A model generated the notes under the pieces. It did not search any database. It saw nothing but the letters and a program-made list of their open reading frames with translations, and had not been told where the DNA came from. 64,000 nt of DNA from Acanthochlamys bracteata (lineage: Eukaryota; Streptophyta; Magnoliopsida; Pandanales; Velloziaceae), in contig CM034132.1 in assembly GCA_019914995.1 (NCBI GenBank), positions 8,426,662-8,490,661 on the forward strand, written 5' to 3'. This document shows positions 1-64,000 of this stretch, in pieces. The position numbers and the translations under genes were made by a program. Position 1 is the first letter of the stretch. Every line of letters starts with the position of its first letter.

Positions 1-2462
1 AAAATAGTTTTCGATCGAGGAGATATTATCTTAATTATAAGGCAAAACTTTTACATATGAAGAATTCAAAAAATATATATTATTTAACGCCATTGCGAAG
101 AATTTGTAGACGTATACATAAATTAAAATATTAATCGATCAAGTCAACGACATAAAATCGTAGTCTATGTATATGACTAATCCGCATATATACTTCGAAC
201 ATATGCATTACAAATTTATATATGGTTTTATAACAACGTTGACAACCATTTTTGAGCAGGTAGCACAACAATCATCGATACTCGTGTTGTTCTTATTATT
301 ACAACAAATTTGAAGTCTTCAAGTCTTCATAGTAACAAAATTAAAGTAATGCGAAGTCTTCTAATAAAACGTAGGTCTGAACTAGCTAGGTAAACAAAAT
401 ATATATTCGAAAGAAGGAATTGAAAGAGCATGTGTTATGTTTTCATGCATGCATGTTTTTGGCCTCACAAGCATGAAAACTAGGGTTTTAAAATGAAAAA
501 GAAACAATTCTTTCTAGTCTTCGTTGAATCGCTTGTTTTAGTTTCACTAAGCTTTTTTTTTTTTTTTTTTGAACTCAAATTATTTTTCTATTCAGTTAAT
601 TTCGTATTTATCAAACTCATATATAATTCTTTTTTATCTAATTCAATTCTACCAAATTTAATTTTGTAAAATTCACTTTATACGAACTAAAATACGCACA
701 AAGCAGCTGTCGCTTGAAGCGATGTAAGATGTTAGCTTCAAATTGAGAATAAATTATTAAAAGTAATTTTATAGTAATTATAAAAACTAAATTAGAAGTA
801 ATCGAAAAAATAAATTATTATAAAGTAAATTATTTGTAAATAATATTATTGAAAGTAATGGCGAAGTATTACAAAAAATAAATTACAAGTAATTTTTGTA
901 ATTTTTTGTGTAGCCAAAATTAAATCGATATAATAATAAAGTAATTATAAAGGTAAAAATAATACACCCTCAAAGTTTATTCTTTTCACAGAAAATAAAT
1001 TTTTAAAAGATAAATTTTAAAAATAAATTATTATACAAAATATGATAATTATCTGAAAGTTTTTGATAAAAAATATTTTAAAGTGCAGAAGAATATATCC
1101 TAAACGTATATGCTCACTAAAATACGCCATAAATTCCTAACGCTTAAATTCGTTGGAATAAATTTTTTAATTAATCCAGAAACACTTAGAAATAACATAA
1201 ATAGCACGATAAATTTCAATGTGCGACTAAAACAACTTCTCCTAAAAGATAAAACATATTTTACTTTTTGGTAAAACATATTAACAAAAATGTGAAGTTG
1301 AAGATTAAAAAAAAATCAGTTCATTTACTCTGATATTATCTTAAAAATTAATTAATAAAAAGTCAATATATTAGTTATTAATGACTATATAAAAGTTTCA
1401 GATATAATTAGAAAAAATTAGAGAATTACTAAAAACAAGGAGAAACATATTTAATTATTGAAAGATTACTTAGTTTCTAATACAGTGGTTGCTTTGTACG
1501 GAACAAGTTGAATTGATTCATTTCATAATTAAAACGAAATACATAAAATACAGCAATACAAAATCATGTGCAAGTTGATGCCTGTTTGCATATTAATTTT
1601 CATATGTTTTTGAGAAAATATTCAAGATATAGATGTATTAAATACGTACAGTAGTGTAAACATTGATGCATTGCAAGCAACTTGGTGTATGTATTAAGAA
1701 TTTATTACTACGTGCAGGAGTTAGCATTTGTTTATCTAAAAATATTTGAAAGTACTTCTTGAAAAATGAATTTAAAATTATATTATAAAAATTTTAGAAA
1801 TGAATTTTTTGCATTAAAAAATAATTAATAATAGAATCTCAAGATATAAAAATTTTTATAATTTTTTTAAAATCTGTAAAATATTTTAAAATTTTTATTA
1901 ATAAATATACAATAAAAAATTAGAATAAAAATTTTCTTTAAAGATTTTTCCAACATATAGAGAGGCGTTTGGAATTGCTTATAAAATAAAGTTTTTTTTT
2001 AAATAAAAATATCTTTATTTTTTTTAAAAATAAATTCGGAATTGCATATAAAATGAAACTTTTTTAAATAAAGAATATTTTTTTTTTAAAAATAAATTTT
2101 ATTTTCTTTATTTTAAAAAAAATAAAAATATGTAATAAAAAAATTTTATTACGTAAAATTTTTTTATATTTTCTAAAATTTTAAAAAGTTGAAAAACTAT
2201 GTCGGAGAAATGAAAAATAAAACGGGCTATCAAAGCATCATTTACGGAGAGACCCCAAAATTGTATTGTGTATTGATTGCATATACATGATATATTTCCT
2301 TAGTCTTTCTACCTCCTCCAACTTGGCCACTTGCAAGAATCCATATATTTCCTTCTTTTAATTCTCCTATTACAACCTAGCAACACAAACACAAACCCTC
2401 AATATTTCATTTCAATTTTTCTCTCCCGTGCCAAGCGTGAACCCATGAATCTTCTTACCACC
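1..2462. other. AT-rich intergenic spacer upstream of the RAV gene
   Basis: I see no gene here. The stretch is strongly AT-rich, with an 18-base T run at 553-570. A MITE-like segment at about 1966-2190 begins with a GGCGTTTGGAATTGCTTAT end and contains the A/T palindromic core (A-run, ATTTTATTACGTAAAAT, T-run) found repeatedly elsewhere in the window. No open frame of note was found on either strand. Confidence 0.6.
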
Positions 2463-2572
2463 ATCCTTCTCCTCCTCCTCCTCTTCCTTCGTTGACCCCC
2501 CAACAAAAACCAACAACCACCAAATTATTTATGTTCATTTCATCCCCTCTTCCCTTCCCCTGGCCTATATAA
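2463..2572 (+). promoter_or_regulatory. Core promoter of the RAV/TEM gene
   Basis: A CT/CTC-rich pyrimidine tract at about 2463-2490 is followed by a clear TATA box, TATATAA, at 2566-2572. A start of transcription about 30 bases downstream (near 2600) would give a short 5' leader with a TTCA-type microsatellite and no upstream ATG before 2671. TATA and pyrimidine patches are common plant core-promoter elements; the transcription start is inferred, not observed. Confidence 0.6.
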
Positions 2573-2670
2573 CAAACCACCTGTAATTCATCCATTTCTT
2601 CATTCATTCATTCATTCACTCATTCGTTTTATAAGCAATCCAATTAATTCTCACATCTCAATTCCAAACT

Positions 2671-3756
2671 ATGGACAACAGTTGCATAGAAGACTCTTCA
2701 AGCGAATTCGACAAGCAGCAGCAAAACAGCAGTAAAGCAGCTGTTCAGCCTTTGCTTCTGCAACCGTTGCAGCGAATGGGAAGCGGCGCTAGTGATGTTC
2801 TAGATCCTGATAACACCGGCGAGGTTGAATCACGGAAGCTGCCTTCGTCCAAGTATAAAGGCGTTGTGCCACAGCCGAACGGACGTTGGGGCGCGCAGAT
2901 CTACGAGCGGCACCAACGCGTTTGGCTTGGAACATTCAACGATGAGATCGAAGCTGCTCGTGCTTACGACGCGGCTGCTCAGCGTTTCCGGGGCCGTGAT
3001 GCTGTGACCAACTTCGACCCGTTGTCTGAGTCTGACGATGACGGTGCTGCTGAGCTCGCTTTCCTTCGTTCGAGATCGAAAGCGGAGATCGTCGACATGC
3101 TTCGGAAGCATACTTACCACGAAGAGCTTCGTCAAAGCATGCGATCTGCTCTAGCTGCGCGCTTAGCTCGTGGGCGCAACTCAAGTCCCAGCTGTCTGGT
3201 TCTTGCCACGCCGAGGGAGCTTCTGTTTGAAAAAGCAGTGACGCCGAGCGACGTCGGGAAGCTGAACAGGTTGGTTATACCAAAGCAGCATGCGGAGAAA
3301 CACTTCCCGCTTCGTGCCGAGCAAGCGAGTTCGGCTACGAAAGGGATACTTCTAAGCTTCGAAGACGCCGGTGGTAAAGTGTGGAGGTTCCGGTACTCGT
3401 ACTGGAACAGTAGTCAGAGCTACGTGCTGACAAAAGGTTGGAGTAGGTTTGTGAAAGAGAAAGATTTGAAGCCCGGCGATACCGTGAGCTTTTATAGATC
3501 GACGGGAGCAGTAGAGAAGCAGCTGTACATCGAATGGCGGCGGCAAACAAGCGTTGTCGTCGGAACAGTGTCCTTCTGCAGCACCGCTGAAGCTAATGTT
3601 GAACAGGTTGTCAGACTTTTTGGTGTTAACATTCTCAAAGTACCATCTGATAGTTGGAGCAGTGGATCAAAGAGAAGTAGAGAGATTAATTTTGTACAAT
3701 CATCAGCAGCAGCAGATGCAATAGCAGTGAAGAAACAATGCTTGGTTGCTTTATAG
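2671..3756 (+). CDS. TEM1: RAV/TEMPRANILLO-type AP2-B3 transcription factor
   Basis: Intronless 361-residue protein. An AP2/ERF domain lies at about residues 61-116 ([19 protein letters not shown], with the WLGTF and RAYD core). A B3 domain lies at about 184-293 ([20 protein letters not shown], then [14 protein letters not shown]). The B3-type repression motif RLFGV is at 315-319, and a basic patch (KRSR) follows at about 334. This order and length are typical of the RAV subfamily, whose AP2 domain binds CAACA and whose B3 domain binds CACCTG. TEMPRANILLO members repress FT and gibberellin genes. The N terminus ([27 protein letters not shown]) and the C-terminal KKQ look closer to TEM1/TEM2 than to RAV1, but the exact orthology is inferred. 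The start is the first ATG after the TATA box. The gene is more GC-rich than its flanks, and no frame damage is seen. Confidence 0.95.
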
Positions 3757-6700
3757 TAATTTGTATAACTCCTAACATGTGCTTCTTGCTCTAGCTAGCT
3801 AGTTCTAGATGAAATTTTAACTTCAGAGTTTGTTCTTCTATATTTCATGCATATGTAGATTTTCCAAAAACGAAATGTACATTATATCTGCCAGAGACTG
3901 TAGACATGTTCTTTGAATTGGATATATAGAGCATATATTCTTATTGTGAGTTTCTCTTGATCAATAGAACGAATTAAACTTCAAATCTATTATTATTATT
4001 TGCTGTAGTTGATCTTGTTTCTTACTTGCAACATCCTGCTTTTATATTTCATGAGAAACTAGTCTGCAGCAGTTTCTTAATTGTTTCTTCAAATATTAAT
4101 GAATTCTTTCAGTTTCAGTATGTCTATGCGGAAAGGTAATGTATTATCATGTTTCTGAAAAACTGAAGATCTTTAAGATTCAGATTCACTAGTCAATCGT
4201 ATAAATGTTCATAACAGTATCTTTTGAATGTTCATTGCAGATTTAGGCAAATGTTTGAGTGACAACAAATGAAACAAAATAATTTGGTTGCTGCTGGTTT
4301 AAGCTAGCTGCAGGTTTTCAGCAAAACCGCTTAATAATTATTCCAGATTTTATTGAGCTAAAGAATCTTGACCAAATGGATAATAAAGACAATCCAAATT
4401 TATACACACAAATCTGCTCTAAACTCTTTTGCAGTGTCCTGCTTTTCATGATCATCATCAGAATTCTGTTCAAATGTTTTCAGCGTGTGCTTTTGCTTTT
4501 CCCAAAAGCAGCTATGTAATCTACGATTAATATATACCTAATACGATAAACATTGATATATAAAAATGCATGTGCGATAATGTTTGAATGCTTTCCGCAA
4601 TTTGAAGAAGAAGAAGAAGCAGAAAACACACATTCTTTAATTGTTTTGATTCAAAAGAAAAAGAATAATAAGAAAAAGTATATGATATGAAAAGTTTCTA
4701 ATTATTATAAGTGATCATATGGAGTATAGGTGTGTTATGTTAGGCATGCGTTTAAATTTATTTAGAGTCAAAAGAAAGAAGAGATAATGGCGTGGCAACT
4801 AGCTGTATAGCTTGACTTGTAAGGTTTTTGTTGCTAATATTTGCTATTGTTGCAAGGTCAGAAGTCCACCTTATATATGAATAATAATTTTTAAGTCTTA
4901 ACTTTTGTTATGATAATCGCATTTTGTTTTTTACCTTTCAAGTGGGCCCTACCTTTGCAGCCTAAGATATTGAGAGTGATTATTTGAAAAAAGTTTTTCG
5001 AAAAAAATATTTTAAAAATAAATATATTTTTTTATTTAAAAATAATAAATAAAAAAATTTTATAATATAAAACTTTTTTGTACTATTAAAATTTTTAAAA
5101 AATTTTTATAAAATATTCTAAAACTTTATTAAAAAACTTTATTTTAGAAGCTGTTTAACAAAGCTTTTTATTTCATTCACCATTTTATTTTTATCTTTTA
5201 ATTTTTAATAGACCTTTTATAATATTATAAAAGAAATTAAAATACAGATATATTATAAAGTATTTACACATAATATTTATTTTTTGAATAAACATATATT
5301 TATTTTTTGAAAAATTTTAAAATTTTTGTTATTATTTTTTAATTACTTTCAAATAACTCTACAGTCCGTTTCTAATTGACATTTATTCGGCTTTTTCTCG
5401 GTTGGACAAAAAAATTTTATAAACTGAAATATAAATTATTCTAAAAAATTACTTAAATATAAAAATAAATATTATGATAAGGTCGAAATAATTTTATGTT
5501 GGCAAATTTAAAGTTTGGGTTTTTGTCGTGGCTTGCCGACGATATTTGTTACCTGAAGCTGAAACCAATGTCGTTTACTTTGCACGAAGGACTCCAGTTA
5601 GACAAGCTAGCAGTGCTTGTCGTTCACATGGCGAATGTTTTTTACTTGAATTATCTTTAATAGAAAAAAAATTTAGTCAAATATTTTGATTTGTAAAAAT
5701 TTAGAAAAAAATCATAAAGTTTACATAACAACACAAACCTAATATCATTTTTTGTATGAAATATTATCTAACAATTTGTCCTTTTCAAAAGAAGAAGTCC
5801 CTCCTCTTCTGGTTAAAAAACTAGATTGCTTACTCGAAAATGCATTAATTACCTTAAACACCAATTTCCTTTTTTGGTAACTTTTACGAAAGTTTAATGT
5901 AAAGGAATACGTCTTTTACTAAAAATAATAAATCAAGTGCAACTAGATTATATCTAACAATTTCTAGATCTTGTTTATGTTAAACAATTCATTAAATAAT
6001 GGCTACTAGAACGTTGATGTTTGACAATGTGAAATATTAGCTTCATCTTTTAACATAAGCAAGATCTTGAACTACTAAAAAATTGTTTACTTTTTTGCAT
6101 TATTATTATGCGTTAAACATTGACTATAGTGATCAAGTCATTGTCTTCGTCTTTATTTTAATGCATATTTTTATACTCTAATCTAACTTATTAAACCAAT
6201 CCCATGTTTACGTCGTGACTCTTTATGAATTCGATCGAGAAATACTTGTTTTATATATTCTAATCACATTGTTTAGTACAAAATGACGCGGTTTTCTTCC
6301 TTCAACGTTTACTGCTAAATTTATTCAAAGGTCAGTAATGTAAAATCTTTTCGTTAGTTTAAAGTGAAATGCCCGACTTAGGTGTGCTTAGAAGTGTATT
6401 TAAAATAAAATTTTTTTAAAACAAATAATATTTTTATTTAAAAATAATTAAATTATTTTTTATTAATTTAAAAAATAATAAAAATATTTTATTATATAAA
6501 ATATTTTATATAATTTTAATAATTTTTAAAAATATTATAAAAATATATTAAGATATATGAACTAAAAGATTAAAAATATATATTTAAAATAAAGCTTGTT
6601 AATTTTGTAGTGATATGTTTTGTGCCAGCTAAGGATTATTAATTAATCTAATAATTAACTATAATTATGTCAGCAATCATTTTAGTATTATAGCTGTAAA

Positions 6701-8228
6701 ACGTTAAGCAAAAAATTGGTCAAATATCATAGTCCATGTTGTTCAGATGAGAAGTGGAACTGTTCTTTTAGTTGCTGCTGACACAATAATGCAAAGCTAG
6801 ATTCACGTTCAAATCAAATAAAAAGAAAAAACAAAAGAAACAAATAATAGAATGTATTTCCTTTTTTAAAAAAGAAAAAAAAAGAAGAGACTTCGAAGAA
6901 GATAACTACAAAGAGTTTTATTTTATTTAATTAGAGACATTGGCAATAGACGTTGTCACGTGAGACGCAGACCAATGAATGAATGGTTCTCTTCTATCTG
7001 ATTTGATAGGAACAAAAGAATTCGGTGGCAGTGTGAAGTGGCTGTTTCAAAACCATGCTTTCTGTTCAGAAAAGGAAAAAAGAAAGCTCCAAAAGTTGGC
7101 TTATTGTCAATTAAGATTGCTCAAAATAAGATTTTTTTAATAAATTATTTAATTTTATAAAAACAAATTTATAAATAAAAAATTATTTTTATACTTCTAA
7201 TTTTATATATGATAAATCACTTATATTTTTTAAATTAATAAATTATTAAAAAATTTTCAAAAATAAGTTAAAATAAGTTCAGAAATATTTTTAATAAGCA
7301 ACACAAGTAATGTTAGGGAGCGATTTTTTATTTTTTTCATTCTAATTTTTTATTTTATATTTTTAATAAATTTTATAATATTTTATAAAATTTTGTTAAA
7401 TTTTGAAATATATAAAAAGATTTTTTTAACAAAAAATATTTTAAAATTTAAAATATTCCTTTTTTGGAAAAAAATATTTTATAAGTAATTAAAATATCTC
7501 CTTAAATGAAAAGTACAAATTATCAGACGGTCAGTACTTTTTGGATATATAATGTTGAGATACTTCTATTTTTTATAAGGTGTAAATAGAAAACGATAAT
7601 AGGTAAAGAAACACTAATTATTAAAAATTCGACACTTCTCTTTTTATGAGTTTGTTTTTTTTTTTGATTAATTAGGATAGGAGGACAAATGAAATTTGAG
7701 ACGAGTGTAACAGTTCGACACTAATTCTTTTGGTCATAAATTATTTTCAAATAATGTTTATAACATTTTTATAACTTTACTTTTAAAATTTACTTCCAAA
7801 AAAAATAAATAGTAAATAGGCAAACTGCTGCTAGAGATTGGTACTTATTTAAAATTAGTTTTAGTTTTTACCTCAAAATTAATAAAAATAAAAATAAAAT
7901 TTTATAATATATACTTTATATATTTATAATATTTTAAATATTATAAACTATTATTAAAAAATATTAATAAAAAATTAGAATAAAAAAATTTTCGAATGAC
8001 TATTATGCCTTACATAACTTTGGGTACTAAACGCACACTGCTAGAGAAGACATATGAAAAAGCCCAATTGTTGAGCCCACTCGCTAACATCAAATCATTT
8101 GGTCTTTAATCCCTTGAAATATTTCGGCTTTAACAAGTCCATCTGAAAGAAATGGTATTATTTTTTCTTTGTCGAACGCATAAATTACTGATGTTCTTTG
8201 TGGGCATTGCGAGTTGAACTCATAGTTT
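3757..8228. other. AT-rich intergenic spacer with MITE-like repeats
   Basis: No gene is supported. The first few hundred bases are probably the RAV 3' UTR and terminator region. A GAA-type microsatellite lies near 4604-4620. MITE-like AT-rich segments with the shared palindromic core occur near 4975-5160, 6390-6600, 7320-7500 and 7850-8000. A less AT-rich patch at about 5510-5640 has no recognisable coding content. A foldback structure at 5956-6087 is listed separately. Confidence 0.55.
5956..6087. repeat. Inverted repeat able to form a hairpin
   Basis: The left arm at 5956-5984 (AACAATTT..AGATCTTG..TTATGTTAAA) is matched in reverse complement by 6048-6087, with one mismatch in the long stem and an extra bulge of about 11 bases in the right arm. 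The loop is about 63 bases. It may be a small foldback element or a chance relic; no transcript evidence is available. Confidence 0.55.
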
Positions 8229-8473
8229 AGAGAGTATTTAAAAATATTTATGAAAATAAGTTTTTTTAAAATAAAAAATATTTTTATACTATTTCAAAAG
8301 ACGAACTCTAAATTTTTATTTCAAAAATAATAATAAAATTTTATACGTAGAATTTTTTTATATTTTAAATTTTTTTAAATAAATTTTCTAAAATACTATA
8401 AAATATTTATTACAATATATAAAGTTAAAATGTTGATAATTATTTTTTTGAAAAGTCATCCGAACAGCTCTTT
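8229..8473. mobile_element. Tourist-like MITE, about 245 bp
   Basis: The segment begins GAGAGTATTT and ends GAACAGCTCT, flanked on both sides by TTA, the target duplication of PIF/Harbinger insertions. The interior is nearly pure A/T, with a palindromic core around 8330-8375 (AATAAAATTTTATACG then AATTTTTTTAT). The right end is almost identical to that of the element at 9091-9340, so the two are relatives. There is no coding capacity. Confidence 0.55.
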
Positions 8474-8581
8474 AGGGTTTCCAATCATTACCCTAACTAA
8501 AGATTACTTTTGGGAAGCTATTTTAAGTAAATGGACCCTAAAAGATATGCTTACCGGAATAGATTTGTTAGTTGATATTTA

Positions 8582-8875
8582 GGGCGTGTTTTAAATAATT
8601 ATAATGTTTTTTTTTTTAATTAAATTTTGAGTTCTAAATAATTCATATATTTCGATTACATAAAAAATTTAGAACTTCATTTTCACATGCGAAATTTTAA
8701 TTTTAATTTTTTTATTTGCACACTTTCCGATAAATTATATTTTTAATTTTTAATTCATTTTAAAAAACTATTGAAACACAAATACTGAACTCTACTTCTA
8801 CTTTATTTTTCAAATAATTTTATTTTTAAATTTTTGATTTTACTAAACTAAGTTACGGATATTTGAAACACGCCT
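8582..8875. mobile_element. Tourist-like MITE family M1, copy 1
   Basis: This 294-bp element starts GGGCGTGTTTTAAAT and ends with the inverted counterpart ATATTTGAAACACGCCT. Exact TTA duplications lie at 8579-8581 and 8876-8878. The interior holds family-specific blocks (GAGTTCTAAATAATTCATAT; AATACTGAACTCTACTTCTA) that recur in the other M1 copies at 28861, 32334, 56986, 62013 and 62195. Terminal sequence and 3-bp TTA targets fit PIF/Harbinger-derived MITEs. It is non-coding. Confidence 0.85.
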
Positions 8876-9090
8876 TTAACTTTGTCGAAAGTCCAAAGTC
8901 TGTGTTAGAAGTTGCAAATAAAATTGCTACAGTTATTAAGTAAATAAAGAGAACAATATGCCATTTAATTATCAAACAATTTATTTCACTATGCGTTCTG
9001 ACTTCTGAGACTGAGAGTGAGTTCTACAACTGCTTCTCTTCGACCTCTTGCGTGGGAGGAAGGTGTAAAATCAATAGCATACAGTGATTA

Positions 9091-9340
9091 AGTGTTTGAC
9101 GGTGTTTATAAAAAAGATTTTTTATAAAATTATAAAATATTTTATTTCTGTTTTGAAAAATAAATTTTATATTTTATCTAAAAAATTAAAAATAAATAAT
9201 AATAAAATTTTAATATGTAAAATTTATTATATTTCTGAAAATTTTAAATAATTGTTTTGAAATATTGTAAAACATGTATTTAAAAAATATAAAATTAAAA
9301 GTTGATAAATAATTTTCTAGAAAGTCCATCCAAACAGCTC
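9091..9340. mobile_element. Tourist-like MITE, relative of the 8.2 kb copy
   Basis: The right end AAAGTCCATCCAAACAGCTC closely matches that of the 8229-8473 element, and the left end (AGTGTTTGACGGTGTTTAT) is its degenerate inverse. TTA trinucleotides flank both ends. The A/T palindromic core lies at about 9200-9245. It is non-coding, and boundaries are good to a few bases. Confidence 0.5.
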
Positions 9341-9344
9341 TTTA

Positions 9345-10008
9345 GAAATTTGTGAAAAATGATTCTAAAAAGTATGTTTAGAAAAATAAAATTTTTTCAG
9401 AAATTATTTCCTTGCTTAATATAAAATATGATTACAAGATTGAGGGGTTGTTTGAGATAGCTTAAAATAAAAATTTTTAATAAAACTTTTTAATGAGGTC
9501 TTTAGAAACAAGCTTACACTCTGTTAGATTATGCGTATAAATATTTATCCATATTTTTAAAATTTTAAAAAATTTTAAATGTCATAGAAGGTTTTTGAAA
9601 AATGAAAAATTAATCAAAAAAATATTTAAAGTACAGCAAAAAAATGTCCAAAAAATAAGATGTTACAATTACAATTAAAGTAAATTAAAACTAATCTTGT
9701 TATTCAATTATCATACATAACTTTTTGATTTTTAGGTTTTATTTGGTATATTTCCCACAATGCCTAATTTAAATTTTTTTGGGACTCATATCAGAAGACC
9801 GAGTTTGAAAATACTTAAAATTAATATATAAAACAATAATGAATTAAAACTGCGATTGGAAATACCAAATAAACCTAAAAATAATTATAAATTATCTTTT
9901 GTAGAATCTTTTCATAAATTAACAATCTCGACGTCTGTGTAAGCCAATTTCTTCTCCACCGTTCCGTTTAAACTCCCGCTTCTAACAAAAATTTCAAATT
10001 CAGAACTG
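9345..10008. other. Intergenic DNA before the CXXC-DDT gene
   Basis: No gene is seen. Up to about 9900 the sequence is AT-rich with fragments of MITE-like repeats (for example about 9465-9620). From about 9930 base composition becomes more even as the promoter of the downstream gene begins. Confidence 0.5.
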
Positions 10009-10016
10009 GCGCCAAA
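10009..10016 (-). promoter_or_regulatory. E2F-type site upstream of the CXXC_R1-DDT gene
   Basis: GCGCCAAA on the plus strand, read as TTTGGCGC on the minus strand, fits the E2F/DP consensus TTTSGCGC exactly. It lies 172 bases before the ATG at 10188, within a less AT-rich promoter patch. E2F sites mark S-phase genes in plants, and animal CDCA7 genes are E2F targets, so the site fits the product. The functional link is inference. Confidence 0.55.
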
Positions 10017-10187
10017 CACCAAAAGCTCAAGTGGCAGTATCGTAAATGTTCAGTTCCTACCTAACCTTGGTGTCTTATTTGTCGATGTTGTTTATTCTAT
10101 CATCAGTCTGTTTGTCTTCCTTCTGGCTCGTTATCAATTCTCAATTTGTTTTTTTGGTTCTCTACTGATTGATTGGTTGATTCGTTC

Positions 10188-13100
10188 ATGGCGGTTTCGC
10201 ATAAATCGACCGAAGAAGAGAAGCCGCAAACGAGCGAGACCAGCTCGCCGAGTAAAGCCGGTGCTAAGGAAGGAGCTGATCTCAAGCGAAAGAAAGATCC
10301 CGGTGTTCGTGTTGTTGGCGGACGTATATTTGATTCTGAGAATGGCAAAACTTGCCACCAGGTAACTAACCGAGTCTACATGAGTTAGAATTTTTATTAA
10401 TGAAGAATTAAATCCTTTTTTTTCCCAGAACTTATTGTTATATTATTATTTTGGTTCTGTGATGCCAAGAAGTTGGTTATGGAGGTATTGTTTTAGTTGA
10501 AAGTAGGGTTTTGAGAAGATTGTCTTTTCTTGTAATATGTATCGGTTTCTTTTTTTTGGGAACTATAGTACTCATGTCCGGAATCATGGATGATCTAGGG
10601 TTTAGAAAGAAATTTCTTTTGATTCAAGTTTAACCAGTGACTGAAGGCGTTATATGAGTTACTGAAATTTAAACTAAATTTATACAATTGTATGATCTCA
10701 GTGCCGACAAAAGACTAGGGACTTTACGGCTCAGTGTAAGAAGCTGAAGAAAGACAAGCTTTGTACTATAAAGTATTGCCACAAGTGCCTGCTCAACAGG
10801 TGTTCGGCTCGTTGTCTCTTAGAAGCTTTTTTCCTGAATCTTTTAATATTCTTCATTTCTGACGACCTTGATGGTTTTGATGACTAAGATATGGAGAAAA
10901 GGCAGAGGAAGCTGAAGCTGAAGAGATCTGGGAATGCCCAAAATGTCGTGGAGTCTGCAATTGCAGCTTTTGCATGTACCTTTATTTAATAAAACTTAAA
11001 TAGACTTCATTCTGGTTGTAGGTTTAAATACAAGTATACTTTTAGAGTTTGCAAGCAATATTGTATTACATCCTGCTGTTTTTGTTGGACAATTCCATAG
11101 GAAAAAGAAAGGGCTTCGTCCTACAGGGATCCTTGTCCATGCAGCCAAGGCGACTGGCTATGATTCAGTGCATGACTTGCTATCTCAAAACGGAGATGAA
11201 TTCTATAAATCCTTGAGAGGACAGGTTGATAGTGAAATCTTGCTGATCTTCTGCTGCTACCTTCCCATTTCCGGAACTAGTGAAAGCTATATATGTATAT
11301 ATCTTGCTAAATCATGAATAATTGCTTTTGAAGGAGACTGATGAAATTCAGAAGGGTGTAGATTCTCAAGTAGCTGGTGAATGCATGAAGGGAGGGTGGC
11401 TGCCTGGAGTTTGTGATGCTGAAGTTTTTCCTGGTGCTGAGAAGAACACCCTAAAAGTGTTCAAGAGCAAGGTTAAAAAACCACAATTTACTCTTAATGA
11501 ACCTGACAAAGAAAATGTGGACATGGAGACTTTTGCTGTGGCTGGTGAGGGGAAGCCTCCACTTGATGTATACATCGGTGGTGCTCAAGAGCAACATATT
11601 TCCAAGAAGAGGAAATCTTCAGAAAGCCACAGTGAACCTAGGAATGATGATTTTGTTCTGCCTCAAGGAACTCCTATACTGGAGGTTGCTGGCGTTGAAT
11701 TTGGGATTCATGAAGTTGGAGCAGCATTTCAGTTCTTGGAATTCTGCAAGACTTTTGCTAAGGTACATCATTACATATTAATATAGTACATATTATTAGG
11801 AATAATATATCCATGTGTTTGTTGAGCTCTTGATCCAAAATCTTAAAGCTGTTAGGTGATCTTTGAAATATTTTGTTTATCTATGATTAAATTGTATAAG
11901 CAGTAGGTATGTGCCAATAGTTGCAAGTTTGATCTGATGTGAAATGTTTTACTTTCTGAAGTACTCGGATAAACATGAGTTTTCTGTGGTTAGTTACTAT
12001 AAGGAGTGTAGGAACGTAAAGATGGAGAGGCAGTGGAGGAATTGTACAACTAAGCAACTTGGTACTGAAGCAAGATTGCTTCTAACAAGGTAGATAATCA
12101 AAAAATCTACTTAGTACAAGATATTTAATTATTAATCTCTTCGGATCTAGCTAAAACAGTCATTAGATTCTTAAATAATATCAAGAATAGTAAAACAACA
12201 ACAATAAATGAAGACAATGTTTACATAGTTCAGCTTTAAAAGAAAAAACTACGTCCATAGAGAGGGAGAAGAAATTGTCACTATAAAATTATGAAGATTA
12301 CAAAAGATTGGAGCAAAAAAGAACAAATCTTGTAAAAGCTCCAATGAGAAGAAGATAGATTTTTTTGGAGAAAGAGAGGTGAAAAAATCAAGCTCATGAC
12401 AACCAAGAAACACTTCTTTAGAAGAAAAACCCTTGCAGAAAATGTAGAAATAGAAACAGACAAAAGGAGGGCCAAAATAAAAAGAAAAACTGTCAAAATT
12501 TGCCTTGGTAGATAAGGTTGTCGCTAACTTCTTTCGTAAGAGAAGTGGTAGTGCAGAGGTTGATAGTAGGTCTTTAATATCTCAAACTTGGTCGCCTAAG
12601 GTCGTTAAGACCTCAAAATTGGTCATATAAGGTCGAAATCCAAGGCAAAACATAACAAGAAAATTATCTTGGTTTTAGCTTTTGTTAGTATACCTTTCAT
12701 CATTTACATGAAATGATGAACTTTTAAACTATGTGCTTTGAGAAAGTTATTATGGATAGCTAAAATTTTGTAGCTATCCAAGTCAAATTAGTAGTTGCAT
12801 ATGTGTAAAACTAACACTCAAAACTCAACAGTAGCATAATATATTGGTTCAATAAGTGCTATCTTTATTAAAACTGGCAATATGAAAATAAGTATTTTAG
12901 GGATGTCTATAAGCTGCCGCAATCTTGCGCATGTGATAACTGATTGGGTTAGTCGATTAGCGTCTTTTAATATTGGTGGATGCAATAGAAACTTTTGAGA
13001 ACACTATCTATTTCCATTACCAATGAGCATTTAAAGTCTACGTGAAGATAATTATTATTTTTAAAATTTGTTGTTCTCTGAAAATGAATCTTCTCCAACT

Positions 13101-16100
13101 AAGCAACTTATTAATAGTGTTCATGCAACCTAATTTTCTGCAACACACACATCCATTTGTTGGTCCATCCTTAAGGTCGTCTCCTCATTCATAGTTAGTT
13201 ACCCTGGATTTCTGCTGTGTTCTGGTAGAGTAATCTCCTGTGCTACGATGCTCATGGTAGCACAGTTATAAGCTGCAATAGCCTCTTGGTTGTGGTTTCT
13301 GCTTCTAGTTCTGGTAGTTTTTAGGCCTGCATAAACTCATACTAGGAGATTCCTTCTGGTTCAAATTATTCCTTTAGAGATACTTGTCATCCAAAGACTT
13401 CAAAAAAAAAATTTGCTGAGTGTGATTGCCTTGTTCGTAAATCTGGTTTGCTGATGTTTCAGCATCAATGAGTCACGTCAATAGTAGGATCTTATTCATA
13501 ATGGTTCCTTTAGAACAATAGGTGATAGTTAGAGAGGATATGTAACAGCTTTGTGGCTAAAAACATTTTGTTACCATTTTGTTGTATGTTATACATGTTG
13601 TAAACTGATTTTGAATATAGAGAAAAATGATGGTAATACACACAAGTTGCCATGTACTGTGGTGTTAATTCAATCTCAAGGATTATCCAGTGGAGGTGCT
13701 GTGAGGTTTATTCCGCAATTCCAAATATGGTGTCAGTGGCTATTTACACTAACAATTACAGTGAGATGTGATTAGGCATCCAGTTATACATTGTCCATAG
13801 GTTCTGTTTTGCTTATCATAGTAGTAAGTCCTGATATGACGACTCCTTAACTTTTTCTGTATGCAACAACCTTCATTTCACCATGAGCACTATCAGCCGT
13901 CTTCTAATCACATCGAACTCTTCTAAACAATTCAGACCTCTTGATTACAAGACTGACTTCAGCGACGTTTCTTTACCTAAAAAGGGTTTGGCTGACTAAT
14001 GAATACATCTTTTGCTTATTCAAACATGCAGCTGCACGTAAGACTAGAAATGGAGATATAAGTCCATTTGTTCAAGCGACTACTATGTTTTTTGCAATGT
14101 AAAGGCCTGCCATTGGGTATGGATTTAAATATTCCATTTGCACTCTTGCACTTGCCAAGCAACACTCTCATGTATGAATATTTGGTAGTTAAACAAACAC
14201 TACATTGCAATTGCTATTTTTAGCAAGGACTGGCGGTTTGACGTGTCAGTTGGTAGAGTTATCTGAATACACAAAAAAATCGAGAATTGTCTGTAGTATT
14301 TTTGGTTTAAATGGTTCCTCTCCTTTGGCGAAAACATTAAAGCTGACCAATATTAGTTAAACTTTAGGTATTTTGGGGATAGGTTTGACTTCTATGACCC
14401 TGTTTCCATATTAAGTCTCATTAGACCTGCAAACACGAAAAACATTTATTAAACTGAATTGGCATTCTGCCCAAAACAATAATGATTCTTATACATTGAA
14501 TTGATCTTGCATTGTCAAAGCTTGTTAAGTATTTACTTGCATAATTATCATTGGTGCTCTCTATTTCTTAGTTTATCCGAGACAAACAGTAACATCTGAG
14601 TCTTCATCCTGCTAAATTGATTCACCTAAAATAGATTTTCATCTTTTTATTGGAATTATATATTTTGAAAGACTATATAGTTTACTAAAAATTAACTATA
14701 TATTTTGTTAAAAATACAATAGAGTATTCACTTTGTCTATTAAACTCAGGGGGGGGTCTTATGTTCAGCTATGCCCTTGAAAATACAGCATAAGACTACA
14801 AACACAGCTACATTAGCTTAAAATTCAAGAATTACCTCTAGGCATTTGTGCGATTTTGCTCTAAAATTAACATAAAGTCCTCCAGATCATATATTAGAAG
14901 ATGCTATTTTGCATCTTGAAAATGGATCTCTTAGTTTGTAGTAGTTACTTTTGGTTTGTATTGCTAACATGCCAATTTATCTAGCATAGGCAACTGTGTT
15001 TTGCTGTTATTCCACTCGTTTGTGTGAATCAGGTTAACCTATCTTACAGGTTCTTGATATAAGGAAAGGCCAACCAGAGGCAATCCTTAGGAATATTGGA
15101 ACAGAACGGACAAGACGACGTGCCTCTTATTCTTGCACCATAGAGTTCCAGATTAAATTGCTTTCTTTTATTGAAAAGGACATGGAACAAGAGTAAGAAG
15201 TGCTAGATTTTCTGAAACATTTAATGATATGAATACCTTGCTGTTTCCATAAATGTTAAACTCCAACTTTGCGCCTTTTTTGTTAATCCAGTTCAATGAA
15301 CATGAAGATGTCCTGGCTTCAAGCAGTTAAAAGTTGCATTGATACTTCCGAATGCCCTTTTAAAGAGCTTCCTCCAGACTTGTTCAGTAATGATTCCTCG
15401 AAATATGATTCATTAGATCCTTGTATCAAACTAAAGCTTTTAAATTTTCTTTGTGATGAAACTCTTGGATCAAGGTAAGATATGTGCTACTACACCCATT
15501 GTTATCATACGCAATAGTTTAATTGTCAAAAGATTTGTCTACAATCAGCTCTTTGAGAAGTTGGATAGAACAAGAGAACATGAAGTTCAAAGAAACTAAG
15601 AAAGATGTCCAAGACAAGGTAATTTGACTAATGATAGTTTCATGTAGATGATGAAATTCCCAGACTGCTAATCAATAAAAACTAACAAAATTTCTAATTG
15701 ATATACAATTTTTGCAGGAAAAGATTCTCAAGCAAAAACTGAAGGATGATTTAGCAAAAGCCTTGCTTTCCAGAACAGAAGGAGCTCAGCTTTCAGTCTC
15801 AGAGCATGATGATATCATTTCAACTATCAAAAGTAATGCAGAAAAAGCTCATGCTGAGCTCCTTGACTATGCTGGAGATGCTAAAAAGAGTATGCTTTTA
15901 TAGTTCAGCATTTTACATTGTTGGCTTGTCATTTACTTCTCCATTTTGACTTATAACTATAGGTGATACTTCTTGTCCATATAGTATGTTTCTAAGACAT
16001 ATTTTAGTGATGCTTATTTGGATATTATTGAATTATGAAAGAGTCGTTATGAGTGTCTTGACCTCAATCATTATCTTGATTAGCTACTATTGTGCTTACT

Positions 16101-18270
16101 ACTTGCGGATAAAAATTAATTCTGCAGTTATCAAGTGTAATGTGCTAGGGTAAATGATACATCCATTATGTGCCGTATGGTTTATCTTCATTTCACATTG
16201 ATTTTTAATTTCCTAACATAAGCTGTGGCTGGAATAGCACATGAAACAGTCTTTACTTTTGAACCTAGTGCACATTCACTGTATTTGAGGTCATCTTGAA
16301 CTTAAGGCAGCATCCTTTTTACCAGGGCAGATTGTGTGATTGTTGTTGGGACCTTAACTGGAATGCCATCTTTATGAATAGATAAATTTTGTCGTATAAA
16401 AATGCATCTTTTTGCTTATACATGTTTGCAGATATGCACATTTGGCTCAAGTGGAAAGGAAGCCGCTTGATTTTTATATCTCAAACTGACGTCACACTAG
16501 CCAAAATCTGGGTCCAGTTAAATTTGACATGCGAATACTTTTCTAATATCCCTAACTACATATGGAGAGGAGAAAAATATCCCAGTTAGAAAACTGTGAG
16601 GAACCTGCAGCTAGTAAAAGAATTTGCAACATTGTTGGATGTACTGATCCTCCAAAATTACTGCTATCTGAAATAATATATGGTAAAATAGCTTAAGATT
16701 TTACTTACTAAACATACGGAAAGCATATAGAGATTTCCATGGAGATTATAGGAACACATGATCTAATCGACAAATCAGAGCTACAACTCCGGTTCCCTTT
16801 TTAATGTTTAAGGATAATTTTATCAACAGTCAGAGTGTCACTATGTTTCTGCTCGATGGTAGTGTATGAATAGCTGTTTTAAGAGCCATTTTAGTTAGTA
16901 ATGCATGACTAGCAAATTAGGAACGCTTGCCATGAATGGTTAAGCTGGATTTAGGACCCTGGTTTTGGTTGTAAAAGAAGACTTCAATTTGGCGGTGTAG
17001 GTCTCCCGCCTGGCAAGTTGTGGTGGTGGCAGTGGGTGCTTTTGTTTTACTTTTATCGAAATATTCTGATAGATCTTGATGTTTGGATTTAAAAATAAAA
17101 TAAGGATAATAGGAAACAAGTTAAAATGATTGTTTATTTACTTCCTGATAAACAACCTTGTAAATATTTGTGGAATTGTATATTTTTCTGGAAATCCTAA
17201 AGAACTAAATCTGCGTATGTGCCTATAATATCGAGAGTAATTTTGTTTCTTGTGCTTTTATGCTTTTTTTATATACATAACTATGATCGATTTTGAGATG
17301 TAGTATCTATTCAGTTTCCGTTTTCTACTTTAAGACTTCTATTCTGCTCAATTTATATTCCTGTTCCTTTCTTTTTGCATTTGAATATACATATAATTGC
17401 AGAAAGACGACCAGATGCTGTTAGAATTGAGCCATTGTTTCTGGAAGGAAGCGGGAAAGTATATTGGAAGTTGGGTTCTTACTTCAATGCATCGAAAATT
17501 TTATGCCAAGGTTTGACCAACTTCCGCTGCCTGAGTTTGAGATGTTTTCAATTGTCTTTTGTAGTCATGGTTGCTCATTCCAGATATTGGAAAATGGGGC
17601 ATGCATCCAAATAAAGATACTTGGGTTTTCTTTGATGAAGAGAATGAAAGAGTAATAGAGAAGCACATATCTTCTGTAAGGTACAGACATGCACGCTGTT
17701 TTCATCTTTATACATTCTCTTTGTAGTTGGTATAGGTATTAACAGTGGTTACCTGATTGCTTTCTATATGTGGGTCTTTCTTACGGCATTTGGATTGGAT
17801 TTTGTTGGTTTTCATAACCTTGTTGCTTCTAACTGGTGCAAGTACTGCACCTTCTGTGAAATTCTCTCATATTGCTTATGTGGTTACGATAGAACTCTAA
17901 GCTACTTCTGGACCACTGTGCATCATTTCTTTTAAGATGATTATAGGACATGTCAGTGTTTCAAGTACCATTTCGTTTTGGTATTTGGAGCAGCTGCCAG
18001 TGACTTTCATAAGCTTTGAAGTCAAGGCTCTTTCTGCCATTGAACTAGTAAGTCCTAAGAGTTGTATTGTCAATGTGATGTTCTAGCAATTTAGTAATTC
18101 AGAATCCTTTCTCTTGGTCAAATTTTGTTTGCCACCTTGAACTATCTCTGATGTCTTGATGTCTCCATAGAAAAAGAAGGCTAAACAGTTTGAAGAATAT
18201 CCTAGTAGATGTTTCTGAAGTGAAAAAGCTTAAACCTGAGGTTTCAGATTTTACAACTTTCCAAACCCAG
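10188..18270 (+). CDS. CXXC_R1 zinc-finger (CDCA7-like) plus DDT-domain protein
   Basis: Twelve exons join in frame: 10188-10361, 10702-10799, 10889-10975, 11101-11224, 11334-11762, 15050-15192, 15292-15474, 15549-15618, 15718-15889, 17403-17510, 17584-17680, 18171-18270, giving at least 595 residues. A basic N terminus (LKRKKDPGVRVVGGR) precedes a cysteine-rich finger at about 56-119 (TCHQC, YCHKCLLNRYGEKAEE, ECPKCRGVCNCSFC), the signature of the CDCA7/RAM2-R1 family. A DDT-like segment follows at about 275-330 and a WHIM-like region at about 494-565. CDCA7 proteins target remodellers to chromatin; by analogy this is a nuclear, chromatin-linked factor. The last exon is unresolved: exon 12 ends in phase 0 at a GT donor, with candidate acceptors before 19003 and 19954 and, without splicing, an in-frame stop at 18319-18321. 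Intron 5 is 3.3 kb and holds no recognised gene. Confidence 0.85.
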
Positions 18271-18648
18271 GTACTGCATGCTGTGCATGTCTATTTGTAC
18301 ATCAATTACATACAAATATAGCTTTCATTTATTTTGGCTACTATTTATTGAAGTGGAAGGTGTTCAGTTAAAGCTTCCCATTTCAATAAATGCTCAACAC
18401 ACTTACACTATGAGTTACTGCTTTCATGGTTTTTCTTCTGTTTTTGACATTTGTTAAATTTCAACAATTTGCAAAAGAAAATGATCTCGATTTCGACCGA
18501 AGCGATTATTGATAATGGAGAGGAATATTTACTAAGAGTTAATAGGTAGGACCTTACTCAACCTATAAACAGGCCTTAACTTTTTGAGAATTTTCCATGA
18601 TGCCCTTTCATTGAGCGAGTTGTGGTGATTCACTAATGCATCATCTTA

Positions 18649-18926
18649 GGGTGTGTTTACCAAGCCTATAAATTGAGTTTTTTTGGAAGTGAGTTTGTAA
18701 AAAATGAGCTTGGTAAAAGTGGAGTTTGAAGATGAGTTTAGTTTTTGTGTTTACTTTGTATTAAAAGTGAGTTTAGAAGTAAATTTTTAGTTTTATAATA
18801 TAAAGTTTGAAGGTAGAGTTTTTGGTGGGGAAAATTGAATCTAGTTTTTTTGTTTAATTTATTTTGGAAGTGAGCTGGAAGTTTTTGGAGAAAAAGAGTG
18901 AGCTTATAGGCTTGGTAAACACGCCC
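18649..18926. mobile_element. Tourist-like MITE inside or just after the CXXC-DDT gene
   Basis: This 278-bp element has near-perfect terminal inverted repeats of about 23 bases (left GGGTGTGTTTACCAAGCCTA, right the same in reverse with one change) and TTA duplications at 18646-18648 and 18927-18929. The interior has repeated GAGTTTAG/GTGAGTTT blocks and no coding capacity. The well-preserved ends suggest a fairly recent insertion. It lies downstream of exon 12, in the last intron if the final exon is at 19003 or 19954. Confidence 0.9.
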
Positions 18927-20023
18927 TTAGAGTGTTTTATATATGCGTTGTTTCACTGCAAGTAGCTGTTATTATTATATAAATATGGCATCTGTGATTG
19001 CAGCAGTCCTATTCCTATAACAGGACCCGTTATGTTAGTCCTTGTTATACGTAGATTAAAAAGGTTAATGTTTTAAAAGGCTCTTCAGCACACCATTGAC
19101 ACTATCCTATTGAGAAGTGTGGCCTAAAACTGAAATTCAATGTTTATAGAATCTGATATAGTATTATTTAAGCATAGATTTAGTATAGTGCTCTTACTAT
19201 TATCTGCTGTTGGGTTATTGTTTTATTCTTTGTTTATTTGAGGAGTGAGCATATATGTTTTACGCTGCGTACTGCATAGGAATAAGTCAAGGGATGCTTT
19301 GCAAGTGAATCAGACAACATTTCGACCTTAAATTTGAGACTATTTTGTGAAGAGCGGAGCAAAAAGCTCCGTACAGGATTAAAAAATTCTTTGCCCCAAT
19401 TGTTTCTCGAGTCCGCTCTATCTTGTTGCTCTATTGTAGTCATGTTGAGGCTGAAGTTCTGCCCTATTTATATCCTTGGTTGTTTTCCCTAGAATTTGGC
19501 CTAGATCTGTTTATGATAGAAATGTATGATTCATACTCAAACCTGTATCATTTTGTATAATGCTCAAGTTGTCCAGTGAAACATTATTGACTGGGCATAG
19601 GCTTGCAATGATATACTAATGCTTAGCACCTTGTAGAATAAACAGCAAGTCGATGACAGGTCTGTTGCTATGGATTGGAATATGGATCAATCTTTTAGAT
19701 AATAGTTCTGTGAAGATCCAAATTTTCTGTCTAATAATTTTGTTCCAAAATAACGTTCGTTTCAAGGAAAAATTGTATGGTGTTCAGTGTATGAGTATGA
19801 TAACTACTTTACCCAGTAAAAAGCTTAAAACCTTACTAGACTAGCCAGTCTGTAATCGCAAGACTGTTCTCTTTATGTTCTTTGAGTTGCTAAAACTTGT
19901 CCTTTTGAAATTCAAATTTGGTTGTTTATCATCGTTGATGTCATTGAGAGCAGGATAAGATTGATATTTCTGTTTGAACATGATTATTGAGTCAAAAAGA
20001 ATGTTTCCTATAATTCAGGTGAC

Positions 20024-20920
20024 GTTTAGAAGTCTCTTTCAATTCATTTTTTGAAATTTTATTTTACTCTTTGTAAAAATTTTTTATAGTATCTATAAAA
20101 TTAAAAATATTTAGAAAGTATAAAAAAATTTTATATTGTAGGATTTTGTTATTTCTTACTTTTAGTTTTTTAGGTAAAATCATAGTTTTAAAATTCAATT
20201 CGGTGTACGACTTAGAAAAGTTATCGAGTTGTTAGTTAATTGGACGTGTTATCGGATCGACTTATTGGATCAAATTAGATTTATTAAATAAATATTAATA
20301 TATAAATATAATTAAAAATATTATATAATATTTTTTATAGTAATTATTAAAAAATTAAAAAAATGATTGTATATAAAAAATATTGAACATGTTTTTGAAA
20401 TTATATTTTTTATATTTTGGCAGTCACATATAATAAATTTTTTATGTTTTATGCATCATAAAAATAAATTATCAATACTATAGTTGTTTATACTATTTAC
20501 ACTATATTTTATTTATTTATTATATTTTAATAAAATATCGAAGATGGAAAAATAAACTAATAACAAAAAATACCTAATAAAATACATATTTTTGAGTGCT
20601 AATAAAGATGTTTCTTTATTTTAAATAAACATATAATTTTTTTAAAAAAATATTAAAATCAAGTCGATCCGTCTAAAGGGATCACCGAGTTGACCCAGAA
20701 CTTGATGGAGTCGATACGAATTTTACTGGATCGCTTGTGCGAACCGATTTTATATTAACTCGAACTTGAATCAATGCCGTGTCGCTAGTTTCCGGTCCGA
20801 CTTGGCCGATCCGAGTTGAATTTTAAACCTATAGGTAAAACTAGTAGAGGGTTATTTTTAAAATATTTTTCATTTTAAAAAGATTTGTTTTATAAGTATC
20901 CTCAAACATCTCCTTAGTTA
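20024..20920. mobile_element. AT-rich MITE-like element split by a Mutator-like insertion
   Basis: The left half at about 20024-20179 (GTGACGTTTAGAAGTCTCTT then the A/T core) and the right half at about 20841-20920 (ending AAGTATCCTCAAACATCTCC, the inverse of the left end) flank the Mutator-like element at 20180-20831. Joining the halves would give a typical MITE of about 230 bp of the kind found throughout this window. It is non-coding. Confidence 0.5.
20180..20831. mobile_element. Non-autonomous Mutator-like element with exact 9-bp target duplication
   Basis: TAGGTAAAA occurs immediately left (20171-20179) and right (20832-20840) of the element. The ends are imperfect inverted repeats sharing GTTTTAAAATTCAATTCGG on the left and, in reverse complement, GGTTTAAAATTCAACTCGG on the right. 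A 9-bp duplication is characteristic of Mutator-like elements. The 652-bp body has GC-richer arms (CGATCC, GACTTGGCCGATCC) and an AT-rich middle, with no transposase. Confidence 0.75.
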
Positions 20921-23900
20921 TTAAAACATGTCGGAGGGTGTCTTTGTTCCTTGCCATTTATGAAGAATTTGCAAGATTTTGGTTTGATTTTGTTTGTGTC
21001 ATGTTCTTCTTCATACGCCGGTGTACACATAACTTTTTTATGCATATTATAATACTCATAAAATGTATAACAATAGATAAATAGGAAGGTAATATGTACG
21101 AGATCATAGCAGTAGTTATAACTACTTTCTTAATGTCTAATGACTTTGGGCATTTTCATTTGATGTTATTTTTGTTTTGTTTGGGCTGATACCTTGTTTC
21201 ACTTGATGGTACTAGTGTAATCAGACTCGATCGACTAGCTTGTTCCGATCAATATCGACGACCCAGCCACCGTTTAGGGTCGAGTTACTTGTTTAGCGAG
21301 TCAATGGCGATCCGGTAGCGATGGCAAAATCAGAAGTCGTAGCAACGTTAGACAAGGACTGACGACCGAGAAACCTTCGGCTAGTATCGCGATTGTTTGG
21401 CGTCCTGGTTCACAAAGATGAAGAGGTTACTGTTCGATGAGAGAAGGACTTGATTATTCTTTGACGACGATCATTTGTCGCCATTTGAAAGGACTTGATT
21501 AGTGGCATACCAATGCGGTTCGGCAAGGTAAGAATCTAATTATTACTTGCATCGATGATTAGGGCAAGAATGTAGTATTGAATCTGTCGCGATCTATCAT
21601 CGTGTCCATCGGTCTGAGCAAGGATTCCAAAGCTAAGGAAGCCGCTGGAGGAACGCTAGGTGTCGGTAACAATTTGGAGAGCGCGTATCCTGTTTGATTG
21701 AATGTCCTACTCAATCAAATGAGCCAATTAGGAAGGGTCACTCTCAGCTGAAGTGCTTGAGCAGCTTTCGCTGTAGCCGGAGGGATCGGCGCTGGTGTTG
21801 TAGCGAGTTCATGCCATGTGTATTGCTACAATGCCGGAGCTGTTAAGTAGAAGCTTCTACTGGTCTTTACGACTTCTACTCTTTGTCTTTGCTGTTGTTA
21901 GTACGAGCTAAAGCTTTCTCCAAAAAACATAGTCAGAGTTCTCGACTGTGTCGGAGCGGGAGAACACTAGCGGTGCCACCGTGACCAGGTCATAGCACGG
22001 TATCATAGCAGCTTCATCGTGTCCTAGAGCGTTAGCCCGCTCTACTACAAAAGTCACCGCCGCAAACGTCCCAACGCCTCTGTGTCGTCCTCTACCGGCG
22101 CAATATATAAAAGGGAAGCGGCGTCGATGGTAGGGGAAGAGAAGGAGCCTTATCGGCCAAAAATTTGGAAATTTCATTGGCACAACAAAGAAGATGAGGT
22201 AAAGAGCATGGCGAAGAGATCACCGCTACTATTAATTTAGTGGGTTGACTCGGTGAACCGCCAGGTAAATCGATAACTCGGTGACCCAGTGGTTCAATAG
22301 TTTTTTCGGATCGATACCCGAATCAAGTTGACTTCTAAGTTTAATACGTGGAAAAGCCCAATATCAACATTTCGAGATTACTGTAATTTATTTGTAGAAG
22401 AGCTACAAAAGATTAAAGAGCTGCTAGCTAAAGAGTGCCAAATTGAAGACGAGAATCAATATTGACTAGAAGAAGCATTATTTAGTGCAATGCGCTGAAT
22501 TTCAAAACAAGTGTAATGCAAAGATTTGTTTGTATACAAGTTCACAACTATTTTCACACTTGTGAAATGAAGATGCTAATATTTACAACAACACTCTTCT
22601 AACATTAGATATTACATTTGCAAATTCAAATGAAACTCAATTCTTATTTAAGCGCATGTTTGACTTTACTTTTATACTTCTTTTCATTCTAATTTTTTAT
22701 TCTATATTTTTCAATAAATTTTTTATAAATTTTACAGAATTTATTTAAAAGTTTAGAAAGTACAAAAAATTTGACGTCCTAAGATATTTTCTTTGATTAT
22801 TTTTATTATTCTTCTGAAGTAAAAAAAATTCAAATTATTTCGCCACACTTATAATACTCCGAATTTAATCTCCATTGCTATATATGAAAATATATTAATT
22901 AAAATCTATGTGACAATTTTTGCTCAATCAGATAGTAAATCTATCTCCATCCATTCATCTGATTAAGAGACAATATATATGTTTTAAAGTTTTTTCTTGT
23001 TCTGTCATATTCATCGATTCGTTATCTAATAGAGCTAAAATTTTGTCCCATGAATTTTAATTAGTAGTTTTTTATGTCCAATGGTGGATATTGAACTTGT
23101 CGACACAACCTGATGCCGCCTGATTTCTTAAACTTGTTGTCAACACAACCTGATGCATAACACGGTATCAACTTCAGGTAGTCGTTAAATAGGTCGGTGA
23201 TATTGCATTATAGTCGAATCTCAGTTCATCACTGGTCAATGTCTCACTATGTAGTAAATTGTGTTATTGTGGTCGATATCTCAGTTCAGCACTGGTCGAG
23301 ACAGGTTTAAGTGTGCGACCGTGTTGGACACAGGAGATTTGTCGATAACACTTTCGACTTCGGATAGTTGTTAATTGAATTATATAGTAGGTCGTAATTG
23401 TTTATTATGGTCAATTTTAAGTTAAACACATTGGGAAATTGCGGAACAAACTTTTTAAATTTTTTTAATTAGAACACCGCCATCGCTGCTTCTAAATTTT
23501 TTGAAACTACGTGACAGCTATTCCTAAATCATGTAACAACCTAAAACGATTTCTCTCTTGCTTTGGTAAATGTTTCTATTTCTTTCATCCACTTTCTGAT
23601 TTCTCTCTTGCTACCGCCGAAGCGTTCGATCAACTCTTCTCACTCATTTCACTCTTAATGTTGTCTATTCTCCTGTGTTCTCTCTAATTGTAAGGCAAAT
23701 TTTGCCGGTAATAACTCCGCGATTGACCTGTATCTTCGGTTTGTTCAACTTTTGCTCTACGGTTCGGATAAAGGTCTACAGGATAAAAACTATTTTATTT
23801 TTTTATTTCAACTTCATTGTTTACAGTTCGCAGTTTCTCTACCCTGAGGCTATATAGGCCCGGTTAAAGGAGTTCACTCGTAAGTTTAATAATTGGCATT

Positions 23901-26130
23901 AAGGTCGCGTTCAGAAGTCGACATGAGGATAACGACTTTCAAATTAGACATTATTAGCTTGATTTGCACTCCATGACGTCGAGACATTACACTAAACTCG
24001 ATCGTCTTTTGATTTAACTAAGGTATAGTATATGCCGTACTTACTAGGTAGTGGTCGATAACTTAGTTCGTGGTATTTTTCCACTTGTATGAGGTTGATT
24101 AGGTAGCTATATTTTCCTCTTTTCTTTTAGGTTCACTTTCACTCGTAAGATTTGTATTTTCCATGAAGGCGTGATCAGAAGTATATTTCAAGATAAGATC
24201 AAATGAGTTTCTTATCTTGTATTCAAAATTTGAGGTCGACAACGTCAGGTCGGATTTACTGTATGAGGCCACAATAATGACATCGAGATCGTGATTTCAA
24301 CTTAAAGGTTATTTTCTGAGATAAAAGTAGAGCGTAATTGATATCATTGTGGTCGTAACCATATTGCGAATACCATGAGATGAACTTATGATAGCTGGGA
24401 TTAGGCTTGTAGTATAATTATTGTAGCTGAAGACATGCTAGTTTTTGAAGGTTTATCTGTTGTAGAAAAGAAAAAGATTTGAGGAATGTTATTCCATTAG
24501 CGAAGATCATCTTACGATCGTAAATCAACTAAATATGTGCAACTATCCGAGGCAAGGTTGTTCAACATCTGTGGAGCTGAAGACAGGTTGAAAGAGTTAT
24601 GCTTTGAAAATATTATTTACGGTCTTCCCGAACGCTTTCGACAACATTGTGAGCTTCTACACAATATCTTACTGCGGGAGCAAGTCGCTGGAAGAACGAA
24701 AAGACTTCACTACAAAATAGGAGCGGAGGACTTGCAACTTCAGTTTCATTGAGTTCCACAAGGTGAATGGGCTAAAAATGGAAGAACGCGAGAATGATGC
24801 TGTCCTGATAGATCACAATAGGAAGGGAACAATTCAGTAGAGATTCTTCAACATTCTAAGTTGTGAAGGAAACAACTTGCTGAAAGATATCAACATTCTA
24901 TTGTGATAACTTTCACAGGGTTGACAAGTTTGTTAAATTTAGTATGATATATTTCGTGAATATTGACATCTAGAATGACAATGAGGGGAGTGGTCGCCCT
25001 ACAGATTGGAAGGTTATGCAATTTGCGAATGATTGGAAAAGCCTTCAATAGCTTTTCCTAGGGTAGTCGCAATTAAGCTAATGACTGGTTCTCTAACCAG
25101 CGCCCTTTAGTATTGGAGAACAAGTGCCGAAAAGAGGAGTAGAGATCCGTCAAAGTCTCAATCACATACTTATTCTCTCAGGGGTCTTCTTTCGCGGTTT
25201 GTGTAAGTATATATTAATGTGAACGTTTATTTACTGCTATTTGGATCTGTTGTTGGTAGCTGTTGTGATGCATGGATGAAGTAGGTTTTGCTATATGGAG
25301 TCTTTCCTAAGCTGTTTATGGCCTGTGTACGTATAAACGAGGAGTTTCAAGAGGATACTCACCTGCTGCTGGTGAAGTATTAAGTCGGCAGAGGGCTATT
25401 CCAAAGTAAGCGGCAACGGAGTCTGAGATTCGTTCATTAAACTTGGTAAGGTGATTCTTAAGAGCATAACTATCTAGAGCCCACTATATAGTCAAGTACC
25501 TGTACTCCTATTACTATAACGGTGCATCGCAACTGCTTCTGGTAAGGACTTCTAGCCACCTGTGCATCCAATACATAGATTCTGACTGGCCTTGTGTGTC
25601 TGCATCTCATGGCACTTGTGATATACTCTAACGAGAGCTTCTTTCAGTACTATCTCACAAACTGGTCCTGAATGGATTTTATGCAACAACTTTTCGATAC
25701 TCGATAGAGATGGCTCAATCGTTTCTACCGTGGTATAAAGTTTAATAGTAAATGCTAGTGCATCCCAAACAAAGTTTCTAGCAGCCAAAGCAAAGGCGAC
25801 TGGTTTCACGGTGTACGCTTTGGCCCAGTGCATAGAAGACTTCGGCATGGGGAACTGTTTATGCTTGATTGCGCAGAGTGAACAAGGCATGGGTGCAAAG
25901 TTCTAAGACGAAAGGGTATAGATACCTCGTCGAAAGTTGTATGGTGCGGTTCGAGGCGTCCCAATTTTTTAATTCGTCGGTGTTGATTGCTGAGAACAGT
26001 TTCACCGCCATGTCCATCGGGTTTTGTCATTCTGCCATCTTTGAGTACCGAAAGTAATGCAGCTAAGTTAAGCATGGTTGCCGCCACTAGTTATTTGTTA
26101 CACAGTATGGCCTTATGCATGATGGCTAAC
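20921..26130. other. Decayed repeat-derived region, no intact gene
   Basis: About 5 kb of more GC-balanced, low-coding DNA. It contains short imperfect duplications at 23090-23310 (the phrase ATCTCAGTTCA..CACTGGTC occurs twice about 70 bases apart, and AACCTGATGC twice). A 71-codon plus-strand frame at 24537-24752 (ENIIYGLPERFRQH) has a faint resemblance to Ty3-type gag, but this is weak. A MITE-like segment lies at about 22650-22850. Minus-strand frames of 91-112 codons near 21908-22183 and 25552-26087 match nothing I recognise. The best reading is old Ty3-type retroelement DNA interrupted by smaller insertions. Confidence 0.4.
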
Positions 26131-26142
26131 GTATAACTATTT

Positions 26143-26214
26143 TGCTAGAAACAAAGAGCAAATGCTGAACACTTAAATCGTGTTCTTGACTTATTAAAAC
26201 GGACGTTATGTAGG
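26143..26214 (+). pseudogene. Fragment resembling Ty3-type reverse transcriptase
   Basis: From 26161 the plus strand reads NAEHLNRVLDLLKRTLC, followed by a stop. This resembles the conserved stretch just after the catalytic block of Ty3-type reverse transcriptases (EH-x-HL-x-VL-x-x-L). The preceding bases encode a similar NKE-like patch only after a frame change. Nothing else of the polymerase is recognisable, so this is a broken remnant. Confidence 0.4.
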
Positions 26215-28857
26215 TGAGTTATAGTACTGTTATAAGTGTGTCTAATTTTTATGTGAAAAAAATTGAAAGTGAATTATTATATTGTTTTGCATAATTAGGA
26301 GTGTCTCAGAGTGAATTATTAGTAATTAAGTGACAGTCGTAAAGATGAAAAAGAGCTGAATCGTTGCTTAGGCCCAATCATAGGTGCGTAAAGTTGATAT
26401 TGGATTACCAAAATTTGAGCCACATAGAGATTGATGGCCCAATGCAAGTCTATGTTCTTCCTATGGGCTAACTTTTCATGTTCATTTACATTCTTGTTAA
26501 TGTTATTATTCGAATGCCTCTTAAATAAAAGATTATGGTATCATTAACTTGTTTGAACTAAGTAATACGATAGTTGTCACTGCTAATGTTGTTTATAAGA
26601 ACCCATCGTTTGTTTACGTTTGATTGCTATTTTGCTAAGCGCTTCTATTAGGATAATGTGATAAAAGAGCTTTCTGCGATGATTATTGCACTGATTTATT
26701 TTTCACATTAAAATTCTATATTTATTAATAAAATTTTACAATATTTAACTAAAATTTAAAATATAAAATAACATATTATACTATTTTTAATATTATTTTT
26801 TATATCAAAATTTTAATTATTTAGAAATAATTTTAAAATAAATTTTATTAAAATTTTCTTAAACACTTCCAATGTCCGCTCTTAAGCCAGAATAGTGTTA
26901 AGAATTATTGTAATTCAATATCACTTTATATTTAAGAAAATTATATATACACTTGCATATAATAAAAATAACTCTACAAAATATTATAGAATTTTTATTT
27001 TACTCAAGTACAAACTCAATTATTCATAAGAATAATCAACTCATCCTCACAAGAGTAATCATGAATATTTTAGAAAATATTCATACTTCAAATTATTTAT
27101 AGAATACTTGACATGAGCATATAATTCACATTGTAACATAATGAGATAAGACATAAATTTAAAAGTTAAAAATAAAATAACTTAAAAAGGCAATAAATAA
27201 TAAGAGAATAATATCCTGGTTTGAAAAATTCGTCGAGTATTCGTAGGTGGATGATTGGATAAGGACTTGCTTATCGATGTCGATCCTCCGCAACTCCACG
27301 TTGTTTTTATGCTACGTATCAACATTAACTATCAATTAACTCTTCTCATTATTTTATAAGACTTAAAAGTAATATCTTAATTAGGGAGAGAATTTAAATA
27401 TTTATAAAAGTATATTTTATTTAAAATAATAATTCATATATTTTAATAAATTTTTATATTATTTTTTAAAACGTGTTTCAATAAATCCAGTCACAGCCAT
27501 TCTAGGCATATTAGGTAAACGAAAATATACGTGTATCAACAGAGGTAGGATAAGATTTAAATATTCTACAAATTATATCTTTGTTTCAGTGCCACGATTA
27601 ATTTGCTAAAATTTGTAGTAACCTACTTTTATGCTTTTTTCTTTTCATCCTCATCCCGCTAAACCTTAGCGTGCGTTTGAAATTATATTTTAAACGCTTT
27701 TTTCTAATTTTTTTTATTTCATATTTTTTAATATATATTTTACAAATATTTAAAATTTTATTTAAAAATTTAAATAATGTAAAAAAATTTTATATAATAA
27801 AATTTTTTTATTATATATTTTTATTATATTTTTAAAAATTAAAAAAATAAATTTCACTTTTTAAAAAAATATAAATATATTCTATTTTAGAAAAGCTCGC
27901 AATCTCAAATGCACCCAAACTTGTCATTTACCCAAAATTTTTTAGTTTTAAGATCATGTTTCAATTTCTTAAATTCTAATTTTTTTTTGAATTTATGATA
28001 AAACCATTTTGATGTTGCAGTTAGCCGTATCAAATTTTCCTTTCTCTTTTACCCTAAATTTTATTTCTATATCAATTTTACTTTAAATTATATTTCAAAT
28101 ATTTATTTTAATATCAATATTATTTAATTATACTTCTCATTTGAAGATTACTTTCGAAGAATTTAATTTCATAAAAGTTACATAAAACTAAAATACTTTC
28201 ATAGTGTAAGTGTTAGATCTAATAAATCAAGAAATAAAAGGAACTGCTATATTTGGATATTTTTATGTTAAAAGAAAAATAAAAAATGTTTGTTATTCAT
28301 CTGATTAATAATATTTTAGTGTTGATTGAATTCATATGACTTTTGGATATTGATAAAATTTTTAATCAGACGGAATGATTCTCTGGCTCAATTAAAAGAA
28401 ATATACTAATGAGTAAGTTATTGGACAAATGTTTAAATAGATATTGGTCGCTTCGTGGTGGCAGGAACAATCTCATTGTTCTGTAAATATTCTCTAAAGA
28501 GGCGTGTTTATCTATACGACTGAGTTTAGTTTTTATATTATTATGATTAAACTTAAGTTTAAAAATAAAATTTTAATTATTTATTTTAAAAGTTGAACTT
28601 TTGGCAAAAAAATAAAAAATAAAATTATATTTATTTTAAAAGTTGAACTATTGGCAAAAGGTTAAATTTTGAATTTATTCTGTTTTAAAATTTATTGTTT
28701 GAAATTAAGTTAGAAGTGTTAACTAATTGCTTGCCTTAAGTTCTAAAATTTATTATAAGAAAAAGAAAGAGTAATTGCTCTCGACGACCACCAATTTGAT
28801 CTTTTACTTTTAAACCAACACTCTAGGTATACATAGTTCAAGAACAAAAAGAAACGC
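26215..28857. other. AT-rich intergenic spacer
   Basis: No gene is seen. MITE-like segments include about 26700-26870 and about 27660-27920, the latter with GTGCGTTTGAAATT on the left and CTCAAATGCACCC on the right and the A/T core at 27773-27815. A fragment starting GGCGTGTTTATCTATAC at about 28502 resembles the Tourist-like ends seen elsewhere, but its right end is not clear. Confidence 0.5.
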
Positions 28858-28860
28858 TTA

Positions 28861-29144
28861 GAATATATTTCAAACGCCCGTAATTTTATCTTATTTTATC
28901 ATATTTTAAGTTTTAAACAGTTCATATAATTTTAATTACATAAGAAATTTAAAATTCTACTTTTATATGCGAAAATTTAGTTCTAATTTTTTTATTTACA
29001 CACTTTCTAGTAGAATTATTTTTTTAATTTTCAATATATTTTTAAAAATTATTGAAATATGAATACTGAACTCTATTTTTATTTATTTTTAAAAAATTCT
29101 ACTTCCTATATTTTACTTTCACGAAAACTCAAGAAACACGCCTT
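28861..29144. mobile_element. Tourist-like MITE family M1, copy 2
   Basis: A 284-bp copy of the family at 8582, flanked by TTA at 28858-28860 and 29145-29147. The left end has drifted (GAATATATTTCAAACGCCCG) while the right end keeps AAACACGCC. Internal blocks GTTTTAAACAGTTCATATAA and AATACTGAACTCTATTTTTA align with copy 1. It is non-coding. Confidence 0.8.
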
Positions 29145-29761
29145 TTACTAATTGTTTCATATTTAAGTAAGTGCAAAATAGAAAATTATGAGACATTTGA
29201 ACTTAAAATGATTTTTTAAAATATATATTTTCAAAATTTAAAACTTAAATGAATTTCTGAACTAAAATAAAAATATATATAATTTATTTATTTATTAAAA
29301 TTATAAAATTTTAAATATAAAATTTATTGTAATAAAAATTTAAAATAAAATTTTGATGAAAAATAATAAATATTGTTAATAACCACACCGCCCAGGGTTT
29401 TTTACGGCTAAATAAAACTAGCATTTTCCATTTTGTCACTCGATCATAGGAAGTTCATATAGAACAACCACCGAAAGTCATATTTTGCTTTTTTTTTTTT
29501 TCTATTTTTTATTATATTTTAAATAATTTTCTAATATTTATGAATTCTTTAATATTAGAAAATATAAAAAACTTTACATCATAAAATATTAATTATTTTT
29601 TAAATTAAAATAAAATTTATTTTCGAAAAGATGTTTTGATTTAATAGTTTTTTTCAAAAGTACTTCAAAACATTTCGAAATAACCACGAAAGGAATTCAC
29701 GGATGGTCTTTAGGAATTGCTTAAACATATTTTTTAAATATTTAGGTTTTGCAAAATGTTA
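29145..29761. other. AT-rich intergenic DNA with a MITE-like repeat
   Basis: No gene is seen. A MITE-like segment lies at about 29390-29700, containing the core at 29557-29590 (AAAATATAAAAAACTTTACA) followed by a T-rich half. Its ends could not be defined. Confidence 0.4.
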
Positions 29762-30580
29762 GGAGTGGCAATATTTGATCTGACCTGAAAACATAATTCG
29801 AAACTGATCCATATAAATATATGAGTTGAGTTAGAATTGAGCGAATTTGATCCGATTATTAAATAGGTTGGCTCGGATTAAACCAAAATTGATCTACAAA
29901 TTTGAATTGCCATCTTTTGAATAAATAACATTTAATTTTTTTCCATTTATTAAAATATTAGTAATAAAAATAATTAATAATAAAATTTATAAATTACTAA
30001 ATTATATGTTATTTATAATTAATCTTTATTTTTATATTTTAGTAAAATAGTGTACGATGAGAATTATAATATTATCGAAAATATTACTGTATAGGTCTTT
30101 CTGTAATGACGAATTCAGATTTTGTATAAAAATTTTTATCAAAAGTTTGTTAGATAGATATGTTTATCAAATTTTTTATCGAAATTATTAGCATGTATTT
30201 TAATCATAAAATTTAGATATCATCGCATATTTTTAAAAAATAAAAATAATTTTTTAAAAAATATTTTAAGGACTGATGAAGATAATAAAAAAAGCACATT
30301 TTGACAGGTATTCAATATATATCATCATTAAAAATATCGTGCATTTTTATATAACTGATATTATAAATTCGTTGAAATTTAAAAATAGAGAATTAAAAAT
30401 TAGTAATTTTAATTATTAAATGAGTCAATCCGAATTTGACTCGATTATTAATAGATTGGTTAGGGTTGATAATTTGACCCTTGTAAATTTGTGGGTTGAA
30501 TTAGGGTTGAACGAATTTGACCCAATTATTAAATAGATCGATCCGAAACTGATATATCAATCCAAATTGTCACCTTTATA
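29762..30580. repeat. Dispersed repeat of about 0.8 kb, copy 1
   Basis: The left end (AGGAGTGGCAATATTTGATC) and the right end (CCAAATTGTCACCTTT) are imperfect inverted repeats. Both arms carry several short phrases of the type AATTTGA(C/T)C(C/T)GATTATTAAATAG. A second copy lies at 37145-37965 with matching central blocks (GAGAATT.TAATATTATCGA; AATATTAC). No coding sequence is present. It is most like a non-autonomous DNA transposon; the superfamily is not assigned. Confidence 0.6.
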
Positions 30581-31199
30581 AAATATTAAATAAAGATTTA
30601 ATCTCATATTGATTATCAATGATCTTAAAATATATTAATAATGACTTGGGCTCATATTTTTAATAGTTTTGAGAAAAATTTTAATTCCGTCACATGGTAT
30701 CAGAATATTGAGCTGAATCGGTTCAAAATGTGGACAAAATTTTTTATCATCGGCTTTATTTTAAAGCGAAATAGTTCGCTTCATTTTCAAGTAGGTAGTA
30801 TATTTTATTCAATAAGAGTTGTATAAATAGTTCACTTTATTTCAAAACAGTTAATCCGCTTCATAATTATTTAAATTCATTATGGGACAAATAATCCGCA
30901 TCTGTTTAATTCAAAAAAAAAACATTCGCTCCGTTATGTGTTAAAAAAATATTTAGTTCTATATTAATTATCATTGGTCTTAAAATGATATTACTAAAAA
31001 TTTTGGCTCATTTTTTTTATCGTTAATTAATTTTGAAAATATCAAATCCGTCACACAAAAATATCAAAAAAATATATCATCAATAATGTATTTTTTATTT
31101 TGAAATTTAAAAGAATAACTAATTTAATTTTAAAAAAATAAAAGAAATAAAAGAATAACGTAAAACGCATTGCCAAAAAGCAAGCAGCAAAATAAAGAA
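30581..31199. other. AT-rich spacer with short degenerate repeats
   Basis: No gene is seen. Short related phrases (CCGCTTCAT, TTCGCTTCATTTTCAA, TCCGTCACA) recur between 30660 and 31060, suggesting an old repeat. The 61-codon frame at 30641-30826 has no recognisable content. Confidence 0.4.
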
Positions 31200-32060
31200 T
31201 GACCAAATTAAGTAATTAACAAGTAACAAGTAACTCACTGCTGGTTAGTGAGGGCAAGGTTAGTTTTGTAATAAGGTGAAGCTACGATACCCCTTTCTAG
31301 AAGAAAAGGATCTGAGAATCTTTATCCCAGATATCTTATCCATTCTTGTTTTGGCTTTTGGAATCAAAGAAAGGGCAACCTATATCCTAATCTACTACTT
31401 GCGTCTTCTCACGAAAACCAAACCCACCTCGACAATTTTCATCTTCCTCTTTACTTCTTTCTTTCTTTTGTTCAAACATTCATTGAACTGAATTGAATTC
31501 CGCGCTTCGTTGAAATTAATTAAATAAAAATGAAAGAATAGGGAAGAGAAATTCGGTTTCAAATTTCATGTCCCAGATGAGAATCTTCAGAATATCTAGA
31601 ATTTTTAAATAAAAATATTTTTAAAAAAAAGTTTAAAACATAAAATTTAGAAAAAGGTTATAGTTTTTATAAATCATCAAATTATGTATATATATTTAAA
31701 TAAAATTTTATATTCGAAACAATATTGAAATAATAAAATTTCAAAACATCATAATAAATACGGTCAACCGTATATCAATATTATTATGTAGGAGTGCCGT
31801 ACGAGTCGTTTGTGTTTCCGCTCCCTGCTATCATGACCGTCCGATAAAATATAGACCGTCTGTATCTCTCTTTCTAGCCTTTCCCTTTTGTTGGTACCTT
31901 TTATTCTCTCTCTGTCCTTTTACTTTGCAGATATAGGTATCTCAGTTTTGTTTTGCAATATTAGTTTCTGTAGTTGCTTTTCGTAAAACTTCTAGTTAGT
32001 CTAAGCAGATAAATGTTAGTTTCAGACTCCGGGAGTTCTTTGATCATGTATAGAATTGCT
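31200..32060. other. Low-repeat island upstream of the HHO gene
   Basis: Two patches with more even base composition and promoter or leader character stand out. 31250-31500 contains GATATCTTATCC (I-box-like) and a pyrimidine-rich run (CTTCCTCTTTACTTCTTTC). 31785-31990 contains CTCTCTTTCTAGCCTTTCCC-type pyrimidine tracts. The only notable frame (71 codons, 31276-31491) is a chance-like hydrophobic reading of the CT-rich part. It could be a distal promoter, an unspliced leader exon or a non-coding transcript. Confidence 0.35.
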
Positions 32061-32333
32061 AAGAGATAAAAAATTTTAAAATACTTAAAAGTATTTATAT
32101 TTAAAAAATATATATTTATAAAATATGATTTATATATGGATTTGATAATTTATAAATCGCCTAAAAGGACCTCAATTATAACTTTTATATCTCACTTCTT
32201 TAGTTGTCGAGATCTTTCTATTTATGTGTTAAATTTGATAACCCGATCCAAATGTTCGAAACTCTGGATCTGGATTTAGTTGTAGTCTCCTCTTCTGAAA
32301 AACATGCAATATTGTTCTTGGTTGTTTCAGTAA

Positions 32334-32622
32334 AAACGTGTTTCAAATATTTATAAGTAAATTTCGCACAAGTAGAATATAAAAAATAGAATTTTAAAAA
32401 AATTAAGTTGGAAGTGAAGTTTAATTTTGATATTTTAATTATTTTTAAGTGAGTTAGTAATTGAAAAATAAAACTGTATTAAAAAATATACAAATAAAAA
32501 ATTTGAAATCAAAATTTTATGTGTGAAATTAAAATATACAGTTTTGTGCGAATAAAATATATGAATTTTTCATAACTTTAACTCTGATAGAAACTGAAAT
32601 AGCGAAAGACTAAAACACACCC
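32334..32622. mobile_element. Tourist-like MITE family M1, copy 3 (reverse orientation)
   Basis: This 289-bp copy is flanked by TAA at 32331-32333 and 32623-32625. It begins AAACGTGTTTCAAATATTTA and ends AAAACACACCC. Its internal blocks read as the reverse complement of copies 1 and 2, so it lies in the opposite orientation. It is non-coding. Confidence 0.8.
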
Positions 32623-33289
32623 TAAATATTTTAGAAGCTTATATACATATTGATTTTTTTGCATCTTATCACAAAAATTTACATCTAAACTTGAATAATC
32701 TTCGACCAAATTGAGGGTGTGTTCAGTGGTGCTTATAACACTGCTTTAATTCTAATTATTTTTAATAAAATTTTTATAATTTTTAATTAAAATAAATAAA
32801 TAAAAAATATATATATATATATTATTTTAATAAAAAAATAGCTTGTTTATAACTTCAAAATAACTTTCAATTTAATTTATTTTTTTAAATTTAAGCACTC
32901 TCAAATATTCCGACGGAATATAGACCACAATAGTAGTAATCGTTAAAGTAGGAAGTTGCTGTAAACATTAGACTGTAACATTAGATTTTTGTTTAACATA
33001 ATAGTTCAGGTCTACTTTAGAGTTTAGAGTATATCATAGAATAAAAGCTTATACATAATTGATGAAGAAATAACTCGTCTATAAATGCAAATTAAGTTTA
33101 TCGGTGATCCTACCATGCGAAACATGCATTTCGCGGTTGCTGTGTTGTGTCCGTCAATCTGGTTCGATCTTATCTTAATTGTCTACACTCTGACGTCATT
33201 GCCAGTCGTGAAAATAATTCTCAACCCAAAATAAAAAGAATAAAATAAAATATCTCAAAATTTAAAATAAACATAACAAATACGCACCG
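32623..33289. other. AT-rich upstream spacer of the HHO gene
   Basis: No gene is seen. An (AT)n run lies near 32808-32822, and a repeat-like AT segment spans about 32715-32910. From 33060 the composition becomes less skewed toward the promoter. Confidence 0.45.
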
Positions 33290-33585
33290 TCGAATATTCA
33301 GAGCTCCTAAGATTCCTCTTTCTTTCACTCGCGCTCTCCGTGTACGCGACGCCCCGCCCACGGTCCAACTCTCTCTCTCTTTCAATCCTTCTCTTGTTCT
33401 TCTTCTTCTTCAGTTAATTAATTAATCTTCTTGCTATCTAGACTATTCCCACATTTCTCTACCAAAATAAAACCAGAAGCAAAGCTTCTTCTAGATTCTT
33501 TTCTTCTTTCTTCATTAGATTGTTGTTTACAACTGGAACAACTACATAATAATAATAATAAGAAGAAGAAGAAGAAGAAGAGGTC
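33290..33585 (+). promoter_or_regulatory. Promoter and 5' leader region of the HHO gene
   Basis: A GC-rich patch (CGCGACGCCCCGCCCACGG, about 33346-33364) precedes CT microsatellites (CTCTCTCTCTCTTTC, about 33370) and CTTCTT repeats, then AAT and GAA triplet repeats right up to the start codon at 33586. CT-rich tracts around the start of transcription are common in plant promoters. No clear TATA box was found. Confidence 0.5.
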
Positions 33586-36476
33586 ATGGATATGGCGGAG
33601 CGCTCGCGCGCGATGGAGGATTACCTGGTTGCTCTTCAACATGAACGCCGCAAGATCCAAGTCTTCCAACGTGAGCTCCCTCTCTCTCTCCATCTCGTCA
33701 ACCAAGGTATATTATTTTGTTCATCTTCGTCCTCCTCTTCTTCTTCTAGCTTGATGTTGGTTGTGTTGTTGTTTTGATGGTTTTTTTTGTTGATTTTTCT
33801 GGGCATGCAGCGATCGAGAGTGTAAGGCAACAGATTGAAGCAGAGAAGAATAGCAGCAACAGCAACAATAACAGTTCAGGATCAGGTGGTGGTGGTGCTG
33901 TTGTTGTTATGGACGAAGAAAGGAATAGTAGTAGACCGGTATTAGAACAGTTTCTCCCGTTGAAACCAAGCTTGTCGGATGAAGAACAAGAACAAGAAAG
34001 CAAACAGAACCACCATGATAATGATAAGGATATTGATAAGAAAGATCATGAAGAGATTGAGAAGAAAGTCAACAAACCTGACTGGTTACGTTCTGTTCAG
34101 CTTTGGAATCAAGAACCCGACCCAAAACCAACAACAAGAACAGTACGAAAATTTTAACGTATTCTGAAATTTCACATTTTTTTTGAAGTGAAGTTGTGAT
34201 TTAAATCTTGGGTGACTGTTGATATTGCAGGAAAATAATAGCAATAATAATTCAGTGGTGAAGCCGGTGGCTGTACAGCTGAAAAAGAACGGCGGTACCG
34301 GAGCTTTCCAGCCTTTTGAAAGAGAGAAACGGCCAGTGAAGGAATCCTCTTCTTCTTCTTCGCCGTCGAGGCCGATGACAGATTCAACTGTCGCTACTGG
34401 AAACGGGAAGATTTGTGATAGTACTAACAAATCAAGTTCAGCTGATCATTTAGATAACAAGGAGATCAAAGAAAACCAACAACAATCTTCTCCTCAAACT
34501 GCGCAGAGAAAAGAAAGACGGTGTTGGTCTCCGGAACTCCACCGCCGCTTTCTCAACGCACTTCAACAGCTCGGTGGATCACAAGGTCAGTTTCCGGCAA
34601 TTAAAAAATTATGCCTTTTTTCTCAATTTTAGTTGTCTTGTCTACATTGGTTACTTGATTTTGAAAAACTCTGCTTGATTTTGTTAAAATTCGTTTGTGT
34701 TCTTGCAGTGGCAACCCCGAAACAGATCCGGGAACTGATGAAGGTAGATGGACTCTCCAACGATGAAGTCAAGAGCCATCTTCAGGTCAGAATCGCCGTA
34801 AATTTGTTTTTGAATTTATTTCTTCATGAATGTCGCGGTGAAAGATTTTTTTTATTTCTTCTTAATCGGAGATTCGAAGTTTATGCTGCTCTTGATGAGT
34901 TCATGAGATCTGTAAAAATTTGGTACTTTACTAAATTTAGGGTGCTTGGAATCATGAATTTTTGCTTGAACTTAAAGGCTTGTTTGTTGATTCTTGTGCT
35001 AGAATTTGCCTTAAACATGAAGAAGACACTTTGAGAAAAAGAAGAAAAAAAAGCTTGAATTTAGTAGTGAGAAATCTTGTCTTGGTTGGATTGGTTTCAA
35101 TTAAAAAAAATCTTCTTTTTTAATGATTTGTTCTGCGTTGCTGACGGAGATTCGTTACTGGATCTTGAAAGAATATTCGGCCACTCTCAGACAGAGTCTT
35201 CAAATTTGTTGCATTTCTTTTATGCCTTTCCTAGTTTATTATCTTCCACAATGCAAGGAGTCTCGTAGGATTTGTGTGATAAAGAAGTCCTAAGGACAAT
35301 AAGCTGACTATCTACCCGCTTTAGGCTTCTTTCTGGATAGCTGAGTCAAGATACTCGATGTAAGCTAAGCTATGCTTCTTCATATTAGACGGGTCTTGAG
35401 TAGAACTCAACTTCAAAAATTGACTCAAGAGATTATGGCACTTAAATTCATATAAACAGCTATGCAGTTTGATAAACATGTATCGTGAAACAATTCAGTA
35501 CTCCGCTCACACTTCACATCGTAATGTATAAAGTAATGCACATTTTCCTTATAGGGCCAATTATCTTGCGGGGCCAATTTTCACACCTAGTCTGCTCTAG
35601 TGTCTTATTAGATGGGTTTTGGTTAGAATTCAACTCCAAAAGCTAGCTGAAGATGTGAGGATGTCGAATCTATAAAAACAGTCATCCGGTTTGGCAACAA
35701 GTAATGTGGGATAATTTAACACTTGGTAGGTTTTGTCCTTCTTAACAAAAGTTACTCAAACGAATTTGTTGTCAACATGCATTCATAAAATGATGATATT
35801 ATATTTCTCCGATCTGTAATCACATCAATAGTAATGTTTATTGTATTCTCACTGGTCTCTGTTAGTTTTAGTTCATATTACGTATGGACGTTCTGTTTTG
35901 GTCATCATGCTATCACCTTCATAAATACGAATTTCATGTTGCGATCTGCCAATGTTCACTTGCTTCTGTTTACGTTGGTAACTAATTATAGTATGGTTTT
36001 TGAAATGCGAAATCCAAATTATACAAAAATTGTCACACTAAGATACATGTAGCATTCAAGTTCTGATAGTTCTAGACATTCATGAATTTCAGAAATACCG
36101 TCTGCACACCAGAAGGCCGAGCGCTGCTGTACAGGGCAGCACTGTCACACCGCAGATGCCACAGTTTGTAGTGGTGGGTGGTATCTGGGTTCCACCTCCA
36201 GAGTATGCAGCAGCTGCAACAGCTGTTGAAACTCGTCCAGAGGCGACTGCTGGAGGAATGAACAGCATCTACGCCCCACTTGCAAAACTACCATCAGAAT
36301 CTACTAGTTTGAAAGCAAACAACAAGCAGATGTACAAATCTCCAACAGGGCCTTTGAATTCTCCAGGCAGAGGAAGCAGAGAAGGTGATGACAATGATGG
36401 CGAAGCGACGAACTCTACTTCCCCTGCTACATCTTCAACATCGTCGCAAACTACCACAGCTTCGCCTCCTTTCTAA
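33586..36476 (+). CDS. GARP-type HHO/NIGT1-HRS1 family transcriptional repressor
   Basis: Five exons join in frame: 33586-33706, 33811-34142, 34231-34585, 34709-34785, 36093-36476, giving 422 residues. The N-terminal block has [19 protein letters not shown] and then LPLSLHL at 31-37, an LxLxL (EAR-like) repression motif in the globular domain typical of HHO proteins. The single Myb-like GARP domain lies at about 247-303 ([39 protein letters not shown], then SHLQKYR, split by intron 4). Serine-, asparagine- and proline-rich linkers fill the rest, and [14 protein letters not shown] at the start of the last exon is a family hallmark. Arabidopsis relatives are nitrate-induced repressors that tie nitrogen to phosphate-starvation responses; that role is inferred here. 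Intron 4 is 1.3 kb and contains no recognised gene. Confidence 0.93.
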
Positions 36477-37144
36477 ATACCATAATCTGAATTCTTTTTG
36501 TTGTTCCATGATTTTGTAACTAGTGATTCACCTTAGTTACCCCCGGAGACGATCAAAATACCAAGGTCTGTATATAAATGTACATGGTATATATTGTAGA
36601 GGAGTTGCATCCGTATTGCGGTTTGAGAAATTTTGCAGAGATCATCAAACATGTGTCTGTATTTCAAATGTTTGTTCTTGTGTATTACGGTGATAGTTCA
36701 GTTCTATGTAAATACTTTAAAAGCTAACTGATGTTGCATGCATTTGCAGAGCATGCCTCGTTCAATCTTTCCTCATCTTTACTGGATTTGTAGAAATCTT
36801 TTCTCCATTCCGGAGGCAATGGTATAGAGCGAAAAATAAACTAGCAAATTTGATAATTTTATCTCCGTCTAATTTTATATTAGACCAAGTTGGATCCATA
36901 TCTTTTATAGTGCAATTCATATTAATTAATATATATATATATATATATTTGAGTTGTTATTTTGTCACGAACATTCAATCTAACAATTAGCTTTCATATG
37001 GTCTCTATTCTTTTTTTGTTATTGCAAGCTAAAGTGCAACGAGAGAAGTTTACAAGTACGAATTAAATGATGAATTGGTAGGAGTAAGAATCGAAAATTC
37101 TTATGAAGGACAAAGGACATTAGTCACATTACTATTAGATATTA
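36477..37144. other. 3' flank of the HHO gene
   Basis: Likely 3' UTR and downstream spacer. An (AT)n microsatellite lies at about 36926-36949. No other gene is seen. Confidence 0.5.
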
Positions 37145-37965
37145 GATGTGATAATATATGATCCAATTTGAAAATTTAATTCAAAATTAATCTATTTAGA
37201 TCGAATTAGGATTAAAAATTTGATTGATATAAATATATAAATTAGATTAGAATTAAATAAATTTGACCTAATTATTAAATAGTTCGATACAAAATTAATT
37301 CATCAATCCGAACTGCCATCTATTGAATAAATAATTATTTTTTAATTTTTTATTATCATATAATAATTTTAGCAATAAAAAATTTAATAATAGTAATTTA
37401 TAAATTATTAAATTATATTATATTTGTAACTAATTGTTTACTTTTATTTCTTAATAAAGTAGTACAAGATGAGAATTCTAATATTATCGAAAATATTACT
37501 ATATAAATATTTCTTTATAAAGAATTTGGATATTATAGAAAAATTTTTATCAAAATTTTGTCAGCTAGTTATGTTTCTTAAAATTTTTATTGAAAATATT
37601 ACATATATTTATAATCATAAAATTTCAGTTATCACCACATATTTTTAAATATAAAAATTAAAAAAAGGAAATATTTTGAAGTACCGATGAAGATACTAAT
37701 AAATATATATTTTACGGACACTCATCTATCTCTTCACAAAAATATCCTACATATTTATTCTAACTAATTTTATAATTACACTCAAACTTAAAAATATAAA
37801 ATTAATAATTAATAATTTTAATTATTAAATAGGTTGATCTGAATTAAATTATAGTTGATAATTTTGATCGATATAAATTTATAAATTAGATTAGAATTGA
37901 ACAAATTTGATCTGATTATTAAATAAATTGATGGGTGACCCACGAATTCAAATGGTTACCGCTAA
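37145..37965. repeat. Dispersed repeat of about 0.8 kb, copy 2
   Basis: Aligns by eye with 29762-30580 along most of its length: left arm phrases (AATTAGGATT, AATTTGACCTAATTATTAAA), the central block at about 37468-37640 (GAGAATTCTAATATTATCGA) and the right arm (AATTTGATCTGATTATTAAA). Its terminal sequences are more degraded than in copy 1. It is non-coding. Confidence 0.6.
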
Positions 37966-39551
37966 TTACCATCCAATAGCTTGAGGTATATTATATATTA
38001 GGTTTAACTTAATTTTTGAATCCAGTGGTCCGTTCGCTGTCAGCAATGTTTGGAATTATTTTAAAAAGAATTATTTTATAGAAAAAGTGTTTATAGATTT
38101 TTAGAAAATAAAATTATTATTTTAATAAAATATATATATATAAGTAAAATTGATATAATATTTTGAAAATTAAAATATAAATTTTTTTGTTGGAATAGTA
38201 CGGATTCGTTTTCATACCCAAGATAAACGGCACTTTCAAATATGTTGTATTTATAGAGTATTTAGTTGTATAAGATTATATATTGTACATTTTTATATGT
38301 ATAATACTTTTGTATCTAAACAACTAAACCATTTTTAAGTTTTAAAATAATTTTTTAATAAAATATTTTATTTTAAACAACGTTTAAAAAACCGCCACGG
38401 TTTTTATTGATGCCCTAACAGTCTTAAAAAGAAAAAAATTATTAATATCTATTAAGCACTTTTTTTGGCAAAGCTCATGGAGAACTTTTTACTCCATGAT
38501 TTATTTTATATTTATAAAAACTCTTTTAAATTATTTAAAAACTAATTTATTAATTTAAAAATATTAAAAAATTCTATATTATAAAAATATTATTATTTAC
38601 TTATTTTTATATTTTAAATAACATAAAACTTATTTTTAAAATAAAATAAAAAATATTTTCTATTTAAAAAAATATTTCATAAATACTTTTAAATATCTCC
38701 AAATGTTCGCGATTCATTCGGTTGCTTCACGCTTCTACAGCGTAGACGATAACATCAAACACAAAAATCAATAAAAATATAGAGAATCAACCATGATGTG
38801 TTAAGATTTAAGAGATAAAGCTATTAGTTAATTAGGCGATTACCGTGTCGCCCACTTTCATGCATGCATTTGATTAACTTATTATCTCGTTACATACAAA
38901 TCAGAAGATATTTGAGAGTATTTATTAAATATTTATTTTAATAAACCTTATTTATTTTTATTTTTACTTTAAAAATTAAAAAGTTATATATAAATAATTT
39001 TATAATGATAGGTCATTGTAATGTTTAACAAGTATTATATATATTTATTGAAAATAAGAAGTAAAAAAGTTTTTGATAAATGGTTATAAACACTATCAAA
39101 TAACATCTAAGTAGTAGTATATTTACTGTTAGAACTAGGGCGCACATTCAAATATAATAAATGACCAAAAAATTAAATCTCTCACATGAAAGCGAACAAG
39201 AACCCAACAGTCGAATCACGGTATGAATGTACTTTGCTTCTTTATTTCTTATGTATGTAATACTTTCTAGCTCTATAGCTTCCGCAATATATTGGTCCAT
39301 TATAGAGTATATATATTTAGACTATAATTCTACTGTTGACTTAGTATTATGTTCTCGTCTTACTTAGTCCCTATTTAGACACTTACTCTGAAGTTATGAA
39401 GATTATTATGAAAATTTATAGATATGAAGTCATAATAACTTGAACTAAAAAATATATAGATATGATTTTTATGCTCTTTAGATTTTTGTCTTCCTTATGT
39501 AATTAATCCATAAGACAAAAAAAACACGCTTTTCATAAGCTTCTACGTAAA
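37966..39551. other. AT-rich spacer with MITE remnants and a partial LTR
   Basis: No gene is seen. MITE-like AT segments occur at about 38040-38400, 38460-38710 and 38900-39110. From about 39210 to 39400 the sequence (CTTTCTAGCTCTATAGCTTC, then CTTAGTCCCTATTTAGACA) resembles the distal part of the LTRs at 39552-41512, so it is probably a truncated LTR. Confidence 0.45.
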
Positions 39552-41512
39552 TGTTATGTTTTGTCATAGATTTCGACCTTATACTATCAAATTTGGAGTT
39601 TTAACGACCGATTTTTCTATTTTGGCCCTCCATTTTGTTTTTTTTTTTTACCCTTTTTGTGTGCCTTTTTTTTAAGAGAAATGTAGCTGGTTATTTTTAT
39701 CTTGGTTATTTCAATCCCTATCTATTTTAGAAAGAGGGTGAGAGAGTTTCTATTATGTATAGAGATTTATCTATAATTATTTCAATGCTTCAAAGCTTTG
39801 TATCTTTCACCTTAATGATGAATCTTTATTTTTCCTCTCATGTGGATATAAGTTTCTCTTGAAGTCAAACCACATAAATATTCATCTTTATTTGTTCTAT
39901 GTTGTGTTTATTGATCTTGATATTATTTCACACTATTTGTGATTGATTTTTGTAAATCTTGGTGATTGAGTGCTAAGTTTTTTCTTACTTATAGCAGATC
40001 TGAGATATCTGCTTTACATGAAGCTACTTTGATAGCTATACTCATGTATTTAGGGAGTGTTTGGCATTCCATTTCACTTAATTCTAAAATTCTAATAAAT
40101 CCTTTACAATGTTCTACATAATTTATTTAAAAAATTAGAAAATATAAAAAAATTTTACGTTGTAATATATTTTTTATTTTTAATATATAAAAATAGAACT
40201 CATTTTTTGAAATAAGATAAAAGTATCATTTATTTTAGAAAAACTCAATTTCATAAACACACTATCGCTTCCGCAACGTAAAGGTCCTTTATGGAGCAGG
40301 CATATTTATATCGTGATTTGGACGTTGGCTTAGTACTTATAACGTAATTCGGGTTCTCACTTCGATTTGATATTAAAAATTTATTTCTTTGGGCTTGTAT
40401 TCTACTTAGGTGTCGGTCCTCGTTCTAACAAGCTAGTATCAGAGCTTTAAGATTTTATTGGTTGCAAAATTAGACACCAAGAAGTTCGATACTGATATTA
40501 ACTTCAACCTATAGCGTGCTCCAGTGATCACCGTTTTGATACAACAAATGAAGAAAAGACTTGTTTCATGCGATATTCAAGTCAATGTGGAGATTTGTTA
40601 TGTTGTGCCTTAGATTTCGACCTTAGCAGACCAAGTTTGAAGTTTTAATGACCTTAGACGACTAACTTTGGAGTCTGGACGACCTGTTATTGACCTATGT
40701 ATAACCATTTTTATTTCAAAAATGGTTATCGATCAGTTATCGACTTGGTATCTATCAAAGACAAAAATTGACAGTTTTTCTACTTTGGCTCTCCTTTTAT
40801 CTGTTTTTTGTTTCTAACATTTATATGTAGATTTTTCTTGAGAATTGACAGAAATTAGCATGTTGCTGATAGCATTTATCTTAATTGTTTCAATCCTTAT
40901 CTTTTTGAGAGTGTGATTAAGAGAGTTTATATTATATTTGGAGCTTTATTTAGAATTATTTCATGCTTCAAATCTTTGTATCTCTCACCTTAACGATGAA
41001 TTTTTAATTTTCCTCTCCCGTAGATATAGGTTTCTATTGAATCAAAACCACGTAAATATTCGTTTTCATTTGTTCTATATTGTATTTATGATCTTGATGT
41101 TATTTCAAACTACTTATGACTGATATTTTTGTAGATCTTGGTAATGCTTTCTTATTTATAGTAGATTTGAATTATCTACTTCATATGAAGCTACTTTGCT
41201 TCTATTTTTTTCTCATATATTTCATACTCTCTAGCTCTATTGCTTCTACAACATATTAATACATTATGAACAGACATATTTATACCTTGATTCGGCCGTG
41301 GGATTAGTATGTGTTGTAATTCGATTGCTCTCATTGCTCACTCCTATTTAGGCATTTTCTCTAATGTTTTTATAAAGCAAAACACGTCCATACCATAATT
41401 CAACCGTTTGCTCAGGCACATATACCATAATTCAAATTCAGCTTCACTTGCATATTAGAAATTTATTTTTTTGAGCCTTTAATATGGTTGGGTGTCAGCT
41501 CTAGTTCTAACA
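39552..41512 (+). mobile_element. Miniature copia-type LTR element: LTR A, 165-bp interior, LTR B
   Basis: LTR A (39552-40430) and LTR B (40596-41512) both begin TGTTATGTT and end TTCTAACA, giving TGTTA/TAACA ends. Between them lies a 165-bp interior only. It starts with a primer-binding site (CTAGTATCAGAGC, close to the initiator-Met tRNA type TGGTATCAGAGC), continues with a copia-like gag start (KLDTKKFDTDINFNL, then a stop), and ends with a polypurine-like tract (AATGTGGAGATT) directly before LTR B. LTR A lacks about 130 bp near its 5' end and carries a MITE at about 40051-40262. No protease, integrase or reverse transcriptase is present. Confidence 0.75.
40051..40262. mobile_element. AT-rich MITE-like insertion in LTR A
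   Basis: Absent from the corresponding place in LTRs B and C. It begins GGGAGTGTTTGGCATTCC and ends AATTTCATAAACACACTA, imperfect inverted repeats, with the A/T core at about 40137-40175 (AGAAAATATAAAAAAATTTT then ACG). It must be younger than LTR A. Confidence 0.55.
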
Positions 41513-42063
41513 AACTGGCATAGGAGCTAGAGCTTTAAAGTTTTATTGGTCAGTATGTTTGACATAAAAAAATTTGTCGTCAATATTAACCGGGTCACTC
41601 TGTTGAAAACCAAAATACACAGCCCTCGTATATAGAAATAAAGTATACAAATAACTTTGCTAGTAATAATAAAATAATGCAAAGGTCAGATAGCATTCTT
41701 GATATGAAATTTTAAAGCTACAGACAGACCGCAATGAAACAACAAAATAACAACATCCTGCCAAATCTACTAACAGAAAGGAAGGGGTACATCAAATCCA
41801 AACCAAACAATGATGACAAACTTCAATGAACCCAAGCTTATAATGATAATTATATTGACGGTCACCAACACAATTCTAAAACTTTATGGTAAATCATCAG
41901 AAAACTAACAATCCAGTAAAGGTCTATCTATAAATACTAGTCATCTTCTTGCAAACTAAGTATGACCCAAATGTAAATAGACCAGATGCCAATGAGTTTA
42001 ACATGCTATTCACGACTTTAGCAAAAAACGACCACAAGTAGCAAAAATCATGAATCAAATTAA
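41513..42063. repeat. Second interior fragment and duplicated flank
   Basis: Directly after LTR B the sequence again looks like an element interior (CTGGCATAGGAGC in the primer-site position, then GTTTTATTGGTCA). It continues with a block, through about 41740, that is repeated at 43093-43330 (shared phrases CACTCTGTTGAAAACCAA and GCAAAGGTCAGATAGCATTC). From 41741 to 42063 the sequence is unique within the window, and I see no gene in it. Confidence 0.6.
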
Positions 42064-43092
42064 ATCATGATTCGGACGTTGGCTTAATATTTGTAACGTA
42101 ATTTGGATTCTCGCTTCGATTTAATATCAGAGATTTATTTCTTTGAGCCTGTATTATACTTGATCATCGGCCCTCGTTCTAACAAACTGGTATCAGAGAT
42201 TCAAGATATTATTGGTTACAAAATTAGACATTAAGAAGTTCGACACTGATATTAACTTCAACATTTGGCGTACTCTAATGATCACCGTTTTGACACAACA
42301 AATGAAGAAAAGACTTGTTTCAAGCGAACTTCAAATCAATGTGGAGATTTGTTATGTTGTGCCTTAGGTTTCGACCTTAGCAGATCAAGTTTGGGGTCTT
42401 AACGACCTTAGACGACCAACTTTGAAGTCTGCACGACATATTATCGACATCTCCGCAACCACTTCTATTTCAATCGGCCTGGTATTTACCAAAGACAGAA
42501 ATTGATAGTTTTCTGTTTTGACTCTCTCTTTGCTGTTTTTTTTGTACCCTTTCTACGTAAATTTTTCTTGGGAGTGACAGAAATTGGCAATGTAGCTGGT
42601 TGCTTTTATTTTGATTGTTTCAATCCTTATCTCTTTGAGAGAGTGATTAAGAGAGTTTATATTATATTTGGAGATTTATCAAGAATTATTTGATGCTTCA
42701 AATCTTTATATTTCTCACCTTAATGATGAAATTAAATCCGTAGATGTAGGTTTCTCTTGAATCAGAACCACGTAAATATTCATTTTCATTTGTTTTATGT
42801 TGTATTTATTGATCTCGATGTTATTTCAAACTACTTATGACTAATATTTGTAAATCTTGGTAATGCTTTCTTATTTATAGTAGATTTGAATTATCTACTT
42901 CATATAGAGCTACTGTGCATTTTTTCTGTCATATATTTCATGCTCTCTAGCTTTATTGCTTCCGCTTGATACATTATGAACAGGTGATTGTGATTCGACC
43001 GTGGGATTAGTATGTGTCGTAATTCGAATTCTCCCGTTGCTCACTCCTAATTGAGCATTTTCTCTAATTGGGCATCGGCTCTAGTTCTAACA
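42064..43092 (+). mobile_element. Second miniature copia-type LTR unit (5' LTR end, 165-bp interior, LTR C)
   Basis: The 5' LTR is reduced to its last 121 bp (42064-42184, ending TTCTAACA). The primer-binding site TGGTATCAGAG is at 42188-42198. The interior (42185-42349) is again exactly 165 bp and encodes an unbroken gag-like start (KLDIKKFDTDINFNIWRT). The polypurine-like AATGTGGAGATT leads into LTR C at 42350-43092, which begins TGTTATGTTG and ends TTCTAACA. The interior boundaries are the same as in the 39.5 kb unit. Confidence 0.75.
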
Positions 43093-44269
43093 AACTGACA
43101 TAAAAGCTAGAGCTTTAAAATTTTATTGGTCACAAAGTTCAACATAAAAAAATTTGTCGTCAATCTTACCCAGGTCACTCTGTTGAAAACCAATATACAC
43201 AGCTCTTGTGTATAGAAAGAAAGTATACAAATAACTATGATAGCTAGTAATAAAAAAAATTGATGCAAAGGTCAGATAGCATTCTTGATATGAGATATTA
43301 AAGCTACAGATAGACAGACCGCAATGAAACCAGCTGCATACTTGCATAGCTAATGAACAGCTTTTGATTGACAACTGCATCAAATATATCAAACTATATA
43401 GTTTCAAGAAACAGGTACAAAAAGCACAGAGAAGGAACACAGTCAAAAGTTAGGGAATAAGACAAAGATTCTAATGGGAAACAAATTACAACACAGTTTA
43501 CACTACTATAAATGAATTGTCAATAAAGAAATTGCAAAACCAGCAAATAAACCACTCTAATGCCTCCAAGTATTCATAGTTCAACCAGATAAATTAAATT
43601 CCTTTGATCTGCTGGGCAGGTTAATTCAAATAGAACAACTGCATAATTACAGAGATAAAGGAACAGTGTGAACATTGCTGATACAATGTAATCAGCGCTA
43701 TTTCCCAAACTGAATTTCAATACACAAATATCAATTAAACATCTGAATCAAAAGCTCTTATGTACCTAGATACCTTAGCCAGATTAATTGACATCCTCAA
43801 ACTACTGTCAGGCTAACTTAATGCAGCTTTACATAGGTATAGAACACACAATAAACAAAACAATTATCCAGAATACGATGTGTGTTGCAATAAGATTAGA
43901 TACACAAATGCACCAAACATCAACATGAATATAACAGATAATCCTTCTAGCATATGAAGAAGCAACCAACATACATGCAAAACAACTTGCATACAAAACT
44001 TCGACCTGATTATAATCACCTGCCTACTGGAACAACTAAATAATTACAAAGACAACCAAACGAGGGATAGATGTAGATATTCTTTCCAGCAATATAAACC
44101 TCGAGAAACAGAATCCTCTTACAAAATTAGAACCAGTAACAAGCATGTAACTGTCAATATGTAGCACTTGTTCTTTTAAACCAGAAACCCCTACAGATAA
44201 CTGCTGAGACACAAACATACAACCAATACCAAAAACAAAAACAACCACCACCAAACATCGCAGATAGAT
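43093..44269. other. Duplicated flank and region downstream of RPL26
   Basis: 43093-43330 duplicates 41513-41740, as described there. 43330-44269 is unique AT-rich DNA, part of which should be the RPL26 3' UTR (the gene is on the minus strand). A 107-codon minus frame at 43123-43446 lies across the repeat and has no family resemblance. No other gene is seen. Confidence 0.5.
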
Positions 44270-44731
44270 TTAATCAACTTCCTGGAGCGACTGACCACCA
44301 GCAGTGGCGGCGGCGACTTCATCAGCAGTGAACTTTCCCTTCGCCTTGTCAGCAGCTCTCCCCTTCGCCTTGCGATCAAGCAGCGCCTTCCGGTCCTTGT
44401 CCAACTTCAGCTTCGTGATCACAACCTTAGAAGGATTAATTCCAACGTTCACAGTAGCACCATTTACCTTCTCACGTGTGATCCTTTCAATGTGAATCAC
44501 CCAGCGGCGGCGGTAAACCTGAACAACTTTACCTTCACGGCCCTTGAACGTGCCACGAACAACCTGAACCTCGTCGTCCTTGCGAACAGGCATCGATCGG
44601 ACGTTGTACTTGTTGCGAAGGTCGGTGGAGAGCGGAGCGCTCATCAGAATCCGGCGAAGGCTCGACGGAGCAGTGAAGTGTGCCTTGCGGCACTTGCGCC
44701 GGGAGCTCGTAACCCTTGGGTTGAACTTCAT
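44270..44731 (-). CDS. RPL26: 60S ribosomal protein L26 (uL24 family)
   Basis: Intronless 153-residue protein. It starts [19 protein letters not shown], the highly conserved L26 N terminus. A KOW motif lies at about 50-82 ([20 protein letters not shown], then [16 protein letters not shown]), followed by the [19 protein letters not shown] signature and a lysine-rich tail ending in [10 protein letters not shown]26 sits near the polypeptide exit tunnel of the large subunit. The open frame continues upstream to an ATG at 44824, but that ATG overlaps the TATA box on the same strand, so the conserved ATG at 44731 is the start. GC content is clearly higher than in the flanks. The length matches plant L26, and no damage is seen. 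Confidence 0.97.
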
Positions 44732-44823
44732 ATCTTCTTCTTCAGTTGATTTGGGTTTGCTGGAGAAAAGAAGAAAAAAATGAAATCCCAAAGAGAGCGG
44801 CGGAGGACGAGATGGATGGAGCA

Positions 44824-44970
44824 TTTATACTATCAGCGTTAGGGTTTTGGAGAAACATCCAATTTGTTTATTTGACGAAAAAAACCTTGGGCTACGCGTT
44901 ACACAGCTATGCGGTAATGGGCCTCAACATTTGTTAAAGTTAAATAAAAAGGTCTGTTCATAGTTGGGCC
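44824..44970 (-). promoter_or_regulatory. RPL26 promoter: TATA box, telo-box, site II motifs
   Basis: On the minus strand, TATAAA is at 44824-44829 and the telo-box AAACCCTAA at 44839-44847. TGGGCC/TGGGCT (site II-type) motifs lie at 44888-44893, 44918-44923 and 44965-44970 (plus-strand reading). The telo-box plus site II combination is characteristic of plant ribosomal-protein promoters, where TCP factors bind the latter. Confidence 0.75.
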
Positions 44971-45444
44971 GGGTAATATCCCATAAGTTTGACAAGTTTA
45001 CAACTAGGCTAATTTTAATATTTTTATCCAAGTTTCTACTCCCTTCAAAATCTAAAAGCATCCTTTTCATCCTGAAAACTCAACTTAATTAAGATTTTAT
45101 TAAAACAGAATTAGTGTTAACAAATAAATCACAACTTGTTGACTTGATTTTTTATGGTACATTGGCATTACTTTTCAAGTACTTACAATTTTAAATAAGA
45201 ATTTCATATGTTAAATAAATTTTATATAGTAATTTATAATATTTTTAAATTAAAAAAAAAGAAAATTATATATTACCGAATTTTTATATATATAACTTTT
45301 ATTATTTTTTAAATAAAATAGTCAAGCTCATTAATCAAAAAAAATTTTTTATTTAAAATTTTTTATTAGATAAGTACTTTCAAACGTCTCCTAAATAAAT
45401 TTAATTAAGTTTTCGAGTCTTCATCGTATTTTGTTATTTTGCAT
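44971..45444. other. Intergenic AT-rich spacer
   Basis: No gene is seen. A MITE-like AT segment lies at about 45170-45390 with the usual T-run/A-run core. Confidence 0.45.
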
Positions 45445-46880
45445 TATTGTGTGAGTTAACATATATCTATTATATTAGAATTTCTTTTTAGAATTAGGTA
45501 TTTTTTTATTTAGAACTCTTTTTATTTAGTATCACAAGAAATGTATAATATGTACTGCTATTAAATAATTGATAAATAAGTTAGAACAAAATTGAATAAG
45601 ACGAAAATAAATTTTATTATGGTATAATAGCAAAATCTTATATCTATTTTTGTCGTTGTAGAAGATAACGAATTCGATGGCTAAACTCTGTCCAGAATAG
45701 TCGTGGAAGATGTGACTCCGACGCTTAGACTTTAACCAGATCTATTCGTCGCCATCGTGGAAGATGATGACTCCGACGATGTAACTCCGACTAGATCATT
45801 TCGCTGCTATTATAGAGATACAATTGTAATAAACAGAAACTCCGCTTATATCAATTTGATCAAATCCGACAGTTTAATCGGATTAGATCTAAAAAAATTT
45901 GAAGATAACCACTGCTTCTTCCTCGCCGCTGCTCGCCAATTGCTCACCGCTGCTCCTTCTGTTGTTGTTCGCCATTGCCGTGCCGTTGAACTTTATTGAA
46001 AATTTATCAAACCGTCAGATTCGGCTACCCAAAGCTGTCGTCCAATGATATCGGACCCCAATCTTCAATTAGGCTTAATCATAGCTAAGATCCATCCTCT
46101 AATCTCCTCCACTATCTTCTTCCACTGCCGCTGCAATCCCTAATTAAGCCGAATTTGCTCATCATGTCGCTGCCTGCGGAACCTTTTGCTCATTATCTCA
46201 CCGTCTACATCCGAATCTACTCACCGTCTCGTCGCATACTGTCTATGCTTACCAAATCCAACGCTGTTGATCGCCACTCGCTACTACAGATTCAGACCAC
46301 CCATCCAACTAGAACTGATTCTTGAATCGAATCGGACCAGACAGGTGAAATTGACTCAGATCAAATCTGATCAAGCCTAGATCAGATCGAACCAAACTTA
46401 GTTCATGATAGATTTAGATCAACCAAACCGAATCATATTTGAACTAGATTCAGTTCAAACTTATTTGACTTAACCAACCAAACCAGAACCAAACTAGATT
46501 CGATCTTAATACTAGATCTAACCTAAATAGACAAGTCCGACAAGATAGATAAGGGCGACCCGACCCCATAGATTAGACTATGAAAAGTTAAAATAGAATT
46601 TTTATGCTACTGAACAAGTTGGACATTAATGATATTTTTTCACCAACTTAGATGGAGCGCTGGAGTAAGTCAACATATATTTAAATTTTTAGATATATTA
46701 GAATATCATTTTATAAAATTAGATATCTTTCTTTATTTAAATACTCTTAGAATTATATATTTTTTCTTATTTAGAACTCTATTTATTTAGTATTATACAA
46801 AGCCTATATATATATTTATATTGAAGGATTGATAAATAAATTAGAATAAAATTGAATAAGATAGAAATAGATTTTCATCA
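45445..46880 (+). mobile_element. Miniature LTR element, second family, forward copy
   Basis: The left LTR at about 45445-45620 and right LTR at about 46661-46880 share GAGTTAACATATATCT-, TATTTAGAACTCT.TTTATTTA- and ATTGATAAATAA.TTAGAA-type blocks. The left one is followed by GGTATAATAGC, a decayed initiator-Met primer site. The right one ends TTTTCATCA. TGCAT before and TGCAC after look like an imperfect 5-bp target duplication. The roughly 1-kb interior is GC-richer (CTGCTCGCCAATTGCTCACC), with only short frames and no recognisable gag or pol. A reverse-oriented relative lies at 57379-58744. Confidence 0.6.
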
Positions 46881-48802
46881 TGCACAACAACACATTCAAA
46901 ACACTCAGGCTTACTGATACACAACAACGAACAGTCTTGAAATTAACCATACTATAGAGATATTTGGTTAAGCTTTTTAACACACATTTATTCCAATTTT
47001 TTGTTTTACTTTTTTCAATAAATATTTTATGAATTTTTTAATTTTAAAAAGTTATATAATAAGTTGTTATTATTATTATTTATTTTTATTACTTTTATGT
47101 TAAAAAAACACTTATTTTACAAAAAATTCTTAAATAACTTTGGTTATAAATATTTTTTTTTCAAAAGTATTCCCTAATCTTTTAAGCACATTTTCTTACC
47201 TTTTTAGAAATATTTGAAAAGAAGAGACTTTATTATAATGAGAATTTTGTTTTTTAAATGAGGAACTACTTTATTTCTGAAATAAGAAGCTTGTTCATAA
47301 AATATGGATTAAAGAATTTGTTTATAAATAACTTAAGGATAGTGTTTACAATTATAAGTATAACTGAGACGAAACTATAAATGTGAATATATATTAAATT
47401 TTTTAATTTCTTTTCACAGATAAATTTTTCTTTTTTTACCTTAACATATTTTAAAAAGATATTTAACTTCTAGAATTTTTTAATAAAAATTAATATCTTG
47501 TTATTAATCTAAAATCAGAACAATAGCAAAAATTTTCAAATGATAAAAAAATAATTACAGTCGTAGCTGAGTTTCGCAAAATTGAATTTTATAAAAGTGA
47601 AATTTGGTGAGAAGTAAAGTTCGGTAGAACTAGAGTTCGGAATGATATTTGAAATAAGTGAAATGAAATTTAAAATTAAATTTTGATAGAAGTGAAATTT
47701 GATATGAAAATGAAAGTGAAATTCGGAGTGACAATTGAAGTACGTAAAATGACCGAACTCAAAATCTAGAGCGAAAAAATAAAGTTCCGTATATTTGAAA
47801 CAAGCTATAAACAACTCATAAATTCTTCCCCAAAACACCGGATTTTACTTTTCAGAGCTTATAAGCTCAAATAACTGATCTAAATAGGCCTAAAACACCT
47901 TAACTAGGGAGAAATTCTTAATTGAGATATAACTCAGTCGTTGTTAAATCAATAAAATATAGCTCAATCACTACGTAAACAGTCTCTCAGAAGGAGCATA
48001 TTTACCTATGAAAGATTCAGGTGAATTACCAAAACTTCGGTAAAAAACATTCACTCATGACTCATCAATTAAATGATAAATGAGAAATGCCACTACTGGA
48101 AAATTAAGCTCTCTTTATAAGATCCGAAGACGTCAATATCTCATTTGAAATCACTCATGGCAGTAGAAAACATATTGTCCTTCGAAAAACCAGGAAATTT
48201 GGAAATTTGAATGCCTGTGGAGATGAGCAGATTCTTACTCTTGATTTGCTCTCTAATCTCTTCTTGTATTCAATAGAGGAAACTCACATTTCTCTCAAAG
48301 ACGCCGACTGACGATTTGGATATACGGCAAACTCATCTGTAATCCCCAAAAAGTCACAATCACTTTCATATTCATGAAACAAAGTTATCCATTCTATCAT
48401 CAATCAAATGTAATTTGACCAACATGTAGAGCTTGAACTTCTTTCAAGATACACCTAAGGCTAAAATATATACAACGTACAATTCATCATGCAGGTGTAC
48501 AAAATGAGACCTAAATTACCAAACATTATCTGAAAACAGCACATTTCAGTCAGCTCTTATCATAAATCAACTCACAAGCTCTGGTACTTTTAGAACTCAT
48601 TACTCAATTGCAAGTCAGCATTTGAAGCAGCAGTTTCAATCAATCGCCTTTTCGGATTTTCTACTTGCATCTACGTGGATTCCTTTACATACATCATATG
48701 CGAGAGGCATTGACTTAGCTAATTGACCTATGAAGGGCAAAACAGACATTCAGGAAACTACAACCATGCTTTTGGTCACCACCCAACCATCCAAATATAG
48801 GA
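46881..48802. other. Intergenic spacer and 3' flank of the LPP gene
   Basis: No gene is seen. A MITE-like segment lies at about 46960-47190. A run of short related phrases (GTGAAATTTGGTGAGAAGT, GTGAAATTTGATATGAAAAT) at about 47590-47740 is a low-complexity repeat that creates the apparent 100-codon minus frame there. From about 48150 the sequence is likely the 3' UTR and downstream region of the LPP gene. Confidence 0.5.
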
Positions 48803-51800
48803 TCACCGACTCCTACCAGATTCTCTTGTGTCTATGATTGGATTTGTTTCTCGCAAGCTGAGTCCTATTCCGTTACCTTCAGCAGGAACACGACCACTTT
48901 CAAGGTCTAATGGTGCTGAATGGATAGAGCTCATAACTGTTTCAGGAGCACTATCCTGAAAATCAGCTAACATCTGGAAATATGCATGAGGGCCCCAACC
49001 TGAAAGACCAAACCAGCAATGTAATCCATAGAAAGTCGAGTATAAATCTTCTGCTACAGAAGATGATGAAAAATAAGAGTGACATTCTTCTTTGAAAACC
49101 GAGAGCCTTGAGTTCCTGTTTCCTAATAAATGCACCTAGAAAGTAGATACGCTACAACATACTCATTGCATTCTATAGGTACACATAGTTCTGGAATACA
49201 AACTTCAAAACTGGCAGATGGAGAAGTTGTTAACAAATTAAAGCAGGGTTTATATGGGGAATGCATCTTGGTAACTGTTCCTGTACTCTTTGGGTTTCCA
49301 TAACATCTCCACATTAGATTCTACCCAAATTATTATAATTTCAGGTTTCTGCCAATTCAGATTCCAGAAAAGTCTTGACTTTTTCCTTTAACATGACTAG
49401 ATTAAACGATCTAAAGGGTATTATATAAATCTGGATTCTCTACCAAAAAGGCAACTAATTAAACAAATTTAAATACAGAATGAAACACAAGAGATTGTTA
49501 AGTAATCTGAAGTATCACCTAATTGTAACTTCTATCGAATCATAGCTTCAGCTATACCCAAAAGGAGCCAACAGATTTTCTCCACTATAAGAGCCTTGCA
49601 TATCTTTCCAATTATTTTGCAACAGGTGAATCTATGTTCTCTAACTACATACCAATGACAATGTTCAAGTATCCCTATAGCAATTATCTTCCTTCCCATA
49701 TCTCACCACCAACCACGCCCATGCCACTTACTTTATCATCCTACTGAATGCCATCTGCAGCCCTCAATTTCAACTCTACAGTAATAGCTAGGAGTTGAAA
49801 CAGGAAATCCAGCAGATCATAGGTGAAAGAAAGCTGTATTGATTTGGCTAGGAGCATCTAGGTTCCATTCTTACACTTTTCTAGTTGTATTATCCGCCAT
49901 TGTCGAAAAGAAGCGAAGCATAATAAAATGTAAGGAAAATCACAAGAAAAAAGAAGGGAGCATGTATACTTTTTTAACTGAAAAATGGAGGAAGCATGTG
50001 CACTTTTTCTACTTTCCCTTTGTCACAAAGTGTTTGCTAAAGGTAACCTAAGCTCCAAGTTTCTCTCAATTTTTTGTCTTCATATCCATCACCACGTAGG
50101 ACTGTTATTCAGTTTCACAAGTAAAACCGGCTGGGTAAGATTAAATAACTACGATTCTGTATGTAACATCACTGTTTTCTTTAAATTAAGAAATCTCTAA
50201 CACTCGAGATTTCATGAACTTTTTCATCAACTATCAAAACCTTTAGTTTCCAAGCACTTGTATCGATGCCAGACTCAGTTTTTGGTCAAAGCAAGTTGGC
50301 CATTATCCTGAATTGTTTCATAGCAAAGAGCTGAAATGCAACTATAGCAGACTGTAACAAACAAATAAAGAGATTAAGCAATTTCCCTATTAAATACAGA
50401 GATGTTAGGAAAGTGAAAACAGCAAAAGAAATTACAATTAAAAGCACATACCTTCAGAGCTATAGGGAGGAGGGAAAAACTGCAGATAACAAACTGAGGC
50501 AACAACCAATCCTGCAGGAATTAGAAAACCAACATAAGTTATATAGCAGAATATAGATTTATAATTAAAGATCTTTACACGTATACAAACCTAAAAGACC
50601 ACCAGTAAACACATCCTGCCAGTGATGCCAATAATCATCAACCCTGGATATTGCCACTAGGGATGCACCGAGTAAAGGAAGAAATACAATACAAAGCTTT
50701 GCAACATGGCCCCTCCTGTCAAAAGCTCTAAGCTTTCCCGAAAGGTACCATGCAAGAAATCCCAGTCCCGCAAAGCTCCCTGCATATTGCCAGATCATAC
50801 TATTACGGAAAGGATCAAACCACAACAAAACAACACCATCAAGACAAAACTTTGATGAATTTCCAGGATGTTCACAATATAGGATATCCTTGACTGAGAG
50901 AACCATCAAGAAAAGACATAATTATTAGTTATAAGTGAAAATTTCCACTTCTAGAGAAACAATCTGTTGATGCATCATTCAGCTCCACTACTTATAAGCA
51001 AGCAGAGGCATCATATCAGCTCAGTGCATATCAAACCCCAGACACTGGCTAAAACTCAAAACTTAGCATTGTACAGTTCAAAATGATCAAATTGATATTT
51101 AACATGTTTAGAATGATAAATTGCTGAATTTAAATTTCAAATTACCTTTGGAACAAGATAGGATTAGTAAGCAGGTCATATAGCAAGACTCGGACTTAAA
51201 CGCCATTTCAGCTGGTTGTCTAAATCATAGTATTGGAGTTCTAAGAATATACACCAAATTCTAGCATATATTATTCCCTAAAAATTCATGACAAATGTTA
51301 CTAAAAGCATTTGTGAGCAAGGACCTGGACATCATATCAACTAATCAGAATTCAGAACTGGTGGTGGCCTATTAAATTCTTCTAAGGATACAACAGTCAC
51401 AGTGTCAGTAGCACACTACTTATAGTATAGGTAAGCAAAGAGAATTAACTTTTAACATGCAAGAGATATGAAAACCTTCAAGCAGGGTGACATTCGCAAA
51501 ATCAAAATTGAAAATGTACTTTGCAGTTTACTTACAGGAAGAATGACCACTTGGAAAACTCTTGTGGCCCTCATTGATAACACTTTTCTCTCCATGACAT
51601 TTAACATCAGTTGTGACTGGATCATATTGCTAGCGAAACACATATCAAATGTTCTGTTAGGTTGCATAAACTTAAATGCATATTGGAAAGCTCTAGAAGT
51701 TAAAGTGGTCAAGGGATAAATCTAAACCCCAATTCCATCTGGGAAACAGCGCCAGAAGAAGTCTGGTCGAGGTCTTCCAACAGCATCCTTGATTGCATCA

Positions 51801-52318
51801 GTTATGACAGCAGTTAGCAGAACCGAGTAGAGAAGACCTGTTCACATGTCTCAATGTTGAGACCAAAATCTCTCTTAGCATCACGAGTAAATAGCTAATG
51901 CAGCAACCAAGAAAAGGCAACTTTACCTAATACGGCATGATGCAAGTCATAGACATCCCTTCTCTTAAAGTAGATTCCAATAAAAATTATAAAAGGCAAG
52001 AGGATTGCAATTAACTGATACAATAAGGATGAAAAGAATGTTATTTGATAAACATAAGAACATTTTGTAACAATGCCATCTAATATGTCATACCGGAACA
52101 GCCCAAAAGGGCACCGTATTACTCTTCAATGGATATCTAAGATCTGTCATCATGTCTCTTCCAACGAAACGATAGAAAGGATCTATCACGTTAAGTACGC
52201 CATCAATGACGACAAGAACTAAGAAGATAATCCAATCATGCATGTGAAGTCGTGCCAGTTTAACTCCATGAGTTCTGATCGTATGAGAAATACGACCACC
52301 CAACTGAATTTCTGGCAT
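48803..52318 (-). CDS. LPP: Lipid phosphate phosphatase (PAP2 superfamily, plant LPP2-like)
   Basis: Seven coding exons join in frame on the minus strand: 52318-52094, 52014-51927, 51837-51728, 51629-51536, 50779-50591, 50511-50452, 48999-48803, giving 320 residues. The three PAP2 phosphatase motifs are intact: KDAVGRPRP (K121-P129, KxxxxxxRP), FPSGH (P167-H170) and [12 protein letters not shown] (S217-D228, SRxxxxxHxxxD). About six hydrophobic segments fit the six-helix fold of this integral membrane family. Conserved plant stretches include HMHDWI near residue 27, [15 protein letters not shown] and FFPPPY. Plant LPPs dephosphorylate phosphatidic acid and related lipids at endoplasmic-reticulum or other membranes; substrate and location are inferred. 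The C-terminal tail after [13 protein letters not shown] is variable. The start is supported by the MPEIQLG N terminus and by a splice acceptor eight bases upstream. Confidence 0.93.
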
Positions 52319-52326
52319 TTTCCAAC

Positions 52327-54310
52327 CTAAAGAGAAAATTCCAAATGAGATGTCCAATATCAATAACTTATTTAAGGCAATTTTACATAATCTGAAAAGC
52401 TTGATCAACAGCAAAATTGAAGTGAAAAGGAGAACAGTGGCACATTTGGCATGACATAACGAACTAAGGCATTTGATCTCATTATAACCTCAACTATCAG
52501 GGAACCAGAAGGAATCTAGACTTTTTCTAAGACTTCAGCAAAACAATCTCCCGTAAAAGACATTTAATGCTTTAAGAATGTGATATTCAACCAAAAGAAA
52601 TAAATTTCTGAAAACAAAAAATTCACCAGTTATGGAAACCATCATTCTAAATGGCTTTATAAAAGGCTTCCTAGACGAACCACATACTCGAGTTGCGTTG
52701 CATTGGTAATTAGTCAATGGGTTAGTTGCTCGCTGTAGCCAGTGAAGGCAACAGCTTGTTGTCTTGTTCCTCTTACTTTCACTTGTTCATTCATTTTTTG
52801 TCATGAGTGTTAACGTGCTTGAGCTGTCCCCATTTGAGCAACTCCAGGCTTCCCTTGGGAATTCATGAGAGGCTCATAGTCCTATACTCAGACACTGTTC
52901 TATGGCTATGCCATCACTACTGCTTGAATAGCTTGAATAGAATAGACTGCATTAGTATACAGTTTATGATTAATTCAGGAGGTAGTCCACGAAAGCATGC
53001 TGCTCCTCCGCACAGCTCTTCCACTGGAGTGACCTTAGCCCAGGGCCTTGCTGCTATTCCAACATTGAATAGAGGAACCTTATTTCACAAACAAATTCGT
53101 GATTGCAACTTACATAATTCGATAACTCTAATATAAGGGGGTGCATCGTTATAGCAAAACCAATCATCAGTTCATGATAATTAGCCAATTACAATTGTTT
53201 TGAGGTTTATGAACATTACAGGTACTCTCACCCTCGTTCGTGTCCTAGACAATACTACCCACAGAACACAATTCATTTTCAACAATGCAGTATATAAAAA
53301 ATATAAAAAAATTAAAAGAAAAAGAGAAGAAGAAGCAGTATACCTTAAAAGCAAGAAGAACGAAAGCCTAACTTCAAATTAACAAAAGGGAAACACAATA
53401 ATAGTAATACTGCAGTCATAAAAGTAAATTTTTAACAAAAAGTGCACATACAGAAGTTACAAGGGAACTCAGATCTCACCAAGGAAAAAATTCTCAGAGA
53501 AATACCAGAACCGCTTTAATCTTCCACTAGAGTCTTCCAAACAAAGATTGGACCACAGAATAAACAAAAGAGGAACTCAGAATTCAGTGAACCCTTGCCT
53601 TTATCTTTCAGCCATTGGCAGAAATTGAAAAGAAAAGGACAGCTTTGGTTTCAGTCATTCTTCACAAAAAGAAAAAGGAAAGTGGTCGGTCCCTCTTCTT
53701 AGATTACAACTCCTAATTAACACAGTAATTTCTCCCAAATTAAAAAGAAAATCAAATCAAGAGAAAACAAAATCTCAGAACTCATCAATCTCTACAAGTA
53801 AAATTTCATGAACCTAGTTTCTTCCTCAATTGCAAAAACGAAAACGAAAAACACAGTATGAGTCTATTTTTACCAAAAAAAAAGAATAAATCGACAAGCC
53901 ACAAAATCTTAGAACTCATCAATCTCTATAAATACAATTCCACGGTACCTTGATTCATTCTCATTAAAAAGTAAAAAAAGTGAAGAAATAATTCCATGAA
54001 ACCTTAGACTTCAACTTCCGAACCGAGAATGTAACAATTTTCCACCAAAAAATTCCAGGAAATAAATAAACACAAATCTCAGAACACATAAATCGAATTC
54101 AGTCTCAAAAACAAGTAGATTTCCATAACAGTTACCGAGAAAACAAAACAATCAAAATTAAATTAAAAACAAGAATTCGTGTTCTATACAAAAATAAAAC
54201 AACAAAGAAAACACTTACCGATGGAGGAATGCTGCAAGACTGATAGATTGAATCGATTGATTGGTTTCTCTAGAGCGGTTAATAGATGGCAACAATAATC
54301 AGTTGGAGGG
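52327..54310 (-). promoter_or_regulatory. LPP 5' UTR intron and non-coding first exon
   Basis: On the minus strand an acceptor (CTCTTTAG, at 52327) lies just before the ATG. A good donor (CATCG then GTAAGTG) ends a probable leader exon at 54219, within about 54219-54310. This gives a 5' UTR intron of about 1.9 kb (52327-54218). I see no other gene in the intron; its short frames match nothing. The transcription start is not defined. Confidence 0.55.
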
Positions 54311-56985
54311 TTTGGGGAAGACGATTCAGAAAGCTTGTGTAACGGCTACTGCTGGCAACAAAATTTTGATTATAAATATTTTCTAGAAAAGAAAAAAACA
54401 AAACAAAAAAGAAGAATTGCAATCAATAATCGCCAGAAAATCGTCAGTGAGTTGTTCGAAGTAGCGTGATGACCCTGATCATGATCTAGACGGTCAAAGA
54501 AGTATTAAAATATTTATAAGTATTATTAATAAATGTTTCTCAGAAAATAATTAATTAATAGTAATACTTTTCTTAGTTTTAGATTTTGCAATAATAACCC
54601 ACTAAGAGCATGTTTAGCAAGAATGGGTATTCATTTATTTATTTTAGGTGATATCTTCCTTGGCTTTAAAATTTCTAGTGTAAATTTGAATATTACTTGT
54701 TCACTTTTTCTTTTTTATAGAACTAGCATATTAATAGTATCTTGTCTAAATGTGCAATGACTCTAAATTACAATCGAGCTAGATTGGAATGGCATTAAAA
54801 TAAAACTTTAAAAAGAAAATCAAACTAGACCAATCGTCATATAAATCGTTCATAACTAATTGTCAAATTATTTTGAATATTGAAATGATATTGTGAACAG
54901 GATAGCAAATTCCAATATATATTTTGCATGGGGACTTCCTACTTAATAGAAGCTTGGAATGCGAAATATATACTTTAATTGCAGCGTGGAGGAATGCTAT
55001 ACTTTAATTATTTATTTATTATTATTTAAATAAAAAATTCATTTCAAAATTATTAAAAAATTATATTTTATAGGTAGTTCTAAATATCTACTAAAAGATC
55101 TACAAATACTAGGTGTAACTTTTGCTGGCAACTCATTTTAAAATTGAAGAAGTCAAAATTAGTTTTAGGGACTTGTTTGGGGAGCCAGATACTAGGACAT
55201 AATCTTTTGAGGAAGGTTTTATAAATCTTCTGAGGAAGGTTTTATACATAAATTATAGAGAAAAAGTCGACTTGGTCATGAATCTTTATTGCAATTTTCC
55301 GAAAACAATTTTGGTATTCATTTTGAACGCGGAGTAGGGAGACCGCCGGTTGTTTAGACTTTAGAGTCAAACTAAAGACCTTTATTTTACTCCTTGGTCT
55401 TTGGTTTGAGCTTGTTTTGTTATTATGTTGATTACATTTTAAAAACTATGAAGCAAAATATATATGTTATATTTTCTGAAAAGTTTTCTATATGTAGAAA
55501 ACTAGAAATCCAACACTTATCATTTTTTATTTAGGATTTGCTTATATACACTTTTAAATTTAGTTTAATTTTTAACTTATTTTTACACTAAAAGAAATAC
55601 AAATTTTAACTAAAATATTTCAGCCAAACTTTAATTTTTTTTAAATTTTAAAACTAACAATTTTACGTTCAAATTCATCTTATTATAAATTAAATATAAT
55701 TTTTTAATTTATTTATAAAATAAACACGCTTTTAGCACGGAATGGGCGGGGGCTACTTAAGTAGACAAACTTTGTAGACCTGTATGTAGCTGTTCAACAA
55801 ATATGTGCATGATGCATTGCTTCTGTTAGCCAACTCCAACCATTTTTGCTATTATGCTCTAACATGCAGGACCTGTTGACTAACTTTCTTGCTGACTATA
55901 TAATTTTTTTCTTTAAATAAAAACACTGCCAATATCATGTAATAACGCCGATACGGGAAGTGACAGGCAACGAGCTAGAGTGCAAAAGTTTGACACGACA
56001 TTAGTTTATGTACACACAAACTATCAAGACTAGAGAATTGAGATGTGGAGGAAAATAGTTACTGTTGCATTTTATTCGAAATGTTTCACGAGCACTTGAT
56101 TATAATTCTTCACGTCGTAGTAAATGAAGTGTTGGTCCTTAACCAGTGACTGTAACAATTACTTCGCCGTTAATTTCTCAGTCCAGCAACAGGAACTTTC
56201 TCCCAGTGTTCGGGGCAAATAATCCAAACCCAAATCTTCGAAGGAAACGTTGAACCTTCCACTTACGTTGATGGCGTTTGAACTCGTACTTATAAAATAA
56301 AATTTTTTTAAAATAAAAATTATTTTTATTTTTTTTAAAAATAAATTATTTTTTATTTTTTAAAAAAATATATTATAAAAATTTTTATTATATTAATTTT
56401 TTAATATTTTTTTAAATTTTTAAATAATTTATTAAGTATTTATTAAATATATATTAAAAAATATAAAATTAAAAATTAAAAAAAAGCGTTTTAAAAACAC
56501 AATTTCAAACGCACTCGTAAACACCGAGATATCGGAAGGACGTGCGATAACATCCCTCCTGCTCAATCCTTTCAAACTAAATGCTAATTTCAAATCGCGC
56601 TTGTTTATCACTATATACCCATTGTCACTTTCACCCAAGGAATGAAATACAACGATATTTCTTTGCGATTGCCAGTGCCTTTCTTAAAAGGAAGGTTTTG
56701 CAAGAAAAGTTTTGATATGTATCAAAAGAAGGTAGCTGCCATATTGATCCTGTGACTGGATTCTCTAGCTACGTAAGGAACATCATCGTAGTCGCTCTCA
56801 ACAGGCCCCACACAGGAGCACCTTTCTATTTTCAATAGAATTGGGTTTGCGTAGAAGTAAACCGTAGCATGAGCGAACCGCAGGAGGAACGGGGAAAGCT
56901 AATGCAGTATTTGATTAATCCATCAACAGCAAGCAAGGAAGCAAAGCTTTCCGGTAATAATGAGGTTGATCACAAGATTGTCTCA
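54311..56985. other. Intergenic repeat-rich spacer upstream of LPP
   Basis: The first about 200 bases are the likely LPP promoter. The rest is AT-rich with no supported gene. A MITE-like element at about 56273-56515 has matching ends (GGCGTTTGAACTCGTACTTA on the left; TTTCAAACGCACTC on the right, in reverse). At about 56090-56270 a stretch shares phrases (TTTCACGAGCA, TTGATT, CAGCAACAGGAACT) with 58930-59045. Confidence 0.5.
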
Positions 56986-57281
56986 GAGCCTATTTTAAAC
57001 GCCTATAATTTCACTTTCTCCTATCAGATCTTGAGTTCTAAATAGTTTATATATTTTGATTAAATAATAAACTCAGAATTTTACTTTTACATACGAAATT
57101 TCAATTCTAATTTTATTATTTTCGCACTTCTCAATACAATTATATTTTTTAATTTTTAACATACTTTCAAAAATTATTGCAATACAAATACTGAATTTCA
57201 TTTTCACTCTATTTTTTAAGAAATTCTACTTCATATTTTTTATTTTTATAAAACTCAATTATGAATATTTGAAACACGCTT
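56986..57281. mobile_element. Tourist-like MITE family M1, copy 4
   Basis: Begins GAGCCTATTTTAAACGCCTA and ends AATATTTGAAACACGCTTT, with the family blocks TTGAGTTCTAAATAGTTTAT and AATACTGAATTTCATTTTCA between. Ends are more drifted than in copies 1 and 3, and the target duplication is not clean. It is non-coding. Confidence 0.7.
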
Positions 57282-57378
57282 TTACCTTCACGAAATTCAA
57301 GATCACCCTTTTGCATATATATTATATAAAAGAAATTTTCAATTAAGACTTTCCAAATTAATTCAGAAGGAAATATAA

Positions 57379-58744
57379 TGATGAAAAACTCTTCTCAATC
57401 TTATTCCATCTTATTCTAATTTATTCTTCAATCCTTCAATAATTATATATATATAGGAATATAGGCACATGTATACACATGCCGGCCAAAAGTGGCCGGC
57501 GAGCTCTCCAAATCTAATTTCACCGTTTGATATGAAGAATCAGGCGTTGGGAACATATTGATAAAATTTTAGCTTAATCGGAATACGAATCGATCTCCAT
57601 CGAAACTCTTGATGAAAATGACATAAACTTTTAAAACGGCAAGCAACACTGGCTATGGTGGGAGGTCCGATCAAATTGTTGATCAGCTAAGCAGCGGCGA
57701 GATTGGGTCGATGGTAACAGTGGTGTTGATCAAGGACTAAAACGTCAGCAATGGCCAGGCTGAGGCGGATTCGGTGATTTCGAACCGGTGGCAGCAGCGA
57801 TGACAATCAAAGAAATCTAGGTGAAGATCAGCGATTTCAGGTGCGGAGCGAAAGATCCAGTGAGGATAGCGGCGACATTAAGAGAGATCGAGCAGCATTC
57901 TAGCGGCTATGATGGGTCTGATCGATACAAGAGAGCAGTAGCCAAACAGCAGCTTCGACGAACGGTGAACCGAATGGCAAAGACGACAGAGACTTGATTT
58001 TCGAAAGCAGTAGCGACGACAATGGCAGAGATTGTGCCGTCGAGATCACTTCCGAGATTGCGCCGACGATTGCGACGGCAATGATGGAGCTGATTGAAGA
58101 CGGTCTGTAGAACGGTTGGAGATTGAGATGGCTGTGATGTTTCGATGGTTCGGATCACGCTGCAAGAGAGCAACAGTCAGGCATCAGCGAGACCAGTCGA
58201 TTCGACAACTAAGTCGGATCTATTGCAGTAAAGCGGTGATCTGGTGTTAAATTGAAGATCCGATGTGGCGGAGGCAACAAACGAAAGAGTTGCCATAGGC
58301 AACAAGCGAAAGTAGAGGAATTCTAGCGAAGACGTTGTAGGGTAAGGATCTTTTTTTAAGGATTTCAAATTCGATCATCGAATCTGATGGTCGAACTTTC
58401 TAACTATTGTAATCGTATCTGCACGATCGCAACGGATAGTCTGATCGGAATCTAACCATAGTAGTCATTATCTCTATGATTACAGCGAGTAGATTTAGGA
58501 TTTTTTCTTTGATACGATAATAAAAAACTCTTTTCAATCTTATTTCATCTTATTCTAACTTATTCTTCAATCCTTCAATACAATTACATATATATATCGA
58601 CTTTTTGTAACACTAAATAAGAAAAGTTTTAAATAAGTAAAGAAATATAATCTTAGGAGAATTCTAAATAAAAAAAATATCTAATTCTAAAAAAAATATT
58701 CTAATGTATTTAAAATGTTAGATATATGTTAACTCACGCTAACA
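57379..58744 (-). mobile_element. Miniature LTR element, second family, reverse copy
   Basis: Read on the minus strand, a 5' LTR at 58744 down to about 58522 begins TGTTAGCGTGAGTTAACATA and is followed by GTATCAAAG (decayed primer site). A partial 3' LTR covers about 57480 down to 57379 and ends TTTTTCATCA. It shares LTR blocks with the element at 45445-46880 (ATTGAAGGATTGA, TTAGAATAA.ATTGAA-type). The about 1-kb interior is GC-rich, contains an 8-bp-arm hairpin (GCCGGCCA/TGGCCGGC at 57481-57500) and encodes nothing recognisable. Confidence 0.6.
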
Positions 58745-59923
58745 CATACCACTACCGAGGAGATACCAACTAGGATTATAACCTACACAAAGATAATAAT
58801 CTAGTTTGTTTAGTGTCAGCAGTGCCGTTTTATCGAAAATAAATCTAAATTTTCAGAGAAAAGAATTGACATGAGCACAATGATTACTGGTGTATCTGAA
58901 AAATGTTCTTTCGTTTCAATCAACGTGGAAGTATTTCACGAGCATTTGATTCTTCACTTCCTAACAGAAGAAGTCTCGGTTCTGATCTTCTGTGTCTAAG
59001 AAAATCACTTCTCCCGTTCCTCAATGCAACAACAGGAACTATGCACCAGATTTTTAGAAAGGCAGTCGAAAACTTGCAAAGAGTTCGTTGTTGAAACGAG
59101 GAACTCTTACACACGCATTGCTTCGCCGAGGTGATGCAATAGTTGATTCCTCCTTCAATCCCCAGATTTTGAAAGATGAACGAACCACTTCTCCGATGTT
59201 GAACATATCTGCTACTGCTCGCAAACATTTCAACTGAAGAAGGCCGCATACATCCGTCATTAGCAAGCTTGAAAGTGGCATTTCATAAATTTCCTCCTAT
59301 CTCAAATCAACAAAGACTATATGCATTCGATGGAATCGGAGTTATTAATGAGCCAATGCAAGGATACTTTTATTGGTCTTTTCCTATGGATGGAGGTGGC
59401 CCTAAAGCTCCTTATGGTAAGCTCATCTGGGTTTCAATCTTAATTTTCAATAGCCATAAAATTGAAGCAAAAGAGAGAAAAGGAGAAGGAAACCTCCTTA
59501 TCAACGAGTTTGATTAAGAGACAGGAATAAAATAGATTCTTTGTCTAACTGAGTTAAAATTTTATAAATATGTTCCTAATGATAATTTTTTATCTAACCC
59601 ATGGAAATCGAAATATGTTTCTACGCACATACATGCGTGTTTATAAAATATACAATTTTGGTGAGATCTGTCAAATTCTCTTTTTTATTTTGCTAAAATT
59701 GTTGAATCCTTGTAATTATATGCTTAAGAAAATTTTATTAAGAGAACTTATGTGTTCTCATATTATTATAGTCAAGATTTATCATATGTCATGGATTTTA
59801 CTTCTCACATTAAGAAAATTTTCACTTAAATTGTCTGTATTAATATGATTGCAATTGAGCTCATAGTAGGTTGTTAAAGAAGGCAACTAATGTCAAAATT
59901 AGTAGGACAATCATATAACTCTA
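58745..59923. other. Spacer with possible decayed gene fragments
   Basis: At 58903-59094 a plus frame reads FNQRGSISRAFDSSLPNRRS. At 59269 onward a frame reads YAFDGIGVINEPMQGYFYWS and then PMDGGGPKAPYG, followed by GTAAGC, which resembles a splice donor. Neither resembles a family I can name. They could be pieces of a broken gene duplicated near 56.1 kb or chance frames. No complete gene is supported. Confidence 0.3.
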
Positions 59924-60290
59924 TCATGGCGGAACAAAATGATTCGTACTTAACGCATCTTCACAGAAACTGTTATTGCATACGCTATCCGACCAGGCTA
60001 TCCTAATGATAAAAGTCATGGAGCAAGTGATGTGCCATAAGCCGTAAAGGCGCCCACATACTATAGCACTAGGATAGAGCATTTGCAATGTATACGAAGG
60101 TGCACTCGCGAGTGCGCCGGCTTGGTGCTGTCTGGACTTTGGATTTCTACACTTCGCACGTGGGAAAGAATGGCACTGTATTAAGAATGCCCGAGTTATT
60201 CCATCGGTGTTGATGGTTAGGCTTCTCCGTTCTTCTGTTAGCTTATATGTCAAAGAAAATTTCATAATTTTTCTAAAGCTCGTTATTGTA
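59924..60290 (-). other. GC-richer island with a 113-codon minus-strand frame
   Basis: This segment is far less AT-rich than its surroundings and holds an uninterrupted minus-strand frame (60265 to 59924) containing SFPRAKCRNPKSRQHQAG and YGLWHITCSMTFIIRIAW. I do not recognise it. It also contains the 14-bp palindrome GCACTCGCGAGTGC at 60102-60115. It may be a fragment of a larger repeat or of a lost gene. Confidence 0.3.
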
Positions 60291-60300
60291 CGGATTTAAG

Positions 60301-62009
60301 CCGAGGGCGTTTAGCATTCCATTTCAAAAAATTAATTTTTTAATATTTCAATTCACATTTTTAAATATATCTATTATAAGTATTTAAAAATTTTATTTAA
60401 AATTTTAAAAAATATAAAAAATTTTACGTATTAAAAATATTTTTTTATTTATTTTTATTATTTTATTAAATAAAATATAGATCTTATTTTTTAAAAAAAT
60501 AAAAATAAAAATGTTATATTTTAAAAACAATCTCGTACATAATTTCTTTGATACCGCAAAAGACGCATCTCCAAAAGGATGATCGAGCTACAAACTATCA
60601 AGTATAAAAGTTCCTACCCGGATCAATTATAGGGTTAATTCTGTCTGGTTCCTTGCAATCAATGATGTTCCAAGATTTTTCTTGTCTTCTATATTGCATC
60701 AAAATTGCTTGAACTTGCTTTGTAATAATTTTTTATAACTCTACTTTCAACCGCAAAAGAAAAAATTTTAAATAAAAGATTTTCAAATAATTGTTTGAGT
60801 GCGTGTTTGTTTGTGCGTTTGAAGAGCGGCTTATCAACATTTTTTTATTTTATATTTTTTAATATATATTTTATAAATATATAAAAAATTTATTTAAAAA
60901 TTTAGAAAATATAAAAAAATTTTACGGAGTGAAATTTTTTTATTGCATATTTTTATTATTTTTTTAAAAGTAAAAAAATAGAGCTCATTTTTAAAAAAAA
61001 TAAAAATATTTTCTATTTTAAAAAAGCTTAATTTCATAAGCACTTTCAATCGCTCTCTAAATATGTAAGCTCTTATTAATCAATCTCGATAGGCTTCTAA
61101 TGAAATCTTTCATGCTTTCTACTCGCTCTCATTTGATAGGTACGTTTGCGTTTGAAAAAATAATTTTTTTAAAATAAAAAATAAATTTTATTTTTTTATT
61201 TCAAACAAATAATAAAAATAAATACCAAAAATATAATTAAATAAATTTTTTTAAATTTTTAAATAAATTTTCTAATATTTATAAAATATATATTAAAAAT
61301 ATAAATTAAAAAATAATTTTTTTAGAAAGCTTTGCCAAACCGCCCTATATCCTCAAGTTTTTGTTCTACATTTTGTCAAATACAATATTAACTTATTCAG
61401 AACTTAAATAACAATATATATGTTATAAAAAAGTTTGACTTTTTTTGTGATAAGAAATATTTTAAATATAATTTAGAATTTACGATATTTAGGCATGTTT
61501 ATTTATACCTTAAACTCAACATTTTTAACCAAAAAAAGTTTACTTTAACTCAATTTCGGTAAATAGGTGTTTAATTTGCTTTAAAGTGAATAAAGAAAAT
61601 GAGTTTATAAATATGAGTTAGTGAAGTTTGAGTGAGTTTAGTTTTATATTTATTTTCTATGAAAAGTGAGTTTAAAATATTATTTTTATTTTTAAAATAT
61701 GATTGTTGGAAGCAAAATTTTGATTAAAACATTAAGTTTAATTTTTATATTTATTTTTTAAAAATAAGGTAAAAGAAAATTCTTGACCAAAAATTGAGTT
61801 TAAATTTTCAAGAAATATGCTTTAAAAAAGTAAACTCAAATATTAAATTTAGTTTTAAACTTTGTTTCAATTATCACATTATAAGCTTACAAAATTTATT
61901 TTTAAGCTTACTTTTAATAGATAAATATAAAATTAAGTCACTTTAGCGTATCACTTTTTTAAGTAAATTATTCTTCAAAATTCGCTTGTTAAATTCTAAT
62001 TTCAACATA
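60301..62009. repeat. Cluster of AT-rich MITE-like elements
   Basis: At least three adjoining copies occur: about 60305-60540 (GGGCGTTTAGCATTCCATTT at the left), about 60800-61065 (GTGCGTTTGAAGAGCGGCTT left; ATTTCATAAGCACTTTCAAT right) and about 61140-61345 (GTACGTTTGCGTTTGAAAAA left; GCTTTGCCAAACCGCCC right). The first two carry the A/T palindromic core. A further AT-rich segment with GAGTTTA-type repeats at about 61490-61950 resembles the interior of the 18649 element. No gene is seen. Confidence 0.55.
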
Positions 62010-62012
62010 TAA

Positions 62013-62605
62013 GGGCATGTTTTAAACGCCCATAATTTCACTTTTTTTTGTCAGATTTTGAGTTTCAATTAGTTTATATGTTTCAATTATATAAGAAATT
62101 AAAAACTCCACTTTTACATGCAGAATTCTGTTTTAATTTTTTATTTGTATACTTACTAATACAACTATATCTTTTAATTTTTAATACACTTTTAGGACGT
62201 GTTTTAAATGACCGTAACCGAGTTTCGTGAAAATAAAAAATAAAAAGTGGAGTTTCTTAAAAAATAAAACAAAAGTGAAGTTTAATATTTGTGTTTCAAT
62301 AGATTTTAAAAATATGTTCAAAATTGAAAGATATAGTTGTATTAGAAAGTGTGCTAATAAAAAAATTAGAACTGAAATTTCGTATATAAAAATTGAATTT
62401 TAAATTTTTTATATAATTAAAATATATGAATATTTAGAACTCAAAATTTGATAAAAAAAAGTAGAGTTACGAATATTTGAAACACGCACTTAAAATTTAT
62501 TAAAAATATAAATACTAAACTCTATTTTTATTTTATTTTTTAAAAAATTTTATTTTTTATATTTTATTTTCATAAAAGTTAATTATAAATATTTGAAACG
62601 CGCTA
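62013..62605. mobile_element. Tourist-like MITE family M1, copy 5, interrupted
   Basis: The outer element starts GGGCATGTTTTAAACGCCCA and ends ATATTTGAAACGCGCTA, with TAA at 62010-62012 and 62606-62608. It is split by another M1 copy at 62195-62489; removing that leaves a normal length of about 295 bp. It is non-coding. Confidence 0.75.
62195..62489. mobile_element. Tourist-like MITE family M1, copy 6, nested in copy 5
   Basis: This 295-bp element starts GGACGTGTTTTAAATGACCG and ends GAATATTTGAAACACGCAC. Exact TTA duplications lie at 62192-62194 and 62490-62492. Relative to copy 5 it lies in the opposite orientation. The outer element resumes without loss after it. Confidence 0.85.
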
Positions 62606-62785
62606 TAAATATTATGCCAATGCGTGTTTTTCTTCCAACGCTAGAAGGTACGTTAGGATATTATTCAAATAACAATAGATTACCTAAATTAATAAAATGA
62701 ACACTTCAAATCACTAAACATTATTTGTCTTTTTATGCATACGTAGATAATTGTAGTACGTTCAATTCTTTTTCATCGTTAAAAA

Positions 62786-63014
62786 ACAACACGTGGAAAG
62801 CAAGACAAGCCCGGTCAAATCAAATACTAAGAACTGATGGCCCAAGAAGTCAAATCAAAACTTCCTTCTACTAAGGCCTAGAAGGCCCAACTTAAATCCA
62901 AAATTCCCGAGTCCTATAGACATTTAAATTAACTACTGTGGGCCCTTTTTGATGACTTGTGTATCTAAATAGGACATCCCACGAGACACGTGGCATCAAT
63001 CTGCTCATATATAA
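62786..63014 (+). promoter_or_regulatory. Promoter of a gene entering the right edge
   Basis: G-box cores CACGTG lie at 62790-62795 and 62987-62992 (the latter in ACACGTGGCA, ABRE-like). Site II-type TGGGCC/GGCCCA motifs lie at 62839-62844, 62884-62889 and 62939-62944. A TATA box (TATATAA) lies at 63008-63014. The order and spacing are those of a plus-strand promoter with transcription starting near 63040. Confidence 0.6.
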
Positions 63015-63175
63015 GATTCAGTTTGTAAGAAGTACTCTGGCAGTGACTCAGTTCTCCTTTCCGGTTTCTTCCTTCCGGCTCCTTTCTTTCCTTCCCTGCA
63101 ACTAAATTCAAAACATTTTTTCTTTTTGGTTCCATTTTGAAGTATATAGTTCTGGCCTGGCAGTGGAAGGCAAAA

Positions 63176-63199
63176 ATGTCTTGTTGGAATCGAGGAAGG
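63176..63199 (+). CDS. Possible first coding exon of a gene continuing beyond the window
   Basis: About 165 bases after the TATA box, ATG at 63176 opens a frame MSCWNRGR that runs into a strong splice donor (AGG then GTAAGTA) at 63200, phase 0. The context CAAAAATGTC is acceptable for a plant start. If correct the exon is only eight codons; alternatively this is an entirely non-coding leader exon. The product cannot be named, and I found no convincing second exon before 64000. Confidence 0.35.
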
Positions 63200-64000
63200 G
63201 TAAGTACTGCTCTTCATTTTAAAGATTTTTAGTGTTATATAACTTTCATGGGCAGTATCAACTGTTGATTTTTAATGGAAACGGAAGATTATGCTCATTC
63301 CCTGTTGGTCCTTTACTGTGTGTTTAAGTTTTTCAATTGAGGTATTCTTAGTTGATTCTTCAAACCGCGAGAAATAAAAATGTTTTATTTTCTTAAGGTT
63401 TTAGAAACATATGCCAGTGGACCACATGCGATTCTCTACTTAGACTTAAATAATACCCCACATGAATCTTTATGAATGTTTTGAAAAAAATAAATAAAAG
63501 GTGGTAGTTTCAATATTTTTCATCTTATTTTTAACATTTTAGTTTATTTTAGACTAGTGGAGAGTTTTTATATAGCTAGTTGAAACTTTTTGGTTGATGA
63601 TGCAAAGGATTTTACCCTCATGCTAAAATTAATCCATTTTTTCTGCTATTACTTAGTAACATTAACCAGAATTTCAATCTATGTGATGAAAGTCTGTGGT
63701 TTTTATGCTAACATAAGATTGATTTGCATAATAGTCAAATACTAACTACCAATCACCGACTACTCCCGTTAATATTCCAATTACTATCTCCCATTTTTTT
63801 TTTTATCTACTCACTTTACTAACATAACTAGTAGGGCTACTATCTACTGGATGTTCCATGGGTCTCACAGAATAGAACCCATGCTGGTCTACTCTCAATG
63901 TGCAGCAGTTGTTCTATGGAGTCCCGCTTTACTTACTATTGCCAAATGCCTCTCGGTTAGCAAAAAAACCAAAGAAGTACTGCCTAAAGCCAGGTTAGGT
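63200..64000. other. Probable intron or unassigned edge sequence
   Basis: AT-rich up to about 63800, then a slightly more GC-balanced stretch to the edge (CTGGATGTTCCATGGGTCTC). No frame here could be joined with confidence to the candidate exon at 63176-63199. Confidence 0.35.

Follow-up and report, generated by a model that had tools for sequence, protein, structure and literature searches.

A probable non-autonomous Ty1-copia derivative with a 165-bp interior between long LTRs in the genome of Acanthochlamys bracteata

The stretch of DNA considered here, referred to as the window, comprises 64,000 nt of Acanthochlamys bracteata on contig CM034132.1 (contig C7 in the analysis), and coordinates are positions in the window unless another contig is named. 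The genome that was searched amounts to 195.5 Mb in 557 contigs. Neighbouring genes in the window include those of an AP2/B3 factor (2671-3756) and of ribosomal protein L26 (44270-44824, minus strand). The locus itself is built from three long repeats, termed LTR1, LTR2 and LTR3, each of which starts with TGTTATG and ends with TTCTAACA, together with two copies of a very short interior. The features are as follows.

39552..40430, plus strand: LTR1, the 5' LTR of the insertion, TGTTATG...TTCTAACA, interrupted by a foreign repeat
40054..40261 (ends approximate), no strand assigned: AT-rich MITE-like repeat of ~208 bp inside LTR1
40306..41740 (ends approximate), plus strand: local duplication unit, first copy, with direct repeats D1-D5, D7 and D10 in order
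40431..40595, plus strand: reduced interior, first copy, 165 bp, two in-frame stops
40434..40445, plus strand: primer binding site, first copy, initiator tRNA-Met type, 11/12 of TGGTATCAGAGC
40534..40560, plus strand: deletion-junction stretch, first copy, from alignment with the pol-bearing elements on C9 and C19 and from a pattern search
40596..41512, plus strand: LTR2, 917 bp
41513..~41597, plus strand: second, truncated interior start after LTR2, from alignment, matching into the C15 and C4 interiors
42060..43320 (ends approximate), plus strand: local duplication unit, second copy, with direct repeats D1-D5, D7 and D10 in order
42060..42184, plus strand: last 125 bp of an LTR, a copy of the LTR1 tail
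42185..42349, plus strand: reduced interior, second copy, 165 bp, 55 codons open
42188..42199, plus strand: primer binding site, second copy, 11/12 of TGGTATCAGAGC
42288..42314, plus strand: deletion-junction stretch, second copy, from the pattern search (C7:8468949-8468975)
42350..43092, plus strand: LTR3, 743 bp, a copy of LTR2 with deletions
43093..43320, plus strand: copy of the truncated interior start and flank that follow LTR2

The original prediction, made from the letters of the window, had described an interior of exactly 165 bp in both places, each with an initiator-Met-type primer site, the start of a gag-like reading frame and a polypurine-like end, and all of these elements are borne out. 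Both primer sites agree at 11 of 12 positions with TGGTATCAGAGC, which is taken here to complement the 3' end of the initiator tRNA-Met with CCA added, and a genome query with what was assumed to be the initiator tRNA-Met sequence gave eight matches, six of them identical. The two interiors are 87.9% identical and both end in AATGTGGAGATT, directly adjoining the LTR. As had been noted, the gag-like frame is unbroken in the second copy and broken in the first, and in the second it reads INFNIWRT; the 55 residues of the second, the one interior scanned, gave no match to Pfam at E 0.1. The description of both copies as LTR-interior-LTR units holds for the first, whereas the second has a 5' LTR reduced to its last 125 bp and is an incomplete element. 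The LTR lengths of 740-920 bp stand, with a correction to the make-up of LTR1. Its homology to LTR2, LTR3 and the related LTRs on C3 and C4 sets in at TGTTATG, position 39552, but homology to the C4 and C15 LTRs is lost at ~40053 and returns at 40262, marking the insert, and LTR1 is also without ~120 bp that LTR2 has. Within the insert 40078-40260 matches 38500-38686 and several other places in the window. These belong to an AT-rich dispersed repeat of ~190-210 bp, MITE-like by its size, which recurs many times in the window and also next to related loci (positions include 38500-38686, 40078-40260, 9298-9102, 56472-56286 and 60844-61049).

How, then, did two such similar units come to lie side by side? 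The direct repeats D1, D2, D3, D4, D5, D7 and D10 occur in the same order in 40306-~41740 and 42060-~43320, at a spacing that falls from 1754 to ~1580 because of indels, and the segment that they delimit contains the LTR1 tail, the interior, LTR2, the truncated start of a second interior and sequence beyond it. LTR2 and LTR3 cluster together with a support of 100/100 (100/99 in a tree without any join), and the K2P distance between them is 0.165 compared with 0.27-0.29 between LTR1 and LTR2, where 0.27 is the value for the unjoined LTR1 piece. It follows from the order of the repeats, the LTR2/LTR3 clade and the lower K2P that the second unit is a local duplicate, such that the two window copies represent one insertion duplicated on the spot. 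The window copies are thus rejected as proof of mobility on their own, as the repeat extends past LTR2 into further sequence, and the case calls for caution in counting tandem retrotransposon copies, given that look-alike neighbours are here the product of local duplication. The truncated interior at 41513..~41597 is possibly the remnant of a tandem LTR-interior-LTR-interior arrangement.

The evidence for mobility has to come from other chromosomes. The prediction had been staked beforehand on the presence of the same gag-to-polypurine junction elsewhere in the genome, and the junction is found on C3, C4 and C15. Queries consisting of the interior plus LTR flanks, in four versions taken from C7, C4, C3 and C15, all return the identical five junction places, two on C7 and one on each of the other three contigs. 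When the genome was searched for a 27-base junction pattern, allowing up to 3 mismatches, 12 sites matched, namely the five copies at 0-1 mismatches and seven more at 2-3, against nine matches at up to 3 mismatches for the reversed control. The five interiors are 165, 165, 166, 164 and 165 bp long and have pairwise identities of 0.74-0.88. With the C7 interior alone as query 3/5 copies are recovered, so diverged copies may be missed and five is a lower bound; the genome search scores its best candidates, and the count is one of at least five copies at at least four loci, the known ones being C3, C4, C7 and C15.

The C15 copy (L011 3301-5165) measures 1865 bp, with LTRs of 855 and 845 bp, and is the sole miniature copy with both ends, where the flanks TCTAC/TCTAT are alike at 4/5 bases. 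In the C4 copy the 5' LTR is ~864 bp and the 3' LTR is cut close to its end, and in the C3 copy the 3' LTR is cut and the 5' LTR is 120 bp (L010, oriented 4241-4360), which may reflect either an LTR that was short from the outset or a deletion that came afterwards. A perfect TSD pair is present in none of the miniature copies; those on C3 and C4 are without a 3' LTR end and C7 is without a clean one. When the loci were compared (8.5 kb each of C3, C4 and C15, 8.0 kb of C9 and 12 kb of the window), the sequence in common outside the elements consisted only of dispersed repeats of up to ~390 bp. Homology between loci starts at the LTR start, the elements align at ~70-80%, and on C15, the one dispersed copy with an intact 3' LTR end, homology stops at the LTR end.

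The origin of the interior is apparent from two pol-bearing relatives. In the first, on C9 (L018), the LTRs measure 717 and 714 bp and enclose 3046 bp of interior; the second, on C19 (L046, C19:3317350-3322950), retains both LTRs, 722 and 742 bp long, around a 3935-bp interior and is flanked by a perfect 5-bp TSD, GTAAT/GTAAT. Pol is decayed in both, and they differ from the miniatures in their interiors of 3.0 and 3.9 kb and in their LTRs (714-742 bp), which form a separate clade. RVT_2 was matched by three of seven pieces of the C19 element (best E 7e-17, with one below the curated cut-off at E 0.023) and by one of the two pieces of the C9 element scanned (E 4.6e-20), while the gag-start pieces of the two elements gave no match in the domain scan. 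The miniature and the pol-bearing elements have the same LTR start, tRNA-iMet primer site and gag start. Fundamental to the argument is that C9 and C19 hold both halves of the miniature interior, but set apart: the miniature interior corresponds to their gag start as far as about TTGACACAACAAA and, for the remainder, to the final ~50 bp ahead of their 3' LTR. The junction stretch at 40534..40560 is hence the gag start fused to the ~50 bp upstream of the 3' LTR. The motif TGACAC occurs near the join in both halves in C9 and in C19, and behind the primer site the five miniature interiors share a few additional bases that the two relatives lack.

Four other loci with matches confined to the 3' half and the start of the LTR, C1:6957, C17:3174, C9:6504 and C1:7650, were considered as extra miniature copies and rejected, with a gag start in the 500 bp upstream in 0/4. 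The last three match the pol 3' end far above shuffled sequences, and for C1:6957 there is a slight excess (60 and 77, with shuffles reaching at most 53 and 46). Since the two halves lie apart in C9 and C19 and the other 3'-half loci run into pol, the miniature is an internal-deletion derivative, and the homology of both interior halves to RVT_2-bearing copia elements shows a Ty1-copia origin.

The relationships between the LTRs were analysed in a tree of the seven miniature LTRs, a lone LTR on C19 and LTRs of the pol-bearing type (C9, C19 and a 5' end on C8); C3, with LTRs too short for the purpose, was left out. The seven miniature LTRs and the lone C19 LTR form a 100/100 clade, separate from the pol-bearing-type LTRs, which form a 100/100 clade of their own. 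The C4 pair clusters at 98/98, with the C15 pair and the C7 trio grouping only weakly. Trees in which all 5' LTRs or all 3' LTRs are held together are rejected, also without any join, and the same is true where just the 5' LTRs of C4 and C15, or their 3' LTRs, are held together, again also without the join. A duplication-type grouping of C15 with C7, without the joined LTR1, is not rejected (p-AU 0.238 and 0.0545), and the probable independence of C15 from C7 thus rests on the non-matching flanks and not on the tree. Taken together, the common junction, the non-matching flanks and the tree for C4 versus C15 support the view that the deleted form itself moved and was probably copied to at least four places, on C3, C4, C7 and C15, a mobility that is modest at four known loci. 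The original prediction had offered two possibilities, a mobile TRIM-like family or a single deletion that was duplicated afterwards. Each is borne out at its own level, the first for the dispersed junction and the second for the local duplicate in the window. Substitution rates between 6.5e-9 and 1.3e-8 per site and year turn the within-element LTR K2P, from 0.20 (C4) to 0.30 (C15), into a rough age of about 8-23 million years. The miniatures are an old family of decayed, low-copy relics.

The history that best accommodates these observations, with a probability of roughly 0.87, is that of an ancient non-autonomous Ty1-copia derivative that underwent one deletion, was mobilised in trans to at least four loci and was later duplicated on C7. 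In a pol-bearing ancestor a single deletion fused the first ~115 bp of the interior, consisting of the tRNA-iMet primer site and gag codons that end near VLTQQ, to about the last 50 bp, thereby taking out all of pol and leaving ~165 bp between LTRs of ~850 bp. The comparison with the two pol-bearing relatives establishes this single-deletion step. The deleted form would then have been copied to C3, C4, C7 and C15. As the miniature encodes nothing, reverse transcriptase and integrase would have to be provided by a copia relative that recognised the LTR ends, primer site and polypurine tract and perhaps used what is left of the gag start for packaging, so that mobilisation was presumably in trans by copia relatives. 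On C7 LTR2 is followed by a partial second interior, and the segment from the end of LTR1 to past LTR2 was later duplicated alongside itself, giving rise to the second unit in the window.

What would the same five junctions look like if the deleted form had never moved? One deleted copia element could have been spread by segmental or whole-genome duplication, without retrotransposition, and this is what happened to the two window copies; the ages are also old and alike (within-element K2P 0.20-0.30), and the tree leaves the grouping of C15 with C7 unrejected. As an account of the whole family it is nevertheless improbable, for the C3, C4, C7 and C15 flanks share short dispersed repeats only while the elements align at ~70-80%, the homology sets in at the LTR start, and the groupings of C4 and C15 that place 5' with 5' and 3' with 3' are rejected. 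Less probable still is that several full-length copia elements independently suffered deletions with the same two end points, guided by a short repeat for example. With TGACAC near the junction in both halves of the C9 and C19 elements recurrent recombination is conceivable, but the miniature LTRs are a single 100/100 clade apart from the pol-bearing type, and the additional bases that follow the primer site in the five interiors are missing from C9 and C19. That the 165-bp interiors reflect chance, or an assembly artefact from a duplicated assembly stretch, deserves next to no credence: beyond the tandem arrangement nothing speaks for it, the window copies differ at ~12% of interior positions plus indels, and the junction is also present at three further loci.

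If, as preferred here, the deleted form was mobilised in trans, which element was the helper? The original prediction had envisaged a full-length copia element with the same LTR, of which the copia part stands, in the form of the pol-bearing relatives, and the LTR part does not, the identity between miniature and pol-bearing-type LTRs being only about 0.57-0.66. No LTR-matched helper was found among the four relatives considered (the pol-bearing C9 and C19 elements and the 5' ends on C8 and C1), 0/4 of which have a miniature-type LTR. On C8 (L047) there is a 5' LTR and interior start of the pol-bearing type only, with no pol matched there. C1:6966 was tested because it is the best 5'-interior match outside the junction copies (C4 query), and it was rejected as a same-LTR helper as its LTR falls with the pol-bearing type by local matches. 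The lone C19 LTR (L017) shows no TSD in the flanking bases examined. Short islands common to both LTR clades align better than the remainder; these are the first ~50-60 bp of the LTR, the primer site and gag start, and the last ~50 bp of the interior. A tentative and rather doubtful suggestion is that the lineage was mobilised by copia helpers with LTRs at ~60% identity, in which event the shared islands would represent the smallest set of cis signals that trans-mobilisation requires, among them a packaging signal located in the gag start.

How the family relates to known classes depends upon which property is considered. LARDs have long non-coding interiors of several kb, which the 164-166 bp found here are not. 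TRIMs are described in the available text of PMC4717578 (Gao et al. 2016) as under 1000 bp, a size that applies to 225/289 subfamilies there, the other 64/289 not being below it but still retained, with LTRs under 250 bp in 197/289, tandem arrays in 129 subfamilies and larger relatives for 11/289, including a copia parent from which OsajRetroS10 derives via internal deletion. The definition that can be drawn from the accessible parts of PMC4717578 and PMC4528315 is a total under 1000 bp (or under 540 bp), LTRs of 100-250 bp, a non-coding interior (100-300 bp) containing PBS and PPT, and a TSD of 4-6 bp. The interior, at 164-166 bp in 5/5 copies, and the dispersal in deleted form (C3, C4, two on C7, C15) agree with a TRIM. 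The C15 copy at 1865 bp exceeds the total length, and the LTRs of C15 (855/845 bp), the C4 5' LTR (~864 bp) and LTR2 (917 bp) exceed the LTR range, with C3 having 120 bp at its 5' end and a cut 3' LTR. Because it fails on size and LTR length the family is not filed as a classic TRIM, yet by origin, interior size and mobility it works like one.

The closest parallels in the accessible text of PMC4717578 and PMC4528315 are OsajRetroS10/OsajLTRA10 of rice (PMC4717578) and Wukong/Sanzang of maize (PMC4528315), which likewise have a short non-coding interior with PBS and PPT, arose from Ty1-copia elements by internal deletion and are dispersed in the deleted form; tandem arrangements are reported there for TRIMs including Wukong. 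They differ in size, the LTRs being 115 and 230 bp and the whole elements 408 and 532 bp long, against LTRs of ~850 bp, a 1865-bp copy and few, old copies here, and in PMC4717578 the LTR identity to larger relatives is given as 79-98% as opposed to about 57-66%. The original prediction had considered long LTRs around so small an interior to be unusual, a claim that loses force, as the combination is already in print in the available part of PMC2533021: Mtr77 of Medicago truncatula is likewise non-autonomous and multicopy, with 2191-bp LTRs flanking a degenerate and very short interior, given as about 200 bp, for a total of 4668 bp. Mtr77 was filed as a LARD by its length, and the likeness drawn here is one of description. 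PMC5659011 was discarded as a short-interior precedent, its TRIM families, in the text available, having interiors of 1.6-2.0 kb and short LTRs. In tandem TRIMs and LTR retrotransposons (PMC4717578 and PMC11899658, in their accessible parts) successive units have common LTRs, as in LTR1-interior-LTR2-partial interior; here only ~85 bp of a second interior follows LTR2, where a tandem TRIM, with three LTRs and two interiors, would share an LTR between two complete interiors, and the second full window interior, unlike in such arrays, stems from local duplication that includes sequence outside the element. The family is a clear and roughly datable case of a TRIM-like element that arose from copia by one internal deletion, and both of its halves can still be identified in pol-bearing relatives. 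It also demonstrates that a very short interior can be mobile between long LTRs, and therefore TRIM size cut-offs miss such families.

An RNA-gene origin of the LTR is unsupported: a cmscan of 39000-43500, covering the window copy, found no 5S rRNA or other small RNA of the Cassandra type in the LTR, its sole match being RyhB, with 22.7 bits where the gathering score is 55 (E 0.64). Elsewhere in the window, rearranged fragments of miniature-family LTRs lie upstream of LTR1 at 39127-39207 (minus strand) and 39222-39347 (plus strand), one of them inverted, and 12024-12657 (minus strand) is an LTR relic of the pol-bearing copia subfamily, 75% identical to the LTR of the C19 element over 470 bp.
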